Source: Syntrophobacteraceae bacterium | GTDB lineage: Bacteria > Desulfobacterota > Syntrophobacteria > Syntrophobacterales > Syntrophobacteraceae | Assembly (NCBI GenBank): GCA_013314815.1 | Contig: JABUEY010000005.1 | Coordinates: 1 to 62,509 of the forward strand | DNA length: 62,509 bases | Direction of reading: 5' to 3' | Shown here: positions 1 to 62,509 of the stretch, in pieces | How positions within the stretch are numbered: position 1 is the stretch's first letter | Layout of the letters: every line of letters begins with the position of its first letter | Made by a program: the position numbers and the translations under genes | The notes under the pieces: model-generated | What the model was told of the DNA's origin: nothing | Database searches by the model: none | The model's input: only the letters and a program-made list of their open reading frames with translations

Positions 1-101
1 TAAGTAGTGTTAATATCCAAAAGATTATCCTTGCACAGATTTCTGAGACCCCGGACGCGTTTGAATCCGCACCGGGCTTGAATACGGAAAGGCATGCAGG
101 C

Positions 102-1847
102 ATGCGTTACACTCAGCATTTCATTCACACCCTGTTTGAAGTACCCAAAGAAGCGGAAACACCTTCTCATGTGCTCCTGCTTCGCGGATCCTACATCCAC
201 CCCGTGGCGGCTGGAGTCTACTCGCTTCTCCCCCTCGGCCATCGCGTGGCGGAAAAGATCAAAACCGTCATCCGGGAGGAACTCGATGCCATCGGAGGCC
301 TCGAAGTCACCATGCCCGTGCTCAACCCTGCCGAACTCTGGAAAAGGAGCGGGCGCTACTATGATATCGGCCCGGAACTCTTCCGCCTGAAGGACAGAAA
401 GGACAGAGAATTCGTCCTGGCTATGACTCACGAGGAAGTCATCACGGATATCGCCAGGCAGTTTCTGCGCTCTTATCGCGACCTGCCCGTCATGCTCTAC
501 CAGATCCAGACGAAGATAAGAGACGAAGCCAGGCCCAGGGCAGGGCTGCTGAGGGTGCGCGAATTCTTCATGAAGGATGCCTACAGCTTTCATACGAGTT
601 TCGATGACCTCGATGCGTATTATCCCAGGATCTTTAATGCATATCTCAGGATCTTCGCCCGATGCGGCCTCAGGGCCGTTCCCATCGAGGCCGACTCCGG
701 CATCATGGGAGGAACGGGATCCCACGAGTTCATGCTCGATTCTCCTCACGGAGAAGACCACTTTGTCGTCTGTTCACACTGTGATTACCGCGCCAACACC
801 GAAAAGGCCATCGGACTCAAACCCGCCTCTCCACCGCAGGCCAACCCCGATCCGCCCATGGAGAAGGTCTCCACACCGGGAATCAAGACCATCACCGAAC
901 TTATGCAATTCTTCCACGCGGGCGAAGACCGTTTCCTGAAAACCGTGGCATACGAGGCGGACGGTGAGCTGGTATTGGCAGTGATCCGGGGAGACTTCAA
1001 CATCTCGCAGACAAAACTCGTCAATCACCTCAAGGCGATCCACCTGGATATGGCATCCGACGCCGCACTCGAAAAGAAGGGGCTTCACGCGGGATTTCTC
1101 TCACCCGTCGGGCTTGCAGATGTGCGCATCATTGTGGACACATCGGTCAATGCCGGAGACATGTTTGTCGCAGGTGGGAACGAACCCGATGTTCACTTGA
1201 GAAATGTGAAGTGCGGAAGGGATTTTTCCGTAACGGAACACACGGATATTGCGGAGGTGAGGGAAGGGGACCGCTGTGCCCAGTGCCAGGGCGGAACACT
1301 CAAGATTCGCCGCGGCATAGAACTCGGACACACCTTCAAGCTGGGCACCAAATACACCGCTGCGGAAAGCATGGATGCCACCTTTCTCGATACCGCCGGG
1401 GAACAGAAGCGCGTGGTGATGGGCTGCTACGGAATCGGCGTCGAACGTCTCATGGCCTCTGTTGTGGAACAGTGGCACGACGAAAGCGGAATGATCTTCC
1501 CCCCGGGTATAGCTCCCTTCCACGTGGTGCTGACCTCCCTGGGGAAACAGCAAGAAGTCGTCGAAGCGGCGGAGGAGATCTATGCGGCCCTTTGCGGTAC
1601 CTGGGAAGTCCTGTTCGACGACAGAGACGAATCGCCGGGTGTGAAACTCAAGGATGCCGACCTGCTCGGGATCCCCATTCGAGTGGTGGTGAGCCGGAGG
1701 CTGCAGAAGAACGGCCAGGTGGAAGTCAAGGTGAGAAAGACCGGAGAAGTCATCATCTGCCTGAGGGAGGAACTCCCGGAGATGCTCGAACGGCTCTTTT
1801 CTTCTCTGCGTCCTTCGCTGGAAGGGCTGCCCGTGATGATCGAGTAA
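102..1847 (+). CDS. proS: Prolyl-tRNA synthetase (bacterial type)
   Basis: Charges tRNA-Pro with proline in the cytoplasm. The product of 581 residues matches the usual length of the bacterial-type enzyme with an inserted editing domain (about 570). The N-terminal class II catalytic core carries the [18 protein letters not shown] segment and the TxE loop (AMTHEEV). The insertion domain, which in this family hydrolyses Ala-tRNA-Pro, runs roughly from residue 220 to 400, followed by motif 3 ([12 protein letters not shown]) and the anticodon-binding domain. The ATG at 102 is preferred over an in-frame TTG at 78 because GAAAGG lies upstream and the family normally starts with M-R-(Y/W)-(T/S)-Q. 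The gene stands alone; nothing upstream is visible in the window. Confidence 0.96.
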
Positions 1848-1990
1848 GACCGTTTGCCTTCGAGGAACACGCTGCGATCGTTTTTACCGGCGGGGACTCC
1901 ACGCGTATCTTTCCATGATACAATCATCCTGTACCTGCAGGAAATGGCTGGCATGGAAGAAGTCCTTTACCCGTGATGGAGGAACGAGAG

Positions 1991-2296
1991 ATGATGCATC
2001 TGAAGAAAATCCTGGTGTTGTCGGCGGCTCTGGCGTTCATTGCCGGATCGGAACCTGCGGCGGCTCAACAGCCTTCAGCCGGTGGAATAAGATCCGAAGC
2101 CCGTTTCAACGCCATGGATACCGACCGGGACGGCAGAATCAGCCGGTCCGAATTTGTATCTGCGGCCCAGGCACGGGCGGAGAAGGCTTTCGCAAGGGCC
2201 GATGCCGACGGCGATGGCTATCTGTCCAAGGAAGAGTTTCAGAACTCCAGGGGAAAACGGGCCAGGTCCCGCCGTTCCGATCCGCTGCCGCAGTAA
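1991..2296 (+). CDS. Secreted EF-hand calcium-binding protein
   Basis: Small 101-residue protein with an N-terminal signal peptide (basic MMHLKK, hydrophobic core to about residue 19, then EPAAAQQ). Two EF-hand loops follow: DTDRDGRISRSE at residues 43-54 and DADGDGYLSKEE at 71-82, both with acidic residues at loop positions 1, 3, 5 and 12 and glycine at 6. It should bind Ca2+ outside the cytoplasmic membrane. The C-terminus is short and basic. GGAGG at 1978-1982 sits eight bases before the tandem ATG at 1991, which decides the start over in-frame GTG/ATG codons at 1973/1976. The cellular role is unknown; such pairs of EF-hands are common in small periplasmic proteins of Proteobacteria. Confidence 0.85.
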   Translation: MMHLKKILVLSAALAFIAGSEPAAAQQPSAGGIRSEARFNAMDTDRDGRISRSEFVSAAQARAEKAFARADADGDGYLSKEEFQNSRGKRARSRRSDPLPQ

Positions 2297-2406
2297 AAAA
2301 ACCGATGAAGTCCGCTCTTTTCGCCGGCTACGGGATGTCGGGGATCCGGGCGACGAGGGGGCGGACCTCCCCCAGGTTCCATTTTTTCACCGCGTTACAC
2401 CGCCGG

Positions 2407-2961
2407 TCATACCGAATAGGCCTCCGCAAGCTGATCCATCATCTTATGAAACGCCTCGTGCCTGCCCTCACCGATCTTTTCCCTTTCTATCCGTTCGAAG
2501 TCGGAGGAGACTCTTTTTTGAACCTCTGTTGAAAGGAATCTGTCCGCCATGGGGAAAAGAACGTTGTTTTCCTTGTCGATGTGCTGCCTGAGGAGACCGA
2601 TGTAGCTTTCCGCGGATACGCTGAAAGTCGTCTTCGCTTCATCCTTTGCAGGTTCCAGCCCTGAAAGAGATTCCACCATCTTCTTCACGAAGCCTCGGCC
2701 TGCTTCGTGTTCCCCAAGTATCACCCCGATGGGACCACCCTCGCGCCGAATTCCTTCCTTTTCCATGGCTGGGAATAGAGCCTCTTCTTCCTTCCCGTGA
2801 TGGCACGCGTCTACAAACACCTGCAAGAATTCGAGCACCTGCCGGATGTGATCCATCGGTGCGGCCTCCCCGGCTTCCATTCCACGCTTGATCGCGGCAA
2901 GGACCTTCAACATGAGCAGTATGCCGTCATGTTCCGCCATCAGTTCCGCTGTAGGCTTCAT
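2407..2961 (-). CDS. Hemerythrin HHE-domain protein
   Basis: A 184-residue four-helix hemerythrin-like protein. Candidate di-iron ligands are visible in the canonical order: H11 (EHD), H54/H55 and E59 (HHGKEEE), H85 (GEHE), and H127 with E131 (RQHIDKEN). The family binds O2, NO or iron, and in anaerobes is usually linked to oxygen or redox protection; the exact role here is inferred only. The start at 2961 is chosen because a GGGGGGAG Shine-Dalgarno lies about seven bases upstream; an upstream in-frame extension has no such site. It lies 90 bases downstream of tilS on the same strand and may be co-transcribed with it. Confidence 0.9.
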   Translation of the reverse strand: MKPTAELMAEHDGILLMLKVLAAIKRGMEAGEAAPMDHIRQVLEFLQVFVDACHHGKEEEALFPAMEKEGIRREGGPIGVILGEHEAGRGFVKKMVESLSGLEPAKDEAKTTFSVSAESYIGLLRQHIDKENNVLFPMADRFLSTEVQKRVSSDFERIEREKIGEGRHEAFHKMMDQLAEAYSV

Positions 2962-3051
2962 GCTCTGCTCCCCCCTCTCCCTGAATTCGTGTCGTCTTCC
3001 TGCATTGATTTCTGGTGGCGCGAACCATCCGAACCACATCGTCCGCTGCCG

Positions 3052-4518
3052 TTACTGTCCGGTCGAGTCTTTCCGCAGGCAAACATGGAGCAGGTTCCTT
3101 GTCCCCCTGTCGATCTTGACCCGATCGTCGAGCCGGTGTCCGATGATCCAGCAGATCTTCTCTTCGTCGCACAACAGGATAACCCGTTTTCTCTCGTTCT
3201 TTGGCACCCTGGCGTCGGTAAAGTAATCCTGGAGCTTCTTGCTTCCGCCCATTCCGAGAGGGCGGAAGCGGTCTCCGGGCTGCCAGGATCGCACGGTCAA
3301 GGGCCACCTGACGTTGTCTGCGTCCAGGTGGGCTTCCAGGGGCGATCTCGTTCGATACAATTGTTCACCGTTCCATTCGGACATGTGCCGGAGGGTCAAT
3401 TCGAGCAGACCATCCAGCAGAGGGTACAGCCCGGGTTGTTCCACAGTCAAAAATGAAGCGGGAACGAAATCTTCCCGGTCGGACCCCGGTTGTCTTCGGG
3501 CGAAAACAAGGCCTTCAGGTTCGATGGCCGCTTTGACTTTCCCCGGCAGGTGTAGGGATCTGCCGGGCCTTCCCGATTCGATGAGCCGGACAACCGACTC
3601 GATGTGCACGGCATAGATGCCGGAGAGGGTTCCATTGAGTCTTTCGACGGCGGTTCTGATCAGGCGCCGCAGGAGAGCGATGTGCGGCGGATCTGCTCCA
3701 ATCCGGAGAACGACCCGAAAAGGAGTCTCCTCCCGGCACACCGCAGGCCAGAGACTTTCAATGTATTCGTTCCAGAAGGACTCTTCGTCCCGGACGAGTC
3801 GGCCGTGCCTCATCAGGGTGTTAGCTATTCCGGCATGAAATGTCTTTTCGAGAAGAGGCAGGACCTTCAACCGCAGGATGTTCCTCTGGCAGAATGGTTC
3901 CTGGTTGGAGAGGTCTTCACGAAAGTGCAGCACGTGGTGTTGAAGATAAGCGAGGACGTCCCGGCGGGTGGTCGAAAGCAGGGGGCGGATGATTCCTTCC
4001 CGGGTTTTGGCCCGCATTCCCTGAAGGCCAGACGGTCCGGTTCCCCTCATGAGTCTGAGCAGGATCTCCTCGGCCTGGTCGTCACCAGTATGTCCAACCG
4101 CAATTTTCGCCCCGCCGGCGTCCGCTGCCGCCTGCCGGAAGAACCGATGACGGCAGGCGCGGGCGGCCATTTCGAGAGAGAGGCCGTGATCTTTCGAACA
4201 GGCTTCCACGTCTGATTCTCCCCGGATGAAGTCAAGGTTGGATCGTTGCGCAAGCGATCTCACGAAGGCTTCGTCTTCGTCGGAGGCGGTTCCTCGAAGC
4301 CGATGATTGAAGTGAAGAACGGTGAGCCGGCTGATGCCGAGAACGGGTGAGAGGCAACGGAGAACATCGAGCAGAGCTACGGAATCAGGGCCTCCGGACA
4401 CGGCCGCGAAGATGGGCTCGCCCGGTACGACAAGCTTCCGGCTTCGAATGAAATCGAGCACATGCTGCTGAAAGGGGTGGAAGTCTTCCATGGGCAACGA
4501 CAATGAGGGATACGGCAT
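3052..4518 (-). CDS. tilS: tRNA(Ile)-lysidine synthetase
   Basis: Converts cytidine 34 of the CAU-anticodon tRNA-Ile to lysidine using ATP and lysine, so that the tRNA reads AUA. The N-terminal PP-loop ATPase signature SGGPDS is at residues 41-46, followed by the NHRLRG segment typical of TilS. At 488 residues it is a long form with the C-terminal TilS substrate-recognition domains (RPLGMGGSKKLQDYFTDARVP near the end). GGAGG ten bases before the ATG at 4518 supports this start. It lies between a membrane-protein gene (upstream) and a hemerythrin gene (downstream) on the reverse strand. Confidence 0.95.
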   Translation of the reverse strand: MPYPSLSLPMEDFHPFQQHVLDFIRSRKLVVPGEPIFAAVSGGPDSVALLDVLRCLSPVLGISRLTVLHFNHRLRGTASDEDEAFVRSLAQRSNLDFIRGESDVEACSKDHGLSLEMAARACRHRFFRQAAADAGGAKIAVGHTGDDQAEEILLRLMRGTGPSGLQGMRAKTREGIIRPLLSTTRRDVLAYLQHHVLHFREDLSNQEPFCQRNILRLKVLPLLEKTFHAGIANTLMRHGRLVRDEESFWNEYIESLWPAVCREETPFRVVLRIGADPPHIALLRRLIRTAVERLNGTLSGIYAVHIESVVRLIESGRPGRSLHLPGKVKAAIEPEGLVFARRQPGSDREDFVPASFLTVEQPGLYPLLDGLLELTLRHMSEWNGEQLYRTRSPLEAHLDADNVRWPLTVRSWQPGDRFRPLGMGGSKKLQDYFTDARVPKNERKRVILLCDEEKICWIIGHRLDDRVKIDRGTRNLLHVCLRKDSTGQ

Positions 4519-4631
4519 CGAGTGTCCGCCTCCTCGATCCCCTGTTTCTTCCGCGTCCACTCCTTTCCTGTCTTTACTTCATGGAGATTGAGTGTTTCCG
4601 GCGGACCGGAAATGAATCCCGCCGCGGAGAT

Positions 4632-5447
4632 TCAGGTTGTTTCCAGGTCAACGGGCCGGGGGATGGGGCGGCCGGAAGTCTCCGTTCCGGGAGATTCTGA
4701 AGTCTTTGCGGGGAGCAGCGCAATGGCGTCCTTCTTCTTCCTGCCGTTGATCAGCAGCTTCCCTTCGCTGTTCAGGACCGTGTTGTCTTCGAGGATGATG
4801 AGGCCGAAGCGTTCGGCGACCTCACTCTTATACTGGTATTCCATGGACCTCTTGCGCAGCTGGTAGTTGAGCACGATAAGGATGAGAGCGAAGACGGAGG
4901 CCAGTGCGAGGACCACTGCGGCGGACAGAAGCAAAATCCTGACAGACTGTTCGCCCACCGTGCCGATGAAGCCAAGGATGACGTCGATCTTATAGAAGAA
5001 CGCGACGGCTATTGCGAGAAGCAACAGGAGGGCCAGGTAAGGGAGCCGCTGCAGCAGGTTGACCATCCTGTTGATCTTATGGATTCGGTCCGCCTTGCCC
5101 TCCGCGGGTGCGTCGCCGTCCTGCACGGAGGACGCCGTCCCCGCCTCGGTATCTCCGAAGTACTTGTTGAAGCCCACGATGACCATTCCCACGAGAAACG
5201 TAATGGCAACGGGGGTCAAAAAGGCAACAAGGAAGTAGGTCTTCCATGGGAAGGTCGTTTCCACAGGCCCGAAACGGTCATGACCGCCGTCTCCCAACTG
5301 GTAAAGCCAACAGATCACGAAGATGAGTATCTCGACCCAACCGAGGAAATACAGGTACTTCTTGAAGAGTTCCTTGCGCTCGGCATCGTCGAAAAGGGTG
5401 CCGAGGCCCTTCAATGGCTTAACGGAAGGTTCCGCCGGGTTTTTCAT
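4632..5447 (-). CDS. Four-helix integral membrane protein of unknown function
   Basis: The family was not recognised. The 271-residue product has a short charged N-terminus, hydrophobic helices at about 32-50, 71-93, 136-153 and 170-194, and a hydrophilic C-terminal tail of about 75 residues (NGRKKKDAIALLP, then a Pro/Thr-rich end). The linker between helices 2 and 3 (about 97-135) is acidic then basic, so a cytoplasmic loop is likely. The start at 5447 follows AGGTGG; an upstream in-frame extension lacks such a site. It is the first gene of a reverse-strand group that continues with tilS and hemerythrin, which gives no direct hint of its job. Confidence 0.7.
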   Translation of the reverse strand: MKNPAEPSVKPLKGLGTLFDDAERKELFKKYLYFLGWVEILIFVICWLYQLGDGGHDRFGPVETTFPWKTYFLVAFLTPVAITFLVGMVIVGFNKYFGDTEAGTASSVQDGDAPAEGKADRIHKINRMVNLLQRLPYLALLLLLAIAVAFFYKIDVILGFIGTVGEQSVRILLLSAAVVLALASVFALILIVLNYQLRKRSMEYQYKSEVAERFGLIILEDNTVLNSEGKLLINGRKKKDAIALLPAKTSESPGTETSGRPIPRPVDLETT

Positions 5448-5698
5448 GGGTGACCACCTGTTTTCAACTTTTCTTTTATTTTGACATCTCTTGAGAAATA
5501 CTTGATATCCACTTTGAAGCAGGATAACAAATGGCAACTCGGGGGTCAACCGGGTTCTGGGTGCTCCGGCAAGACAATGGTGTCTTCTGAAGCCGCCTCG
5601 GGCGCCCCCCCCCGGATCGACCGCCGGGCGCCGTCCCGGAGCCCGGAAAACCCTGTGGTTCCGTTCGAACGGAAGAATCCAGTAAACGGGAGAATCAG

Positions 5699-6598
5699 AT
5701 GTCCAGCAAAACGGTTTATGAAACTCATTGCCCCGGGCTGCAGCTCCTGACGCGCGGGAAGGTGAGAGATATTTACGACCTTGGAGATACGCTGCTTATC
5801 GTTGCCTCGGACCGCATCTCCGCCTTCGACGTGATCATGCCCGATCCCATACCCGACAAGGGGAGGATTTTGACTCAGCTCAGCGAATTCTGGCTCAACT
5901 TCCTCGGCGACATTGTCGACAATCATCTCATCAGCACCAGGGTATCGGAATTCCCCGAGGTGTGCAGGCGTCACGAGGAGGCCCTGGCGGGAAGAAGCAT
6001 GTGGGTGAAGAAGGCCCGTGTGCTTCCCGTGGAATGCATCGTGCGGGGCTACCTGGTCGGTTCGGGATGGAAGGACTACAAGCAGACGGGCTGCGTGTGT
6101 GGAATCCCCCTTCCTCCCCACCTCGAGGAGGCCGGCAGGCTTCCGGAAACCCTCTTTACGCCCTCTACCAAGGCCGAAATAGGTGATCATGACGAAAATA
6201 TCTCCTTTGCCCGGATGATCGAGATCATCGGCGAGGATCTCGCTCATCGCGTGAAGGATATCAGCATCAGGCTGTATGAAAAAGCGGCGGCGTACGCTCT
6301 CGAACGAGGCATCATTCTTGCCGATACCAAGTTTGAATTTGGAATTCACGAAGGGCGGCTGATCCTCGTGGATGAAGTGCTGACTCCCGATTCGAGCCGC
6401 TTCTGGCCGGCGGATCGCTACAGGACGGGAACGAGCCCCGAAAGCTTCGACAAGCAGTACCTGCGCGACTACCTGCTGGCCAGCGGCTGGAAAGTTTCCG
6501 ATCCGCCTCCCCATCTTCCTCCTCAGGTGGTAGCCGATACTCGAAGCCGCTACCTCGAAGCCCTCGAACGCCTCCTGGGAAAGGGGCCGGCCTGTTGA
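5699..6598 (+). CDS. purC: Phosphoribosylaminoimidazole-succinocarboxamide synthase
   Basis: Makes SAICAR from CAIR, aspartate and ATP in purine biosynthesis. The 299-residue length and motifs fit the SAICAR synthetase family of the longer type: RGKVRDIYDLGD near the N-terminus, SDRISAFDVIMPDPIPDKG, the substrate-binding VECIVRGYLVGSGWKDY, and LADTKFEFG/LVDEVLTPDSSRFWP. GGGAG precedes the ATG at 5699. It is followed after one base by a ParB-like gene, so translation is likely coupled, although no metabolic link between the two is known. Confidence 0.96.
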   Translation: MSSKTVYETHCPGLQLLTRGKVRDIYDLGDTLLIVASDRISAFDVIMPDPIPDKGRILTQLSEFWLNFLGDIVDNHLISTRVSEFPEVCRRHEEALAGRSMWVKKARVLPVECIVRGYLVGSGWKDYKQTGCVCGIPLPPHLEEAGRLPETLFTPSTKAEIGDHDENISFARMIEIIGEDLAHRVKDISIRLYEKAAAYALERGIILADTKFEFGIHEGRLILVDEVLTPDSSRFWPADRYRTGTSPESFDKQYLRDYLLASGWKVSDPPPHLPPQVVADTRSRYLEALERLLGKGPAC

Positions 6599-6599
6599 C

Positions 6600-7619
6600 A
6601 TGAATGCCTTGTTCATCCCTGTCAGGCTCGAAAATCTCGACTGGCAGGAAAGATCTTTCGAAATCAGGAGCTGCACTCCCGACAGCCGTCTCGCAGATTC
6701 CCTGGATCGGTTCGGCATCCTGGTTCCTCCCTGGGTTCTCGATAACGGTGCCGGTGGATACATCCCGGTGGACGGATTCAAGAGGCTTTCCCACGCGCGG
6801 GAGAAGGGCGTTGCCAGCGTCGAATGCCGTGTCTTTGACTCCACTGCTGCGCGCGGTGACCTGCTGCTCACAAGAATCGAAACGAAGCTTTTCGAAGGGC
6901 CGCTAAACCCTGCCGAAAAAGCCAGGATCGTTTCCTTGCTTTGGGAAACGGTCTCATTCGAGCATCTGTGCGAAAAGTATCTGCCTGTGCTGCAGATTCC
7001 TGCCCGCCGGGAGGTTGTCGACCGGTGGCTTTGTCTTGCGGCCCGGGGCGACGCTTTCCTTGAAGCCGCGGTCTCGGGGAAGATCTGCGACCGTGCTGCC
7101 CTGCTCCTGGCGGAATGGGAAGACGCTGCAGGGGAAAAGGGGCTGGGTATTCTGAAAGATCTACGCTGCAGTGCGAGCATCCAGGTCGAGATACTCGAAG
7201 GGATCATACAGATCGCGCTGCGAGACGATGCGTCCGTCGGAGATGTTCTCGGCCGCCGGGATTTCAACGCGGTGCTCGATGATCCGCATCTCAATCATCG
7301 GCAAAAGACTCAGACCCTGCGATCCCTTCTCACGCGTCTGCGCTTTCCGAGACTGCGGGCGAGAGAAGAACGCTTCGCCAATGAAGTCCGCCGAGTCCGT
7401 CTGCCCGGGGGTGTACAGATCGTTCCCCCTCCTTCCTTCGAAGGAGACCACTGGCAGTTGAACCTCCACTTCTGCGGCATCCCCGAACTGCAGTCGCTTC
7501 TCGACGAAACCCGGAGGATAGCCGGGTCTCCTGCCATGGCAAAGCTCATGAGTTCAACTCAGCAGGAATCCATGGATGAGACGGGCACCCCCGGCAACAG
7601 CCTTACCTTCCGCAAGTGA
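6600..7619 (+). CDS. ParB/sulfiredoxin-like domain protein
   Basis: A 339-residue protein whose N-terminal ~85 residues resemble a ParB N-terminal domain: RLADSLDRFGILVPPWV, then a Y-I-P-V-DGFKRL element and REKGVASVECRVF. The second arginine of the usual G-H-R-R box is absent. The remainder is helical and contains no family I recognise. It begins one base after the purC stop and overlaps the next gene by four bases, so the three genes are probably translated together. It is not next to parA, has no chromosome-partition context, and is paired with an SPL-like radical SAM gene. A DNA-binding, nucleotide-hydrolysing or adaptor role is possible; none is shown by the sequence. Confidence 0.7.
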   Translation: MNALFIPVRLENLDWQERSFEIRSCTPDSRLADSLDRFGILVPPWVLDNGAGGYIPVDGFKRLSHAREKGVASVECRVFDSTAARGDLLLTRIETKLFEGPLNPAEKARIVSLLWETVSFEHLCEKYLPVLQIPARREVVDRWLCLAARGDAFLEAAVSGKICDRAALLLAEWEDAAGEKGLGILKDLRCSASIQVEILEGIIQIALRDDASVGDVLGRRDFNAVLDDPHLNHRQKTQTLRSLLTRLRFPRLRAREERFANEVRRVRLPGGVQIVPPPSFEGDHWQLNLHFCGIPELQSLLDETRRIAGSPAMAKLMSSTQQESMDETGTPGNSLTFRK

Positions 7620-8740
7620 AAGGAGAAGTCTTCACAGCCGTCATGATCGTCAAGCCTCCCGGGAAGATCCGAGTCGAAGAAGCCGTTCTGGACAGTGACC
7701 TGGTGTCCACTCTCCGCAAGAACCTGCCCCATGCGAAACTGGAAGTTGCAGACAGGATTTCGGAAGCCGTCGAGCCCGACCCGGATGTCGTGGAAGTGGT
7801 TCACTTCAAGGGCCGCTTTCTCAAGTCATGTCCCGGAACACGCCATTACTCCTGCTGCGGATACCGGATCCTGCATTTCGGAGTCCAGTGCAACCTGGCC
7901 TGCAGCTACTGTGTTCTACAGGCTTATCTCAACCTGCCCAACCTCAGGCTCTTCGGAAACACACGTGAACTCATCGCGGAACTCGAAAGCGAACTCGATT
8001 CCCACACCGAAAGACTCCACCGCATCGGCACCGGCGAATTCACCGACTCCCTGCTGCTCGATCCCTGGACCGAATGGACCACCAGGCTGGTGCCGCTTTT
8101 CGCTCAACGAAACAACGCCGTACTCGAACTCAAAACCAAGACAAACTTTATCGAAAACCTGCGTAACCTGGATCACCGCGGGCACACCATCGCCTCCTGG
8201 TCACTGAACGCGGGCCTGATTGCAAAGCGGGAGGAACCCAGGGCGGCGAGTCTCGACGAAAGGTTCCATGCGGCTGCCCGCTGTGCGTCCTGGGGGTATC
8301 CCCTGGCCTTCCATTTCGATCCCATGATCGAACACGAAGGATGGAGGAAAGGCTACGGAGAGATCCTGGACAGGCTCTTCGATGCCGTCGATCCGTCTCG
8401 CGTGGTCTGGATCAGCCTCGGAGCCTTCCGATTCATGCCCGACCTCAAGCCGCTGATCCGCGGGAAACACCCGCGGAGCCGCTACATCCACGGAGAATTC
8501 ATCCGGGGGCTCGACGACAAGATGCGCTACTTCAGAGATATTCGAATCGAACTGTACTCCTTCATGCTCGAACGCATCCGGCGGGTGGACCCGGACCTTT
8601 GCGTGTATCTGTGCATGGAGGGAAGGGATATTTGGCGGGAGGTGTTCGGATTCAGCCCGGAAGACCGGGGAGGCCTGCCGAACATGCTCGATTCCGCTGT
8701 AAAGGAAAGGATGAACACGGGGAACGACTTTGCGGCATAG
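7616..8740 (+). CDS. Spore-photoproduct-lyase-like radical SAM protein
   Basis: Radical SAM enzyme of 374 residues. The [4Fe-4S]-binding CNLACSYC places cysteines at 92, 96 and 99, followed by VLQAYLNLPN, which is typical of the spore photoproduct lyase (SPL) family. Further cysteines precede the cluster (KSCPG, YSCCGY). The region matching the H-donor cysteine segment of Bacillus SPL instead reads GTGEFTDS (E141, F142), so it should not act as a classic SPL. GTG at 7616 overlaps the stop of the ParB-like gene as GTGA; an ATG at 7643 is an alternative start. The host shows no sporulation gene here. The substrate is unknown; DNA or nucleotide repair is an inference from the family name only. 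Confidence 0.82.
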   Translation: MKGEVFTAVMIVKPPGKIRVEEAVLDSDLVSTLRKNLPHAKLEVADRISEAVEPDPDVVEVVHFKGRFLKSCPGTRHYSCCGYRILHFGVQCNLACSYCVLQAYLNLPNLRLFGNTRELIAELESELDSHTERLHRIGTGEFTDSLLLDPWTEWTTRLVPLFAQRNNAVLELKTKTNFIENLRNLDHRGHTIASWSLNAGLIAKREEPRAASLDERFHAAARCASWGYPLAFHFDPMIEHEGWRKGYGEILDRLFDAVDPSRVVWISLGAFRFMPDLKPLIRGKHPRSRYIHGEFIRGLDDKMRYFRDIRIELYSFMLERIRRVDPDLCVYLCMEGRDIWREVFGFSPEDRGGLPNMLDSAVKERMNTGNDFAA

Positions 8741-8784
8741 TCTCCGTCCGCCGTTTATGCACGATTTCCCAATTTTGGTTTTCC

Positions 8785-8814
8785 ATTTGTTCACAATTTT
8801 TGATAATAACAAAT
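8785..8814. promoter_or_regulatory. Inverted repeat upstream of the leucine cluster
   Basis: ATTTGTT at 8785-8791 and AACAAAT at 8808-8814 form a perfect 7-bp inverted repeat separated by 16 bases. It lies in a markedly AT-rich patch 120 bases upstream of the isovaleryl-CoA dehydrogenase start. It could be an operator half-site pair or part of the promoter. No matching regulator gene is adjacent, so the assignment is tentative. Confidence 0.3.
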
Positions 8815-8933
8815 CTCGTCTCGGCTCGATTCCACGCCGGGATCGTCTGCAGGTCCCTGAATCGGTGCCGCGGGTCGATGCCTGGAATCCGCTGTGACAC
8901 AAATCAACGCGCAGCCTGGAAGGGAGGAATTGG

Positions 8934-10118
8934 ATGGATTTTCAACTGACCGATGAACAACGCATGATCAAGGAAACCGTTTACAAGTGGGCCGTGAACG
9001 AACTCGGCCCGATCCAGGAAAAGATAGACGACGAAGACTGGTTTCCTCCCGATTTTTTCAAGAAATGTGCGGAACTGGGAATTTTGGGTATCACTATCGA
9101 CGAGGAATACGGCGGCTTGGGGGGCGACGTGCTCATGCAAACCCTGGCGGTCGAGGAAATGAGCCGCATTTGTCCCGCGCTGGCCATGTCCTACGGGGCG
9201 CATTCCAACCTTTGTGCCAACAATATTCATAAGAATGCGGGCTCTGAACTGAAGCGGAAGTACCTGCCTCCCCTGGTGGCCGGGGAGAAGGTGGGGGCCC
9301 TGGCGCTCACGGAACCCAACGCCGGATCGGACGCTATGAGTTTGCGGACTCGTGCGGTCAGGAAGGGCGACAGGTATATTCTGAACGGCACGAAGATGTT
9401 CATCACGAACGGTCCCATTGCGGACGTGCTGCTGGTATATGCCAAGACCAGCCCTGACATGGGGGCCAAGGGGATCAGTGCCTTTATCGTGGAGAAGGAT
9501 TTCCCGGGGTTTTCCGTTTCGAGGAAGCTCAAGAAGTGCGGTATGCGTGGATCGCCGACGGGGGAGCTTGTGTTTGAAGACTGCGAGGTTCCGGCTGAGA
9601 ACCTGGTGGGCGGGGAGAACATGGGGGTGAACGTGGTGACGAGCGGACTCGACATCGAACGCATCGTTCTTGCCGGCGGTTCACTCGGGATGGCTCAACA
9701 GGCCCTCGACTACTCGATCCGGTACGCCGTGGAAAGAGAGCAGTTCGGACGGCCCATTGCCGGTTTCCAGATGGTGCAGCAGAAGCTTGCGGACATGTAT
9801 TCGCGCACGCAGGCTGCCAGGCTGCTGGTTTACAGAGCGGCCGTTGCCGCTCAGAACGCCCGGCGGGGAGGCAAGGGTACGGAGCTGACCCTTTTGGCTG
9901 CGTCTGCGATCCTGTTCGCCGCTGAAACGGCGACCTGGGTATGCGACCAGGGTGTGCAGATCCACGGCGGGTATGGGTATTGCCTGGAATTCCCCGTCCA
10001 GAAGCTCTGGCGGGATGCGAAGCTTTATGAGATCGGGGCGGGGACGAGCGAGATCCGGCGGATGATCATCGCAAGGGAACTCACCCGCGAGGAATTTGCC
10101 AGGAAGGCCTTGAGATAG
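8934..10118 (+). CDS. Isovaleryl-CoA dehydrogenase-like acyl-CoA dehydrogenase
   Basis: FAD flavoprotein that oxidises isovaleryl-CoA to 3-methylcrotonyl-CoA, passing electrons to electron-transfer flavoprotein. Substrate assignment rests on two points. The catalytic base sits in helix G as in isovaleryl-CoA dehydrogenase (LDIERIVLAGG, E242). The site used by other acyl-CoA dehydrogenases near the C-terminus reads YEIGAGTSEIRR, with alanine instead of glutamate, as is characteristic of isovaleryl-CoA dehydrogenase. Flavin-binding segments LTEPNAGSD and MFITNG are present, and the length of 394 is normal. AGGGAGG precedes the ATG. Three leucine-degradation genes follow on the same strand. Confidence 0.9.
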   Translation: MDFQLTDEQRMIKETVYKWAVNELGPIQEKIDDEDWFPPDFFKKCAELGILGITIDEEYGGLGGDVLMQTLAVEEMSRICPALAMSYGAHSNLCANNIHKNAGSELKRKYLPPLVAGEKVGALALTEPNAGSDAMSLRTRAVRKGDRYILNGTKMFITNGPIADVLLVYAKTSPDMGAKGISAFIVEKDFPGFSVSRKLKKCGMRGSPTGELVFEDCEVPAENLVGGENMGVNVVTSGLDIERIVLAGGSLGMAQQALDYSIRYAVEREQFGRPIAGFQMVQQKLADMYSRTQAARLLVYRAAVAAQNARRGGKGTELTLLAASAILFAAETATWVCDQGVQIHGGYGYCLEFPVQKLWRDAKLYEIGAGTSEIRRMIIARELTREEFARKALR

Positions 10119-10199
10119 AACCTCAGGGGCAGGAAATACCTCCCCCGGGGATTGCCACTGCCGCTGGACGCGGGGGGATGTCCCCGGGGAAGGATCGTG

Positions 10200-11012
10200 A
10201 TGGAACTTAAAGACGCACAAGGAGGGGGAATGGAAGCTGAGCTGGTTCTGGAAGAACGGTCGGACCGGATGGTCCTTCTTACGCTCAACCGCCCCCAGGT
10301 GATGAACTCCTTCAACTTCGCCATGCTCCGTGCTCTCGAAGCCCGTCTCGATGCAGTGCGTTTCGACCCGGAAGTGCGCGTGGTGATCATCACAGGAGCG
10401 GGAGACCGGGCTTTCTGTGCGGGAGCCGACCTTAAGGAGCGGGCTTCCTACAGCGAACGCATGGTGAAGGAATTCATCCACACCATACGCAACCTGTTTA
10501 CATCCATCGAGTTCATGGAAAAACCCGTTATTGCAGCTGTAAATGGAACCGCTCTCGGTGGCGGCACGGAACTGGCCCTGGCCTGTGACCTGCGCCTGGC
10601 TTCGAACACCGCATCCATGGGGCTTACGGAAACACGCCTGGCCATCATTCCGGGGGCGGGAGGCACCCAGAGGCTGCCGCGGCTTATCGGCCGGGGCAAA
10701 GCGAAGGAACTCATCTTTACGGGCCGCAGGGTTGGAGCCGATGAAGCCCTGGAGATCGGCCTGGTCAACAAGGTGTGTGCACCTGGAGACCTGATCGGGG
10801 AGTGCCGGGCCATGGCGGCCATGATCTGCGAAGCCGGGCCCATCGCCGTTCAGCAGGCGAAGTATGCCATCAACCATGGCATGGAAACGGACCTGCACAC
10901 GGGCTTGGCAATCGAATCCAACGCCTACCGGGTCGTGATTCCGACAGAAGACCGTCTCGAAGGCCTCGCCGCCTTCAGGGAAAAGAGGAAACCCGTGTAC
11001 AAAGGCAGATAA
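10200..11012 (+). CDS. Enoyl-CoA hydratase, methylglutaconyl-CoA hydratase-like
   Basis: Crotonase-fold hydratase, probably converting 3-methylglutaconyl-CoA to 3-hydroxy-3-methylglutaryl-CoA. The oxyanion-hole segment FCAGADLKE and both catalytic glutamates (in GGGTELALACDLR and in TETRLAIIPGAGGTQ) are present. The C-terminal IPTEDRLEGLAAFREKR closely recalls the human AUH methylglutaconyl-CoA hydratase. Context agrees: it lies between an isovaleryl-CoA dehydrogenase and a carboxyltransferase gene. The start is uncertain: ATG 10200 has AAGGA five bases upstream, whereas ATG 10230 has a stronger AAGGAGG with tight four-base spacing. Confidence 0.88.
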   Translation: MELKDAQGGGMEAELVLEERSDRMVLLTLNRPQVMNSFNFAMLRALEARLDAVRFDPEVRVVIITGAGDRAFCAGADLKERASYSERMVKEFIHTIRNLFTSIEFMEKPVIAAVNGTALGGGTELALACDLRLASNTASMGLTETRLAIIPGAGGTQRLPRLIGRGKAKELIFTGRRVGADEALEIGLVNKVCAPGDLIGECRAMAAMICEAGPIAVQQAKYAINHGMETDLHTGLAIESNAYRVVIPTEDRLEGLAAFREKRKPVYKGR

Positions 11013-11057
11013 ATCGGCGCTGCCCTGCAGTCGCGTCGACAGGAACGAGGGCCTCAT

Positions 11058-12659
11058 ATGGCGGACACGAAAGCGGAAAACCGGATTTTCTGGGAGAACG
11101 AGGAAAAGAAGCTGGATGAGCGCGTCTTCCACGCGGTGTGGCCCGGAGGAGGGGATGCCCTCGAACGGTTGGGAAGGCAGGGGAAGAGGTGTGTTCGGGA
11201 CCTCATCGAGCGGCTTGTGGATGCCGGCACGGAATTCTATGAATTGAGCCGCCTTGCGGGGTTCGGGATGAATTATCCCGAGGTCGAGGACGTGCCCTGC
11301 GCGGGGCTGGTGACAGGTCTGGGAAAGATCCACGGCAACTGGACGATGGTCATTGCCAACGACAGTCGAGTGAAGGCGGGCACCTATTTTCCCATTACCT
11401 TGAAAAAGCACATGAGGGCGCAGGCGATCGCGGAACAGTGCGGATTGAACTGTGTCTATATCGCCGATTCGGGAGGAGCCTACCTTCCCATGCAGGCGGA
11501 TGTTTTTCCGGACGATCAGCATTTCGGGTCCATGTTCTACAACATGGCGCGCATGTCCGCCAGGGGGCTGAAGCAGATCACCCTCAGCACGGGTGGAAAC
11601 ACGGCGGGGGGAGCCTACATCGTGTTCATGGCCTGCCAGTCGGTCATGATCGACAGGATGTCCTATTCCTTCCTGGGAGGCCCTCCGCTGGTGAAGGCGG
11701 CTACGGGAGAGGTCATCTCCGCCGAGGACCTGGGGGGGGCTCGAGTGCACACGCAGATTTCCGGGGGTGCAGACCATTTCTGCAAGACCCAGGACGAAGC
11801 CGTCGAGAGGGTGAGGGAGATTCTGTCCATGGAACAGCCCCAGCAGCTCTGCCTGAATCGAGGCCCGGACATGCCGCCCCGCCTTTCTCCCGTTTCCCTC
11901 TACGAGAATCTGCCCGCCAGGATTCACCAGGGAATCAACGTGCGGGTGATCCTCGAGGCCATCGCCGACAACAGCCACTTCAGCGAATACAAGAAGCTCT
12001 ATGCCATGGGGCGGGGCGACAACATCGTCACGGGAAAGATGCGCATCAAAGGGATCCCCGTGGGAGTGATCGCTGCGCACGGGCTGGGGATTATCTTTGC
12101 CGAAGCGGCTCGAAAAGCCACGGAATGGATCATCCGCTGTTCGCAGGAGAAGATCCCGCTCCTTTTCGTGCAGAGCTCCCCCGGATACATGGTTGGGTCG
12201 GAATCGGAGCACATGGGTATCGGAAAGTACGGGGCGGACATGGTGAGAGCCGTGTCGTGCGCGCAGGTGCCCAAGGTGCAGCTCGTCATCGGTCCGGATA
12301 ACGGGGCGGCCAATTACGGAATGTGCGGGCGAGCCTACCGGCCTCATTTCCTTTTCTCCGTAATGCGTGCCCGCACTTCTGTGATGAGCGGCCGGTCCGC
12401 CGCCGAGGTGCTGCTTTCCATCGAGGAGCGCAAGCGGGTATCCGCCGGGCGGCCCATGAACACCGAGGAAAAGGACGCCTTTCGCAGGCAGATGGTGGAG
12501 AAATACGACGGAGAAGCTCATCCCTTCTACTGTGCAGCCAGGCTGCTCAACGACCGAGTGCTCAAGCTGTACGAGATTCGAGACTGGCTGGGCATGGCCT
12601 TCGAGGTCAGCCTGCTGAAACCCATCGGAGACCCGTCGTTCGGGAACCTGCGGTTCTAG
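11058..12659 (+). CDS. Acyl-CoA carboxyltransferase, methylcrotonyl-CoA carboxylase beta-type
   Basis: Biotin-dependent carboxyltransferase subunit of 533 residues with both crotonase-like halves. The N-terminal half shows YIADSGGAYLPMQ, TGGNTAGGAYIVFMA, and the acyl-CoA-site stretch GGARVHTQISGGADH. The C-terminal half shows VGVIAAHG, YMVGSESEHMGIGKYGADMV and GAANYGMCGRAY. The ending DPSFGNLRF resembles methylcrotonyl-CoA carboxylase beta chains, and the neighbours fit leucine degradation. No biotin carboxylase or biotin-carrier gene lies beside it. The alternative is the carboxyltransferase of a Na+-pumping decarboxylase (glutaconyl-CoA decarboxylase alpha type). The start at 11058 is the first ATG of a well-conserved N-terminus. 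Confidence 0.88.
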   Translation: MADTKAENRIFWENEEKKLDERVFHAVWPGGGDALERLGRQGKRCVRDLIERLVDAGTEFYELSRLAGFGMNYPEVEDVPCAGLVTGLGKIHGNWTMVIANDSRVKAGTYFPITLKKHMRAQAIAEQCGLNCVYIADSGGAYLPMQADVFPDDQHFGSMFYNMARMSARGLKQITLSTGGNTAGGAYIVFMACQSVMIDRMSYSFLGGPPLVKAATGEVISAEDLGGARVHTQISGGADHFCKTQDEAVERVREILSMEQPQQLCLNRGPDMPPRLSPVSLYENLPARIHQGINVRVILEAIADNSHFSEYKKLYAMGRGDNIVTGKMRIKGIPVGVIAAHGLGIIFAEAARKATEWIIRCSQEKIPLLFVQSSPGYMVGSESEHMGIGKYGADMVRAVSCAQVPKVQLVIGPDNGAANYGMCGRAYRPHFLFSVMRARTSVMSGRSAAEVLLSIEERKRVSAGRPMNTEEKDAFRRQMVEKYDGEAHPFYCAARLLNDRVLKLYEIRDWLGMAFEVSLLKPIGDPSFGNLRF

Positions 12660-12982
12660 AAAGTGTGCAGTGGAACGTTTTCTTTCCGAACCGCGTGTAG
12701 CGGAATCCCGGAATGTCCGTGGTGTCCCGCAACTGTTGGATGGGTTGCGTAGCCTCCCTGAGGTGCCGGAGGAGGGATTCAACCCTGCAGGAACCGGAAA
12801 CGTGCAGGATGTGACGCCCGGTGAGCGAGAGTCTGCGGGGGACTTTGACCCGGTTTGGCGTTCGGGGAGCCCCGAACCCCGGCCGGAAAACCGACAGGCA
12901 GTGAATGCATTTCCGCGAGGGTGCCAGACCCTCACCCCCCGGCATTTTGCCGTTGTGGCGACGACAGAAACGGAGGATTCCC
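12660..12982. other. Intergenic gap without recognised gene
   Basis: These 323 bases separate the carboxyltransferase and lyase genes of the leucine cluster. A GTG-initiated open frame crosses it on the plus strand but has no Shine-Dalgarno sequence, no recognisable domain and proline/glycine-rich shadow-like composition. The only functional site seen is the GGAGG just before 12983. The length suggests the lyase may have its own promoter, although none stands out. Confidence 0.4.
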
Positions 12983-14002
12983 ATGGCGGTTCTTGAATAT
13001 CCCAGGAAGGTTGTTCTCGGTGATATCACGGTAAGAGACGGATTTCAGCACGAAGAAAAGTTCATCCCCACCGAAGCCAAGCTGTGGGTGGCCGAACAGT
13101 TGATCCTTGCCGGGTTCAGGCGGATCGAGGTGACCAATTTCGGCAACCCGTCGGGTATGCCTCAGTTCAAAGACGCAGATGCATTGATGAGGAGTCTCAG
13201 GGGCAGCAGGAAGGTTGCCGAGTTGATCGACGACGTGGAAATCACGGCCATCACCATTCGGGAGAAGGCGGTGGAGCGTGCCATCCAGGCGCGGCATGAA
13301 GGCTACGGGCCCGATCGTGTCCTTTTCATGGTGTCCACCAGCGAGTCGCATCACAAGGTGAATTCAGGCCTGTCCCTCGATGACTACTGGAAGATGTGCG
13401 AACACTGGATACCACGGATTCACGATGCGGGGATGAAGGTGTGCGGGACGGTGAGCACCATCTGGGGGTGCCCTATCGAAGGGCCCACGGAACTGAAGAA
13501 GGCCGTCGAGTTCAGCAGGCGTTGGCTGGACATCGGGGCCGACGACATCGAACATGCCGACCACGACGGCTCGGCTCCCCCCAACCGTGTCTTTGAATAC
13601 TACTCCATGATCATGGACGCCATGCCGGATCCATCCAGGCACGTGGCCCATTTTCATGTCACTCGTGGATGGGGGCTTGCCAATGTCCTGGCCGCGCTCC
13701 AGGCGGGAATCACCCATTTCGAATCCACCCTGGGAGGCATAGGAGGCCAGCCTGCCAATTTCGTCGATGGCGTCCCCGTTGCCGGAACGGGCAAGTATTA
13801 TTACGAGGATCCCACCATCACCGGGCTCGTCTGCACTGAAGACATGGTGGTCATGATGGACGAGATGGGCATCGATACGGGACTCGATGTGGACAGGGTA
13901 CTCGAAACCGGACGCATGGTGGAACGCATCGTGGGCAGGAGACTCCGCTCCGAATGCGCGCACAGCGGGAGGATACCTAAGTCTTTGACCGGGCGGAGAT
14001 AA
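12983..14002 (+). CDS. HMG-CoA lyase-like DRE-TIM metallolyase
   Basis: 339-residue TIM-barrel aldolase of the HMGL/DRE-TIM family, expected by position to cleave 3-hydroxy-3-methylglutaryl-CoA to acetyl-CoA and acetoacetate. Seen: R18-D19 in ITVRDGFQHEE, metal-binding HxH at H223/H225 (VAHFHVTRGWGLAN), and TVSTIWGCPIEG. Odd: the signature loop GGLGGCPYA of true HMG-CoA lyases reads GGIGGQPAN (Q256 replaces the active-site cysteine), followed by an insertion of roughly a dozen residues before the C-T-E-D element. It may be a divergent HMG-CoA lyase or a related acyl-CoA lyase. GGAGG seven bases before the ATG at 12983 sets the start. Confidence 0.8.
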   Translation: MAVLEYPRKVVLGDITVRDGFQHEEKFIPTEAKLWVAEQLILAGFRRIEVTNFGNPSGMPQFKDADALMRSLRGSRKVAELIDDVEITAITIREKAVERAIQARHEGYGPDRVLFMVSTSESHHKVNSGLSLDDYWKMCEHWIPRIHDAGMKVCGTVSTIWGCPIEGPTELKKAVEFSRRWLDIGADDIEHADHDGSAPPNRVFEYYSMIMDAMPDPSRHVAHFHVTRGWGLANVLAALQAGITHFESTLGGIGGQPANFVDGVPVAGTGKYYYEDPTITGLVCTEDMVVMMDEMGIDTGLDVDRVLETGRMVERIVGRRLRSECAHSGRIPKSLTGRR

Positions 14003-14110
14003 TGGTGTACATATAAGCTTTCCGGCCTGCGGGCGCCCGAGGTCAGGCGGCTGATCCGGACCGGCGGAAGGTGGCACCTAACCCGGGCATCAGGAGTTGG
14101 AACTCGGCAT

Positions 14111-15091
14111 ATGGAATACGGCTTGAGGAGTTACGAAGCGCTTCAACGGCTTATGTGGTTCCTGTTCTTCCTGGTCTGCCTGGTTGTGGCCTACCCACTC
14201 TCCAGCCCATATCCAACCGGTGCTTCGGATCTCTCGAATTCCGCCCGGCCTCTCACACCCGAAGCGCTCAAATCGGCGGGACTCTGGATCGACTTCCAGT
14301 GGTTCCACCTTCAGCCCTTCGGGAAATTCATGACCTACCTCGTGTGGGTGGCCCTCGTTTTTCTTGCGGGAAAGCTTCTGTGGCTGGGGATCCAGTTCAC
14401 CGGCAAGATGCTCGTTCGCAATCTGCTGGCCAGGCATGTCGTCCAACCTGCTCGGCACCCGGCTCACGTGCACGGCAGTGTACAAGCCGGGCCGGGCGAA
14501 TCCTTCCCGGTCGCGGCTCTGCTCGCCGGCGTCGATTCGCTTCCCCTCCAGATCCTCTTTCACCCGTTCCAGCGGCTGCGCCTGATGCTGTCCAAGAGGT
14601 CCGGCAGCACGTTTTCCGCCGAAGAACTGATCGAAAAAGAACGTCGGATCGTCGAGATGGACTGGCAGATCCTGTATGGTTCCTGGAGTCCCTACAGGTG
14701 GCTTCTGTGGCTGCTGCCGATCCTGGGGCTGATCCAGACATCATGGCTTCTCTACCAGGGTGTTCAACCGGCTCTCGCCGGCCACAAGGAAATCCAGGAC
14801 GTGTTCGGCTCCGTTCTGAGAAGCTTCATCCCCCTCGGGCAGATCATGGCCGTGACCGTCCTGCTTCGACTGGGTCTGGGCCTGCTCCGGCGCATCGAAG
14901 ACCTCTATCTCTCCCACGTGGATGCCCTCCTCTACGACAGGTTTCTTTCCCGTCTGCCCTTCCACAGCAGCGACACCCTCATCCTGCTGGAAGCCATGAA
15001 GACCCAGTTCCAGGAACTGCATTCAGCTTTGCGCAGACTGGAACGATCCATGGTCCAGGGAAAGGAAGACACCTCCAGGGAGCAAATCTGA
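14111..15091 (+). CDS. Four-helix membrane protein, distantly MotA/TolQ-like
   Basis: 326 residues with predicted transmembrane helices at about 13-30, 73-95, 196-216 and 240-258 and a long soluble region between helices 2 and 3. The third and fourth helices with LLPILGLIQTSWLLYQGV and the surrounding topology are reminiscent of MotA/TolQ/ExbB proton-channel proteins, but no diagnostic motif is present, so this is only a suggestion. The C-terminus is an amphipathic, coiled-coil-like tail (FQELHSALRRLERS). The stop is immediately followed by the ATG of dciA, indicating co-translation. The start has only a distant AGGAG 16 bases upstream. Confidence 0.65.
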   Translation: MEYGLRSYEALQRLMWFLFFLVCLVVAYPLSSPYPTGASDLSNSARPLTPEALKSAGLWIDFQWFHLQPFGKFMTYLVWVALVFLAGKLLWLGIQFTGKMLVRNLLARHVVQPARHPAHVHGSVQAGPGESFPVAALLAGVDSLPLQILFHPFQRLRLMLSKRSGSTFSAEELIEKERRIVEMDWQILYGSWSPYRWLLWLLPILGLIQTSWLLYQGVQPALAGHKEIQDVFGSVLRSFIPLGQIMAVTVLLRLGLGLLRRIEDLYLSHVDALLYDRFLSRLPFHSSDTLILLEAMKTQFQELHSALRRLERSMVQGKEDTSREQI

Positions 15092-15589
15092 ATGAAAAAG
15101 GACGGAATCCATTCCATGGTGGGAAGCGTGCTGCGCAACCTGCTCGACCGCCATCCCGCCTTTGCCGCCAATCCTTTCGGGGATTGGAACGAACTCGTGG
15201 GCGAACAACTGGCCCGCCATACCCGCCCGGTTTCCCTCAAAGGAAAAACCCTCATCATCGCGGCCTACGATTCCGTCTGGAAGCACCACCTCGAACTCAA
15301 CGCAGACGCCCTGAAAGACAAAATCAACGGCAAACGCCCCGAACACATTGTCGACAGGATCGTGATCAGGGTGGGTGAAGTACCCGAATCCTCCCCCGTG
15401 CTGAATCCCTGCCGTCGAGAACTGGAAAAGATGAAGGCCAGGGCCTTTCGCGTCGGCAAGAAGGAAAAGAAACCCGTCAGAAATCTCACCCCCGAGGAAA
15501 AAGAGCTTCTAAAATCTATCTCGGATCCGGAATTGAAAGCCGTGGGCAGACGCCTGCTCAAACGACTCCCCATCGACGAAAACGAATAA
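15092..15589 (+). CDS. dciA: DciA-type (DUF721) replicative helicase loader
   Basis: 165-residue DUF721 protein. The DUF721 core spans about residues 5-95 with the usual hydrophobic pattern and W-x-x-x-VG-x-x-x-A near the front (FGDWNELVGEQLARHTRPV), then a DSVWKHHLELNADALKDKIN element. The family (DciA) recruits DnaB helicase in bacteria that lack DnaC/DnaI. A lysine-rich linker and short helical tail follow. AGGGAG lies upstream of the ATG, which abuts the stop of the membrane-protein gene. Family assignment is fairly secure; the helicase-loading role follows from work on homologues. Confidence 0.82.
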   Translation: MKKDGIHSMVGSVLRNLLDRHPAFAANPFGDWNELVGEQLARHTRPVSLKGKTLIIAAYDSVWKHHLELNADALKDKINGKRPEHIVDRIVIRVGEVPESSPVLNPCRRELEKMKARAFRVGKKEKKPVRNLTPEEKELLKSISDPELKAVGRRLLKRLPIDENE

Positions 15590-15622
15590 TTCCGCCGCCG
15601 TTTCCATTCTTCAGCACAATTT

Positions 15623-17524
15623 TCATGCAATCTGCGCAAGAATCTTCACGATGGCTTGCGCGATTCCTTCGGAGATTCCGGGAACTTCCTTTAATTGTGT
15701 GACGTTCGCCCGCCTCAGAGCCTGAATGCTTCCGAAATGCTGGAGGAGCGCCTGGCGCCGCCGCGGGCCGACCCCCGGAATGCTGTCCAATACCGAACTG
15801 AGCAGTTCGTTTCGGTGCAGATTCTTATACATGGATACGGCGAATCGGTGAGCTTCGTCGCGGAGCCTTTGCAGCAGGTGCAGCAGATCGGGCCGGCTGT
15901 GGAGGAACACGGGATTTTTTCGGCCGGGAAGGTAGATCTTTTCGTACATTCCGCGTCCCTTGTCTCCCCGGTCCCCTTCCCGTTCCTTGGCAATGGAGAT
16001 CACAGGCAGGAACTCCGCCACGCCGGATTCGCTCACAACTCGCAGAATCCGGTTGAGCTGACCTTTGCCTCCGTCGAGCACAAGCAGGTCCAGCCCTGCA
16101 GCGAGGCCGGCGTCGCCCTCGAGCATTCGCCGCACCACCTCGGCCATCATGGCGGGGTCGTCGGGCTCGTTTCCTGATTCGATGCGGTAGTGCCGATAGG
16201 CATTCTTGTCGGGACGGCCGTCCTCGAAAACCACCAGGGATCCGACGGCATGTTTTCCCTGGATATTGGAGATATCGACACAGGCCATGCGCACTGGAAG
16301 CTTGGGCAGTTTGAGTGCCCGCTGGAGCCCTTCGATGATGCTCGTGTCCCGCTGCTTCCACTTCCTTCGGCTGACGTACCTTTCGCGTGCGTTGTTCCGT
16401 GCGATATCGAGCAGGTGCCTGCGGTCTCCACGCTTGACAGGCCAGATACGAACCCGCTTTCCGCGGAGTTCTGTCAGCCATTCTTCGAGGACTTTTTCGT
16501 TTTCGAGGGGCATGGGCACCAGGATTTCGTCGGGGATATACCGGCCTTCGCCGTAGTACTGCTGAATGAACGCGGTCAGGAGTTCGTCCTGTTCCCCCTG
16601 GGCTTCCTTGAGGTCGAAATCTCTCTGCCCGGTAATAGCCCCCTGGCGCACGAAGAGGACAACGATTTCAGAGCCTTCAGGTTCCTGGTGAATGCCCAGA
16701 ACGTCCTGATCGAGGAACCGGTCGGACACGATATGTTGCTTTTCAAGTGTTTCCGCCACGTTGAGCAGTCGGTCGCGGTAGAAGGCCGCGCGCTCGAACT
16801 CCAAGTCTGCTGCCGCCTCTTCCATCTGGCGCCGCAGTTCGCGCTGCAGGATGTCCGTCTTGCCCTGGAGAAAAAGGATCACCTGGTCGACTATCCTTCT
16901 GTATTCTTCCCTGGATATCCTGCCTGCGCATGCCCCGGTACAGAGGCCGAGCGAATGGTTGAGGCAAGGGCGCTCGCGCGGGATCAGTTTCTTCCCCTTA
17001 CACTGGCGAAGCGGGAACAGCTGGTTCAATAGCTTCAGGGTTTCACGGACGGCGTGGGCGGAAGGATAGGGGCCGAAATAGAGGGCTCCGTCCTTGGAAA
17101 AACGCCGCACCACGTCGAGTCTCGGAAACGGCTCCCGGGGATCGATGCGAAGGGCCGGGTAGTTCTTGTCGTCCCGAAGCACCACGTTGTAGCGGGGGCG
17201 ATGCTTCTTGATGAGGCTCGCCTCCAGCAGCAGCGCCTCCTTCTCGGTGGGGGTGACCACGAAGTCGAGTTTCGAGGCTCTTTCGACCATCACCCGGACC
17301 TTGACGCTCGCCTGGCCGGCGCTTCGAAAATAGCTGCTGATGCGTTTCCTCAAGTCCCTAGCCTTGCCGACATAAAGCACGCTGCCGTCGCCGGCCTTGA
17401 ATAGATAGACTCCCGGAAGATGAGGGAACACCGCCGTTTCGGAGAGGAGCGAAGACTCGCCGGAACCCCCCGGTTCGGCGGTCGAGTGACCCTCGCACTG
17501 GCGGGAAGATTCGTCCTTGTCCAT
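15623..17524 (-). CDS. uvrC: UvrABC excinuclease subunit C
   Basis: Makes both incisions in nucleotide excision repair with UvrA and UvrB. The 633-residue product begins its GIY-YIG nuclease domain at FPHLPGVYLFK and continues with VLYVGKARDLRKRI. The UVR domain (RELRRQMEEAAADLEFERAAFYRDRL), the RNase H-like second nuclease domain (CVDISNIQGKHAVGSLVVFEDG, LVLDGGKGQL) and C-terminal helix-hairpin-helix repeats (DSIPGVGPRRRQALLQHFGS) follow in normal order. ATG 17524 has AGGAC six bases upstream; in-frame codons further upstream lack a Shine-Dalgarno sequence. Confidence 0.95.
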   Translation of the reverse strand: MDKDESSRQCEGHSTAEPGGSGESSLLSETAVFPHLPGVYLFKAGDGSVLYVGKARDLRKRISSYFRSAGQASVKVRVMVERASKLDFVVTPTEKEALLLEASLIKKHRPRYNVVLRDDKNYPALRIDPREPFPRLDVVRRFSKDGALYFGPYPSAHAVRETLKLLNQLFPLRQCKGKKLIPRERPCLNHSLGLCTGACAGRISREEYRRIVDQVILFLQGKTDILQRELRRQMEEAAADLEFERAAFYRDRLLNVAETLEKQHIVSDRFLDQDVLGIHQEPEGSEIVVLFVRQGAITGQRDFDLKEAQGEQDELLTAFIQQYYGEGRYIPDEILVPMPLENEKVLEEWLTELRGKRVRIWPVKRGDRRHLLDIARNNARERYVSRRKWKQRDTSIIEGLQRALKLPKLPVRMACVDISNIQGKHAVGSLVVFEDGRPDKNAYRHYRIESGNEPDDPAMMAEVVRRMLEGDAGLAAGLDLLVLDGGKGQLNRILRVVSESGVAEFLPVISIAKEREGDRGDKGRGMYEKIYLPGRKNPVFLHSRPDLLHLLQRLRDEAHRFAVSMYKNLHRNELLSSVLDSIPGVGPRRRQALLQHFGSIQALRRANVTQLKEVPGISEGIAQAIVKILAQIA

Positions 17525-17924
17525 GAACAGGTCCTGGTCCGCGAAGAAGGGAACGAAAAAATGCCGCATACCCGGTGCCATTCAGCCAAAGCACGGCCAA
17601 GAGCGCCATCCGGTTAAATTTGTTCGAGATCCAGACAGCCTGTGAAGGAACTGCCGGTCCGCGGTACATCCGCTGAAGCACTTTTTCTTCATATCCCATT
17701 TCATGATCATTTTCCAATGCGGCCCGGGGCCAAGGTGTGAGGAAGCCCACGAGGTGCTGGAATCAGGCGCCGGGAACTCGAAAACGGATAAACCCGGAAC
17801 GAAACGAACCGGTCAGCACGTTCCCAGCGGCGCAATGAACGGAAGCAATGCGGTCTTAAAGTGCATTCAAAAGTCTGGACATATCTGCGGTTTTTTGATA
17901 CACAACCCAAGCTGCATTCGGGGT
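17525..17924. other. Gap between uvrC and tRNA-Pro
   Basis: About 400 bases with no recognisable gene. It holds the uvrC 5' region on the reverse strand and the upstream region of tRNA-Pro on the forward strand. Open frames present have no ribosome binding site or domain. A TGGACA hexamer at 17876 and a GATACA hexamer at 17897 could drive the tRNA, but the 15-base spacing is poor. Confidence 0.35.
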
Positions 17925-17998
17925 CGGGACGTGGCTCAGCTTGGTAGAGCGCTGCGTTCGGGACGCAGAGGTCGCTGGTTCGAATCCAGTCGTCCCGA
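17925..17998 (+). tRNA. tRNA-Pro (anticodon CGG)
   Basis: Cloverleaf of 74 bases. The acceptor stem is CGGGACG (17925-17931) paired with CGTCCCG (17991-17997), with discriminator A. The D arm is GCTC/GAGC, the anticodon stem CTGCG/CGCAG encloses loop TTCGGGA with anticodon CGG, and the T arm contains GGTTCGAATCC. The CCA end is not encoded. Confidence 0.97.
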
Positions 17999-18151
17999 TA
18001 CCAAAATCAGTAAATGCGGTTTCTTACATCAGGTACAGGAGTGTCGATCCCGGGGGTGGTCAGAGGTCAGACCCTGGACGGATTGATCCCCTGCATCACG
18101 GCTGTAATCGGCGGTGCAGAACAAATGGAGAAGAGATATCCGCAGCAGCGG

Positions 18152-19468
18152 CTATCGATTCCCGGCATCGGATGCGCCGGGAGACATGGGATGCGGGGAA
18201 GCGCCGTGGTCGACGCCGGGGCGCCGTACATAGCACCTGTCTCCCCATAAAGTCGGTCGGCCGGCTTCGATGTCCGCAGCAGCAGCAGCAAGGATGCCTC
18301 CCACAATCCACGACCCCGCTACGGTTGCCGGAAACGCCCAAAGGGGAGCGTGAGCCACCCGGTGGCTGCCTGCCATGACCAGGGCCCAGACCAGCAGTGC
18401 CACAGACGAGATCGCCGTTGCCGTCCGGGCGACAAGATCCATTGCGGGCACCGGGATCGCACCGGTGGTGATGCCCAGCAAGATCCCTGCAAACGCTGCC
18501 AGGGGCAGGAGAGTGCCCGTGATTCGAGCGCGCGCGGCCCATTTTCGAAGCCTGCGCGCATCGCACCGGGCCGATTCGGAGTAGATTCGCTTCCAGCCAT
18601 GACGGAATTCATTCCAGGATTCGTACATGGTGCACACGAGCATGCCATCCGCGGGCAGCACCGTGGCCCGCAGTCGATTCTCGGCCACAAGCCTCGCCAG
18701 TGCCAGGTCCTCGAGCAGTTCCCCCTTGACGGTTTCATGCCCCCCGATGCGCAGGTAGGCTTCGCGCCGGAAAAGCATGAACTGCCCGTTGGCGAAGGCG
18801 CGTCGTCGTTCTTCGCGGTTCGCTCGCAGTACGGGGTATTGGTACATCAGTTCGAGACAGGCGGACATCTGGACGAACCATTCGTACCAGCGGTCGTATG
18901 TAAGGGTGCTCAGCAGGCTCACGAGATCGGCTTTTCGCTCTTTTGCGAGGGCCACCGTGGCACGGATGCATGACGGATGGAAGCGGGTGTCCGCGTCGGC
19001 GAACAGAAGGTAGTCGGAATTTGAAGCAGCCGTGGATTGCTGAACGCCCTGGAACACGGCATGCACTTTCCCCGCCCAGTCGTCTGGACACCTGTCGACC
19101 ACGACGATTTCGAACCGTTCGTCGTTGCCAACGGCCCGGATCGCCGCGTCGTAGGTCCCGTCGGTGCATCGGTCGAGCGACAGCACGACGTGGAGACCGG
19201 GGTAATCCTGGGCCTTGAGAGAGAGGATGTGGATCGGCAGGGAATGTTCTTCATTGTGTGCCGGTACGACGACGCATACGGAATCCTCAAAAGGAGTGCC
19301 TTGGGCCGTCTTCAGGCCATCCCGGGCTGTAGGAAGATCTCGAATGGTCCGAATGAGCCGGTGGAGGCCGACCGACCAGTAGGCCAGCATGCCTGCCGAC
19401 AGGATGCCGAGCAGGGTTCGGAGGATTAAGAGAACCAGGTCACCGGTAAGCACCGAACCTCCACGCAC
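18152..19468 (-). CDS. Family 2 glycosyltransferase, HpnB/CrtQ-like membrane type
   Basis: 438-residue membrane-anchored glycosyltransferase. An N-terminal helix at about 10-30 is followed by a GT-A domain with VCVVVPAHNEE, the DxD metal site in LLFADADTRFHP, and a late acidic motif in GELLEDLALARLV. Three or more C-terminal hydrophobic helices follow. The order resembles hopanoid-associated HpnB and carotenoid-type glycosyltransferases, suggesting a lipid acceptor. No hopanoid or carotenoid gene is adjacent, so the acceptor is unknown. The start is a GTG at 19468; another GTG at 19453 directly follows GGAGG and is equally plausible. Confidence 0.82.
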   Translation of the reverse strand: MRGGSVLTGDLVLLILRTLLGILSAGMLAYWSVGLHRLIRTIRDLPTARDGLKTAQGTPFEDSVCVVVPAHNEEHSLPIHILSLKAQDYPGLHVVLSLDRCTDGTYDAAIRAVGNDERFEIVVVDRCPDDWAGKVHAVFQGVQQSTAASNSDYLLFADADTRFHPSCIRATVALAKERKADLVSLLSTLTYDRWYEWFVQMSACLELMYQYPVLRANREERRRAFANGQFMLFRREAYLRIGGHETVKGELLEDLALARLVAENRLRATVLPADGMLVCTMYESWNEFRHGWKRIYSESARCDARRLRKWAARARITGTLLPLAAFAGILLGITTGAIPVPAMDLVARTATAISSVALLVWALVMAGSHRVAHAPLWAFPATVAGSWIVGGILAAAAADIEAGRPTLWGDRCYVRRPGVDHGASPHPMSPGASDAGNR

Positions 19469-19892
19469 ATTCTCCGCGAAACCATACGGGGTCCGCGGGT
19501 ATGGGTGTTCATCTGTGTGTCGATATAGGTCGTCGGGTTCCTTCGCCAGGAAGGGCGGAGCGGACGAAAGGAAGGCCGCATGCTCGGGACGTGCTCACGG
19601 CCCCGGTTCGCCTGCCCGATTCCCGGCTTACAGGGAAAGCCGGGAGCCTGGAGCCGCTCGAACATCGATGTCCGAAGCTTCGACGGTGAAGGAGAGGAGA
19701 GGCACGGGCAACTGTCCCCGGATGCGCGCGATTCCCTGCCTTCTTTTACAGGCTTCCGATGATCCCGTAAAGAGACAATTCGGATCCGCCGGCCGGGCAG
19801 ACCCCTCGGGTTTCGCGTCGGGTCCTCCGAACGCCGCGCATGTGCGTCCCGCTTCGTTATCTCAGCCGCCGTCAAGCCGTTGAAGGGTATGG
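19469..19892. other. Intergenic gap with an isolated hairpin
   Basis: No gene is supported in these 424 bases; open frames on both strands are arginine/serine/proline-rich and lack ribosome binding sites. A perfect 8-bp stem, CCCGGCTT (19622-19629) with AAGCCGGG (19637-19644), lies downstream of the DUF1330 gene. It has no T-run, so it is not a standard intrinsic terminator. Confidence 0.35.
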
Positions 19893-20189
19893 TCAGGATG
19901 AGGAATGTCCATCCACGATAATCGCCCTCGACGCTGTGGAACGCTCCCTGAGCGGAGCCAGCTCCAGGTATTCGGGCGACCCCAGGCAGCTTCGAATCTG
20001 TTCGACCGTTTCAAATTCCACCACGATGATCCTTTCCGGGTTCCAGTTTCCGGACAGGGGAGTCACCTTGCCTCCACGAACCAGGTACCTGCCTCCATGT
20101 TTTTCGATGATCTCCGGAACCCTTCTCACATACTCGGAGTACATCCCGGGTTCACTGACCTCGATCTCGATGATCAGAAACACTGCCAT
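19893..20189 (-). CDS. DUF1330 family protein
   Basis: 98-residue dimeric alpha-beta barrel protein of the DUF1330 family. Characteristic features are the short N-terminal strand AVFLIIEIEV, Y-S-E-Y-V-R-R-V-P-E followed by H-G-G-R-Y-L-V-R-G-G, and W-N-P-E-R-I-I-V-V-E-F. Biochemical function is not established for the family. ATG 20189 is preferred over a GTG nine bases upstream; the Shine-Dalgarno is weak in either case. It lies alone between two non-coding gaps. Confidence 0.85.
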   Translation of the reverse strand: MAVFLIIEIEVSEPGMYSEYVRRVPEIIEKHGGRYLVRGGKVTPLSGNWNPERIIVVEFETVEQIRSCLGSPEYLELAPLRERSTASRAIIVDGHSSS

Positions 20190-20653
20190 AATGAACACCC
20201 GATCCCCTTCCGAACGGCTGGAGCCATAGCGTTCAGCCAGACCACACAGCAGTCCAGACGCTGAAGGGACATTTGCCCGCTATGTCGGGAAATCTGAAGA
20301 AATCCAACACGGCATCCAACTGGTGCTGTTTACACGGATTTGCAATATGGAGAAATTTTATCAAGAATTACGCTAAAGTCTTGAGCTCATCAATAGAATT
20401 CAGGGGGTGAGTGATGTCTTTGAAGCACGGCCTGTTGCACAAAACCCTGCGGCGCGTTCTTCCTGCCTTCTTAGAAGACCCGGACGGATAGTGTTGTCCA
20501 TATAAGCCCATCTTATCGAGTGAACCGACGTCCTCGTATATTGCGCCTGTCCATCTGCTGGTTCTTTCTTCAAGAAGTTCACGATTGTCTGTTTTTCTGT
20601 CCTTTTGCCGTTTTCATTCGAACCTGTACCTGTTTGCTTGAGGAGGAGATGCC
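20190..20653. other. Non-coding gap before a degraded gene
   Basis: About 460 bases with no supportable gene. The centre (about 20290-20400) is AT-rich compared with the surroundings. The right end holds the strong GAGGAGGAG ribosome binding site of the decayed secreted-protein gene at 20654. No clear promoter hexamers were identified. Confidence 0.35.
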
Positions 20654-21178
20654 ATGCGTTGGGGAAAGCTGATTCTGACGGTTGGAGTGGTATTGTGGAT
20701 TCTGAGCGCCGTCGGGACCGGTTTTGCGGCCTATCACCCCATGGGTGAAAGCGATTCCGAAGAAATTTGGCATCCTCTTGTCCGCGATGGGGATCAAGGT
20801 ATATGCCCCCGATGGCTGGGCCCAGTTTCATCCGCTGGATCCCGACCCGGACCAGAAGACCGCTCACCATGCTGCTGGCGTACAAGAGGGACGGGGGAGT
20901 ACCTGGACACGGGAGCCTTGACGCCCGACAATAAGCTGGACGGGGAAGGGCCTTTCCGGGTGATGCCTCCTCAGAAAAACCCGGGACCTCCCGGTCAGAA
21001 ATCCACGGCTCTGAATGTTGAACCTTTCTGACCCTTTAACAACGATGCCGGTCACAATGCCGGGTTTTCGACTCGTTCTGCGAGCATTATCGAGGTCGAG
21101 CCGCTTCCCGAGGGAACCACGGATATCGATACCCTGGAGGCGGGCTGGGAGTGGTTCCCATCGGCGGCGATCTTCAGC
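20654..21178 (+). pseudogene. Frameshifted secreted protein remnant
   Basis: A coding signal that jumps frames. It opens with a good ribosome binding site, a signal peptide (MRWGKLILTVGVVLWILSA, cleaved near GFAAYHP) and GESDSEEIWHP. It then shifts at about 20785 to a frame reading IKVYAPDGWAQFHPLDP, shifts again near 20868 (LLAYKRDGG), and returns near 20900 to the original frame (EYLDTGALTPDNKLDGEGPF, then RVMPPQKNPGPP). An in-frame TGA at 21029 interrupts it, after which PFNNDAGHNAGF and VEPLPEGTTDIDTLEAGWEW continue. The joined sequence resembles a secreted protein with a DGW...GEGPFR core, possibly a molybdopterin-binding sulfite-oxidase-like fold; this identification is tentative. Intact product is not expected. 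Confidence 0.7.
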
Positions 21179-21179
21179 C

Positions 21180-21427
21180 AAGAGCCTATATGGCCGATCA
21201 AGCAACAGTACAGACTGCGAATCTCTGCAGCTTCCTTGGCTGGACTTGAGAAAAGAGCTGTACAGCAGGTTCGAGGCCTCCGGGCATGCCTTCGAGTAGT
21301 TCGACATCCAGCAGGACCTCCAAGCGTTGCAGGAGACAGCCATCGAGGACAACGGCAAGCACCTCGCCATCCGCAGTCCGTGCCTCGGAACCTGCGGCAA
21401 GGTGTTTCAGGCAGTAAGAGTGGCTTA
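21180..21427 (+). pseudogene. Unidentified degraded C-terminal coding fragment
   Basis: Directly after the decayed secreted protein, another frame reads LDLRKELYSRFEASGHAFE, a TAG stop at 21297-21299, then FDIQQDLQALQETAIEDNGK and LAIRSPCLGTCGKVFQAV before a TAA at 21425. The composition is protein-like on both sides of the stop. It may be the tail of a separate gene fused by deletion, or of a transposase; I do not recognise it. Confidence 0.4.
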
Positions 21428-21543
21428 ATTTCCTCAACTTGCCTGGCAGGTTACACTCGCACAGAGTCTCGCACAAATGTAAAAGGGGATCACATCCACA
21501 CACCGTGATCCCCATCCAAGTAGCTGTTGCTGCGGGTATTTCC

Positions 21544-21618
21544 TGGAGCCGGCGATGGGATTCGAACCCGCAACCTGCTGATTACAAATCAGCTGCTCTG
21601 CCATTGAGCTACGCCGGC
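21544..21618 (-). tRNA. tRNA-Thr (anticodon TGT)
   Basis: Read on the reverse strand from 21618: acceptor GCCGGCG pairs with CGCCGGC (21554-21548), the anticodon stem CTGAT/ATCAG holds loop TTTGTAA with anticodon TGT, and the T arm contains GGTTCGAATCC. The discriminator is T and CCA is encoded at 21546-21544. Confidence 0.97.
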
Positions 21619-21635
21619 CAAAATCAGTGTTTTGC

Positions 21636-21665
21636 CTTATATCATGCGGATTTGCAGGTTGTCAA
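21636..21665 (-). promoter_or_regulatory. Sigma-70-type promoter of tRNA-Thr
   Basis: On the reverse strand TTGACA (21665-21660), an 18-base spacer and TATAAG (21641-21636) lie just upstream of the tRNA 5' end at 21618. Both hexamers are near consensus and the position is right for tRNA transcription. Confidence 0.7.
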
Positions 21666-21998
21666 GCAGTTGTCGGGCCGAGGTTTTGGCAGCAACTGTC
21701 AGCGGAAGGCGGCGATAATGGACTCCGTTGAGATATTCATCGATATCCCGTGTGATCGGAGAAAGGGAGAACAGGCGGCGGCAGGCCAGGTTCGGCGGCA
21801 GAACATGAAAGCGGGAACTGCGGAGGCAGGAGAGTGAAACAGCTCAAGACCTGGGAATGCGGCCCCATGGAGTGCAAGGTTTGCCGGTGTTGATATCCGG
21901 CCTCGCAGCACCATGCGGAAAAACAATGAGCAACCCCCCCCCCGTACCCTTTAGCAAAGCTTTCGGCCGAGGGGAATCCGTCCGGGACGCCTCGGCGG
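21666..21998. other. Gap with a ten-cytosine tract
   Basis: No gene is supported between the tRNA-Thr promoter and the radical SAM gene. It contains a run of ten C at 21934-21943. The tract is not inside or directly before a convincing coding sequence, so it gives no evidence of phase variation. Confidence 0.35.
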
Positions 21999-23657
21999 CT
22001 ATCGCACCACTCCACTGCGCAAAACCGCCTGGACAAACATCCTGCACAGTGGCTCCGATACCCGGTGTTCGTAGACTTCCCCGTCGGGGGTTACTCCTCG
22101 AACCCTGCAGTCGTGCAGAAACCAGGCCAGGAGGATCATGCCGATGTTTCTGCGGGCAGTGGGAGTCCGTGCATCGGAGGCAAGTCTTTCAATGGCTTTC
22201 ATGCCGTCTGTCGAGCAGGGAACGGGGTCCACGGGCAGCGATCTCGGTTGGCGTAACGGCGGCAGGGACTTGATGAAATTGAGGATCCTGCCGAGCCGCA
22301 GGAGGGTGATGGATTCCTCCCTGGTGGTCGTGTGGGAGATGGGGAAAACGGTGGATCTCAGAAGTGACGTCTTTTCAGGCAGGAGTCCCGCGTCCGAGCA
22401 AAGTGAGAAATCCGCACTTCCCGGCGAAGGGTAATAGACGGATACGCCGGCGATGACCGGCAGGCCGGCCAGGTAGAGCAGGTCGGCCAGGGAATCGAAG
22501 GCTGCCTGGTGGGGCGCACCCACGATGATGTAGCCGACGGCGTGCATTCCGAGCCTTCTTGCGCATCGCAGCGCGTTTTCGAATGAAATCCGGACGTCGG
22601 GCCTTCTGAATCTGGCCAACTGTTCCAAGCAGGTCGAAGCCAGGGAGAGATTCAAGGCTGTGAACCCTGCTTCCTTCATCCTTCGGATGATTTCGTCGTC
22701 GAGAGTGGGAGGAAAGAGGCCGTTCATGGCTCGAAGTTCGAGGTCCGCTGCGGCGAAACGCTCATTGATTCCGTCGAGAAGACACAGGAACCAGCGCCTG
22801 TCCAGGGAGATGTTTTCATCCTCGAAATCGATAAACCCGGTTCCGAACGTGTAAACCAGTTCCTCCATCTCGGCGAGCACCGATTCAACGCTCCTTTTCC
22901 TGTACGTTATGCCGGACGATCCGCCCATGGAACAGTAACTGCACCGCATCGGACAGCCCCGGCTTGCGGTGACGACTCCGCTTCCCCTGCCGTTTCTCCG
23001 GTAGAAGCGCCGGTTCAACAGCCGGAAGGCGGGAAGCGGCTGCCGGTCCAGGTCCGGCACGGCCGCGGGCGGATTCACGATCGATCTCCCGGATGGCCCT
23101 CGAAAAGCGATTCCCGGAACATTCCGCAGATCGCTTTTTTCCTTCAATGCCCGGGCCAGCTCCGGCATCGATTGCTCGCCTTCTCCGCGCAGCACGTAAT
23201 CGACCGCCGGGCATTCCAGGACCTTTTCGGGTAAATGCGTCGGGTGATGGCCTCCAAGAACGACGATACACCCGGGGTGGAACCGCTTCACCGCTTCGGC
23301 GGTCGTCAATGCTTCGTCGGCGTATGCGGTGAACAGGGACGAGACTCCCACGAGGAAGGCACCCGATTCCTTTGCCTTCTTCCCCAGGTGTTCGAAGCCT
23401 GCGCCGAAATGCCTGTAGTGGTGAAAAAGGCCGAAAGGTGAAACGTCGGCACGGCCGTAGCATGCGTCGAGGCAGGCCATCTCGGGAGGCAGGTCGATCA
23501 CGCGGGACCTGGATGTGGCCGATCCGTCCAGGATGTCGACGGAAAAGCCTTGACGGTCGAGCGATGAGGCGATGCACGCCAGGCCGTAGGGGATGGTCCG
23601 CTTGGCGGTGATGTAGAAGTCCCTTACGGGAGGCTGGATGAGGAGTATATCGGTCAT
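21999..23657 (-). CDS. B12-binding radical SAM protein
   Basis: 552-residue class B (cobalamin-binding) radical SAM enzyme. The N-terminal Rossmann-like B12 domain has the usual opening DILLIQPP, VGVSSLFTAYADEA and VVLGGHHPTHLPE, then VDYVLRGEGEQSMPEL. The radical SAM core carries SRGCPMRCSYCS with cysteines at 235, 239 and 242, followed by YRKRSVESVLAEMEELV and FIDFEDENISLD. Relatives include methyltransferases and ring-forming enzymes acting on lipids, cofactors or natural products; the substrate cannot be told from sequence. It begins 34 bases before the end of priA, read along the reverse strand, with no obvious functional link. Confidence 0.88.
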   Translation of the reverse strand: MTDILLIQPPVRDFYITAKRTIPYGLACIASSLDRQGFSVDILDGSATSRSRVIDLPPEMACLDACYGRADVSPFGLFHHYRHFGAGFEHLGKKAKESGAFLVGVSSLFTAYADEALTTAEAVKRFHPGCIVVLGGHHPTHLPEKVLECPAVDYVLRGEGEQSMPELARALKEKSDLRNVPGIAFRGPSGRSIVNPPAAVPDLDRQPLPAFRLLNRRFYRRNGRGSGVVTASRGCPMRCSYCSMGGSSGITYRKRSVESVLAEMEELVYTFGTGFIDFEDENISLDRRWFLCLLDGINERFAAADLELRAMNGLFPPTLDDEIIRRMKEAGFTALNLSLASTCLEQLARFRRPDVRISFENALRCARRLGMHAVGYIIVGAPHQAAFDSLADLLYLAGLPVIAGVSVYYPSPGSADFSLCSDAGLLPEKTSLLRSTVFPISHTTTREESITLLRLGRILNFIKSLPPLRQPRSLPVDPVPCSTDGMKAIERLASDARTPTARRNIGMILLAWFLHDCRVRGVTPDGEVYEHRVSEPLCRMFVQAVLRSGVVR

Positions 23658-23690
23658 GAGGCGTACACTTTGAACGTTCCAGGATAAAGA

Positions 23691-26138
23691 TCAGAGATTC
23701 ATGGACGGGTCTCGGTCGACGACCGTCTGCACCCGGCGCAGTTCAGGTTCCTTTGCGGCTCTTCGGAGCACCTCTTCGACGAATGTCTGCAGATCGACGT
23801 TTGTCCAGGTTTTGACAAAAACATGGCGGCGGAAGCGGTCTTTCAGTTTGACCAGGGGAGCCGGGGACGGCCCGAGGACGGCGATATGCCGTCCGGACTT
23901 GCGCAGCTCCCCAGCAACGGTCCGGCACAGGGCGGCAAGAGCCGCCGCTCCCCGGCATGCCTGCGCTTCGCAGGACGCTGTGACCAGGAACCTGAGAAAC
24001 CGCGTGAAGGGGGGGTACTGGAGGGCGCTTCGAGATTCGAGTTCCCTGTCGCAGAATCCTTCATAGTCCATGGTAAGCACCGACTGCAGGGTGTAGTGGC
24101 CGGGATTGTAGGTTTGCAGGATCACCCGGCCGGGAGTATCGCCTCTTCCCGCCCTGCCGGCCACCTGCAAAAGCAGCTGAACCGTGGTTTCGCCTGCCCG
24201 AAAATCGGGCAGTTGAAGGGCGGTGTCCGCATTGATGACTCCCACCAGGGCGATATTGGGAAAGTCGTGTCCCTTGGCCACCATCTGGGTGCCGATCAGA
24301 ACGTCCGCCCGGTTGCTTCTTACGGAATCCAGGAACCGGACCAGGTCTCCGGCCCGGGTCACCGTGTCGCGGTCGATGCGGACGATTCGAGCTTCAGGCA
24401 GGAGGCGGCGCACCTCGGCTTCCACCCGCTCCGTGCCGAAGCCGTAGGGAATCAGGGATGCGTTGCCGCATGCTGGGCACCGGTCGGGAACCGTGGTGTC
24501 GAATCCGCAGTAATGGCACCGCAGGCGCCGATCGCTGCGATGGTAGGTGAGCGTGACGCTGCAGGACGTACACTGCAGTGCCTCGCCGCACACGCCGCAC
24601 AGAAAACAGGTGGAGAACCCCCGGCGGTTGAGAAACAGCAGGGCCTGGCAGCCGGATTCGAGCGTTTCCAGAAGAGAGCTCTTCAGCCTTGCAGACAGTA
24701 CCTTGGTCCGGCCGGGTTCACGCCTCATGTCCACAACCTCCATTTCGGGGTGAGGGCGGTCATGGATGCGCCGCGGAAGTACGAGGGTACGGTACCTGTT
24801 CAGCCTGCTGTGCCGGATGGTCTGGAGGGAAGGAGTTGCTGAACCGAGCACCACGGGAATCCCCAGCATTCTCGCCCGCATAATGGCCACATCCCGGGCA
24901 TTGTATCGCAGGTGATCGTCCTGCTTGTAAGACGAGTCGTGTTCTTCGTCCACAATGATGATTCCGGGGTTGTTCACCGGCATGAACACGGCGGACCTGG
25001 CTCCCAGTACGACGGATCTCTTTCCTTCAAAAATTTCGCGCCGCCGGTCGTTTCTCACTCCCTGAGGCAGGGCGCTGTGCCAGACGGCGAGGCGGTCTCC
25101 GAAACGGTGGCGGAAGAGGGCTTCCATCTGAGTGCTGAGGGCGATTTCCGGGACGAGAACGATGGCTCCCCGCTCCTGATCGAGAGCTGCCTTCGCAAGG
25201 CGCAGGTAGACTTCCGTCTTGCCGCTCCCCGTGATTCCAAACAGCATGAAGGATTCAAAGGATGCATGGCGGATGCAGGGCAGAACGCGCTGGAGAATCT
25301 CCTGCTGATCCTCGGTGAGTTCCGGAGGGGGAGTGCAGGGGAGATCCTGTGCGCACGAGAATTCCTGCGGTTCCTTCTGCTCGGCGATTTCGAGAACACC
25401 GAGGCTGCCGAGTTTCCTGATCCAGTAATCCGCATTGCCGACCATTCGGCGGATATCCCGGATGGAGAGCCCTTCCCGGGAGGCTTCGAGAAGCCTGACG
25501 AGGGCTTGAAGATTAGAGTTTCTTGAAACGAGTTTCGGGTCGGGAGCACCGGCCAGGCGAGCGATCCTTGTCCTGCCGGATCCGCCGGGGACGGACCGCC
25601 GGACGCACCGCTCGATGAAGCCCGCTTTTTCGAGGTCGGCGAGGGCTTTTTTGAGACCTCTCGATGATGGCATGGAAGAGATGATATCGGCAATGGCAAC
25701 GCATTTTCGACCTCGAAGGATACGCAGCAGCCCCTTCGGATCCTCCGCATCGCCTGCCTTCATGGCTGCTTCCGTCAGTCTGTAGCCGGCCTGGGGCACA
25801 TCGGCGGTGCCCGCCTGGAGAACGGCCTGAATCACTTCCCCGACGGGATAAAAATAATAGGACGATACCCACCTGCACAGACGGATGAGTTCTTCGGTCA
25901 GGACGGGGGATTCATCCAGGATGGTCCGGAGGGGGCGAAGCTGGATGTCTGAAGGCAGGTCGGCAGGTGATTCAGCAAGGGAAAGCACCATCCCGACGGC
26001 TTCGGACCGCCCGAGCGGCACAAGGACTCGCATGCCCGGTCCTGTCCTTTGACGAAGCACGTCCGGGATCGAGTAATGCAGAGTCTTGTCGAGGGCTTTG
26101 AAAAGGGCGATCTCCGCAACGGCTTCCGGCACTTTCAC
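23691..26138 (-). CDS. priA: Primosomal replication restart helicase PriA
   Basis: Superfamily 2 helicase that recognises stalled or repaired forks and reloads the replisome. The 815 residues include the 3' DNA-binding domain (YSIPDVLRQRTGPGMRVLVPLG), Walker A GITGSGKTEVYL, a DEEH box (IIIVDEEHDSSYKQ), the cysteine-rich zinc module (CFLCGVCGEALQCTSC and CHYCGF...CPACGN) and the helicase motif TQMVAKGHDFPN with VAGRAGRG. Translation begins at GTG 26138, whose GTGA overlaps the stop of the upstream M23-family gene by four bases, so the two are probably coupled. Confidence 0.95.
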   Translation of the reverse strand: MKVPEAVAEIALFKALDKTLHYSIPDVLRQRTGPGMRVLVPLGRSEAVGMVLSLAESPADLPSDIQLRPLRTILDESPVLTEELIRLCRWVSSYYFYPVGEVIQAVLQAGTADVPQAGYRLTEAAMKAGDAEDPKGLLRILRGRKCVAIADIISSMPSSRGLKKALADLEKAGFIERCVRRSVPGGSGRTRIARLAGAPDPKLVSRNSNLQALVRLLEASREGLSIRDIRRMVGNADYWIRKLGSLGVLEIAEQKEPQEFSCAQDLPCTPPPELTEDQQEILQRVLPCIRHASFESFMLFGITGSGKTEVYLRLAKAALDQERGAIVLVPEIALSTQMEALFRHRFGDRLAVWHSALPQGVRNDRRREIFEGKRSVVLGARSAVFMPVNNPGIIIVDEEHDSSYKQDDHLRYNARDVAIMRARMLGIPVVLGSATPSLQTIRHSRLNRYRTLVLPRRIHDRPHPEMEVVDMRREPGRTKVLSARLKSSLLETLESGCQALLFLNRRGFSTCFLCGVCGEALQCTSCSVTLTYHRSDRRLRCHYCGFDTTVPDRCPACGNASLIPYGFGTERVEAEVRRLLPEARIVRIDRDTVTRAGDLVRFLDSVRSNRADVLIGTQMVAKGHDFPNIALVGVINADTALQLPDFRAGETTVQLLLQVAGRAGRGDTPGRVILQTYNPGHYTLQSVLTMDYEGFCDRELESRSALQYPPFTRFLRFLVTASCEAQACRGAAALAALCRTVAGELRKSGRHIAVLGPSPAPLVKLKDRFRRHVFVKTWTNVDLQTFVEEVLRRAAKEPELRRVQTVVDRDPSMNL

Positions 26139-27700
26139 GGCTCACTGCTCTGGGTGCTCGATGCCCTGGAATCCACGGAAGCCGGCGGTTTCAGGACGGC
26201 AAGAAAGGCGTCACGCTGCTTCTCGAAGTCCTGGCGTTGAGCTCTGGGCAAGGTTTGAACGGGAGGAAAGTCCGTTCGGAGGTAATTGACCGGCTTGCCG
26301 TTCCTGGTCATGCGAAAATCGAGAAAGGGTGCGGTTCCGGAATCCGTCGTGCCGACCAGGCCGATCACCTCTCCCTGCGCTACTTTGCTCCCTTTTCTTA
26401 TGTTCTTTCCGTACCCGGAAAGTTGACCGTAAAAGGTCTTATAGCCTCCCTTGTGGCTGATTTCGATAAAGCGGCCGTTGCGGGGATTGCGTCCGAGGAT
26501 CGAAACGGTGCCTTCCCCCACGGAGCTTACGGGGGTTCCTTTAGGAGCGGCATAATCGACGCCCAGGTGAGGCCTGTAGATTTTCAGAACAGGGCGAAGG
26601 GGCTTGTAGCTGGTTGCAGAGATAACGCGGCGAAAATAGAGGGGACTCTTGAGGAACTGCTTTCGCAGTGAAGCACCCTTTGCGTCGAAGTATTCCTTCG
26701 AACCGTCGGGCAATTCGTAGAGAAATGCCTGGATTCGCCTCGATCCGGCGGACATTTCGGCTGCAAGGATCCTCCCGCCCGGTGCCTTCCTGCCTCTTTT
26801 CACCAGTTCCTCGAAATGTACAATGAAGGTGTCTCCATCCTGAAGGTCGAAGTTGATGTCCATGTCCCAGGAGAAGATGTCACCGAGATCCGGAATGAGT
26901 TCTGCCGGAAGACCGGCTCCTATGCAGGAGTCATAGAAGTTGTCGGAATAGGCTCCCCGCAGTGTGGAAGTAAAGGGTACCGGCAGATCGCCGTCGTTTC
27001 TCGATATCCAATTATCGCCGGTTCTGAGCAGGGAAAAGGTAGGGCCGGAAACGGCGGAAAGGACGAACCTGACCGGCTCGTGATCCTGGCGGGAAACATA
27101 AACAGTCATTTCGTCGTCCGGCTTGAGCTGCACAGGGCAGTCGGAGCCTCGGCAGGATTTTTCCACCTGCTGAGCCAGCCCCGAGGATAAGCCAAGATTC
27201 TCGAAAACCTGTTCGAACGTCTCGCCGGCACGGACCGTGTGGCTCTTCACGATAAAACGATTCATGTAGTTCGATCGAAATTCGAAGGAATCCGGGTAGT
27301 CCAATGACAGGACTGCAGGCTGTTCATCGGCCTGGGGAGGCCGTACGGCCTGGTCCGGCGGGGGCGCATCCGGGGGCCGGAGAAAATGATACGAGGCGGC
27401 CGCAGCCAATAGAATCAACGCAACGGCACAGATGTACCTGCCGCGGATGATCCGTCTTCTTGGGAGTCTGTGTTCCGGTCTGCCCGGGATCGTTCTAACC
27501 ACCAGTCTCTTCATGGAGACAGCCAGTGAGTGCCGGTCTCTGCCGGTCTGTAGTCGACTGAGCCATTCCTTGTCCGGTTGGGAGTGTGAGAGTATTGGGT
27601 CCGAGAACCTCTGCCACAGCGCCCCTCCGAATTCATCATTCAAAGATTCTGCCGAACGGAAGCCAGGGTCGATGTGAGCCGACATTTCGCCAGTCATTTC
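26135..27700 (-). CDS. M23/LytM-domain envelope protein with degenerate active site
   Basis: 521-residue bitopic or secreted protein. A transmembrane helix lies at about 90-108, after a basic cytoplasmic stretch. A LysM/OapA-like segment (SHTVRAGETFEQVFENLGLS) and a middle domain precede the C-terminal LytM domain. The first metal motif HLGVD is present (H378, D382). The second motif, normally H-L-H-F, reads APFLDFRM, so neither expected histidine (positions 459 and 461) is there. It may regulate amidases or bind glycan rather than cut, as EnvC/NlpD-type proteins do. The start is uncertain: no ATG has a good Shine-Dalgarno; 27700 or 27685 fit best. Confidence 0.82.
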   Translation of the reverse strand, partial: EMTGEMSAHIDPGFRSAESLNDEFGGALWQRFSDPILSHSQPDKEWLSRLQTGRDRHSLAVSMKRLVVRTIPGRPEHRLPRRRIIRGRYICAVALILLAAAASYHFLRPPDAPPPDQAVRPPQADEQPAVLSLDYPDSFEFRSNYMNRFIVKSHTVRAGETFEQVFENLGLSSGLAQQVEKSCRGSDCPVQLKPDDEMTVYVSRQDHEPVRFVLSAVSGPTFSLLRTGDNWISRNDGDLPVPFTSTLRGAYSDNFYDSCIGAGLPAELIPDLGDIFSWDMDINFDLQDGDTFIVHFEELVKRGRKAPGGRILAAEMSAGSRRIQAFLYELPDGSKEYFDAKGASLRKQFLKSPLYFRRVISATSYKPLRPVLKIYRPHLGVDYAAPKGTPVSSVGEGTVSILGRNPRNGRFIEISHKGGYKTFYGQLSGYGKNIRKGSKVAQGEVIGLVGTTDSGTAPFLDFRMTRNGKPVNYLRTDFPPVQTLPRAQRQDFEKQRDAFLAVLKPPASVDSRASSTQSSEP

Positions 27701-28025
27701 TAATAACACAGGGGGAAGGACAAGGTCAAAAGCAAAAGGCACGACGGATCACGAACAGATGCGGCATGCCTGGTGACACGAGCTTCCTTCCAACTGCCAG
27801 CACGTGGATCTGCCGATCCGTCGAAGACGGTTCGACATACATATTCACTTCCCGCAGGGAGGATCATCCAAATAACGAGCAGCCGGTCTGAAGCTCACAA
27901 GAAAATAGGAGCCAGGCTCGCACTGCTGAAGAGCGATGCACCCCGGTTCGTTTGGCGCTTCTTCGTCATGAACCTGAGTGGAAATTCGAGTCGAAGATAA
28001 ATTCCTCCAGCATCCTCTCACAGAA
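27701..28025. other. Intergenic gap upstream of the M23-family gene
   Basis: These 325 bases hold the 5' region of the reverse-strand M23-family gene. Short open frames on both strands show no ribosome binding site or domain, and nothing else was recognised. Confidence 0.3.
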
Positions 28026-28209
28026 CGCCTACCCGGACAGTTGTCGCACAAAGGTGACCCCTGTTTTCCACGAGGTTTATGCAATCATTTATTCGGGCTA
28101 TGGTAATCTTATATTGGGTCTGCCCATTCAATCGGAGTTTATTCCTGGCTCGGCCTGTTTTGATGGTTGCTTGTAAGCCCACGGCTCATTGAGGTTTTCC
28201 GGATGAATT
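28026..28209. repeat. Dispersed intergenic repeat, divergent copy 1
   Basis: The left end CCCGGACAGTTGTCGCACAA (starting 28032) matches the end shared by the copies at 36457-36973, 48481-48653, 59084-59221 and 60914-61343. A right-end-like CCGGATGAA occurs at 28199-28207. The interior is too diverged to align confidently, so only the left end is certain. Confidence 0.45.
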
Positions 28210-28561
28210 GCAAAATCACGATATCTGTATGAATGGTATTTGCCGGGAATGTTCCTTTTGTAGACTCTGTCAAAAGGGACGTTTTCAGCGGAGGCTTCCC
28301 GCTTTAGATGAAACTGCACGGGGCACTTCCGTGACAGTCGGGCACGGGTCATGTATTGTGATGTGGGATGGAACGTTACCTGTATCGATAAATGCATCGG
28401 TATCCAGGTCGGTTTTCCGCATTTGTACCGCCTGAACCAACATTTCGAGTCCATGCGGACATGTGAAGTCCTTCTCAGCAGAATTTGACGTTCGGTCGGA
28501 ATCAATCGGGCCGAAAAGGCATAAAAATGTTGATTGACGCAGGTTTCTGGTTATTTAGTGC
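28210..28561. other. AT-richer intergenic stretch
   Basis: About 350 bases, visibly less GC-rich than the neighbouring genes, upstream of the HU promoter. A reverse-strand open frame crosses it but has no ribosome binding site and no recognisable content. It could be an upstream regulatory region or an old insertion; nothing specific is seen. Confidence 0.3.
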
Positions 28562-28589
28562 TTGCTATGCATGTCGAGGTTAGTATAAT
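28562..28589 (+). promoter_or_regulatory. Probable sigma-70 promoter of the HU gene
   Basis: TTGCTA at 28562-28567 and a perfect TATAAT at 28584-28589 are separated by 16 bases. They lie about 105 bases upstream of the HU start at 28695 in an AT-rich patch. Confidence 0.55.
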
Positions 28590-28694
28590 TGCCTCCAATT
28601 AAGGGGCTGGGGAACAGGGGTATTTGAAGTGGGCGCCCTGTTCCTTTTAATGGATGGAGTTGGTTTCAGTGCATTGTTCAAGGAGGAGGATCAC

Positions 28695-28967
28695 ATGACG
28701 AAGGCCGATTTGATTGTCAAGATAGCTGACGGCTCAGGCATCACGAAGGCCGCGGCGGAGAAGGCGCTAAACAGTTTCGTCGCAGCGGTGAGCGAGGCGC
28801 TTGCCAATGGAGACAAGATTACACTGGTAGGGTTCGGCACCTTTGACGTGGCGACCAGGTCGCAGCGGGAAGGACGAAATCCGAGAACCGGTGAAACGAT
28901 CACGATACCCTCCTCCAAGGTTGTCCGTTTCAAGGCGGGAAACAAGTTGAAGGAAACCATAAAATAA
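28695..28967 (+). CDS. HU family DNA-binding protein
   Basis: 90-residue nucleoid protein that bends DNA as a dimer. It starts MTKADLIVKIAD and has the helix-turn-helix-like AAAEKALNSFVAAVSEALANG, the conserved VGFGTFDVATRSQREGRNPRTG that forms the DNA-contacting arm, and the SSKVVRFKAGNKLKE end. AAGGAGGAG upstream fixes the start at 28695 rather than an in-frame ATG 66 bases earlier. A second HU-type gene lies at 32906-33205 on the other strand; this copy has the shorter, HU-like C-terminus. Confidence 0.95.
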   Translation: MTKADLIVKIADGSGITKAAAEKALNSFVAAVSEALANGDKITLVGFGTFDVATRSQREGRNPRTGETITIPSSKVVRFKAGNKLKETIK

Positions 28968-29062
28968 GAAGGTCTAGGATTCCGGGTTCCGGTGGAAATG
29001 GAGACACCTGAGCCTGGGTCCTGATCGGTTCTTGTGCCGGCTGAACCCGATGCGCCATCCCG

Positions 29063-32070
<3,008 letters not shown>

Positions 32071-32104
32071 TGTATCGGGAAGCCCCGGAACAGCGAGGGA
32101 AGTG

Positions 32105-32383
32105 ATGAGTAAACGCAGGGTTCATGTTTGGATAAGTGGAAGGGTCCAGGGAGTGTTTTTTAGATCATTTACCCGGGACACTGCGAACAGGCTCGGTGTG
32201 AAAGGATGGGTGAGAAATCTCCCGGACAACAGAGTGGAGGCTGTTTTTGAGGGGGATTCGGACAGGGTGGACCGTATGGTCGCGTGGTGCCACGAAGGAA
32301 GCCCATACGGCAGGGTGGAAGGTGTTCATGCGGAAGAGGAGGCGTACACGGGCGAATTCAAAAGATTTGACATTGTCTTCTAA
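32105..32383 (+). CDS. acyP: Acylphosphatase
   Basis: 92-residue acylphosphatase that hydrolyses the carboxyl-phosphate bond of acyl phosphates. The catalytic arginine is R20 in SGRVQGVFFR and the catalytic asparagine N38 in GWVRNLPDNRVEAVFEG. Length and the closing FKRFDIVF strand are typical. ATG 32105 follows GAGGGAAGTG. It lies 34 bases after ligA and 15 bases before a small membrane-protein gene, so the three are likely one transcript. Confidence 0.93.
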   Translation: MSKRRVHVWISGRVQGVFFRSFTRDTANRLGVKGWVRNLPDNRVEAVFEGDSDRVDRMVAWCHEGSPYGRVEGVHAEEEAYTGEFKRFDIVF

Positions 32384-32398
32384 AAGAGGGAGCCGGAA

Positions 32399-32728
32399 TT
32401 GCGGGAATACTGGGATCGCCTGGTTCAGTTCCTTTCTCAGAACGACCTGCCCACTCTTGTCCGGTCACTTCGTGATGTCGACTGGGCGGAAACGACTCGA
32501 AGCCCCTTTTTCTGGATGGTGACCCTACTCGTCCTGGTTGTCCTTGTCTGGAGAAAACAGATCCGCCTGATCATTTTGATGGCGTCTGTCTGGGCTTTTC
32601 TCATGCTGCTGCCGTACGTGATCCCTCCCGAAGAGGGGGCGATTCCCCTGAGGGATCTTCTCGTTTTCGTGGGAGGGACCCTGATGCTGGTGGTGATAAA
32701 CCTCTATGTTTTCTTCATGCGTGAATGA
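32399..32728 (+). CDS. Small membrane protein of unknown function
   Basis: 109 residues with hydrophobic helices at about 39-51, 55-72 and 88-105, separated by short basic or acidic turns (WRKQIR, PPEEGA). The N-terminal 35 residues are amphipathic and charged. The start is TTG at 32399, supported by GAGGGAG eight bases upstream; no nearby ATG gives the same product. The family was not recognised. Close spacing after acylphosphatase suggests co-transcription with it and ligA. Confidence 0.7.
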   Translation: MREYWDRLVQFLSQNDLPTLVRSLRDVDWAETTRSPFFWMVTLLVLVVLVWRKQIRLIILMASVWAFLMLLPYVIPPEEGAIPLRDLLVFVGGTLMLVVINLYVFFMRE

Positions 32729-32905
32729 AGAAGACCGTTGCTGCACAGTTTATTGATGGCGCCGGGTGCTGAAGGGTACTCGATCGAGGTTCAATTGATT
32801 GAATTCAGAGTGACACGCAAGAGTGTTCTCTTTGAAAGAAGGCGAAGTGTTGCTTGAATATCGGGCGCACGCACGAGCTTCGGTCACCGGGTACGAGCAT
32901 CGAGA

Positions 32906-33205
32906 TCAGGACTTGGGTTCAGGAGGGGTGCTTCCGTTCACTCGCTCCTTCAGTTCCTTACCCACCTTGAAAAACGGCAGTTTCTTGGCGCTTACTTCGA
33001 TGAGTTCGCCGGTCTTCGGGTTTCTTCCCTTGTAGCCTTCATAGTTCTTGACCTTGAAGCTTCCAAAGCCCCTGATTTCCAGGCGGTCCGACCTGATGAG
33101 GGCCTGTTCCATGCTCTGGAAAGCAACGTTGACCGCCGTCTCAGCAGCCTTCAGGGTTATACCTTCTGCCTTGGCCAACGTTTCGATGAGTTCGCTCTTG
33201 GTCAT
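32906..33205 (-). CDS. HU/IHF family DNA-binding protein
   Basis: 99-residue second HU-type protein. MTKSELIETLA, AAETAVNVAFQSMEQALIRSDRLEIRGFGSF and YKGRNPKTGELIEVSAKKLPFFKVGKELKE are typical. The RGFGSFKV core and longer proline-containing C-terminus (NGSTPPEPKS) lean towards IHF-like members. AAGGAG eight bases upstream of ATG 33205 favours this start over a GTG three codons earlier. It lies 31 bases upstream of the end-to-start order with serS (serS begins at 34514 and ends just before it), so the two may share a reverse-strand transcript. Confidence 0.93.
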   Translation of the reverse strand: MTKSELIETLAKAEGITLKAAETAVNVAFQSMEQALIRSDRLEIRGFGSFKVKNYEGYKGRNPKTGELIEVSAKKLPFFKVGKELKERVNGSTPPEPKS

Positions 33206-33236
33206 GTTGATCACTCCTTGATGAAATGAGTCGGTT

Positions 33237-34514
33237 TCAGACTTTTGCTATCTTTTCCGTATTCGAGAGGTAAGGACGCAGAACAGGGGGAACGACCACG
33301 GTCCCGTCCGGCTGTTGATAGTTCTCCAGAATGGCCACCAGGGTACGACCCACCGCCAGCCCGGAACCGTTGAGAGTATGGACCAGCTCCGTTTTGCTCT
33401 GTCCTTTGCGACGAAACCGGATATTTGCGCGCCTTGCCTGGAAGTCTTCAAAATTGCTGCACGAGGAGATTTCTCTGTACGTGTTCTGACCGGGGAGCCA
33501 GACTTCGATGTCGTAAGTCTTGGACGCGGAAAAACCCATGTCTCCCGTACAGAGAACGACCACGCGATAGTGCAGGCCGAGTTCCTGGAGTATGGTTTCA
33601 GCGTTGGAAAGGAGTGATTCGAGTTCCTGGTAGGATGTCTCCGGCCTGCTGAGTTTGACGAGTTCCACCTTGTTGAACTGGTGTTGGCGGATGAGGCCTC
33701 GAGTGTCCTTGCCGTAGGATCCGGCTTCGGAGCGGAAGCAGGGAGTGAAAGCCGTGTAGAGCCTGGGGAGCTGTTCTTCGTCGAGGATCTCGCCCGCGTG
33801 AATGTTGGTTACGGGGACTTCCGCAGTGGGCACGAGGTAGTAGTCGCGTCCTTCCAGCTTGAAGAGGTCTTCCTTAAACTTGGGAAGCTGACCGGTGCCC
33901 ACCAGGCTTGTGCTGTTCACCATGAAAGGAGGGAGCACTTCCGTGTAGCCGTGCCTGGATGTGTGGACATCGAGCATGAAGGTGATGAGAGCCCTCTCCA
34001 GGGCGGCGCCCATCCCCCAGTAAAGGGCGAACCGAGCGCCGGTCATCTTAGCGGCCCGCTCGAAATCGAGAATGCCCAGCGATTCTCCGATTTCCCAGTG
34101 GGGCTTTGGATCAAAATCGAAGGTGGGAGGAGTCCCCCATTTCTTTACGAGACGATTATCGTTTTCGTCGCTTCCCACGGGGACAGATTCGTGGGGCATG
34201 TTGGGAATGAGCAAAAGAAAATCGCTGAATTCCTGGTCAACAGCAGACAGATCCTGATCCAGCGCCTTGATCCTCTGGGAAACCTGCCGCATTTCTTCGA
34301 TGCGGTCCGAAGCATCCGTCTTTTCTCTCTTCAGCCGTGAAATCTCCTCGGAAGCCGTATTGCGAAGGTACTTCAGTTCCTCGACCTCCTTGAGAACGCG
34401 CCTCCTTTTCTGATCCAGATCCAACAGCGGAGTCAGGTCCATATCCAACCGGCGGTCCTGCAGCATCCGGGTGATCCGGTCGGCATTGTCGCGTACGAAC
34501 TTGAGATCTAACAT
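33237..34514 (-). CDS. serS: Seryl-tRNA synthetase
   Basis: Charges tRNA-Ser with serine. The 425-residue product has the N-terminal long antiparallel coiled coil that contacts the tRNA variable arm (about residues 30-100), then the class II core: motif 2 with [21 protein letters not shown] and motif 3 [26 protein letters not shown] and LPPFMVN are also typical. The ATG at 34514 begins the canonical [11 protein letters not shown] candidate promoter lies about 70 bases upstream. Confidence 0.97.
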
Positions 34515-34584
34515 TGAAGGCTTTCCTTTCGACGTGGGTCGAAAATGTGTTTTCCCAGGATTTCAAGAAGTTGAAGTCTGTGCT

Positions 34585-34613
34585 TCTTAACATTTTCGGG
34601 ATGCCCTTGTCAA
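34585..34613 (-). promoter_or_regulatory. Candidate promoter of serS
   Basis: On the reverse strand a perfect TTGACA (34613-34608), a 17-base spacer and a weaker TTAAGA (34590-34585) precede serS. A short inverted repeat (AAGAAG and CTTCTT) spans 34566-34589, overlapping the -10 element and the region downstream of it. Confidence 0.4.
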
Positions 34614-34877
34614 TTCCTTTAGAGAAGCTCCCGCACGATATTCTTGAAAAAAGCCGCACTGTTATGTCTTCCACGGCTCCAGCCGGGAGGCGAAACAGTC
34701 CTCCTCGCTTCCATTCACCACAGACGTCAATTGAAAAGGGGCGGGTGAGTGATCCGAACACCTGCCGCGACCGAAGGCTGGTTCGACGCAGTCCGGGAAA
34801 CACCGGCCGCCGGATCCAGGTGCATGCCCGTGTGTAAAACCGCCGCGAAGATGCCCGTCCTCGGGCTGCCGAGTCCT
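34614..34877. other. Gap between serS promoter and zinc-ribbon gene
   Basis: About 260 bases downstream of the zinc-ribbon gene and upstream of serS, both on the reverse strand. Open frames are short with no ribosome binding site. No terminator hairpin with a T-run was found. Confidence 0.3.
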
Positions 34878-35642
34878 CTAATCCAGTTTGGCGCTGATCA
34901 CTTCGACACTGTAATCATTGAGAGAGTGCAGTTCGGGCAGATTATGAAAGACCAGCATGAAAGGGACTCGCGTTGAAGACGGAATGTGGACGTTTTTCAA
35001 GTTCCTGCCCTCTCTGTTCATCATGTGATTCTGTATTTCGGATATGCTGAACCGGGAAACTTCGTCTCTTGTCATCATGTTCCCGGGGTAACATCTCTGA
35101 GTCTGGGCGACTTCGTTGTTTGCGGTATAGAGTTTGCCTTCCACCAGGACGAAACTGACGGCTTTGGGAGATTCGTTGACGACTTCTCCTTCCACGACAA
35201 AGATCTGACCCGCATGAGCGTTTTCAAGAAAGTACGCCTGCAGGGTGTCCATGATGCTCACAGGAAGCTGGATTCCGTCTTTTCGGCCGATTTTCCCCCG
35301 CTCGGAGTCGATGGAAGATCCGTTCCAGTCGACAAGCCAGAAGACCCCAACCACCAGGAGAAGCAGCGAAAGGCCCAGGACGAGCACCTGCTTGAGCGGT
35401 AGCCCTGCCTTCATTTTTCGGGGCGGCGGGGGAATATACGGAGGAGGCGGCGCAGTCGTGTACCCGGCCGTCTCGGAAAACTCGTCCGCCAGGTCAACGT
35501 GAACGACCAAATCTTCCTCTTCGGGGTGCGTAACAGTAAAGACATGACCGCAGCGCGAACATCGCACCCTGCTCCTGGGTCCCTTGAGGCGTTCAGGATC
35601 AAGGCGAAATTTCGTATTGCAGGATTCACAGGCAACAATCAT
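34878..35642 (-). CDS. Zinc-ribbon, single-pass membrane protein (DUF3426-like)
   Basis: 254 residues. The N-terminal MJ0042-type zinc ribbon (CESCNTKFRLDPERL...VRCSRCGHVF, two CxxC pairs) is followed by an acidic/proline linker (PPPPYIPPPPRK), a transmembrane helix at about 88-105 (VLVLGLSLLLLVVGVFWLV) and an extracytoplasmic domain carrying a V-x-G-x-V-x-N element (FVVEGEVVNESPKAV), as in DUF3426 proteins. This architecture is widespread in deltaproteobacteria; function is unknown. The ATG at 35642 is the only sensible start, since the ribbon begins at residue 5. It follows hpt on the reverse strand. Confidence 0.82.
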   Translation of the reverse strand: MIVACESCNTKFRLDPERLKGPRSRVRCSRCGHVFTVTHPEEEDLVVHVDLADEFSETAGYTTAPPPPYIPPPPRKMKAGLPLKQVLVLGLSLLLLVVGVFWLVDWNGSSIDSERGKIGRKDGIQLPVSIMDTLQAYFLENAHAGQIFVVEGEVVNESPKAVSFVLVEGKLYTANNEVAQTQRCYPGNMMTRDEVSRFSISEIQNHMMNREGRNLKNVHIPSSTRVPFMLVFHNLPELHSLNDYSVEVISAKLD

Positions 35643-35754
35643 TTGTAATTATCCTTTCTCGCTGCATGCGGCCGCCGGTATGCCGGTCCTAATCATCCAG
35701 GTGATGTGTCGAGCCCGAACCCGTGGATTTTGGCAAAGCTTGACAGAATGTGAA

Positions 35755-36282
35755 CTAGTCGAAGAGAACTTCATATATCGCAGGGAGGTTTCTGTGTCTT
35801 TCCGAGTAGTCCAGGCCGTATCCCACAAGAAAACCCTTTTCGAGGGAAATCCCCACATAGTCAAGGGAGAGATTCACGCGGCGGCGTTCGGATTTGTCGA
35901 TCAGGGCACATACCTTTACGGATTCGGGTTCAAGGTGTTGCAGGTGATCGAGGAACCATTTCAGTGTGATGCCGGTGTCCACGATGTCTTCCACCACCAG
36001 TACATGCCGGCCGTGCACGGAGACTTCCAGGTCTTTCGTCATTCTTACGATTCCGCTGGTTTCCGATTGATCCCCATAGCTCGCAAGCCTGACGAAATCG
36101 AGGGTAAGAGCAGGGGCCAGTTTTCGAACGAGGTCAGCAAGGAAGATGAAGGATCCCTTCAGGATTCCCACGACAATGAGAGACTTGCCCTCGTAGTCCC
36201 GATTGATTCGAAGAGCCAGATCGTCCACGCATTTCACCAGTTCTTCTGAGGATATCAGCGGCACAAGCCGGTAATTTTCCAT
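35755..36282 (-). CDS. hpt: Hypoxanthine phosphoribosyltransferase
   Basis: 175-residue purine salvage enzyme making IMP (and usually GMP) from the free base and PRPP. The PRPP loop is VVEDIVDTGIT (E98-T104 region), preceded by VGILKGSFIFLADLVR and the flexible-loop region RLASYGDQSETSG. The C-terminal FLVGYGLDYSERHRNLP is characteristic of bacterial Hpt. GGGGAGGCGGA directly before ATG 36282 sets the start; an in-frame upstream extension is not family-like. Confidence 0.94.
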   Translation of the reverse strand: MENYRLVPLISSEELVKCVDDLALRINRDYEGKSLIVVGILKGSFIFLADLVRKLAPALTLDFVRLASYGDQSETSGIVRMTKDLEVSVHGRHVLVVEDIVDTGITLKWFLDHLQHLEPESVKVCALIDKSERRRVNLSLDYVGISLEKGFLVGYGLDYSERHRNLPAIYEVLFD

Positions 36283-36456
36283 TCCGCCTCCCCTGCAGGT
36301 CCTCGTGCATTTCCCGTCAGCCCTGTGCTTCCCGTGCATAATAGCGAAAACAAATGAAAAGATCAATGTGGATTCTTCTTAACTGTCTAAAACTATTACC
36401 TTTACATAAACGTATATCCAGGAGAAAGGTTTTTGGCCCTATCCACGACAAGTTAA

Positions 36457-36973
36457 GGTTCATCTGGCAAATGTGTACCTCCGGTGCTTTTCATGCATCC
36501 GGCGCCCTTTTTGCACAGGATCGATCTCATCCCAACATCATTCGGCATCTCAAAGTCTTCCCGCGAAGATCACCAAGTCATTCACCTGTAAGAGCAGCAC
36601 GTCATTCCCGCATAAACCCCTGCGTCATTCCCGCGAAAACGGGAATCCAGTCCCAGCGCGGATCACGCCATAAAGATCTCTCATTTCGACTCCCTGTTTC
36701 CTGGTGAATCCTTCAACCACGATCTGTTCATGATGTCCTGGCCGACGCACCAAATTCAATGTCACAGACCGACGTACAGCGTACCGTTTGGTCTGCCTGC
36801 CGTCATGTATACAAGGAACTCTTTCTCCATGCACAGTTGCTCTTCCTGGATTCCCGCCTTCGTAGGAAGGGCGCTGTTGCGGGTATGACGTTGAAATGCC
36901 CAATGAAGTTGCTGTGGGAATGACTTTGCTGCGGGTATATTCTACCTTTGTACGACAACTATCCGGGTACGCG
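36457..36973 (-). repeat. Dispersed intergenic repeat, copy 2 (longest)
   Basis: On the reverse strand it begins near 36973 with ACCCGGATAGTTGTCGTACA and ends at 36457 with CCAGATGAACC. Inside, from the start, are several TCATTCC-like iterons about 19 bases apart, the stem GAAGGCGGGAATCCAGGAAG, and GGCAGGCAGACCAAACGGTA. All of these recur in the copies at 48481 or 60914. The left third also contains forward-strand CGTCATTCCCGCGAAAACGG. It fills most of the gap between hpt and the NifU-type gene; no coding potential is seen. Confidence 0.7.
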
Positions 36974-37107
36974 TTTGCCGGGAGAATCCGAGTGGAGAGT
37001 TGCGGGCGCCGTCCCGCCGGAGAGCCGTGAAAAGTGTCTTTTCCTCATTCCTGTATTGGTGTATGGTACAAGGATTCATATCTACAATTCCGACAGGAGG
37101 AGACCGA

Positions 37108-37326
37108 ATGCGTAATAAAGTGGAAGCGGCGCTGGCAAAGATCAGGCCTATGCTCGAAAGGGACGGCGGTAGTGTCGAACTGGTCGACGTGGAGGGTTCC
37201 GTGGTGAAGGTTCGGTTGACGGGTGCGTGCAAGGGTTGCCCCATGAGCCAGATGACCCTGAAGTCCGGGATCGAGCGAATCGTCAAACAAGAAGTACCGG
37301 AAGTAACCGAAGTGAAAGCTGTCTAG
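37108..37326 (+). CDS. NifU C-terminal domain iron-sulfur scaffold protein
   Basis: 72-residue stand-alone NifU-like domain. Features are the family start VEAALAKIRPMLERDGGSVELVDVEG and the CxxC cluster-binding site in GACKGCPMSQMTLKSGIE. Such proteins carry or transfer Fe-S clusters in the cytoplasm. AGGAGG seven bases before ATG 37108 defines the start. Its 3' end converges with rlmH and no isc/suf genes are beside it. Confidence 0.92.
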   Translation: MRNKVEAALAKIRPMLERDGGSVELVDVEGSVVKVRLTGACKGCPMSQMTLKSGIERIVKQEVPEVTEVKAV

Positions 37327-37402
37327 CGCCTTGTCGCTGGAAGGCGGAAGGCCGCTTGACTTTTCGATGAAAGACGCTGTCGACGGAAGTCGGGCAGAGT
37401 CG

Positions 37403-37873
37403 TCATTTGTGATAGGGTTCCCCCCTGATAATGGTGAAGGCCCGGTAGAGTTGTTCCAGCACCACGAGGCGGGCCAGATCGTGAGGAAAAGTCATTCTTG
37501 AAAACGAAAGCAGGGAGTCCGCCCGATCCGTCAGGGTGCGGGAGACTCCCAGCGGTCCACCGACCACCATCCATACGTTGGGAGTCCCACGATCCCGCAG
37601 TCCCGCAATCAGCCCCGAAAATTCTTCCGAATCCATATGGACGCCCTTCCTGTCCCAGACAACCAAGTAGTCCTGAGTGCCGACGAGCTTCAACATGCGG
37701 TGGCTTTCCCGTTCACGGACCGCATCGTCTCTTGTTGCCGCAGTGATTCTTTCCGCTTTTACCAGGTGCACCGCTACGGGGATATAGTGGCGGATCCTTT
37801 GGAGATAACGTTCCGCTGCCGAATGCATATCCTGAAAAGCTGTCTTGCCGACAAACACGAGGTTAAGGCGCAT
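37403..37873 (-). CDS. rlmH: 23S rRNA pseudouridine-1915 N3-methyltransferase
   Basis: SPOUT-fold methyltransferase of 156 residues, the family's usual length. Motifs are [10 protein letters not shown] at the start, YLVVWDRKGVHMDSEEFS, VWMVVGGPLGVS (knot, SAM site) and FPHDLARLVVLEQLYRAFTI ending in YHK. It methylates the ribosomal helix 69 pseudouridine. The start at 37873 overlaps the end of tlyA by 11 bases, so two rRNA methyltransferases are adjacent and likely co-translated. Confidence 0.95.
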   Translation of the reverse strand: MRLNLVFVGKTAFQDMHSAAERYLQRIRHYIPVAVHLVKAERITAATRDDAVRERESHRMLKLVGTQDYLVVWDRKGVHMDSEEFSGLIAGLRDRGTPNVWMVVGGPLGVSRTLTDRADSLLSFSRMTFPHDLARLVVLEQLYRAFTIIRGEPYHK

Positions 37874-38642
37874 GGGAGGGACCGTCCGCTGCGATCGTAT
37901 TCCCGCCGTAAACGGCAACCATAAGGAATTCCCTGTTCCCCTTGGGGCCTAGGATGGGGGACGGGGTCACGCCCCGGACGGAAAAGCCCAGTTCGCGGCT
38001 GAATTCTACAAGAGAATCGCAGACCTGATCATGAACAGCAGGGTCTCTGACCACACCTCCCTTGCCCACGTTGGATCGTCCTGCCTCGAACTGCGGCTTG
38101 ATGAGGGCAATGAGGGTCGACCCGAGTTCGAGAAAGCGGATCAGGGGGGGAAGCACGAGTTTGAGGGAGATAAAGGAAGCATCGACGACTGCCACCTGGA
38201 TGGGTTCCGGAACGAGGTCGGTGGGGAGATAACGGATGTTCTGTCTTTCGAGTACAACGACGCGTTCATCCTGCCTGATCTTCCAATCGAGCTGGCCATA
38301 TCCGACATCTACGGCATACACCCGCTTTGCTCCGGACTGCAGCAGGCAGTCGGTAAAACCGCCCGTCGACGCTCCCACATCCATGGCGACCCGGCCCGCC
38401 ACATCGACCTTAAAGGTCCTGATGGCGTGTTCGAGCTTGATCCCGCCACGACTCACATACGGAATATCGTCGCCGATCAGTTCGATTCGGGATTCAGAGG
38501 ATACCCGCAGGCCCGCCTTGGTGGCACGCTGCCCATCCAGCAGCACCTTTGCGGACAGAATGAGGGCCTGTGCGCGTTCGCGGCTGGGCACAAGCCCTCT
38601 ATCCACCAGCAGCTTGTCCAATCGCGTGAAGGATTTTGGCAT
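37863..38642 (-). CDS. tlyA: TlyA family rRNA (cytidine-2'-O)-methyltransferase
   Basis: 259 residues: an N-terminal S4 RNA-binding domain ([19 protein letters not shown]) and an FtsJ/RrmJ-like methyltransferase domain with [21 protein letters not shown] (SAM site), [14 protein letters not shown] and VVDASFISL. The family methylates ribosomal RNA and is sometimes labelled hemolysin A. Its start lies inside the 3' end of dxs (44-base overlap) and its end overlaps rlmH, giving a tightly packed dxs-tlyA-rlmH unit. Confidence 0.93.
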
Positions 38643-40545
38643 GGCGCATGCTCAAAAGATCGAGTGCCGCTTTTTCGATGCCCTCTGCATCGATCCCGCA
38701 GAGGTTTCTCAGGATACTCTGGCTGCCGTGAGGCACGAATTCATCGGGCAGTCCGAGCCTCACAAAGGACCTGGGGAAGAAGGAAGCCTCCTGGAACATT
38801 TCGAGAACTGCGCTGCCGAACCCACCCTGCAGAACGTTCTCTTCTATGGTGATGACCCTGCCCGTCTTTCTCGCCCATGAAAGAAGCATATCCCGGTCAA
38901 GAGGCTTGACGAATCGCGCATTGATTACTGCAGCCCGGACTCCCTGCCTTTCGAGTCTTTCGGCGGCTTCGACGGCCGCGTGTACGGTCGAGCCGATTCC
39001 GATCAGAAGAACCTGGTCTCCCTCGCGCAGCAGTTCCGCCTTCCCGATGGGCAGGGGCTTGAGTTCCTCATCCAGGGGGATGCCCAGGCCGTTGCCTCGA
39101 GGATAACGGACGGCGGCGGGGCCGGGATGATCGAGTGCGGTCTTGATCATGTGCTGCAGTTCGTTTTCATCCTTCGGAGCCATAAGCACCATGTTGGGAA
39201 CGCTTCTCAGGCAGGAAAGATCGAAAGCGCCATGGTGAGTGGGTCCGTCTTCGCCTACGAGACCTCCACGGTCAAGAGCAAATACCACCGGCAGATTCTG
39301 AAGGCAGACGTCGTGGATGATCTGGTCGTACGCCCGCTGGATAAAAGTGGAGTAGACGGCGACCACCGGCTTGAAACCTTCCGTCGCCAGCCCGGCGGCA
39401 AAGGTGACGGCATGCTGCTCCGCTATGCCGACATCAAAAAACCTGTCCCGGAATCTTTCGGAGAAACAGTCCAGGCCGGTTCCCTGGATCATAGCAGCGG
39501 TAATGGCGACGATGGTCGGATCCGCCTCGGCCAGCCGCACGAGCGTGTTTCCGAAGACCTTGGTGTAGGAAGGTGAATTCGAAGAACCGGAATTGGAGCC
39601 GATGCTTTTCCCGGTCCTGATATCGAAAGCCCCCACTCCATGGAAACTCGTCGGATCCTTCTCAGCCGGAAGATACCCCTTCCCCTTTTGAGTCAGCACG
39701 TGCAGCAGCACCGGGCCTTCGATGTGGAGCGCCATCTGGAATGTTTCGATCATGCGGTCTATGCGATGACCCTTGATTGGCCCGATGTAGTGAAATTCGA
39801 ATGCCTGGAAGAGCATACCCGGTGTGAACAGGGTAATGAGCGAATCGATGCTGCGCTTGAGCATCTGAAGAATATTGGGGCCCAGGCCGGGGATGGACTT
39901 CAGGAAGTTCTCCATCTCCCTCTTGAGATACATCATGGTCTTGTTGGAGAGCTTGCTGCTGAGAAACGATGAGAGGGCTCCCACGTTGGGAGAAATGGAC
40001 ATCTCGTTGTCGTTGAGGACGACGATCAGGTTTTTCGCGAGATCTCCAGCGTGGTTGAGTCCTTCGAAAGCGATGCCTCCTGTCATGCTGCCGTCACCGA
40101 TGACCGCTATGGCCCGCCCCGGACTTCTCTTGAGATCCTTTGCCACGGAAATGCCCAGTGCGGAGGATATGGACGTGCTCGAATGCCCCGTGCCGAAGGC
40201 GTCGAAATGACTCTCGCTGCGCTTTGGAAAACCGCTGACTCCCCCATGGCGGCGAAGGGTGTGAAAACGGTCGCGCCGGCCTGTGAGAAGCTTGTGAGCG
40301 TAGGCCTGGTGGCCGACGTCCCATATGATGCGGTCGACCGCCGCATCGAAAACATAGTGGAGCGCGATGGTCAGTTCTACGACTCCCAGGTTGGGAGCCA
40401 GGTGGCCGCCGTTCGTCGAGACAGTGCGTATGATCGCATCCCGGATCTCGTCTGCCAACTGCTGCAGTTGAGGCAAGGACAACTGCCTCAGCTGGGAAGG
40501 CTCGTCGATCTGGGAAAGAAGGTTCTTGCCGTCTGATTCTCTCAA
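38599..40545 (-). CDS. dxs: 1-deoxy-D-xylulose-5-phosphate synthase
   Basis: Thiamine-diphosphate enzyme joining pyruvate and glyceraldehyde-3-phosphate at the entry of the MEP isoprenoid pathway. 648 residues. The TPP motif starts GDG at 150-152 ([18 protein letters not shown]) and runs to [15 protein letters not shown]. The transketolase-like pyrimidine-binding part has [17 protein letters not shown] and [18 protein letters not shown]. Translation appears to start at TTG 40545, which has GAGG seven bases upstream; no ATG nearby matches the family N-terminus. It follows ispA by 41 bases. Confidence 0.95.
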
Positions 40546-40586
40546 GGTTCAACCTCTCTGTGGTGTCAATCTAACCATGTTTTCTT

Positions 40587-41486
40587 TCAGGCTTTGCGCA
40601 CCAGTAGGTACCGGGCGACAGACCTCAGTGGTCCTGCGGAATCATCGAAGGAGGCCAGTGCGTCAAGAGCCTGTTCCACGTGCTCTCGAGCGGCCTCGCG
40701 CGACCCGGTAACTCCGAGCAGTGCGGGATAGGTCTTCTTGTTCCTGGCGGCATCCGAACCGGGAGTTTTGCCCATGAGCTGAACATCCCCTTCCACATCG
40801 AGGAGGTCGTCGGTGATCTGAAAAGCCAGCCCGAGGTGATGGCCGTAACGCTGCAAAGATCCCACCTGCTCCTCGGAACCTCCTCCCAGGATGGCTCCAG
40901 CTTCGAGGGAAGCCGACAACAGCGCTCCCGTCTTGTGGATATGCATGTATTCCACGGTGGCGAGGTCCACCGAGCGCGTTTCACTTTCCAGGTCAATCAC
41001 CTGCCCGGCGATCATTCCCCGGTAACCCGCAGCCTTCACGATCAGCCCGACAACGCGAAGAACCCGATCGGGAGATACCTTCCCGTTGCTCCCTGCCTTC
41101 GCAATGAAATCAAATGCCTCGGTCAGCAGGGCATCTCCTGCAAGTATGGCTGTTGCTTCACCGAACACCTTGTGGTTCGTGAGCTTGCCTCGCCTGTAAT
41201 CATCGTTGTCCATGGCGGGCAGATCATCGTGGATGAGGGAATAGGTATGGATCATTTCCAGGGCGCAGGCAACGGGCATCACCGTCTTGAGGTCGCCTCC
41301 GACGACTTCGCATGCCGCCATACACAGGATGGGGCGCAGCCGTTTGCCTCCTGCGAAGAGACTGTAGCGCACGGCTTCCAGAAGCCGCTTCTCAAGTCCC
41401 GCAGGCACCGGGAAACATTCCTCGAGAGCCGTGTCCACAAGGAGTTTTCTTTCGGAGAGATATCGCTTCAGATCGAATTCACCCAT
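40587..41486 (-). CDS. ispA: Polyprenyl (farnesyl/geranylgeranyl) diphosphate synthase
   Basis: 299-residue short-chain trans-prenyltransferase. The first aspartate-rich motif is HDDLPAMDNDD (D87, D88, D93), of the bacterial type with two extra residues, preceded by FAGGKRLRPIL. The second is FQITDDLLDVEGD near residue 225, and K-T-x-G binding follows as GKTPGSDAARNKKTYPAL. It condenses IPP onto allylic diphosphates; chain length is likely C15, possibly C20. Placement directly before dxs links both to isoprenoid supply. Confidence 0.93.
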   Translation of the reverse strand: MGEFDLKRYLSERKLLVDTALEECFPVPAGLEKRLLEAVRYSLFAGGKRLRPILCMAACEVVGGDLKTVMPVACALEMIHTYSLIHDDLPAMDNDDYRRGKLTNHKVFGEATAILAGDALLTEAFDFIAKAGSNGKVSPDRVLRVVGLIVKAAGYRGMIAGQVIDLESETRSVDLATVEYMHIHKTGALLSASLEAGAILGGGSEEQVGSLQRYGHHLGLAFQITDDLLDVEGDVQLMGKTPGSDAARNKKTYPALLGVTGSREAAREHVEQALDALASFDDSAGPLRSVARYLLVRKA

Positions 41487-41615
41487 TTTTCTTCAGTCCG
41501 TTCAAAATATAATAAAATAAAAGTCTAGCACGCAAACAGATCCGTTTCCATATCTAAAGTGGCTTGCGCTGAAATACTCCGCGTCGCTTTTCCCGGGTTT
41601 GAGCATCCTGAGCAT

Positions 41616-41870
41616 TCAGGTATTGCCTTCATCCTGGGAGGACGGCTCGAAAGGAACCGTCGTCCATTCGTTCTTCTGATCCTGCAGGAGCATCTGGACC
41701 TTGCTTTCCGCTTCTTCGAGCTTCTTGCGGCACATGTCGGCCAGCCGTATTCCTTCGGAAAAGGATTCGAGAGCCTCGTCGAGGGGAAGATCCCCCTGTT
41801 CCAGTTTCTCGACTATGGCCTGCAGCTTCTTCAGGTTATCCTCGAACTGATCGCTCTTCTTCTTTGCCAC
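41616..41870 (-). CDS. xseB: Exodeoxyribonuclease VII small subunit
   Basis: 84-residue helical protein with the XseB pattern: FEDNLKKLQAIVEKLEQGDLPLDEALESF and EGIRLADMCRKKLEEAESKV. It binds the large subunit in multiple copies to form exonuclease VII. It starts 14 bases after xseA and lies upstream of ispA, the common xseA-xseB-ispA order. Confidence 0.94.
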   Translation of the reverse strand: MAKKKSDQFEDNLKKLQAIVEKLEQGDLPLDEALESFSEGIRLADMCRKKLEEAESKVQMLLQDQKNEWTTVPFEPSSQDEGNT

Positions 41871-41884
41871 GGACTATCCTTTAT

Positions 41885-43252
41885 TCAGGAGGATTTCTCC
41901 TCGGTTTGCGATACGGTGCACACGATGCTTCCTTCTGAAAGTCGCACCAGGACCTCGTTTCCGGCACGAACCTCCGAAGACCTCTTCAGCAGTTTCATTC
42001 CAGGCAGACGATATGTTATGGAATAGCCTCGGGAAAGCACGGCAAGCGGGCTGAGCGTTTCCAGGCGGGATATGCAGTTTCCGAGGAGCATGCGGCGTAC
42101 TTCCAGGCTTCTGCGCTGAAACAAGACCAGGTCTTTCATGTACTGGGAGAGAGTCTGCCTGTGCTGGGCGATCTTCCTGGAAGGGTGGAGGAACCGGAGC
42201 TTTTCGGCCAGGTGGGCCGTCAGCGTCCCCGCCTTCTCGATGCGGCGGGAGATGGCAAGCTGCAGGCGCTGAGTGCGGTCGTCGACGTACAGGTGCAGGT
42301 CCTGGAATCTTCTTTTGGGATCCGGCAGGCGTTTTTCGAGAAAACGAAGCATCGTCTTCCGATTCTCGACGGCGCGTATCATGATCTGAACGAGACGATC
42401 GCGGGCGGTGCAGGTTTCCCTGTGGAAGTGTTCCACGCTCCGGACGACCCATTCGGCCGCTGCCGTGGGAGTGGGCATGCGCAGATCGGCCGCGAGATCG
42501 GATATGGTGAGGTCGATCTCGTGCCCCACGGCGGAAATAACGGGAACGGGACACGATGCAATGGCCCTTGCCGGGATTTCCTCGTTAAACGGCCACAGAT
42601 CCTCGATGCTTCCTCCTCCCCGCCCCACAATGATCACATCCCATTGAAAGCGCTCGTTCAGTTCATGGACCGCATCGAGTGCTGCGGCGATTTCCCGGCC
42701 GGCTTCGCTCCCCTGTACAGCGACCGGCAGGATGGTGACCGACAGGGGATAGGGGCTCCTCCTAAAAATCTTCAGGATATCCCTCACGGCCGCCCCGGAC
42801 GGGGAAGTGACCACGGCGACGTTTCGAGGGCACAGGGGCATCCTGCGTTTTCGCGATGGGTCGAAGAGTCCTTCCGCAGCGAGTTTCTTTTTGAGCTGTT
42901 CGAAGGCCAGCTGAAGGGCCCCTATTCCGAGAGGTTCCATCACCTCGACGATGAGCTGGTATTCTCCCCGAGGCTCATAGACGCCCACTCGAGCCTGGCA
43001 AAGCACCTGTATGCCCGAATCGGGTTTGAACCGCAGCCGCCTGTTCTGGAAGCGAAAGAAAACGGCGTTGATCTGGCTTCGTTCGTCTTTCAGTGTGAAA
43101 TAGTAATGACCCGAAGAGGGGGCTCGAAAGTTGGATATCTCCCCCTTCACCCAGACCAGGGGAAAGCTGGATTCGAGCAGTGACTTGATTTGAGCGTTGA
43201 GCCTGCTCACGGTGAGAATGCTGGAATCATCGTCCAATGCGGCATAAGGCAT
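41885..43252 (-). CDS. xseA: Exodeoxyribonuclease VII large subunit
   Basis: Catalytic subunit of exonuclease VII, degrading single-stranded DNA from both ends. 455 residues: the N-terminal OB fold (LVWVKGEISNFRAPSSGHYYFTLKDERSQINAVFF) and the catalytic region with VVTSPSGAAVRDIL, IIVGRGGGSIEDLWPFNEE and SAVGHEIDLTISDLAADLRMPTPTAAAE segments, then coiled coils. The start MPYAALDDD at 43252 is upstream of the conserved TVSRLN. It heads the reverse-strand block xseA-xseB-ispA-dxs-tlyA-rlmH. Confidence 0.96.
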   Translation of the reverse strand: MPYAALDDDSSILTVSRLNAQIKSLLESSFPLVWVKGEISNFRAPSSGHYYFTLKDERSQINAVFFRFQNRRLRFKPDSGIQVLCQARVGVYEPRGEYQLIVEVMEPLGIGALQLAFEQLKKKLAAEGLFDPSRKRRMPLCPRNVAVVTSPSGAAVRDILKIFRRSPYPLSVTILPVAVQGSEAGREIAAALDAVHELNERFQWDVIIVGRGGGSIEDLWPFNEEIPARAIASCPVPVISAVGHEIDLTISDLAADLRMPTPTAAAEWVVRSVEHFHRETCTARDRLVQIMIRAVENRKTMLRFLEKRLPDPKRRFQDLHLYVDDRTQRLQLAISRRIEKAGTLTAHLAEKLRFLHPSRKIAQHRQTLSQYMKDLVLFQRRSLEVRRMLLGNCISRLETLSPLAVLSRGYSITYRLPGMKLLKRSSEVRAGNEVLVRLSEGSIVCTVSQTEEKSS

Positions 43253-43376
43253 GAATTCGTCGCCATCCTTAAAGAATTTCGATCAGAATCGAGGGAACCG
43301 CGTCGGGGCCTGGGATACATAACAAATGCCGAGGCCGACTTCCTTAGATTTCCCGAGTGCCTGTTCCTGCGTAAAG

Positions 43377-44423
43377 CTACTCGAAAAGTCTCGGGTCCAT
43401 GGCATCTCGAAGTCCTTCCCCGACCAGGTTGTAGGCCGTAATACTCACAAAGATCGCAAGGCCCGGGAAAACGGTGAGCCACCAGGCGAATTCGATGTAA
43501 TCCCGGCTCTGGGAGAGTATGTCCCCCCAACTCGGCGTGGGCGGGGGAACGCCGAAGCCCAGAAAACTGAGGCTCGATTCCACAAGGATGGCTCCCGCTA
43601 CTCCAAACACGGCGGATACGAGCACGGGAGCCATGGCGTTGGGCAGCATGTGAAGGAAGATGATTCGACTGTTGGATGCCCCCAGTGCGCGCAGGGCCAT
43701 GATGAAATCGAGCTGCCTGAGCTTGAGGAATTCGGCCCTCACGAAACGGGCTGCTCCCGTCCACCCTGTCAGGCCGATGACCACCATGATGTTGTAAATG
43801 CTCGGAGGCAGAAAGGCCATGATGGCGATGATGAGAAAGAAGGTAGGAATGGTCAGCATAATCTCGATAAGCCTGCTGATGAAAACATCCACCCAACCGC
43901 CGAAATAGCCCGCCATGGCTCCAAGACACACTCCGATCACCAGCGCGATGCCCACCGCCACAAATCCCACCGAAAGTGACACCCGGGCTCCGTGAATCAT
44001 GCGGCTGAGCACATCCCTGCCGCTGTCGTCCGTTCCGAACCAGTGTTTGCTGCTCGGGGAAGCCAGGCTTTCCAGCAGGTTGTATTCCGTGGGAGAGTAG
44101 GGTACCGGTGGCCAGACGGCGATGTAATCCCGTCCTTCTCCCCCTCGATCGAATACAAAGGGGGCATCCCTTTTCATCTCCCTCCACTCGTATTTCCCCA
44201 CCTGGTCGATGCCGGAGAAAACCGGCCAGTACCACTGGTCCTGGGTCGAGAAAAAGATCGGCCGGTCGTTGGCGAGAAGCGGAGCCGAAACGGCCACGAG
44301 AAACAGGAGGATGGAGGTCCACAGTCCGGCAAGCGCCAGGGGCCGCTTCCTGAAATGATACCAGACCATCTGCCGGTATGTGCGTAGTTGTTCTGCTTTC
44401 AACTTGCTGTGGCTATCCTTCAT
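43377..44423 (-). CDS. Peptide-type ABC transporter permease, OppC/DppC-like
   Basis: 348-residue inner-membrane permease. It has an N-terminal amphipathic segment and helix (MVWYHFRKRPLALAGLWTSI), a long periplasmic loop, then the BPD_transp_1 region with five helices: WFGTDDSGRDVLSRMIHGARVS, the EAA-type loop VRAEFLKLRQLDFIMALRALG and ILVESSLSFLGFGVPPPTPSWG. This is the OppC subtype. The start at 44423 lacks a strong Shine-Dalgarno. It follows the OppB-like gene; the ATPase subunits are not nearby. Confidence 0.92.
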   Translation of the reverse strand: MKDSHSKLKAEQLRTYRQMVWYHFRKRPLALAGLWTSILLFLVAVSAPLLANDRPIFFSTQDQWYWPVFSGIDQVGKYEWREMKRDAPFVFDRGGEGRDYIAVWPPVPYSPTEYNLLESLASPSSKHWFGTDDSGRDVLSRMIHGARVSLSVGFVAVGIALVIGVCLGAMAGYFGGWVDVFISRLIEIMLTIPTFFLIIAIMAFLPPSIYNIMVVIGLTGWTGAARFVRAEFLKLRQLDFIMALRALGASNSRIIFLHMLPNAMAPVLVSAVFGVAGAILVESSLSFLGFGVPPPTPSWGDILSQSRDYIEFAWWLTVFPGLAIFVSITAYNLVGEGLRDAMDPRLFE

Positions 44424-44515
44424 GATGTGGGGTTCCCATACTCGTCTTCCCAGGCCTTGTCCTCTGCGTCTTTCGGGCGCGCAAACATCGTGGGCCATGA
44501 ACGACGGATCCGGCT

Positions 44516-45514
44516 TCAGCCCAGCTTGATCCTGGGATCGAGCGCCGCGTAGAGGATGTCGGAAATGAGCAGGCCGGCCAGAGTGAGCAGAGCAGATATG
44601 GTAGTGATCGCCATAATCACCGGATAGTCTCTGCTGAGCACGGCTTCAAATCCCAACTGTCCCATGCCCGGAATGGAGAAGATGCTTTCGATGATCACGC
44701 TGCCCCCGAACATGGAAGGAAGCAGGAAAGCCAGCAGGGTGACGATGGGAAGCAGGGCGTTTCTGAACGCATGTTTGAATATGACGACCCGCTCGCTGAG
44801 TCCCTTGGCACGGGCCGTGCGAACGTAATCCTCGCGTATGACTTCGAGCATGTTCGCCCTGGTGAGGCGGGAAAGATAGGCCAGCCCCCCGTAGGTCAGG
44901 CAGACGACCGGCAGGATGAGATGCCAGGCCCGGTCGGCAACCCATCTCCAGAAGGGCAGGTTCTCGGCTCCGACGGAGGAAATGCCGTACACGGGAAAAA
45001 GATCCCAGAAGTCGCCTCCACCGAAAAGCATAATGAGCAGCACCGCCACCCAGAAGCTGGGGAGCGAATAAAGGAAGAAAAAGAACAGGGTGATCAGCCG
45101 GTCGGGCACCGATTCCGGCCGGGTGGCTGAATAGACTCCGCAGGGTATGGCAATGAGGTACACAAGAAAGATGGAGATGAGATTGAGCTGAAGGGTTACG
45201 GGCAGGCGTTCGGCGATCTTGTCCCACACATTCCTGTGGTCCTTGTAGGAGGTGCCGAAATCGAAGGTGAAAACGCGCTTGACCCACAGGAGATACTGGA
45301 CCGGGACCGGTTTGTCCAGACCATACAGCTGCTTCGTCTGTTCGATGATCTGTTCGGAAATGCCCCGTTCTCCCAGTTCCCCCTGGGCGGCCATCTGCAG
45401 CTTCAATGTCGCCGGGTTGCCGGGAGCGAGCTGGATAATCAGAAAGGTAATGAAGGTGATTCCGAGCAGTGTCGGAATGATTTGCAGTAACCTCCTGAAC
45501 AGATAGGCCTTCAT
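44516..45514 (-). CDS. Peptide-type ABC transporter permease, OppB/DppB-like
   Basis: 332-residue permease with the typical N-terminus (FRRLLQIIPTLLGITFITF and LIIQLAPGNP) and six predicted helices. The EAA loop reads EVIREDYVRTARAKGLSE and precedes LPIVTLLAFLLPSMFGGSVIIESIFSIPGMGQLG. It pairs with the OppC-like protein to form the membrane channel. GGAGG lies upstream of ATG 45514. It sits downstream of a NudC gene that separates it from the binding-protein gene. Confidence 0.93.
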   Translation of the reverse strand: MKAYLFRRLLQIIPTLLGITFITFLIIQLAPGNPATLKLQMAAQGELGERGISEQIIEQTKQLYGLDKPVPVQYLLWVKRVFTFDFGTSYKDHRNVWDKIAERLPVTLQLNLISIFLVYLIAIPCGVYSATRPESVPDRLITLFFFFLYSLPSFWVAVLLIMLFGGGDFWDLFPVYGISSVGAENLPFWRWVADRAWHLILPVVCLTYGGLAYLSRLTRANMLEVIREDYVRTARAKGLSERVVIFKHAFRNALLPIVTLLAFLLPSMFGGSVIIESIFSIPGMGQLGFEAVLSRDYPVIMAITTISALLTLAGLLISDILYAALDPRIKLG

Positions 45515-45564
45515 TCTGTTTCCGTCCTCCGGAAGTGTTGGCTTTTTCGAATCTCTCCCCCCGG

Positions 45565-46542
45565 TCAGGATCTCCTGGCGACATCCCTGAGGGGCGTAAG
45601 GCCGGCCGAATCAAACCAGTCTTCAATCAAATGATAGGCAATGGAAATGACGGAGGGCAGTTTGAGAGATCCCTTCTCGATGCCCATTCGAATATCCTCC
45701 CGGGTAAACCAGCCGGCATCCTGCAGTTCCCTGTCGTTCAGCAGGACAGGTCCTCGTTCCGCCCAGGCGGTAAAACCCAGCATGATGGAAGCGGGGAAAG
45801 GCCATGGCTGTGACGAATGGTAATGGACTTCCCGAATGCGGATTCCCGTCTCCTCCCAAACCTCACGGACAACCGCATCTTCCAGGCTTTCCCCCGGTTC
45901 GACGAAGCCCGCCAGGGTGGAATACATGAATTCGGGCCAGATCGCCTGGCGACCGAGAAGGCAGTATTCCCCCGCGGAAACCAGGACGATGATGGCCGGG
46001 TCCGTTCGAGGGAAATGTTCCAGGCCACAGGAACCGGACGAGCATATGCGAAGATGTCCTGCAGCCGAAACCATTGTCGGGCTCCCGCAGTTCCCGCAAT
46101 ACCGGTTTCTCGAGTGCCAGTAGATGATGGCGCGCGAGTAGGCCAGAAGGGATGCGTCTTTTCCATCAAGCAGGGTGCTCACCGCCCTGAGGTCCCTGAA
46201 TCGGCACGGCAGGGAATGCGTCTGCTGAAGATTCGGCTCATCACCGGGCAGTTCGATGGCGAAGTAGGCATTCCCGTCGTCTTCTCCCAGGAAGGTGGCA
46301 GAATCGGAGGTCAATCCGAGATCTTCGATATCCTCGGATGTCAGAAACACCGGTTGCGGGACGTCCTCGCAGGTCAGAAGATTCTTTGAATTCCACAAGG
46401 GCACAAAGCGAGTGGACGGCCTGGCAAGCCTTTCAGATACCCAGGTGGCGTCTTTGCGAAGGTTGTGCCTGCGGTCCATCGGGTGCGCAGTGAATCCGTT
46501 TCTGGAAGATCGTCTGTAATGATCCATAACAGTGCAGTCCAT
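45565..46542 (-). CDS. nudC: NADH pyrophosphatase NudC
   Basis: Nudix hydrolase cleaving NAD(H), and in several bacteria removing NAD caps from RNA 5' ends. The 325-residue product carries the zinc-binding Cys4 (C149, C152, C167, C172), the Nudix box from GFVEPGESLEDAVVREVWEE to ETGI (about 212-234) and the NudC-specific SQPWPFP at 244-250. The N-terminal NUDIX-like domain is longer than in the E. coli protein (257 residues). The start at 46542 has AGAGG close upstream; ATG 46527 is an alternative. It is placed between the binding protein and permeases of a peptide transporter. Confidence 0.92.
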   Translation of the reverse strand: MDCTVMDHYRRSSRNGFTAHPMDRRHNLRKDATWVSERLARPSTRFVPLWNSKNLLTCEDVPQPVFLTSEDIEDLGLTSDSATFLGEDDGNAYFAIELPGDEPNLQQTHSLPCRFRDLRAVSTLLDGKDASLLAYSRAIIYWHSRNRYCGNCGSPTMVSAAGHLRICSSGSCGLEHFPRTDPAIIVLVSAGEYCLLGRQAIWPEFMYSTLAGFVEPGESLEDAVVREVWEETGIRIREVHYHSSQPWPFPASIMLGFTAWAERGPVLLNDRELQDAGWFTREDIRMGIEKGSLKLPSVISIAYHLIEDWFDSAGLTPLRDVARRS

Positions 46543-46574
46543 CGGCCTCTTCCATTCGAAGCCGGAAACACGGG

Positions 46575-48197
46575 TCAAGGCGTTCGGTACCTCTGGAGCT
46601 CCAGCGGAACCCACCATTCCAGGGGATAAAGACCCATGGGATACACGTTCACGTTCTCGAATCGCCGCGACACGGCCACAAGAGCTTCCGCCGTGAAAAG
46701 AAAGGTGTAAGGCTGCTCTTCATGGAGAATCTCATGGAAGCGGTGATAGAGGGGAATCCGTTTTTCGAGATCGAATTCCTGCCGGGCCGTCTCGATGATC
46801 CGGTCTGCCTCCTCGCTCCTGAACCCGACGAAATTGGAGCCCCTTTCTATCTGCGAAGAGTGCCACAACTGGTAAGGATCGGATTCCCAGCTGAGGCTCC
46901 AGCCCATGGTGCATGCGTCGAAATTGTGAGCCTGAATTCTCTGGATGAAGACCGCCCACTCGAGCTTGCGAATCTCCATCCTGATGCCCACCTGTTTAAG
47001 ATTCTCCTGCAAAATCGTGGCGATCTGTTCGCCGAACTTCGATCCCGAAGGTATGAGGAACTCGAAACGGAAGGGGATTCCATCCCTGATCAGGATCCCG
47101 TTCGAATCCGTCTGTCGCCATCCCGCCTCCCTCAACAGGGCCACGGCACCGGCCGGGTCGTAGGGAAGCGGTTTGATCCGTTGATTGTATTCCGGGCTGT
47201 TGATATAAAAGGTTCCGGAAACAACCGTCCCCAACCCAAACAGGATCTTCTTCAGGATGGTTTCCCGGTCCACCAGCATGGTCATGGCCTGCCTGACCCT
47301 GCGATCCTCGAACAGGGGCCTGCGCATGTTCCAGCCGATGTATGAATAAGTCGGCTGGTAATACTTGATCTTTTGGAAGTTTTCCTCAAAACGCCTGCCC
47401 TGCGTCTGGCGCACCCACTGAATCGGGCGCAGGCTTGCGAGGTCGAGACCTCCTTTCTTGAGTACCTGGAAGGCCACCGTTGTTTCCGTGATCACCTTGA
47501 ATACAACCCTGTCCAGGTGCGGTCTGCTTCCCCAGTAGCGTTCATTGCGGACGAGTACGATCTCCTTCCCCGTATCCCAGCGGATCAGCCTGTACGGCCC
47601 CGTTCCCACCGGGTTCCGCCCAATCGGGTGACGGTTGAAGTCGTCCGCTTCCGTGAACAGGTGAGCGGGTACGATGGGAATGCCTCCGCAGAACTCCAGC
47701 GCACGGAAGTACGGGATGCGATATCGATAGCGGATGGTGAAATCGTCCAGCACATCGAGCTTTTCGATATCCTGGTAGTAGTTGCGCAGATGCGCCGCGT
47801 CCACCCTGGGATCCCGTATCCGTTCGAAGGAAAAGAGGACATCCCGGGCGGTGAACGGCTTCCCGTCCTGCCACAGGACGTTCTTTTTCAGGTGAAAAGT
47901 GAAGGTGAGACGATCTTCGGAAATCTCCCAGGATTCGGCCAGTTCGGGTTCGAGCTTCAACGTCTTCTCATCTCTCCTCAACAGGGATTCGTAGATGTAG
48001 CCGTTGATGGTCGAGGCGTAGGCGTCTGTCGAGGTGATGGGGTTCAGCGTGCCGGGTTCGGCGGTGAGGTGCCTGATGATCCAGTCTCCATCGACCGGAG
48101 CGGATCCAGTCTGAGCCCGGGAATGAGAAAGGGGGCACGACAGGAGAAGGCCGGCAAGAATCAGGCCGGAAAAGAAAGCGGCTTGCACACGGTTCAT
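46575..48197 (-). CDS. Extracellular solute-binding protein, oligopeptide family
   Basis: 540-residue SBP_bac_5-type periplasmic receptor. A signal peptide spans about 1-28 (FFSGLILAGLLLSC); the LLSC could be a lipobox, making it a lipoprotein. Core signatures are LNPITSTDAYASTINGYIYESLL, LEPELAESWEISEDRLTFTF, LWQDGKPFTARDVLFSFERI and NPVGTGPYRLIRWDTG. It captures peptides or similar ligands for the two permeases downstream. The start at 48197 has GGGAA upstream and gives a proper signal peptide; the frame is open further upstream without one. Confidence 0.92.
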   Translation of the reverse strand: MNRVQAAFFSGLILAGLLLSCPLSHSRAQTGSAPVDGDWIIRHLTAEPGTLNPITSTDAYASTINGYIYESLLRRDEKTLKLEPELAESWEISEDRLTFTFHLKKNVLWQDGKPFTARDVLFSFERIRDPRVDAAHLRNYYQDIEKLDVLDDFTIRYRYRIPYFRALEFCGGIPIVPAHLFTEADDFNRHPIGRNPVGTGPYRLIRWDTGKEIVLVRNERYWGSRPHLDRVVFKVITETTVAFQVLKKGGLDLASLRPIQWVRQTQGRRFEENFQKIKYYQPTYSYIGWNMRRPLFEDRRVRQAMTMLVDRETILKKILFGLGTVVSGTFYINSPEYNQRIKPLPYDPAGAVALLREAGWRQTDSNGILIRDGIPFRFEFLIPSGSKFGEQIATILQENLKQVGIRMEIRKLEWAVFIQRIQAHNFDACTMGWSLSWESDPYQLWHSSQIERGSNFVGFRSEEADRIIETARQEFDLEKRIPLYHRFHEILHEEQPYTFLFTAEALVAVSRRFENVNVYPMGLYPLEWWVPLELQRYRTP

Positions 48198-48480
48198 TGC
48201 ATTCCCAGGTTGCCTTTCGAGTCGGGCAGGAGAAAAGAATGCTTCATGGTTCATGCCCCCCCGAGCGATATCGGTTTTCGTTGCTTGTGGGTGCTTCCCA
48301 ATTACCCTATGGCCGTGGCTGATCCGCCCCGGCGGGGCAACCCATGGATGCCCGGAATTCCTCCATCGGACAGCGCCCCTTTGCTCCGGGTCGCCATGCC
48401 GAAGATGTTTCTTCATATCATACTGAGAATGACCGGATCAATTCATACGCCGGGGGCTCACATGAAAAAGGTTCATAAAA

Positions 48481-48653
48481 CGTTTAACCGGACAACGATT
48501 GCACAAGGGTGAAACACACCCGCAACAACGTTATTCTCACAGCACCGTCATACGACACCGTTGCTCCCGCGAAGGCGGGAATCCAGGGCAACCGTGCATG
48601 GCGAAACAGACATCATGGCAGGCAGACCAAGCGGTACGCCTGCCGGATGAACC
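48481..48653 (+). repeat. Dispersed intergenic repeat, copy 3
   Basis: Begins with ACCGGACAACGATTGCACAA, contains CGCAACAACGTTATTC-type iterons, the stem CCCGCGAAGGCGGGAATCCA, and GGCAGGCAGACCAAGCGGTA, and ends with GCCGGATGAACC at 48642-48653. It aligns end to end with copy 2 read on the reverse strand, apart from internal deletions. It lies in the gap upstream of the binding-protein gene. Confidence 0.7.
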
Positions 48654-48656
48654 ATG

Positions 48657-48699
48657 AAAAAAACCCTCCTCCTGTTTTTTGTTCAGGAAAAGGGTTTTT
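48657..48699 (-). terminator. Bidirectional intrinsic terminator
   Basis: A hairpin with CCTG/CAGG and an outer AAACCC/GGGTTT pairing flanks an A/T-rich loop. On the reverse strand it ends in seven T (complement of 48657-48663), and on the forward strand in five. It lies 36 bases beyond the end of the small protein gene 48736-48975, whose transcript it most likely ends. Confidence 0.7.
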
Positions 48700-48735
48700 G
48701 GCTGCGGGTCAGAGTAAGGAAAGCGGGAAAAATGC

Positions 48736-48975
48736 CTACAGGCTGCGAACATCGATGTTGCGGATGAATGCCTTGATATTGTTCATCCAGGAATTGATCC
48801 TCTCTTCATTTTCCCTGTTCATCCTTTCATCGGGGGTTTCGTCGTGTTCCCCGGCGGTATGCTTATGAACGCGCCCGGACGGTTCGATTCCGCTTCCCGC
48901 TTCTGCACTTCCTCCAGAGAAATCTGTACCCCTGAAGTATTCAAGGTCCTGGGCGTCTCGCCATTTGGTCTTCAT
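48736..48975 (-). CDS. Small hydrophilic protein of unknown function
   Basis: 79 residues, highly charged, no signal peptide or transmembrane segment; a Gly/Ser-rich then His/Glu-rich centre (SGRVHKHTAGEHDETPDERM) and a predicted amphipathic C-terminal helix (ERINSWMNNIKAFIRNIDV). It has a strong Shine-Dalgarno AAGGAGGATCTT directly before ATG 48975, a candidate promoter upstream and an intrinsic terminator downstream, so it is a real single-gene transcript. I do not recognise the family. Confidence 0.72.
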   Translation of the reverse strand: MKTKWRDAQDLEYFRGTDFSGGSAEAGSGIEPSGRVHKHTAGEHDETPDERMNRENEERINSWMNNIKAFIRNIDVRSL

Positions 48976-49014
48976 AAGATCCTCCTTTTGTCTTCCCTGA
49001 TCGGTTTCAAGTCG

Positions 49015-49043
49015 AAAATAATCATGTTTATAAGGCATGTAAA
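49015..49043 (-). promoter_or_regulatory. Candidate promoter of the 79-residue protein gene
   Basis: On the reverse strand TTTACA (49043-49038), a 17-base spacer and TATTTT (49020-49015) lie about 40 bases upstream of ATG 48975 in an AT-rich segment. Confidence 0.45.
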
Positions 49044-49154
49044 GACTTTGAATTCCTTATTTTAGTGCTATAGAAAGCCTGGAATCCGGCCTGGAGATCG
49101 AGTGTAACTTCTGTTGTTGAGGGGTGTGGTAAGAGGAATAGGGAGGCGAAGACT

Positions 49155-49943
49155 TCAGCTGGAAGAGCTGCATGACACGATGACCCTGGTTCCGGGAGCA
49201 ATTCCCAGTTCCGTCGATGCGTTTCCCATGTTGACCGCTATTTCGAGGCGGCCGCTGCTGCCTATGAGCGTTATCGCGGTTCCAGGGCTGGTGTGTCCGT
49301 AGGATTCCACGTGATGACGGATGCAGTGTCCGCCTGCCCTCACGATTTTCTGCCCGTTACGCGGAAGGCGGCTCATGTGATCCATCGTGATGTTGGTGAT
49401 CGCATTGCCGAAATGGTCCACGTGGACCACTTCACCCTCGATCTCGAATTCCCTGAATAGAACGCGGGACCATTCGGCGATGTGCGGAGAACATATGGAA
49501 CCGAGGGACGGGAATGGGATGCCCCGCGCCAGGTGAGCCGCCACGGGAGCGAAGATATCCCTGCCGTGAAAGGTGCTGCTCACCCGAGGTCTCCAGTACT
49601 TGCTGTTGTCCAGGCTTCTTGATTCCCACGAGCATTCCCTGGCGGGTATCCAGGAAAAGATTCCATTGTCGGGGCCCAGGAAGTAGTAGTGAGGAGTTTT
49701 GATCGCGATGGCCCTGCGTCCCGTGCCGACTCCCGGATCGACGACAGCCACGTGGATGGTTCCCGGAGGAAAATCCGCGTAGACGGACTCCAGGAGAAAG
49801 GCCCCGGAACGGATGTCCCGGGCGGGCACGAGATGGGAGATGTCGATCAGGCGGGCATCGGGGCATATCCCCAGAATGATGCCTTTCATCCCGGCCGCAT
49901 AGCTGTCCTGGAGGCCGAAATCCGTCAGCAGAGTGATGATCAT
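49155..49943 (-). CDS. SAM hydroxide adenosyltransferase (DUF62 family)
   Basis: 262-residue member of the fluorinase/chlorinase/duf62 family, which in most bacteria hydrolyses S-adenosylmethionine to adenosine and methionine. Seen: N-terminal LLTDFGLQDSYAAGMKG, DISHLVPARDIRSGAFLL, VAVVDPGVGTGRRAIAI, GPDNGIFSW, and the C-terminal barrel with VVHVDHFGNAITNI. No halogenase context is present, so hydroxide is the likely nucleophile. GGAAAGAG upstream supports ATG 49943. It is transcribed divergently from the inositol-monophosphatase-like gene. Confidence 0.9.
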   Translation of the reverse strand: MIITLLTDFGLQDSYAAGMKGIILGICPDARLIDISHLVPARDIRSGAFLLESVYADFPPGTIHVAVVDPGVGTGRRAIAIKTPHYYFLGPDNGIFSWIPARECSWESRSLDNSKYWRPRVSSTFHGRDIFAPVAAHLARGIPFPSLGSICSPHIAEWSRVLFREFEIEGEVVHVDHFGNAITNITMDHMSRLPRNGQKIVRAGGHCIRHHVESYGHTSPGTAITLIGSSGRLEIAVNMGNASTELGIAPGTRVIVSCSSSS

Positions 49944-50098
49944 GGGCTCTTTCCTTCCAGCACGGAGTCCTGTCTTCCGGTTCGATCCCGTTGCGGGATC
50001 TTGCCGGCCGGGAGCGGCACTCGATCCAGCTCAACGAGCCTCGAAGCCTTGCCCGGATATTCAGGCGGTTCATCGAGTACAACATTTCAGGGAAACAG

Positions 50099-50127
50099 TA
50101 TACAATAGAAGTCTTCGTAAATATAAT
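50099..50127 (+). promoter_or_regulatory. Probable promoter of the IMPase-like gene
   Basis: TATACA at 50099-50104 and perfect TATAAT at 50122-50127, spacing 17, lie 80 bases upstream of the start at 50207. Confidence 0.5.
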
Positions 50128-50206
50128 AGGCTTGGTTTGATGGAGCGGCGGGAGGATTTTGTGCCGCTGTCGGCGCAATACGGATATCTTTCTGATAAGG
50201 AGGGAG

Positions 50207-51013
50207 ATGGTGGATTTAGGCAGCCCCAGGATCGAAGACCTGGCCCGGTTTGCAACGGATGTGGTTCGAGGTGCCGGGCAGGAAGCATTGCGTTACTACG
50301 GCAAGGGGAACCCGGAGGTAAAATTCGACGAGGAACTCGTCACGGAAGCGGAACTCCACCTGGTGGATTACTTCCGAAAGCAGCTCGAAGCCAGGTTTCC
50401 CGAACAGGGTATATTCGGAGATCCCCTGCCCAGTGAGGACTATGTTCACGGGCAAAAAGGGTTCCTGTGGATATACGATGCACTCGACGGAGTTGCCAAT
50501 TTCCAGGCGGGAATCCCCATCTGGGGAATCTCCCTGGCGCTGCTGGAAAACTTCTGGCCTGTGCTGGGCGTCTTTTACATGCCGGTAACGGGGGATCTTT
50601 TCTACGCTCATGCCGGCCAGAAAGCCTTCTGGGGAGATGTGGAAATGAGCCTTCCCGAATTCGGGGAGGTGACGAACGAAAGCCTGCTCCTGACCTACTC
50701 GAGATTCCACAACCACTACCGGTCCACCTTTCCCGGAAAGATCAGGAACCTCGGAAGCACAGCGGCGCACATCTGCTATGTGGCGCGCGGGAGAGCCGAA
50801 GCCGCCGTTCTGGCCCATGTATCCTACCAGGACCTCGCCGCAGCCCAGATCATCCTCACCGCCGCAGGCGGAAAGATCTGCAAGCTGAACGGCACGGAAT
50901 TCCATCTCAGCGAATACCTTGGCGGGCAAAGAATTGAAGAACACCTGATCGCCGCGCCGCGGGGAGCTCACAGCGCCGTGAGGATGTATCTCAAGGAACA
51001 CGAGAAGCTTTGA
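50207..51013 (+). CDS. Inositol monophosphatase family protein
   Basis: 268-residue FIG-superfamily phosphatase-like protein. The metal site reads WIYDALDGVANFQAGIP, matching the D-x-x-D-G-(T/S)-x-N-F consensus with V for T, and the C-terminal motif is YQDLAAAQIILTAAGGKI. The usual G-E-E metal-binding element is altered to FGDPLPSED, so activity may be weaker or on a different substrate (inositol phosphate, fructose bisphosphate, or PAP-like nucleotides). AAGGAGGG lies only three bases before ATG 50207, so GTG 50210 could be the true start. Stand-alone gene with its own promoter. Confidence 0.85.
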   Translation: MVDLGSPRIEDLARFATDVVRGAGQEALRYYGKGNPEVKFDEELVTEAELHLVDYFRKQLEARFPEQGIFGDPLPSEDYVHGQKGFLWIYDALDGVANFQAGIPIWGISLALLENFWPVLGVFYMPVTGDLFYAHAGQKAFWGDVEMSLPEFGEVTNESLLLTYSRFHNHYRSTFPGKIRNLGSTAAHICYVARGRAEAAVLAHVSYQDLAAAQIILTAAGGKICKLNGTEFHLSEYLGGQRIEEHLIAAPRGAHSAVRMYLKEHEKL

Positions 51014-51096
51014 TCCGGATCCAGCGGGGTTGCCGGATGTTCCGCCCGGAACTTATCGCCAGTTCCCGGCCCCATTCGGGATGGGGGATCGCCTTC

Positions 51097-52728
51097 TTAC
51101 TTTTGTTGTGGCACGGCCCGCCTGCCCATTTCCGTCGTGAGGTCCAGCAGGATCTCGTCCAGGTGGTTTTCCGTTTCCGTCAGTTCACGCTGAAACTGCT
51201 GGAGAACATCCTGGGGCAGAACACCCGTGGATTGTAAAAGGATGCGGCGGATTTCGTCCGCCCGCCGGACCACTCCCGCCAGGATGTTCTGCCACTCGAA
51301 CTCCGGCAGCGCCTCGACGGCCGCCGCCGGCCTGATCTCCTCCCGGTTGATCACGTCCCCAATGGCCGGGACATACGTGTCGAAGCCGAAGCGCTCCTTC
51401 ACGAGTGCGGCAAAGGCTTCGGAGACGGCTTCCTCGCCGTGGATCACATTCACCTGCATGCGGGGGTTCCTGAAGTGGCTCAGCCACTCGAGCAGTTCGG
51501 ACTGGTCCGCGTGGGCGGAAAGCCCTCCGATGGTAAACAACCTGGCTCTTACGACCACTCTTTCCCCGAAAACCTTGATGCTTTTCGCCCCTTCAATGAT
51601 CTTGCGCCCCGGAGTCCCCATCGCCTGGAAGCCGACGATCACCAGTGATGCCCCCGGCCTCCACAGGTTGTGCTTCAAATGATGCTGGATCCGGCCCGCC
51701 GTGCACATGCCGTTGCCGGCAATCACGATGGCTGTGCCGCGGGTCTGGTTGATGGCCATCGATTCCTGGGCGGTACGGGAAAGGATAAGTTCCGGAAAGT
51801 CGAAGGGATGATGACCGCTGTTGATGATCTCGTGGGTTTCCGAATCGTAGAATTCGCTCATGCGGCGGAAGATTTTCGTCGCGGCGATGGCCAGCGGGCT
51901 GTCCACGTAGACAGGCATGGACGGAATCATCTTCTTGCGCAGAAATCCCCCGATGATGTACAGCAGTTCCTGTGTGCGTTCGACGGCGAACGCCGGAATG
52001 ATTACCTTTTCCTTGTGGCGGTGGCTGTACAGGATGGCTTCCCGCAGCTCCTTCGTACTTTCCTCGAAAGACTTGTGGTTCCGATTTCCGTAGGTGGATT
52101 CCATGAACAGGGTATCCGCATCGGTAATGACGTCGGGGTCTTCCACGATGAGCTGATCCCTGGATCCGATATCGCCCGAAAACACGACCTTGTGGGTCTC
52201 CCCCGGAGGGCCGCTCCAGATTTCAAGGATCGACGAGCCCAGAATGTGGCCGGCATTCCTGAAACAGACCGTTAGATCATGGTTGATCCGGATCTGCTCG
52301 TTGGGGGAAACCACCTCGAAAAGAGGGCTGCAGGCCGTTGCGTCCGCCACGGTGTACAGGGGCTGAACATCGTACTCTCCCTGGCGTCGGTTCTTTCGAC
52401 TCCGCCATTCCGCTTCCATCTCCTGGATGTGGGCCGAATCGAGCAGCAGGATTCTGCACAGTTCCGCGGTGGGCTGGGTGGCGTAAATCTTTCCCATAAA
52501 TCCATCGCGCACCAGCTTGGGAAGACGTCCGCTGTGGTCGATGTGGGAGTGGGTGAGGAAGACGGCCGAGATTTCCCCGGGATCGAAGGCCCAGTCCCTG
52601 TGGTTCAAGGCATCCATCTGTTTGCCGCCCTGGAAAAGTCCGCAGTCGATCAGGTATTTGTTCCCGTTGTCCAGAAGAAAACACGATCCTGTGACGCACC
52701 TTGCAGCTCCGAGGCAAGTGATTCGCAT
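51097..52728 (-). CDS. Metallo-beta-lactamase fold, beta-CASP nuclease
   Basis: 543-residue RNA-processing type hydrolase of the CPSF73-like/Ysh1-like bacterial group. The first metal motif is FLTHSHIDHSGRLP, then VFSGDIG, FMESTYGNRNHK, and the beta-CASP domain with IIPAFAVERTQELLYII and GTAIVIAGNGMCTAGRIQHHL. The last MBL motif is GGLSAHADQSELLEWL. A short helical tail follows. Substrate is probably RNA or single-stranded nucleic acid. AAAGG precedes ATG 52728. It is transcribed away from the TetR gene with a palindromic operator in the 226-base space between them. Confidence 0.9.
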   Translation of the reverse strand: MRITCLGAARCVTGSCFLLDNGNKYLIDCGLFQGGKQMDALNHRDWAFDPGEISAVFLTHSHIDHSGRLPKLVRDGFMGKIYATQPTAELCRILLLDSAHIQEMEAEWRSRKNRRQGEYDVQPLYTVADATACSPLFEVVSPNEQIRINHDLTVCFRNAGHILGSSILEIWSGPPGETHKVVFSGDIGSRDQLIVEDPDVITDADTLFMESTYGNRNHKSFEESTKELREAILYSHRHKEKVIIPAFAVERTQELLYIIGGFLRKKMIPSMPVYVDSPLAIAATKIFRRMSEFYDSETHEIINSGHHPFDFPELILSRTAQESMAINQTRGTAIVIAGNGMCTAGRIQHHLKHNLWRPGASLVIVGFQAMGTPGRKIIEGAKSIKVFGERVVVRARLFTIGGLSAHADQSELLEWLSHFRNPRMQVNVIHGEEAVSEAFAALVKERFGFDTYVPAIGDVINREEIRPAAAVEALPEFEWQNILAGVVRRADEIRRILLQSTGVLPQDVLQQFQRELTETENHLDEILLDLTTEMGRRAVPQQK

Positions 52729-52838
52729 AGCCGCACCTTTCTGTGAACGAAACGGATACTGAACGCAGGCAGGGAGAATACTCCCCCGCCTTCTTTCGTG
52801 CCGCCTTCCTGCTCCTGCCGGCAGCCGATGGATTCCCC

Positions 52839-52867
52839 TTGACAAAGGGATACAATCCTCCCTAAAT
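52839..52867 (+). promoter_or_regulatory. Promoter of the TetR/beta-oxidation operon
   Basis: A perfect TTGACA at 52839-52844 and CTAAAT at 52862-52867, spacing 17. The 18-bp palindrome begins three bases after the -10, covering the expected transcription start, so repressor binding would block initiation. Confidence 0.55.
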
Positions 52868-52870
52868 AAA

Positions 52871-52888
52871 TGAATGACTGCTCATTCA
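52871..52888. promoter_or_regulatory. FadR-box-like palindromic operator
   Basis: TGAATGACTGCTCATTCA: two perfect 7-base arms (TGAATGA/TCATTCA) around a 4-base centre. This has the form of the FadR box described for the TetR-family fatty-acid regulator of Bacillus. It lies 66 bases upstream of a TetR gene heading a beta-oxidation operon and could also influence the divergent nuclease gene. Confidence 0.65.
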
Positions 52889-52954
52889 AAGTTATCATAG
52901 CTATGAATCGAGCAAAATTCAAACACATTCAGGGACATCTCGGAGGCACCTTCC

Positions 52955-53572
52955 ATGCGCAGGAGACTACCGGACAAACGGCAGGCTATCCTGGATGCCG
53001 CGGTCAAGGTCTTTGCCGGAAAGGGATTTTTCCGGTCCAGGGTTTCCGAAATCGCGCGGGAGGCCGGCGTCGCGGACGGTACCATCTACCTTTATTTCAA
53101 GAACAAAGACGATATTCTCATTTCCATCTTCGAGTTGAAGATGCAGGAGGTCATCCGGAACTTTCGCAATGCCGTTGCCCGGGAAAAGGACGCCGTGTCG
53201 CGGATGGAATGTCTCATCAGAATGCACCTGGAGGAATTCCAGGCCAATCCGGACCTGGCCGCGGTGTTCCAGGTGGAGCTGCGCAGGAGCAGCCGCTTCA
53301 TGAGGGAATACAGGAAGAGGGAGCTTCGAGAGTACCTGGACCTCATCGGGGAAATCATCCGGCAGGGGCAGCAGGAGGGATTCTTTCGACAGGATCTGCC
53401 CCTGGGACTTGTGAAACGCCTCATATTCGGAACACTGGATGAGCTTGTGTCCACGTGGGTCCTGGCTGGCAGGCGCTATGAACTTCGGACTCTTGCGGAA
53501 CCCATCATGGATCTTTTCCTGCGGGGGATCGGCGGGGAAGGGGACGCAGCGGACCGGCGCCCGGTTCTGTAA
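52955..53572 (+). CDS. TetR family regulator, fatty-acid type
   Basis: 205-residue repressor-like protein. The N-terminal DNA-binding domain has ILDAAVKVFAGKGFFRSRVSEIA and the recognition helix region GVADGTIYLYFKNKDDIL. The C-terminal ligand domain is helical (TetR_C FadR-like) with FRNAVAREKDAVSRMECLIRMH. GGAGG upstream sets the start at 52955. It is the first gene of a run with acyl-CoA dehydrogenase, thiolase and FadB-type genes, and a perfect palindrome lies upstream, so autoregulation released by acyl-CoA is likely by analogy with Bacillus FadR. Confidence 0.9.
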   Translation: MRRRLPDKRQAILDAAVKVFAGKGFFRSRVSEIAREAGVADGTIYLYFKNKDDILISIFELKMQEVIRNFRNAVAREKDAVSRMECLIRMHLEEFQANPDLAAVFQVELRRSSRFMREYRKRELREYLDLIGEIIRQGQQEGFFRQDLPLGLVKRLIFGTLDELVSTWVLAGRRYELRTLAEPIMDLFLRGIGGEGDAADRRPVL

Positions 53573-53593
53573 ATCAACAGGGAGAAAGACAAC

Positions 53594-55453
53594 ATGAAAC
53601 TGCTCGCCGATGAAAGGGACATCAAGTTTGTCCTGCATGAACAGTTGCGTATCGAAGAACTCAGCAGGTATCCGAGGTTTTCGGAATTTTCCCGCGAGAT
53701 CTGCGACATGGTGCTGGACCAGGCGGAAAAGCTGGCTGAAAAGGAGTTTTATCCGACCAACCGGAAGGGGGATGAGGAGGGTTGTACCTTTGAGGACGGT
53801 CAGGTGCGGGTTCCCGGGTGTTTCAGGGAGCCTTACAGGCTGTACTGTGAAGGGGGGTGGCTTGCCATGGCTGATCCGCCGGAGGTGGGTGGTCAGGGCT
53901 TCCCCTTTCTTCTGGGCAATGCGTGTCTCGAATTCCTGGGCAGCGCCAACTGGGCCGTCATGATGTACCCGGGGCTGACACATGGAGCGGCCAGGCTGCT
54001 GGAACGTCACGGCTCCCGGGAACTCCAGGACATCTACATGTACCGGATGTACTCGGGGGAATGGGCCGGAACCATGTGCCTGACCGAGGATGTCGCCGGA
54101 AGTGATGTGGGAAGTCTGCGCACGAAGGCCGTCAAGCGGGAGGACGGGTCCTACTCCATTTCCGGCCAGAAGATTTTCATTTCCTGCGGTATGCACGATC
54201 TCACGGAAAACATCGTACACATGGTCCTGGCACGCACGGAAGGGGCTCCCAGGGGCGCAAAGGGAATCTCCATCTTCGTGGTGCCCCGCCTGCTGCCCCG
54301 TGAAGACGGCATCCTCGAGGACAACGACGTCAGGTGCGCCGGCATCGAAAAGAAGCTGGGCATTCACGGTTCGTCTACATGTGTGCTCAACTTTGGAGAA
54401 AACGGCAACTGCAGGGGCTTCCTGCTTGGAGAAGAAAACGCGGGAATGCGCATCATGTTCGACATGATGAACGAAGCCCGGCTGTTCGTGGGCATGCAGG
54501 GACTCTGCCATGCCAACGCCGCCTACCTGCATGCTCTGCAGTACGCCAAGGACAGGATCCAGGGGGCGCCCGTCGAGCGCATGAAAGACCCTTTCGCCCC
54601 TCGCGTGCCTATCATTCAGCACCCCGACGTGCGCCGCATGCTCATGTTTATGAAGAGCAGCACCGAGGGCATGCGCGCACTCATGCATCTCGCCTCCTAT
54701 TGCATCGACCGGGTCCGTGCCGCCCAGGACCCGGGGGAGCGCGAGCGCTTCCAGGGATACGTCGATCTGTTGATTCCCATATGCAAATCGGTGGGAAGCG
54801 ATCTCGGTTTCCGGGTGTGCGAGACGGCCATCCAGGTCTACGGGGGGTACGGCTACAGCAGGGAATATCCCGTGGAACAGTTCCTCAGGGATTGCAAGAT
54901 CGCGTCCATCTACGAGGGAACCAACGGCATCCAGGCCCTCGATCTCGTCGGTCGCAAGCTCACATTGAAGCGAGGTCAGCTTGTAAAGAACGCCCTGGCG
55001 GCCATCGACGAAATCCTGGCAAAGGTTCGGACCAATTTCAACCTGCGCGACATGGTGCAGATCTACGACGAAGCCCAGGAAAGTCTCATCCAGGTTACGA
55101 AGTTCTTTGCACTCAAGGGCATGACCGACGAATTCCATGTTCCGCTGCTTTATGCCAAGCCTTACCTCGATCTGTGTGGAGACGTATCCATGGGCTTTCT
55201 GCTTCTGTGGCAGGCCCACCTGGCCGACCGCAGGCTCCGGGAAATCTACCGGGACCACAACGCGAGCGACGACGTCTCCCGCGGAAAGGTGCTCCGGGAA
55301 AACCGCAGTGCGGCTTTTTACTTCGGAAAGATCGCTTCGGCCCGCTTCTTCATCAACCAGGTGCTCACACAGGCCGGCGGCAGGGCTCGATCCATCATGA
55401 ACAACGACAAGTCTGCTCTCGATATTCCGGACCACGGTTTTGCCCTCGTGTAG
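53594..55453 (+). CDS. Acyl-CoA dehydrogenase with C-terminal extension
   Basis: 619-residue long acyl-CoA dehydrogenase of the subgroup with an added C-terminal domain (about residues 470-619), like those annotated as 3-methylmercaptopropionyl-CoA or medium/long-chain dehydrogenases. The flavin and substrate motifs include MCLTEDVAGSDVGSLRTKA and IFISCGMHDL. The catalytic glutamate is E441 in YEGTNGIQALDLVGRK. It makes trans-2-enoyl-CoA for the FadB-type protein two genes on. GGGAGAAAG precedes ATG 53594, 21 bases after the TetR gene. Confidence 0.92.
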   Translation: MKLLADERDIKFVLHEQLRIEELSRYPRFSEFSREICDMVLDQAEKLAEKEFYPTNRKGDEEGCTFEDGQVRVPGCFREPYRLYCEGGWLAMADPPEVGGQGFPFLLGNACLEFLGSANWAVMMYPGLTHGAARLLERHGSRELQDIYMYRMYSGEWAGTMCLTEDVAGSDVGSLRTKAVKREDGSYSISGQKIFISCGMHDLTENIVHMVLARTEGAPRGAKGISIFVVPRLLPREDGILEDNDVRCAGIEKKLGIHGSSTCVLNFGENGNCRGFLLGEENAGMRIMFDMMNEARLFVGMQGLCHANAAYLHALQYAKDRIQGAPVERMKDPFAPRVPIIQHPDVRRMLMFMKSSTEGMRALMHLASYCIDRVRAAQDPGERERFQGYVDLLIPICKSVGSDLGFRVCETAIQVYGGYGYSREYPVEQFLRDCKIASIYEGTNGIQALDLVGRKLTLKRGQLVKNALAAIDEILAKVRTNFNLRDMVQIYDEAQESLIQVTKFFALKGMTDEFHVPLLYAKPYLDLCGDVSMGFLLLWQAHLADRRLREIYRDHNASDDVSRGKVLRENRSAAFYFGKIASARFFINQVLTQAGGRARSIMNNDKSALDIPDHGFALV

Positions 55454-55532
55454 ATTCCGGGAGCGAAATCCGGTAGTGCTGGAGCGGTTGCAGACAGATT
55501 CGATGAACCCATACACCGGGAGGATTGCTCTC

Positions 55533-56726
55533 ATGAAGTCGAGAGATGTGGTTATAGTGGACGCGATTCGAACAGCGTTCGGCAGGGCCGGCGAAAACGG
55601 CTATTTCTGGCTCACTCGCGCCGACGATATGGCGGTAAAGGTCATCCGGGAGCTGATGAGGCGAAATCCGGCGGTGAAACCCGAAATGGTGGAAGAGAAC
55701 ATTTGGGGCGCTACGACTCAGGAAGGAGACCAGGGGCTGACTCTCGGACGCACGACGGCGATCCTTGCCGGTCTTCCCGAAAGCTGTTCCGGGTTTTCCG
55801 TGGATCGCATGTGTGCGGGAGGGCTCACCGCCATTACGGCGGCGGCATCCGAGATCGCTCTGGGTGCCTGCGATATTGCCGTGGCGGGGGGTGTGGAACA
55901 CATGGGGCATCATCCCATGGGAGCTACGGCAGACCCGAACCCCCGTTTCCTCGCCGAACGCCTGGTTTCGGAGGATGCCCTGGTGATGGGGAAAACCGCC
56001 GAGAATCTTCACGACATGTATCCGGATATCACAAAGGAAATGGCCGACGAATATGCCTGCCTGTCCCAGAGGAAAACGGCTGAGGCCTACCGGGCGGGAA
56101 AGATCCAGAAGATGATTGTTCCCATGAGTGTCTACACCCGGGAAGGCTGGGCGGTGGCCCACCAGGACCAGCAGCCGAGGCCGGAAACGACGATGGAAGC
56201 ACTGAGGGATCTCAAGACGCCTTTTCGAAACCAGGGCCGCGTGACGGCGGGGAACTCTTCGGGGTTGAACGACGGGGCCTGCGGCGTGCTCCTCATGAGT
56301 GAAGAAAAGGCCGGCGAACTGGGCCTTGCACCCAAGATGCGCCTGGTGGGATATGCCTTCGCCGGTGTTCGCCCCGAAGTGATGGGCTACGGTCCTGTCC
56401 CTTCGACAAGGAAGGTCTTTGCCAGAACAGGGCTGTCCATGGAGCAAATGGACTTCGTCGAACTTAACGAAGCCTTTGCGGTGCAGTGCCTGGTGTTCAT
56501 GAAGGAGTTCGGGATGAGGATTCCCGACGACGAACGGCTGAATCCGCTTGGGGGAGCCATCGCTTTCGGGCATCCTCTGGCCGCGTCCGGCCCCAGGCTG
56601 GTCATGCATCTCATGCACCATTTTTCCGAGCACCCACAGGCGCGCTACGGCCTTACCGCACTGTGCGTGGGCCTGGGCCAGGGGGCGTCCGCCATCTGGG
56701 AAAATCTGCAGACGGGCGATAAATAA
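55533..56726 (+). CDS. Acetyl-CoA acyltransferase (thiolase)
   Basis: 397-residue degradative thiolase. The nucleophile is C94 in SVDRMCAGGLTAI. The second half shows the NEAF motif (LNEAFAVQ), GGAIAFGHPLAASG with the catalytic histidine, and the second cysteine in LCVGLGQGASAIWE, where the usual C-x-G-G-G is C-V-G-L-G. It cleaves 3-ketoacyl-CoA with CoA. GGAGG ten bases upstream supports ATG 55533; an upstream ATG at 55503 is less likely. It lies between the dehydrogenase and the FadB-type gene. Confidence 0.93.
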   Translation: MKSRDVVIVDAIRTAFGRAGENGYFWLTRADDMAVKVIRELMRRNPAVKPEMVEENIWGATTQEGDQGLTLGRTTAILAGLPESCSGFSVDRMCAGGLTAITAAASEIALGACDIAVAGGVEHMGHHPMGATADPNPRFLAERLVSEDALVMGKTAENLHDMYPDITKEMADEYACLSQRKTAEAYRAGKIQKMIVPMSVYTREGWAVAHQDQQPRPETTMEALRDLKTPFRNQGRVTAGNSSGLNDGACGVLLMSEEKAGELGLAPKMRLVGYAFAGVRPEVMGYGPVPSTRKVFARTGLSMEQMDFVELNEAFAVQCLVFMKEFGMRIPDDERLNPLGGAIAFGHPLAASGPRLVMHLMHHFSEHPQARYGLTALCVGLGQGASAIWENLQTGDK

Positions 56727-56755
56727 ACCCACAAGACATCACAGAGGGAAGAGCC

Positions 56756-58801
56756 ATGGCCGAACCGGTTACCCGTTTCTATAATCGTTTCTATGATTCA
56801 CCCGCGGGCAGGATTGCCATTGTGACCATGGACAATGGCCACGACTACAGGAAACCCAATACATTCGGCGAAGCCGCCCTGTTGTCCCTGGAACATGTAC
56901 TGCACCAGGTCACGGCTGAAGAGGGAGTCAAGGGGCTTGTCCTCACGGGAAAGCCCTACATATTCGCCGCCGGCGCCGACCTCACCGAGGTTCCCTTCAT
57001 CACCACGTTCGACCAGGGGTACCAGATAGGAAAGCTGGGGCATACGGTCATGAAGCGCATCATGGACCTGCCCTTTCCCACCGTTGCGGCCATAAACGGA
57101 GCCGCCCTCGGAGGAGGCCTCGAAATTGCCCTCTACTGCCGGTACCGCACCGTGGCAAAGAACGCGCGGGCCATCGGATTCCCCGAATGCTTTCTCGGCC
57201 TCATTCCCGGCTGGGGCGGTTGCACACTCGGCACCAGGCTCCTCGGACCGGAAAAAGCGGTTCAACTCATCATCTTCAACGCTTTGAACCAGAACCGCAT
57301 GATCAACGGAGTCCAGGCATTCCAGGTGGGGCTGGCAGACCGTCTGTTCGACGGGGCCGAGTTTCTCGATGAAACCATACGGTTTCTTGAGGACATCATT
57401 GCCGGAAAGGTCGAGGTCGAGCGTCCCGCCTTCCAGCCGGGGGACATCAAAGCCCTGGCGGCGGAGGCTCGTGCATTTATCGACGGCCGGGTTCACGGGG
57501 CTGCTCCTGCCCCGTACCGGGCGCTGGAACTCATCCAGGGCGCCTGCGAATGGGACGTGGAAAAGGGCTTCGAAGAAGAAAACAAGGCACTCGGCGATCT
57601 CATCAAGACCCGCCAGTGCAAGGCGGCCATCTATTCGTTCGACCTGGTGAACCGGTATGCCCGGAAGATCCATGGAGTGCCCGAAGTCAAACCCCGGCCA
57701 GTGGGGAAGGTGGGGATCGTCGGCGCGGGTCTTATGGCTTCACAGCTGGCTCACCTGTTCATCTACAGGATGGGCGTTCCCGTGGTGATGAAGGACATCA
57801 GGCAGGAGTACGTGGACCGTGGCTGTGAGTACGTAAGGCAGGAGTTTCGAAAGCTGGCCGAGAAGGGCAGAATTCCCGAACCGAGAGCCAGGTACCTGGC
57901 CGGGCTGATCAAGGGAACCCTCGACTACCGGGATTTTGCGGACTGTGACTTTGTCATCGAGGCGGTTTTCGAGCAGATGGATGTGAAAAGGCAGGTCTTT
58001 GCCGAAGTCGAGGCTCATGTCAGGCCGGACACAGTACTGGCGACCAACACGTCGTCACTCAGCGTCTCCCGCATGGCCGCCGACCTGAAACACCCCGAGC
58101 GGGTCGTTGGCTTTCATTTCTTCAATCCCGTCGCCGTATTGCCCCTCGTTGAAGTGGTCAAGGCCGAAAGAACCGGCGAAGAGGCCCTGGCAACGGCTTT
58201 CGACGTCGCCAGGCAGCTCAGGAAGACAGGAATCCTCGTCAAGGATTCGCCCGCGTTCCTGGTGAACCGCATTCTCGTGAAGATGCTCGTCGACTGCCTC
58301 ACCCTTATCGATGAAGGGGCCACATTCGAACAGGTGGACGAGGCGCTCCTCAAGCTTGGACTTCCCATGGCCCCGTTCGATCTTTTGGGCCTCGTGGGGC
58401 TTCCCGTAGCCCTGCACGTCATGGAGACTCTCAACCAGGCGTTCGGGCCCGACCGCTTCCCGCTCAACAGCGGGTTCAAGCGGGTTGTGGACGCCAAAAA
58501 GACGGGCATCTACGTGACGGAAGGCAAGGTCAAAAGGGTGGACCCCGAGGTGGAAAGCCTCTGGGGCAGGACCCGCGGGAAGGAATTCCACCTCGAAGAG
58601 ATCCAGGAACAGGTCCTGAGCAATCTGGCCAGGGAAACGGACCTGATCCTGAAGGAGAAGGTGGTCAACAGCTCGAAGGACGTGGACCTGGCTCTCATCA
58701 TGGGGGCAGGGTGGCCATTCTTCATGGGCGGGTTGACCATGTACCTGGATCTCACCGGGGTAACTCCACGCGTGCTGCAAAAGGTGTTCTTCAGCTTCTA
58801 G
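56756..58801 (+). CDS. Bifunctional enoyl-CoA hydratase/3-hydroxyacyl-CoA dehydrogenase
   Basis: 681-residue FadB/FadJ-type multienzyme. The crotonase half (about 1-270) has FAAGADLTEVPF, NGAALGGGLEIALYCRYR and FPECFLGLIPGWGG, with both glutamates in place. The NAD-binding dehydrogenase half begins VGKVGIVGAGLMASQLAHLF and includes FVIEAVFEQMDVKRQVFAEVE, ATNTSSLSVS and VVGFHFFNPVAVLPLVEVV, then the C-terminal domains. It converts enoyl-CoA to 3-ketoacyl-CoA for the upstream thiolase. It is shorter than E. coli FadB (729), within the family range. Last gene of the fatty-acid operon. Confidence 0.94.
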   Translation: MAEPVTRFYNRFYDSPAGRIAIVTMDNGHDYRKPNTFGEAALLSLEHVLHQVTAEEGVKGLVLTGKPYIFAAGADLTEVPFITTFDQGYQIGKLGHTVMKRIMDLPFPTVAAINGAALGGGLEIALYCRYRTVAKNARAIGFPECFLGLIPGWGGCTLGTRLLGPEKAVQLIIFNALNQNRMINGVQAFQVGLADRLFDGAEFLDETIRFLEDIIAGKVEVERPAFQPGDIKALAAEARAFIDGRVHGAAPAPYRALELIQGACEWDVEKGFEEENKALGDLIKTRQCKAAIYSFDLVNRYARKIHGVPEVKPRPVGKVGIVGAGLMASQLAHLFIYRMGVPVVMKDIRQEYVDRGCEYVRQEFRKLAEKGRIPEPRARYLAGLIKGTLDYRDFADCDFVIEAVFEQMDVKRQVFAEVEAHVRPDTVLATNTSSLSVSRMAADLKHPERVVGFHFFNPVAVLPLVEVVKAERTGEEALATAFDVARQLRKTGILVKDSPAFLVNRILVKMLVDCLTLIDEGATFEQVDEALLKLGLPMAPFDLLGLVGLPVALHVMETLNQAFGPDRFPLNSGFKRVVDAKKTGIYVTEGKVKRVDPEVESLWGRTRGKEFHLEEIQEQVLSNLARETDLILKEKVVNSSKDVDLALIMGAGWPFFMGGLTMYLDLTGVTPRVLQKVFFSF

Positions 58802-58855
58802 GATCGTGTTGAACATCGATAGGTTTTCCATGCATATCCCTGGGGCAGGGACGCC

Positions 58856-58985
58856 GTGCAGGGCCTGCGCCTGTTTCCCGCATGCCTGGAGAAACAATGG
58901 CGGAGGCTGCCGTTGAGCCTTGGTGCAGGCGCTGTATCCCGCGTGCCGGGAGAAGCAACGGTTCTTCCGGCAAACTTCCATGAGC
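58856..58985. repeat. Imperfect direct duplication, about 65 bases each
   Basis: 58856-58919 and 58922-58985 share an order of similar words: GTGCAG, CCTGTTTCCCGCATGCCTGG versus GCTGTATCCCGCGTGCCGGG, then GAGAAACAATGG versus GAGAAGCAACGG, and both end in GAGCC. It is non-coding, just beyond the FadB-type gene. Confidence 0.5.
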
Positions 58986-59046
58986 CGTGGGCTGACAACC
59001 CACTATGTGAATAGGTTGAGCCATTATTTAAGATCTGATCTCTTAA

Positions 59047-59075
59047 GAACGGGCCAAACCGTTCCGGCATTTTTT
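59047..59075 (+). terminator. Candidate terminator after the beta-oxidation operon
   Basis: GAACGG (59047-59052) and CCGTTC (59059-59064) form a 6-bp stem with a 6-base loop, followed five bases later by six T at 59070-59075. It is about 245 bases after the last operon stop. Confidence 0.4.
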
Positions 59076-59083
59076 CATAAATG

Positions 59084-59221
59084 CGTATTCGGACAGCTGT
59101 CGCACCAGGGTGGAATACATCCGCAGCAGCGTCATTCGGTACCAGAACGTCACTTGGCACCACAAGGCATTCTGCACCACATCATCATTCCCGCGAAGGC
59201 TTGAGGACGTCCGGATGATCC
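59084..59221 (+). repeat. Dispersed intergenic repeat, copy 4 (short)
   Basis: Begins with TATTCGGACAGCTGTCGCAC (59086 on) and AGGGTGGAATACA, contains CGCAGCAGCGTCATTC and ATCATTCCCGCGAAGGC, and ends near CCGGATGATCC (59211-59221). Both ends match copies 2, 3 and 5; the interior is deleted. Confidence 0.65.
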
Positions 59222-59261
59222 GGGTGTTGGGCGGATCTCGAGGCACGGGTGGGGGGATTCT

Positions 59262-60674
59262 CTATCCGTCCGGGTCAAGGAATTCCCCCTGCCCGGCGTA
59301 TTTTTTCAGCTTGAGCTGAAGCGTGCGGCGGGTGACTCCCAGGCGCCGGGCCGTTTCGCTCTTATTGCCCCCCGTTTCTTTCAATGCAAGGAGAATGGCC
59401 TGCTTTTCCAGTTCGGCGAGTGTCACGCCGGTGACCAGTCTGCCGGCATGTTCCGTTCTTTCCTCCCGGGTCTCGATCCTTTCTTCGTTACCCAGCCGCT
59501 GGATATTCAGAGGCAGTTCCCTGTCGGAAACGTACTCTCCTCGAAGCAGGATGACCGCCCGCTCCATGACGTTTTCCAGTTCGCGAACGTTCCCGGGCCA
59601 TGGGTATCTGAGGAGAAGATCCATGGCGGCGGGAGTGAGCCCCTTGACGGTTTTGCGGTTCCTGGCTGCGAAGGATTCCAGGAAATGGGATGCCAGGAAA
59701 GGAATGTCTTCGATGCGGGAACGAAGGGGAGGGGCCTCGATGGTCACGACATTCAGCCGGTAGTAAAGGTCTTCCCGAAAAGTCCCCTGTTCGACCATCT
59801 CTTCAAGATTTCGGTTTGTGGCGGCAAGGATACGCACGTCCACGGGTATCGCAGCGTCGCTGCCCACCCGCTGGACTTCTCCGTCCTGGAGGACTCGGAG
59901 CAGTTTCGCCTGCATGGATGGGTTCAGGTCCCCGATTTCGTCCAGGAACAGGCTTCCGTGGTCGGCCTGCACGAATCGCCCCGGCCTCTGCCTGTTTGCC
60001 CCGGTGAAAGACCCTTTTTCGTGGCCGAACAGTTCGGATTCAACGAGAGTCTCCGGGATGGCGGCGCAGTTGACTTCCACAAGGGGCATCTGCGCGCGGA
60101 GGCTGTTCGCATGAACGGCGCGGGCGATGAGCCCCTTGCCGGTTCCGCTTTCACCGGTAATGAGCACTGTAGCTTCGGACGGAGCCACCATCGCGATGAT
60201 TTCGAGCAGATGTTTCATAACGGAGCTGTTCCCGAGAATCTCCGAGGCTTGAAGCCTGGCAAGCTGGCCGCGGAGCTGTTCGTTTTCCTGTTCGAGGTGC
60301 ACGCGCTTTACCGCTCGATCGATGAGCAGCTTCAAGGCATCGAAATCGAGCGGCTTGGTGATATAGTCCGCGGCTCCCGCCTTGAGCGCTTCAACGGCGG
60401 AAGGAATGGATGAATAGGCCGTCATGATGATGATGGGAATGGCCGGGTTGTGGCGGTTTATTTCCCGCGTGGCCTGGATGCCATCCATACGGGGCATGCG
60501 CATGTCCATCAGGACCAGGTCGACGGGGCTCTTCTTGACCAGTTCGAGTGCCTGCAGCCCGTCTTCGGCCTCGATGACCCGGTAATTCCAGTCTTCCAGA
60601 AGTGTTCCGAGCATCAGGCGGTGGGATGGATCGTCATCCACGAGCAGCACGAGGGATGTTGTATTCCGGATCAT
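59262..60674 (-). CDS. NtrC-type sigma-54-dependent response regulator
   Basis: 470 residues: receiver domain with D57 as phosphorylation site (LVLMDMRMPRMDG) and the acidic pocket VDDD near residue 12; AAA+ domain with Walker A GESGTGKG and the sigma-54 contact loop GSFTGA (S for the usual A), plus ATNRNLEEMV and LLRYPWPGNVRELEN; and a C-terminal Fis-type helix-turn-helix (KSETARRLGVTRRTLQLKLKKY). It activates sigma-54 promoters on phosphorylation. No histidine kinase lies beside it. It converges with the beta-oxidation operon; its targets are unknown. Confidence 0.94.
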   Translation of the reverse strand: MIRNTTSLVLLVDDDPSHRLMLGTLLEDWNYRVIEAEDGLQALELVKKSPVDLVLMDMRMPRMDGIQATREINRHNPAIPIIIMTAYSSIPSAVEALKAGAADYITKPLDFDALKLLIDRAVKRVHLEQENEQLRGQLARLQASEILGNSSVMKHLLEIIAMVAPSEATVLITGESGTGKGLIARAVHANSLRAQMPLVEVNCAAIPETLVESELFGHEKGSFTGANRQRPGRFVQADHGSLFLDEIGDLNPSMQAKLLRVLQDGEVQRVGSDAAIPVDVRILAATNRNLEEMVEQGTFREDLYYRLNVVTIEAPPLRSRIEDIPFLASHFLESFAARNRKTVKGLTPAAMDLLLRYPWPGNVRELENVMERAVILLRGEYVSDRELPLNIQRLGNEERIETREERTEHAGRLVTGVTLAELEKQAILLALKETGGNKSETARRLGVTRRTLQLKLKKYAGQGEFLDPDG

Positions 60675-60913
60675 CTCGATTCTCCTGCCTGTAAAATGCC
60701 TTGCCGTGCTCCATTAGGCATTGTTCGAACACTCCCCGCATGGTTCCAGACCGTGCGCACCAGGACGAAGCGGTCACGATCCCGAGGACGGCTGGATATA
60801 TTTTATCCACCGGTGAGAAAAGTGTGAAGAGCCGGAACCGGAAAAGATCGGACGGACACGGTCGCCCCTGAAACGAAATTATCCGCATAAAACCCAAAGC
60901 TGCGGAAGATTCC
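60675..60913. other. Gap upstream of the NtrC-type regulator
   Basis: About 240 bases between the regulator start and repeat copy 5. It should contain the regulator's promoter on the reverse strand; no hexamers stand out and no gene is seen. Confidence 0.3.
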
Positions 60914-61343
60914 GGTTCATCCGGTAATCGAATACCTCCGCAGCTTTTCACCCATCCGGCGTTTTTCACGCAAGAGATCGATGGAATCCGAACTAGGTTC
61001 GGAATCTGAACGTCACTCCCGTGAAGATCACAAGGTCATTCAGCATCCCAACGTCGTTCCCGACAACCTCCCAACATCATACAAAGGCGGGAATCTAGTC
61101 TGAGCGCAAATCGCGTTACAAGGATCTCTGCGCCCGGGACTGCCTTGCTCTATCCATCTTGTCTTCCAGGCTCTTTCCCATTGCTTGAAACTGCCTTGCC
61201 CTGCACAGCTGCTCTTCCTGGATTTCTGACTTCGCGGCAATGAGGATGTTGAGGCAGTGACTGTATCGAGGAAATGACGTTGTTAAGGAAATGATGTTTT
61301 TGGGGTGTAGTCCACCTATGTGCGACAACTGTCCGGGTGCGCG
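60914..61343 (-). repeat. Dispersed intergenic repeat, copy 5
   Basis: On the reverse strand it begins near 61343 with ACCCGGACAGTTGTCGCACA and ends at 60914 with CCGGATGAACC. The interior carries TCATT-type iterons about 19 bases apart and AAATCCAGGAAGAGCAGCTG, matching AATCCAGGAAGAGCAACTG of copy 2. The final part GCCGGATGGGTGAAAAGCTG also matches copy 2. Confidence 0.7.
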
Positions 61344-61540
61344 CTTTGTGAGAAGAACCTTGAACATGGCGGTTATGCCTTTCGATCGTGCTTGGGAGCA
61401 CATGACTTTCCTGGACAGTCCGGCGGGGCGGGGGAAAACGGGCGTGAATGGTTTGTGGACGGCGCACGAGGATTGGAAAATCACGGAGAAAATGCGAAAA
61501 GGCCGCTGAGATCGCCGGCCCTTTCGCTCACCGCCTGTGA

Positions 61541-61625
61541 TGCCGGAGGAGAGAATCGAACTCTCACGGGCGGGAAGCCCACTGGATTTTGAGTCCAGCG
61601 CGTCTACCAGTTCCACCACTCCGGC
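61541..61625 (-). tRNA. tRNA-Leu (anticodon CAA)
   Basis: Class II tRNA of 85 bases read from 61625: acceptor GCCGGAG pairs with CTCCGGC (61548-61542), discriminator A; anticodon stem CTGGA/TCCAG with loop CTCAAAA gives CAA; a long variable arm (TGGGCTTCCCGCCCGT) and T arm with GAGTTCGATTC follow. CCA is not encoded. Confidence 0.96.
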
Positions 61626-61637
61626 GTTGTGATGCCG

Positions 61638-61667
61638 AATATAGAGAGAGAGCCTCCCGACTGTCAA
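61638..61667 (-). promoter_or_regulatory. Promoter of tRNA-Leu
   Basis: Reverse strand: perfect TTGACA (61667-61662), 18-base spacer, TATATT (61643-61638), 13 bases before the tRNA 5' end. Confidence 0.7.
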
Positions 61668-61832
61668 GAACAATGTCGCGGGCCTGGACCGACGTTTCGG
61701 CTGTTCCATGGCCGCCGTGAAGGCGCAGGATGGAGGACGGATTCGAAGAAGAAGAAAAGGATTCGAAGATGAACCGTGGTTTGCCCTCCTGCGCGCATCC
61801 GGGCGGCAGGAAAAGAAAAGCGAATAAAGGGG

Positions 61833-61861
61833 TTGACATCAAAGGTCCCGTTTTGTATTGA
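61833..61861 (+). promoter_or_regulatory. Promoter of tRNA-Ala
   Basis: Perfect TTGACA at 61833-61838, 17-base spacer, TATTGA at 61856-61861, 12 bases before the tRNA 5' end. Confidence 0.6.
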
Positions 61862-61873
61862 TACCAACACATC

Positions 61874-61946
<73 letters not shown>

Positions 61947-62117
61947 CTGGGGATTGAAATTCCGGGGACGGCACGTGAGGCGCCGTCCCCTTTCTTCGTT
62001 CCGGCGCCGATGGTCTGGTTTGGATGGCAGATTCTCCGTGAGCCTGGGCATGCGCGAGCAGGGTGGGAGATCAGGGAAGAGAAAAAACCTGATCTTCGAG
62101 GTGACTGCCGGAAAGGC

Positions 62118-62147
62118 TTGACAACACCGGCCGGCTGCTGTTAATGA
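62118..62147 (+). promoter_or_regulatory. Candidate promoter of the riboswitch transcript
   Basis: Perfect TTGACA at 62118-62123 with a weak -10 region (TTAATGA, 62141-62147) 17 bases downstream, about 25 bases before the aptamer. Confidence 0.4.
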
Positions 62148-62171
62148 TGGTGTTACTGAAGATTGGGAAGC

Positions 62172-62324
62172 GATCAGGTGCCCAACGGCTCAAAAGGGAA
62201 TCCCGTTGAAATCGGGAGCGGTCCCGCCGCTGTGAACGGGGACGAAATCCACGGAGACCACTGAAAGGCATTTCGGGAAGGCGTGGAGAGTAGAGAGATC
62301 CGAAGCCAGAACACCTGCCTGATC
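62172..62324 (+). promoter_or_regulatory. Cobalamin (B12) riboswitch aptamer
   Basis: Coenzyme-B12-sensing RNA element. The closing stem P1 is GATCAGG (62172-62178) with CCTGATC (62318-62324). Between them, in the correct order, are GGTGCCC, AAAAGGGAA, the GGTCCCGCCGCTGTGA core, CCACTG, GGGAAGGC and the B12 box GAAGCCAGAACACCTGCC. A terminator hairpin follows, so B12 binding probably causes premature termination. The controlled gene lies outside the window; cobalamin uptake or synthesis, or a B12-independent isozyme, are the usual targets. Confidence 0.93.
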
Positions 62325-62390
62325 GTGAGGAAAGCCGGTACGAGGTCATGCCGCGATGTCCTCCAAGGATCAAGTGAAACAGGGTGCACT

Positions 62391-62423
62391 CCTTAGAGCT
62401 TATTGCTCTAGGGATTTTTTTTT
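62391..62423 (+). terminator. Intrinsic terminator of the cobalamin riboswitch
   Basis: CCTTAGAGC (62391-62399) pairs with GCTCTAGGG (62405-62413, one G-T pair) across a 5-base loop, followed by A and nine T. It lies 66 bases after the aptamer and is the likely expression platform. Confidence 0.8.
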
Positions 62424-62509
62424 GGAGAGTCCGGGCACCTTCGTTGCGACGAAGAACTCTCCCTCCTCAACGTTTTCACCAACCCCTTACCCACCCGGGA
62501 TGGCTGCAA

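Follow-up and report, generated by a model that had tools for sequence, protein, structure and literature searches.

A divergent ParB-like protein and an SPL-fold radical SAM protein encoded by a conserved gene pair in Desulfobacterota

The phylum Desulfobacterota carries a widely conserved gene pair encoding a divergent ParB-like protein (P1) and a radical SAM protein (P2) that has the fold of spore photoproduct lyase (SPL). Here, we describe a computational analysis of this pair as it occurs in a 62,509-nucleotide stretch of Syntrophobacteraceae DNA (the window) and in its relatives. P1 and P2 are almost certainly a functional pair, and they very probably make up a two-protein system, hitherto undescribed, whose role may be the repair or modification of nucleic acid. 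Our preferred reading, to which we assign a probability of roughly 45%, is that P1 would serve as a nucleotide-gated DNA-binding adaptor directing the radical chemistry of P2 to nucleic acid.

In the window, the P1 start codon at 6600 lies one base past the purC stop (6598), and the end of P1 shares the four nucleotides GTGA with a possible start of P2 (Table 1); both features, reported in the initial annotation, are present in the sequence. Translation of P2 may begin either at GTG 7616, yielding 374 aa, or at ATG 7643, yielding 365 aa. The ATG is in frame, 23 nt past the P1 stop, and begins a reading (MIVKPPGKI...) that matches the MIVHPPKKV... of the closest relative, locus L002; the GTG start is not certain. 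The P1/P2 junction in L002 is ATGA, and overlaps of this kind were found in 7 among the 30 adjacent loci listed, counting L002 and L059, which are the same genome region. These overlaps in relatives indicate that coupling of P1 and P2 is real in the family, whichever start the window uses. Thus, the translational coupling proposed at the outset holds for the family, and its dependence on GTG 7616 in the window is the uncertain part. The P1 and P2 frames are real genes, because homologues occur in 18 named contigs and in more than 220 genomes.

Table 1. Features of the purC-P1-P2 region, in window coordinates.
Feature	Position	Strand	Basis
purC, SAICAR synthetase; upstream gene of the cluster	5699..6598	+	PF01259, E 3.2e-74
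P1, divergent orphan ParB-like protein, 339 aa	6600..7619	+	family profile A3; AlphaFold2 model
P1 residues 1-100, ParB/Srx-type nucleotide-binding domain	6600..6899	+	profile alignment to Noc and Spo0J; model topology, Foldseek
P1 G59-F-K-R62 codons, equivalent of the ParB GERR box (Box II)	6774..6785	+	G59 and R62 invariant, 64/64
P1 residues 95-103, matching ParB Box III (ENLQRxxLN); degenerate in the window (TKLFEGPLN)	6882..6908	+	alignment of long P1
P1 residues 104-187, helical, aligned with the ParB/Noc helix-turn-helix DNA-binding domain	6909..7160	+	hmmsearch; all-helical in model
P1 residues 188-326, C-terminal region, main part present in short P1	7161..7577	+	short forms; model
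GTGA, P1 stop overlapping possible P2 start	7616..7619	+	sequence; ATGA at this junction in relatives
P2, SPL-fold radical SAM protein	7616..8740	+	PF20903, E 3.3e-26; Foldseek to SPL structures
Alternative P2 start ATG, homologous to the L002 start	7643..7645	+	comparison with relative L002
P2 C72 of CPG motif, within one residue of the SPL S76 position	7829..7831	+	invariant, 73/73
P2 C80, C81	7853..7858	+	C80 72/73, C81 73/73
P2 radical SAM CxxxCxxC, C92-C96-C99	7889..7912	+	invariant in 73/73 P2 homologues
P2 E141, aligned with the SPL hydrogen-donor Cys (C140 Gt / C141 Bs)	8036..8038	+	Glu in 73/73
P2 C333, end of last predicted barrel strand (YLCME; strand 329-333 in model)	8612..8614	+	invariant, 73/73

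The initial annotation had suggested that the two proteins form a system, an idea that would be undermined if their homologues were rarely adjacent or the pairing were limited to this genome. A survey of 395 genomes of the phylum with a P2 profile and a P1 C-terminal profile gave a different picture. P2 was matched in 243 genomes and P1 in 229; both are present in 226, one alone in 20 (17 P2 only, 3 P1 only) and neither in 149, corresponding to an odds ratio of 660 (Fisher p 1.6e-84), values that ignore shared ancestry and are descriptive. Five of the P2-only matches are strong (E<1e-100; G114, G143, G169, G185 and G188), all in genomes 80-89% complete, and the other 12 are weak (E 4e-21 to 1e-47) and may be other SPL-family proteins. 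Copies were located among the best-scoring 150 places per gene, which are not a random subset and include 126 genomes with both genes; in 86 of these 126, P1 immediately precedes P2 on the same strand. The remaining 40 keep both genes apart, 4 within 20 kb, 3 far from each other and 33 on different contigs of draft assemblies. Direct adjacency of this kind spans 19 of the sampled families.

Evidence from outside the phylum comes from named Binatia and Deltaproteobacteria contigs in one scan, in which P2 homologues were found at 18 loci of Deltaproteobacteria/Desulfobacterota and Binatia. A P1 homologue lies upstream on the same contig at 16 of them; none was found on the same contig at L005 and L015. 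Additionally, the distances of P1 are correlated with those of P2 (0.89) in a 20-genome set with purC, and the partial correlation after removal of purC distance is 0.72. Co-occurrence, adjacency and correlated divergence beyond purC all support the two-protein system. This gene order belongs largely to a single phylum and is probably ancient. No relatives were detected in viral contigs in the A2 scan, and phage and plasmid matches are weak, cover at most 70% of P2 and, where annotated, are other SPL-type proteins; a mobile or phage origin was rejected on these grounds. A role as a defence system was likewise rejected, neither P1 nor P2 having a PADLOC match. The relative L038 shows a weak PADLOC methyltransferase match over its ParB domain. 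No description of the P1-P2 pair was found in the limited literature collection searched.

As a single sequence, P1 has no match in Pfam, NCBIfam, PHROG or PADLOC. When compared with solved structures, profile A3, built from 22 long P1 homologues, matched Noc best (E 1.6e-20); the matches to ParB and Spo0J reach down to 3e-15, and weaker ones were obtained with sulfiredoxin and free serine kinase. The hmmsearch alignment to Noc 7ng0 covers profile positions 25-187 and spans the nucleotide-binding and helix-turn-helix regions. In Foldseek, the AlphaFold2 model of P1 (pLDDT 90.8) matches ParB/Noc chains best, and better-preserved P1 relatives score up to 33.5 bits against PF02195 (cut-off 26.3). 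The "ParB-type" label first given to P1 is right, but the protein is very divergent, and its affinity is visible only through the family profile or these better-preserved relatives. The C-terminal region closes with a predicted alpha-beta-beta-alpha unit, seen in the model as helices and strands at 250-308. The ParB fold is widely co-opted outside parAB and binds CTP, ATP or GTP (PMC12704722). Within Box III, N96 is kept in 38 of the 64 long P1 sequences, a set that includes the window, and is Lys in the window's lineage; R100 is kept in 46 of the 64 and is Gly in the window. Nucleotide binding is plausible across the P1 family, and hydrolysis is doubtful in the window's P1 because the Box III Asn is replaced by Lys and the next Arg is lost.

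Canonical ParB proteins possess an N-terminal ParA-binding motif of the LGRGL type. Inspection by eye revealed no such motif at the start of P1 (MNALFIPVRLENLDW) or in alignment A3, and no recurrent parA-like cluster lies beside P1 in the sampled loci, where the neighbours are purC, a family-2 glycosyltransferase (GT2) or others. Separate PF02195 proteins are encoded in 361 of the 395 phylum genomes, close relatives included. The window's own draft genome (G000; 97.7% complete, 245 contigs) has no PF02195 ParB, for which a gap in the 245-contig assembly is one possible reason. Identity of P1 with the chromosomal partition ParB was rejected, given the lack of a parA neighbour and the presence of a separate canonical ParB in relatives, if not in G000 itself. 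Genomes G255, of the same family, and G073, of the same order, are also without a PF02195 match.

The domain organization of P1 is clarified by short forms, called at about 175 to 212 aa, that are devoid of the ParB half; their genes immediately precede P2 in Binatia and two Desulfobacterota families. Since these proteins keep only the C-terminal half beside P2, the C-terminal region is the constant partner of P2, and it is likely to be the part that binds P2. The ParB half, in turn, would be a module that has been added or lost and is apparently dispensable in some lineages. Gating by NTP cannot be essential everywhere, because some lineages are without the ParB domain.

PF20903 covers P2 residues 88-290, and Foldseek comparison of the P2 model with SPL structures (4rh0, 4fhe and others) gave E values of 2.6e-21 to 2.7e-20 and TM scores of 0.72-0.82 over about 348 alignment columns, the next match being at 4e-5. 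The description of P2 as "SPL-like" is accurate at the superfamily level (PF20903), and P2 shares with the SPL core the residues K175, S196, N198 and HEGW..GY. The hydrogen-donor cysteine of SPL is C141 (Bs) or C140 (Gt) (PMC3742179). Its placement on P2 G140 was considered and dropped, as residue-by-residue alignments place the cysteine on E141. The position of the radical-relay tyrosine, Y98(Gt)/Y99(Bs), is V100 in the window's P2 and Tyr in 11 of 73 homologues. P2 scores 89 bits against a TIGR04070 cut-off of 400 and 39 bits against a TIGR03886 cut-off of 437.55; an EASC motif containing the donor cysteine is present in B. velezensis SplB and in two TIGR03886-type proteins, all of which lack the CPG..CC..C cysteines. 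A plain SPL identity for P2 was rejected on the donor position and the TIGR family cut-offs and, judged from its sequence, P2 is not an SPL. The loss of the donor cysteine means that the DNA-lesion chemistry of SPL is not simply transferable to P2. Apparent P2 fusions at L087 (805 aa) and L082 (575 aa) were discarded, their extra N-terminal parts resembling, by eye, open frame outside the gene.

Two roles can be envisaged for the additional conserved cysteines. The engineered S76C of PDB 4rh0 (C140A/S76C) aligns with P2 C72, an alignment drawn in part by the cysteine itself, and the alignment with B. velezensis SplB is off by one residue at this site. We take S76(Gt) to correspond to C74 of the C. 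acetobutylicum SPL. In that enzyme, C74, the conserved cysteine proposed as the donor, is placed on the other side of the pocket (PMC5368176). P2 C72 is thus a candidate hydrogen donor; the alternative is a putative auxiliary cluster on C72, C80, C81 and C333.

The genes surrounding the pair were compared across families, most of them represented by about one locus and some by several, with gene calls from a simple ORF procedure that leaves gaps and start sites approximate. In 14 families the gene immediately preceding P1 is purC, including cases in which P2 lies elsewhere, and GT2 occupies this position in 7 other families; the remaining families vary. The purC-P1 link, often an overlap of a few nt, survives relocation of P2 at L006, L091, L098, L101-L105, L114 and L115. 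Binatia pairs are flanked by different genes (murI-secA). On the downstream side of P2, six loci (L005, L007, L067, L087, L092 and L097) carry cluster c13, a predicted secreted SNase (PF00565) with a weak Ada-like metal-binding match, as read in the L007 copy, which mostly adjoins P2 directly and overlaps it once. These neighbours point to no single pathway, and this is the main weakness of any functional claim.

The ParB/Noc and SPL folds point toward action on DNA or nucleotides, and we propose the following mechanism. The N-terminal ParB/Srx domain of P1 would bind NTP, its helical middle would bind DNA and its C-terminal region would bind P2. P2 would cleave SAM at the [4Fe-4S] cluster of its CxxxCxxC motif to generate a 5'-deoxyadenosyl radical and, under oxygen-free conditions, would use it to reverse or install a nucleic-acid base modification. 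Following hydrogen abstraction, the reaction would depart from that of SPL, Glu replacing the donor cysteine; either C72 would donate the hydrogen, as proposed for the Clostridium enzyme, or C72, C80, C81 and C333 would ligate an auxiliary cluster. This adaptor model is weakened by the degeneracy of Box III in the window's own lineage, and also because the conserved neighbours (purC, GT2, SNase, murI-secA) are not DNA-repair genes.

A different reading, which we regard as unlikely but not negligible, is that the pair may make or recycle a modified nucleotide or RNA base, with P1 binding or phosphorylating a small molecule in the manner of SerK or SbnI, P2 performing the radical step and purC providing the pathway link. 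The recurrence of purC upstream of P1 even where P2 has moved away, the glycosyltransferase in the 7 other families, and the inclusion of free serine kinase and SbnI in the ParB fold, together with the weak profile A3 matches, are consistent with this reading; however, P1 matches DNA-binding Noc/ParB clamps best, with alignments that include the helix-turn-helix region, and the purC linkage may be inherited order, many families having other upstream genes. Inherited gene order might likewise be invoked for P1 and P2 themselves, without joint function, given an arrangement that belongs mostly to one phylum and is probably old. That explanation is very improbable in view of 226 concordant versus 20 discordant genomes, the co-retention of the genes after their separation, the partial correlation beyond purC and the adjacency in Binatia amid different flanking genes.

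The helix-turn-helix homology of P1 to Noc and KorB would also accommodate a regulator of its own operon, a transcription factor or silencer like these proteins, with the chemistry of P2 being unrelated; KorB is a known ParB-family repressor (PMC11790492). We consider this quite unlikely, since genomes that carry P1 and P2 far apart or on different contigs still retain both, and the half kept in short P1 differs from the canonical DNA-binding half. Highly unlikely, too, is a P2 that is a plain SPL or a general thymine-dimer repair enzyme of non-sporulating anaerobes with P1 as an accessory. The SPL fold (Foldseek E 2.6e-21), the shared core residues and the possibility that C72 replaces the donor, as C74 may in the C. 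acetobutylicum SPL (PMC5368176), speak for such an enzyme; against it are scores far below the TIGR04070 and TIGR03886 cut-offs, a Glu in 73/73 homologues at the donor position where SplB and the two TIGR03886-type proteins keep EASC, the Val at the Tyr98(Gt) position, and four extra P2 cysteines that are absent from SPL.

Precedents come closest among orphan ParB proteins (PMC12704722) and among SplB-like enzymes whose genes adjoin those of DNA-damage partners (PMC3765255). Like Noc, KorB and other orphan ParB proteins, P1 combines a nucleotide domain with a helix-turn-helix region outside parAB; unlike them, it possesses an extra conserved C-terminal region and a fixed radical SAM partner. 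The main text of the orphan-ParB survey (PMC12704722) makes no mention of photoproduct, and its count for "radical SAM" is zero. SplB-like radical SAM photolyases have been described in operons with the DNA-damage partners DUF4130 and ImuB-C (PMC3765255), which resemble the present pair in encoding an SPL-like radical enzyme with a DNA-associated partner, but the partners described there are not ParB-related. P2 has the CxxxCxxC motif, the fold and the core residues of SPL/SplB (PF20903, TIGR04070), and differs from it in Glu141 at the donor position, in C72/C80/C81/C333 and in its ParB-like partner gene. The TIGR03886 "spore photoproduct lyase family protein" is likewise a radical SAM protein of SPL type from organisms that are not known to sporulate; in contrast to those proteins, P2 lacks the EASC cysteine and carries the CPG..CC..C cysteines, and no annotated P1-like neighbour was found beside two TIGR03886 examples. 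P2 C72 lies within one residue of the site matching C74 of the C. acetobutylicum SPL, from which P2 differs by its partner protein and by three more conserved cysteines.

The pair appears to be unnamed and is present in about 57% of the 395 phylum genomes, and the window's P1 is not recognised by family-library entries. The resemblance of P2 to "spore photoproduct lyase" may mislead, and its annotation as an SPL is unwarranted. Action of the pair on nucleic acid, if confirmed, would enlarge the range of the recently recognised ParB-type nucleotide switches (PMC12704722) and take radical SAM repair beyond spores. The pair also offers two testable cases, a ParB-fold protein partnered by an enzyme instead of ParA and an SPL-fold enzyme that completes its reaction without SPL's cysteine. 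A wider reading, which we put forward only tentatively, is that the pair may be a widespread, mostly vertically inherited system by which anaerobes repair or modify DNA (or RNA); a ParB-type CTP-switch clamp would load or target the radical SAM enzyme, and a second Fe-S cluster or cysteine relay would replace the SPL donor. If true, this would represent a ParB-fold switch steering radical chemistry on nucleic acid.

Several other features of the window were recorded. Long antisense frames at 5546-7294 (-; 582 aa) and 9681-12935 (-; 1084 aa) lie opposite real genes and are probably an effect of GC-rich coding sequence. ARAGORN called a tRNA-Asp (anticodon atc) at 22776-22866 (-), inside a long open frame and without Rfam support, which is probably false. 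Downstream of the pair, a run of genes at 8934-14002 (+) encodes an acyl-CoA dehydrogenase, an enoyl-CoA hydratase, a carboxyltransferase and a lyase; named by eye, it resembles a branched-chain acyl-CoA degradation cluster and is conserved in several relatives. A cobalamin riboswitch (RF00174, 104.8 bits) is located at 62159-62336 (+).
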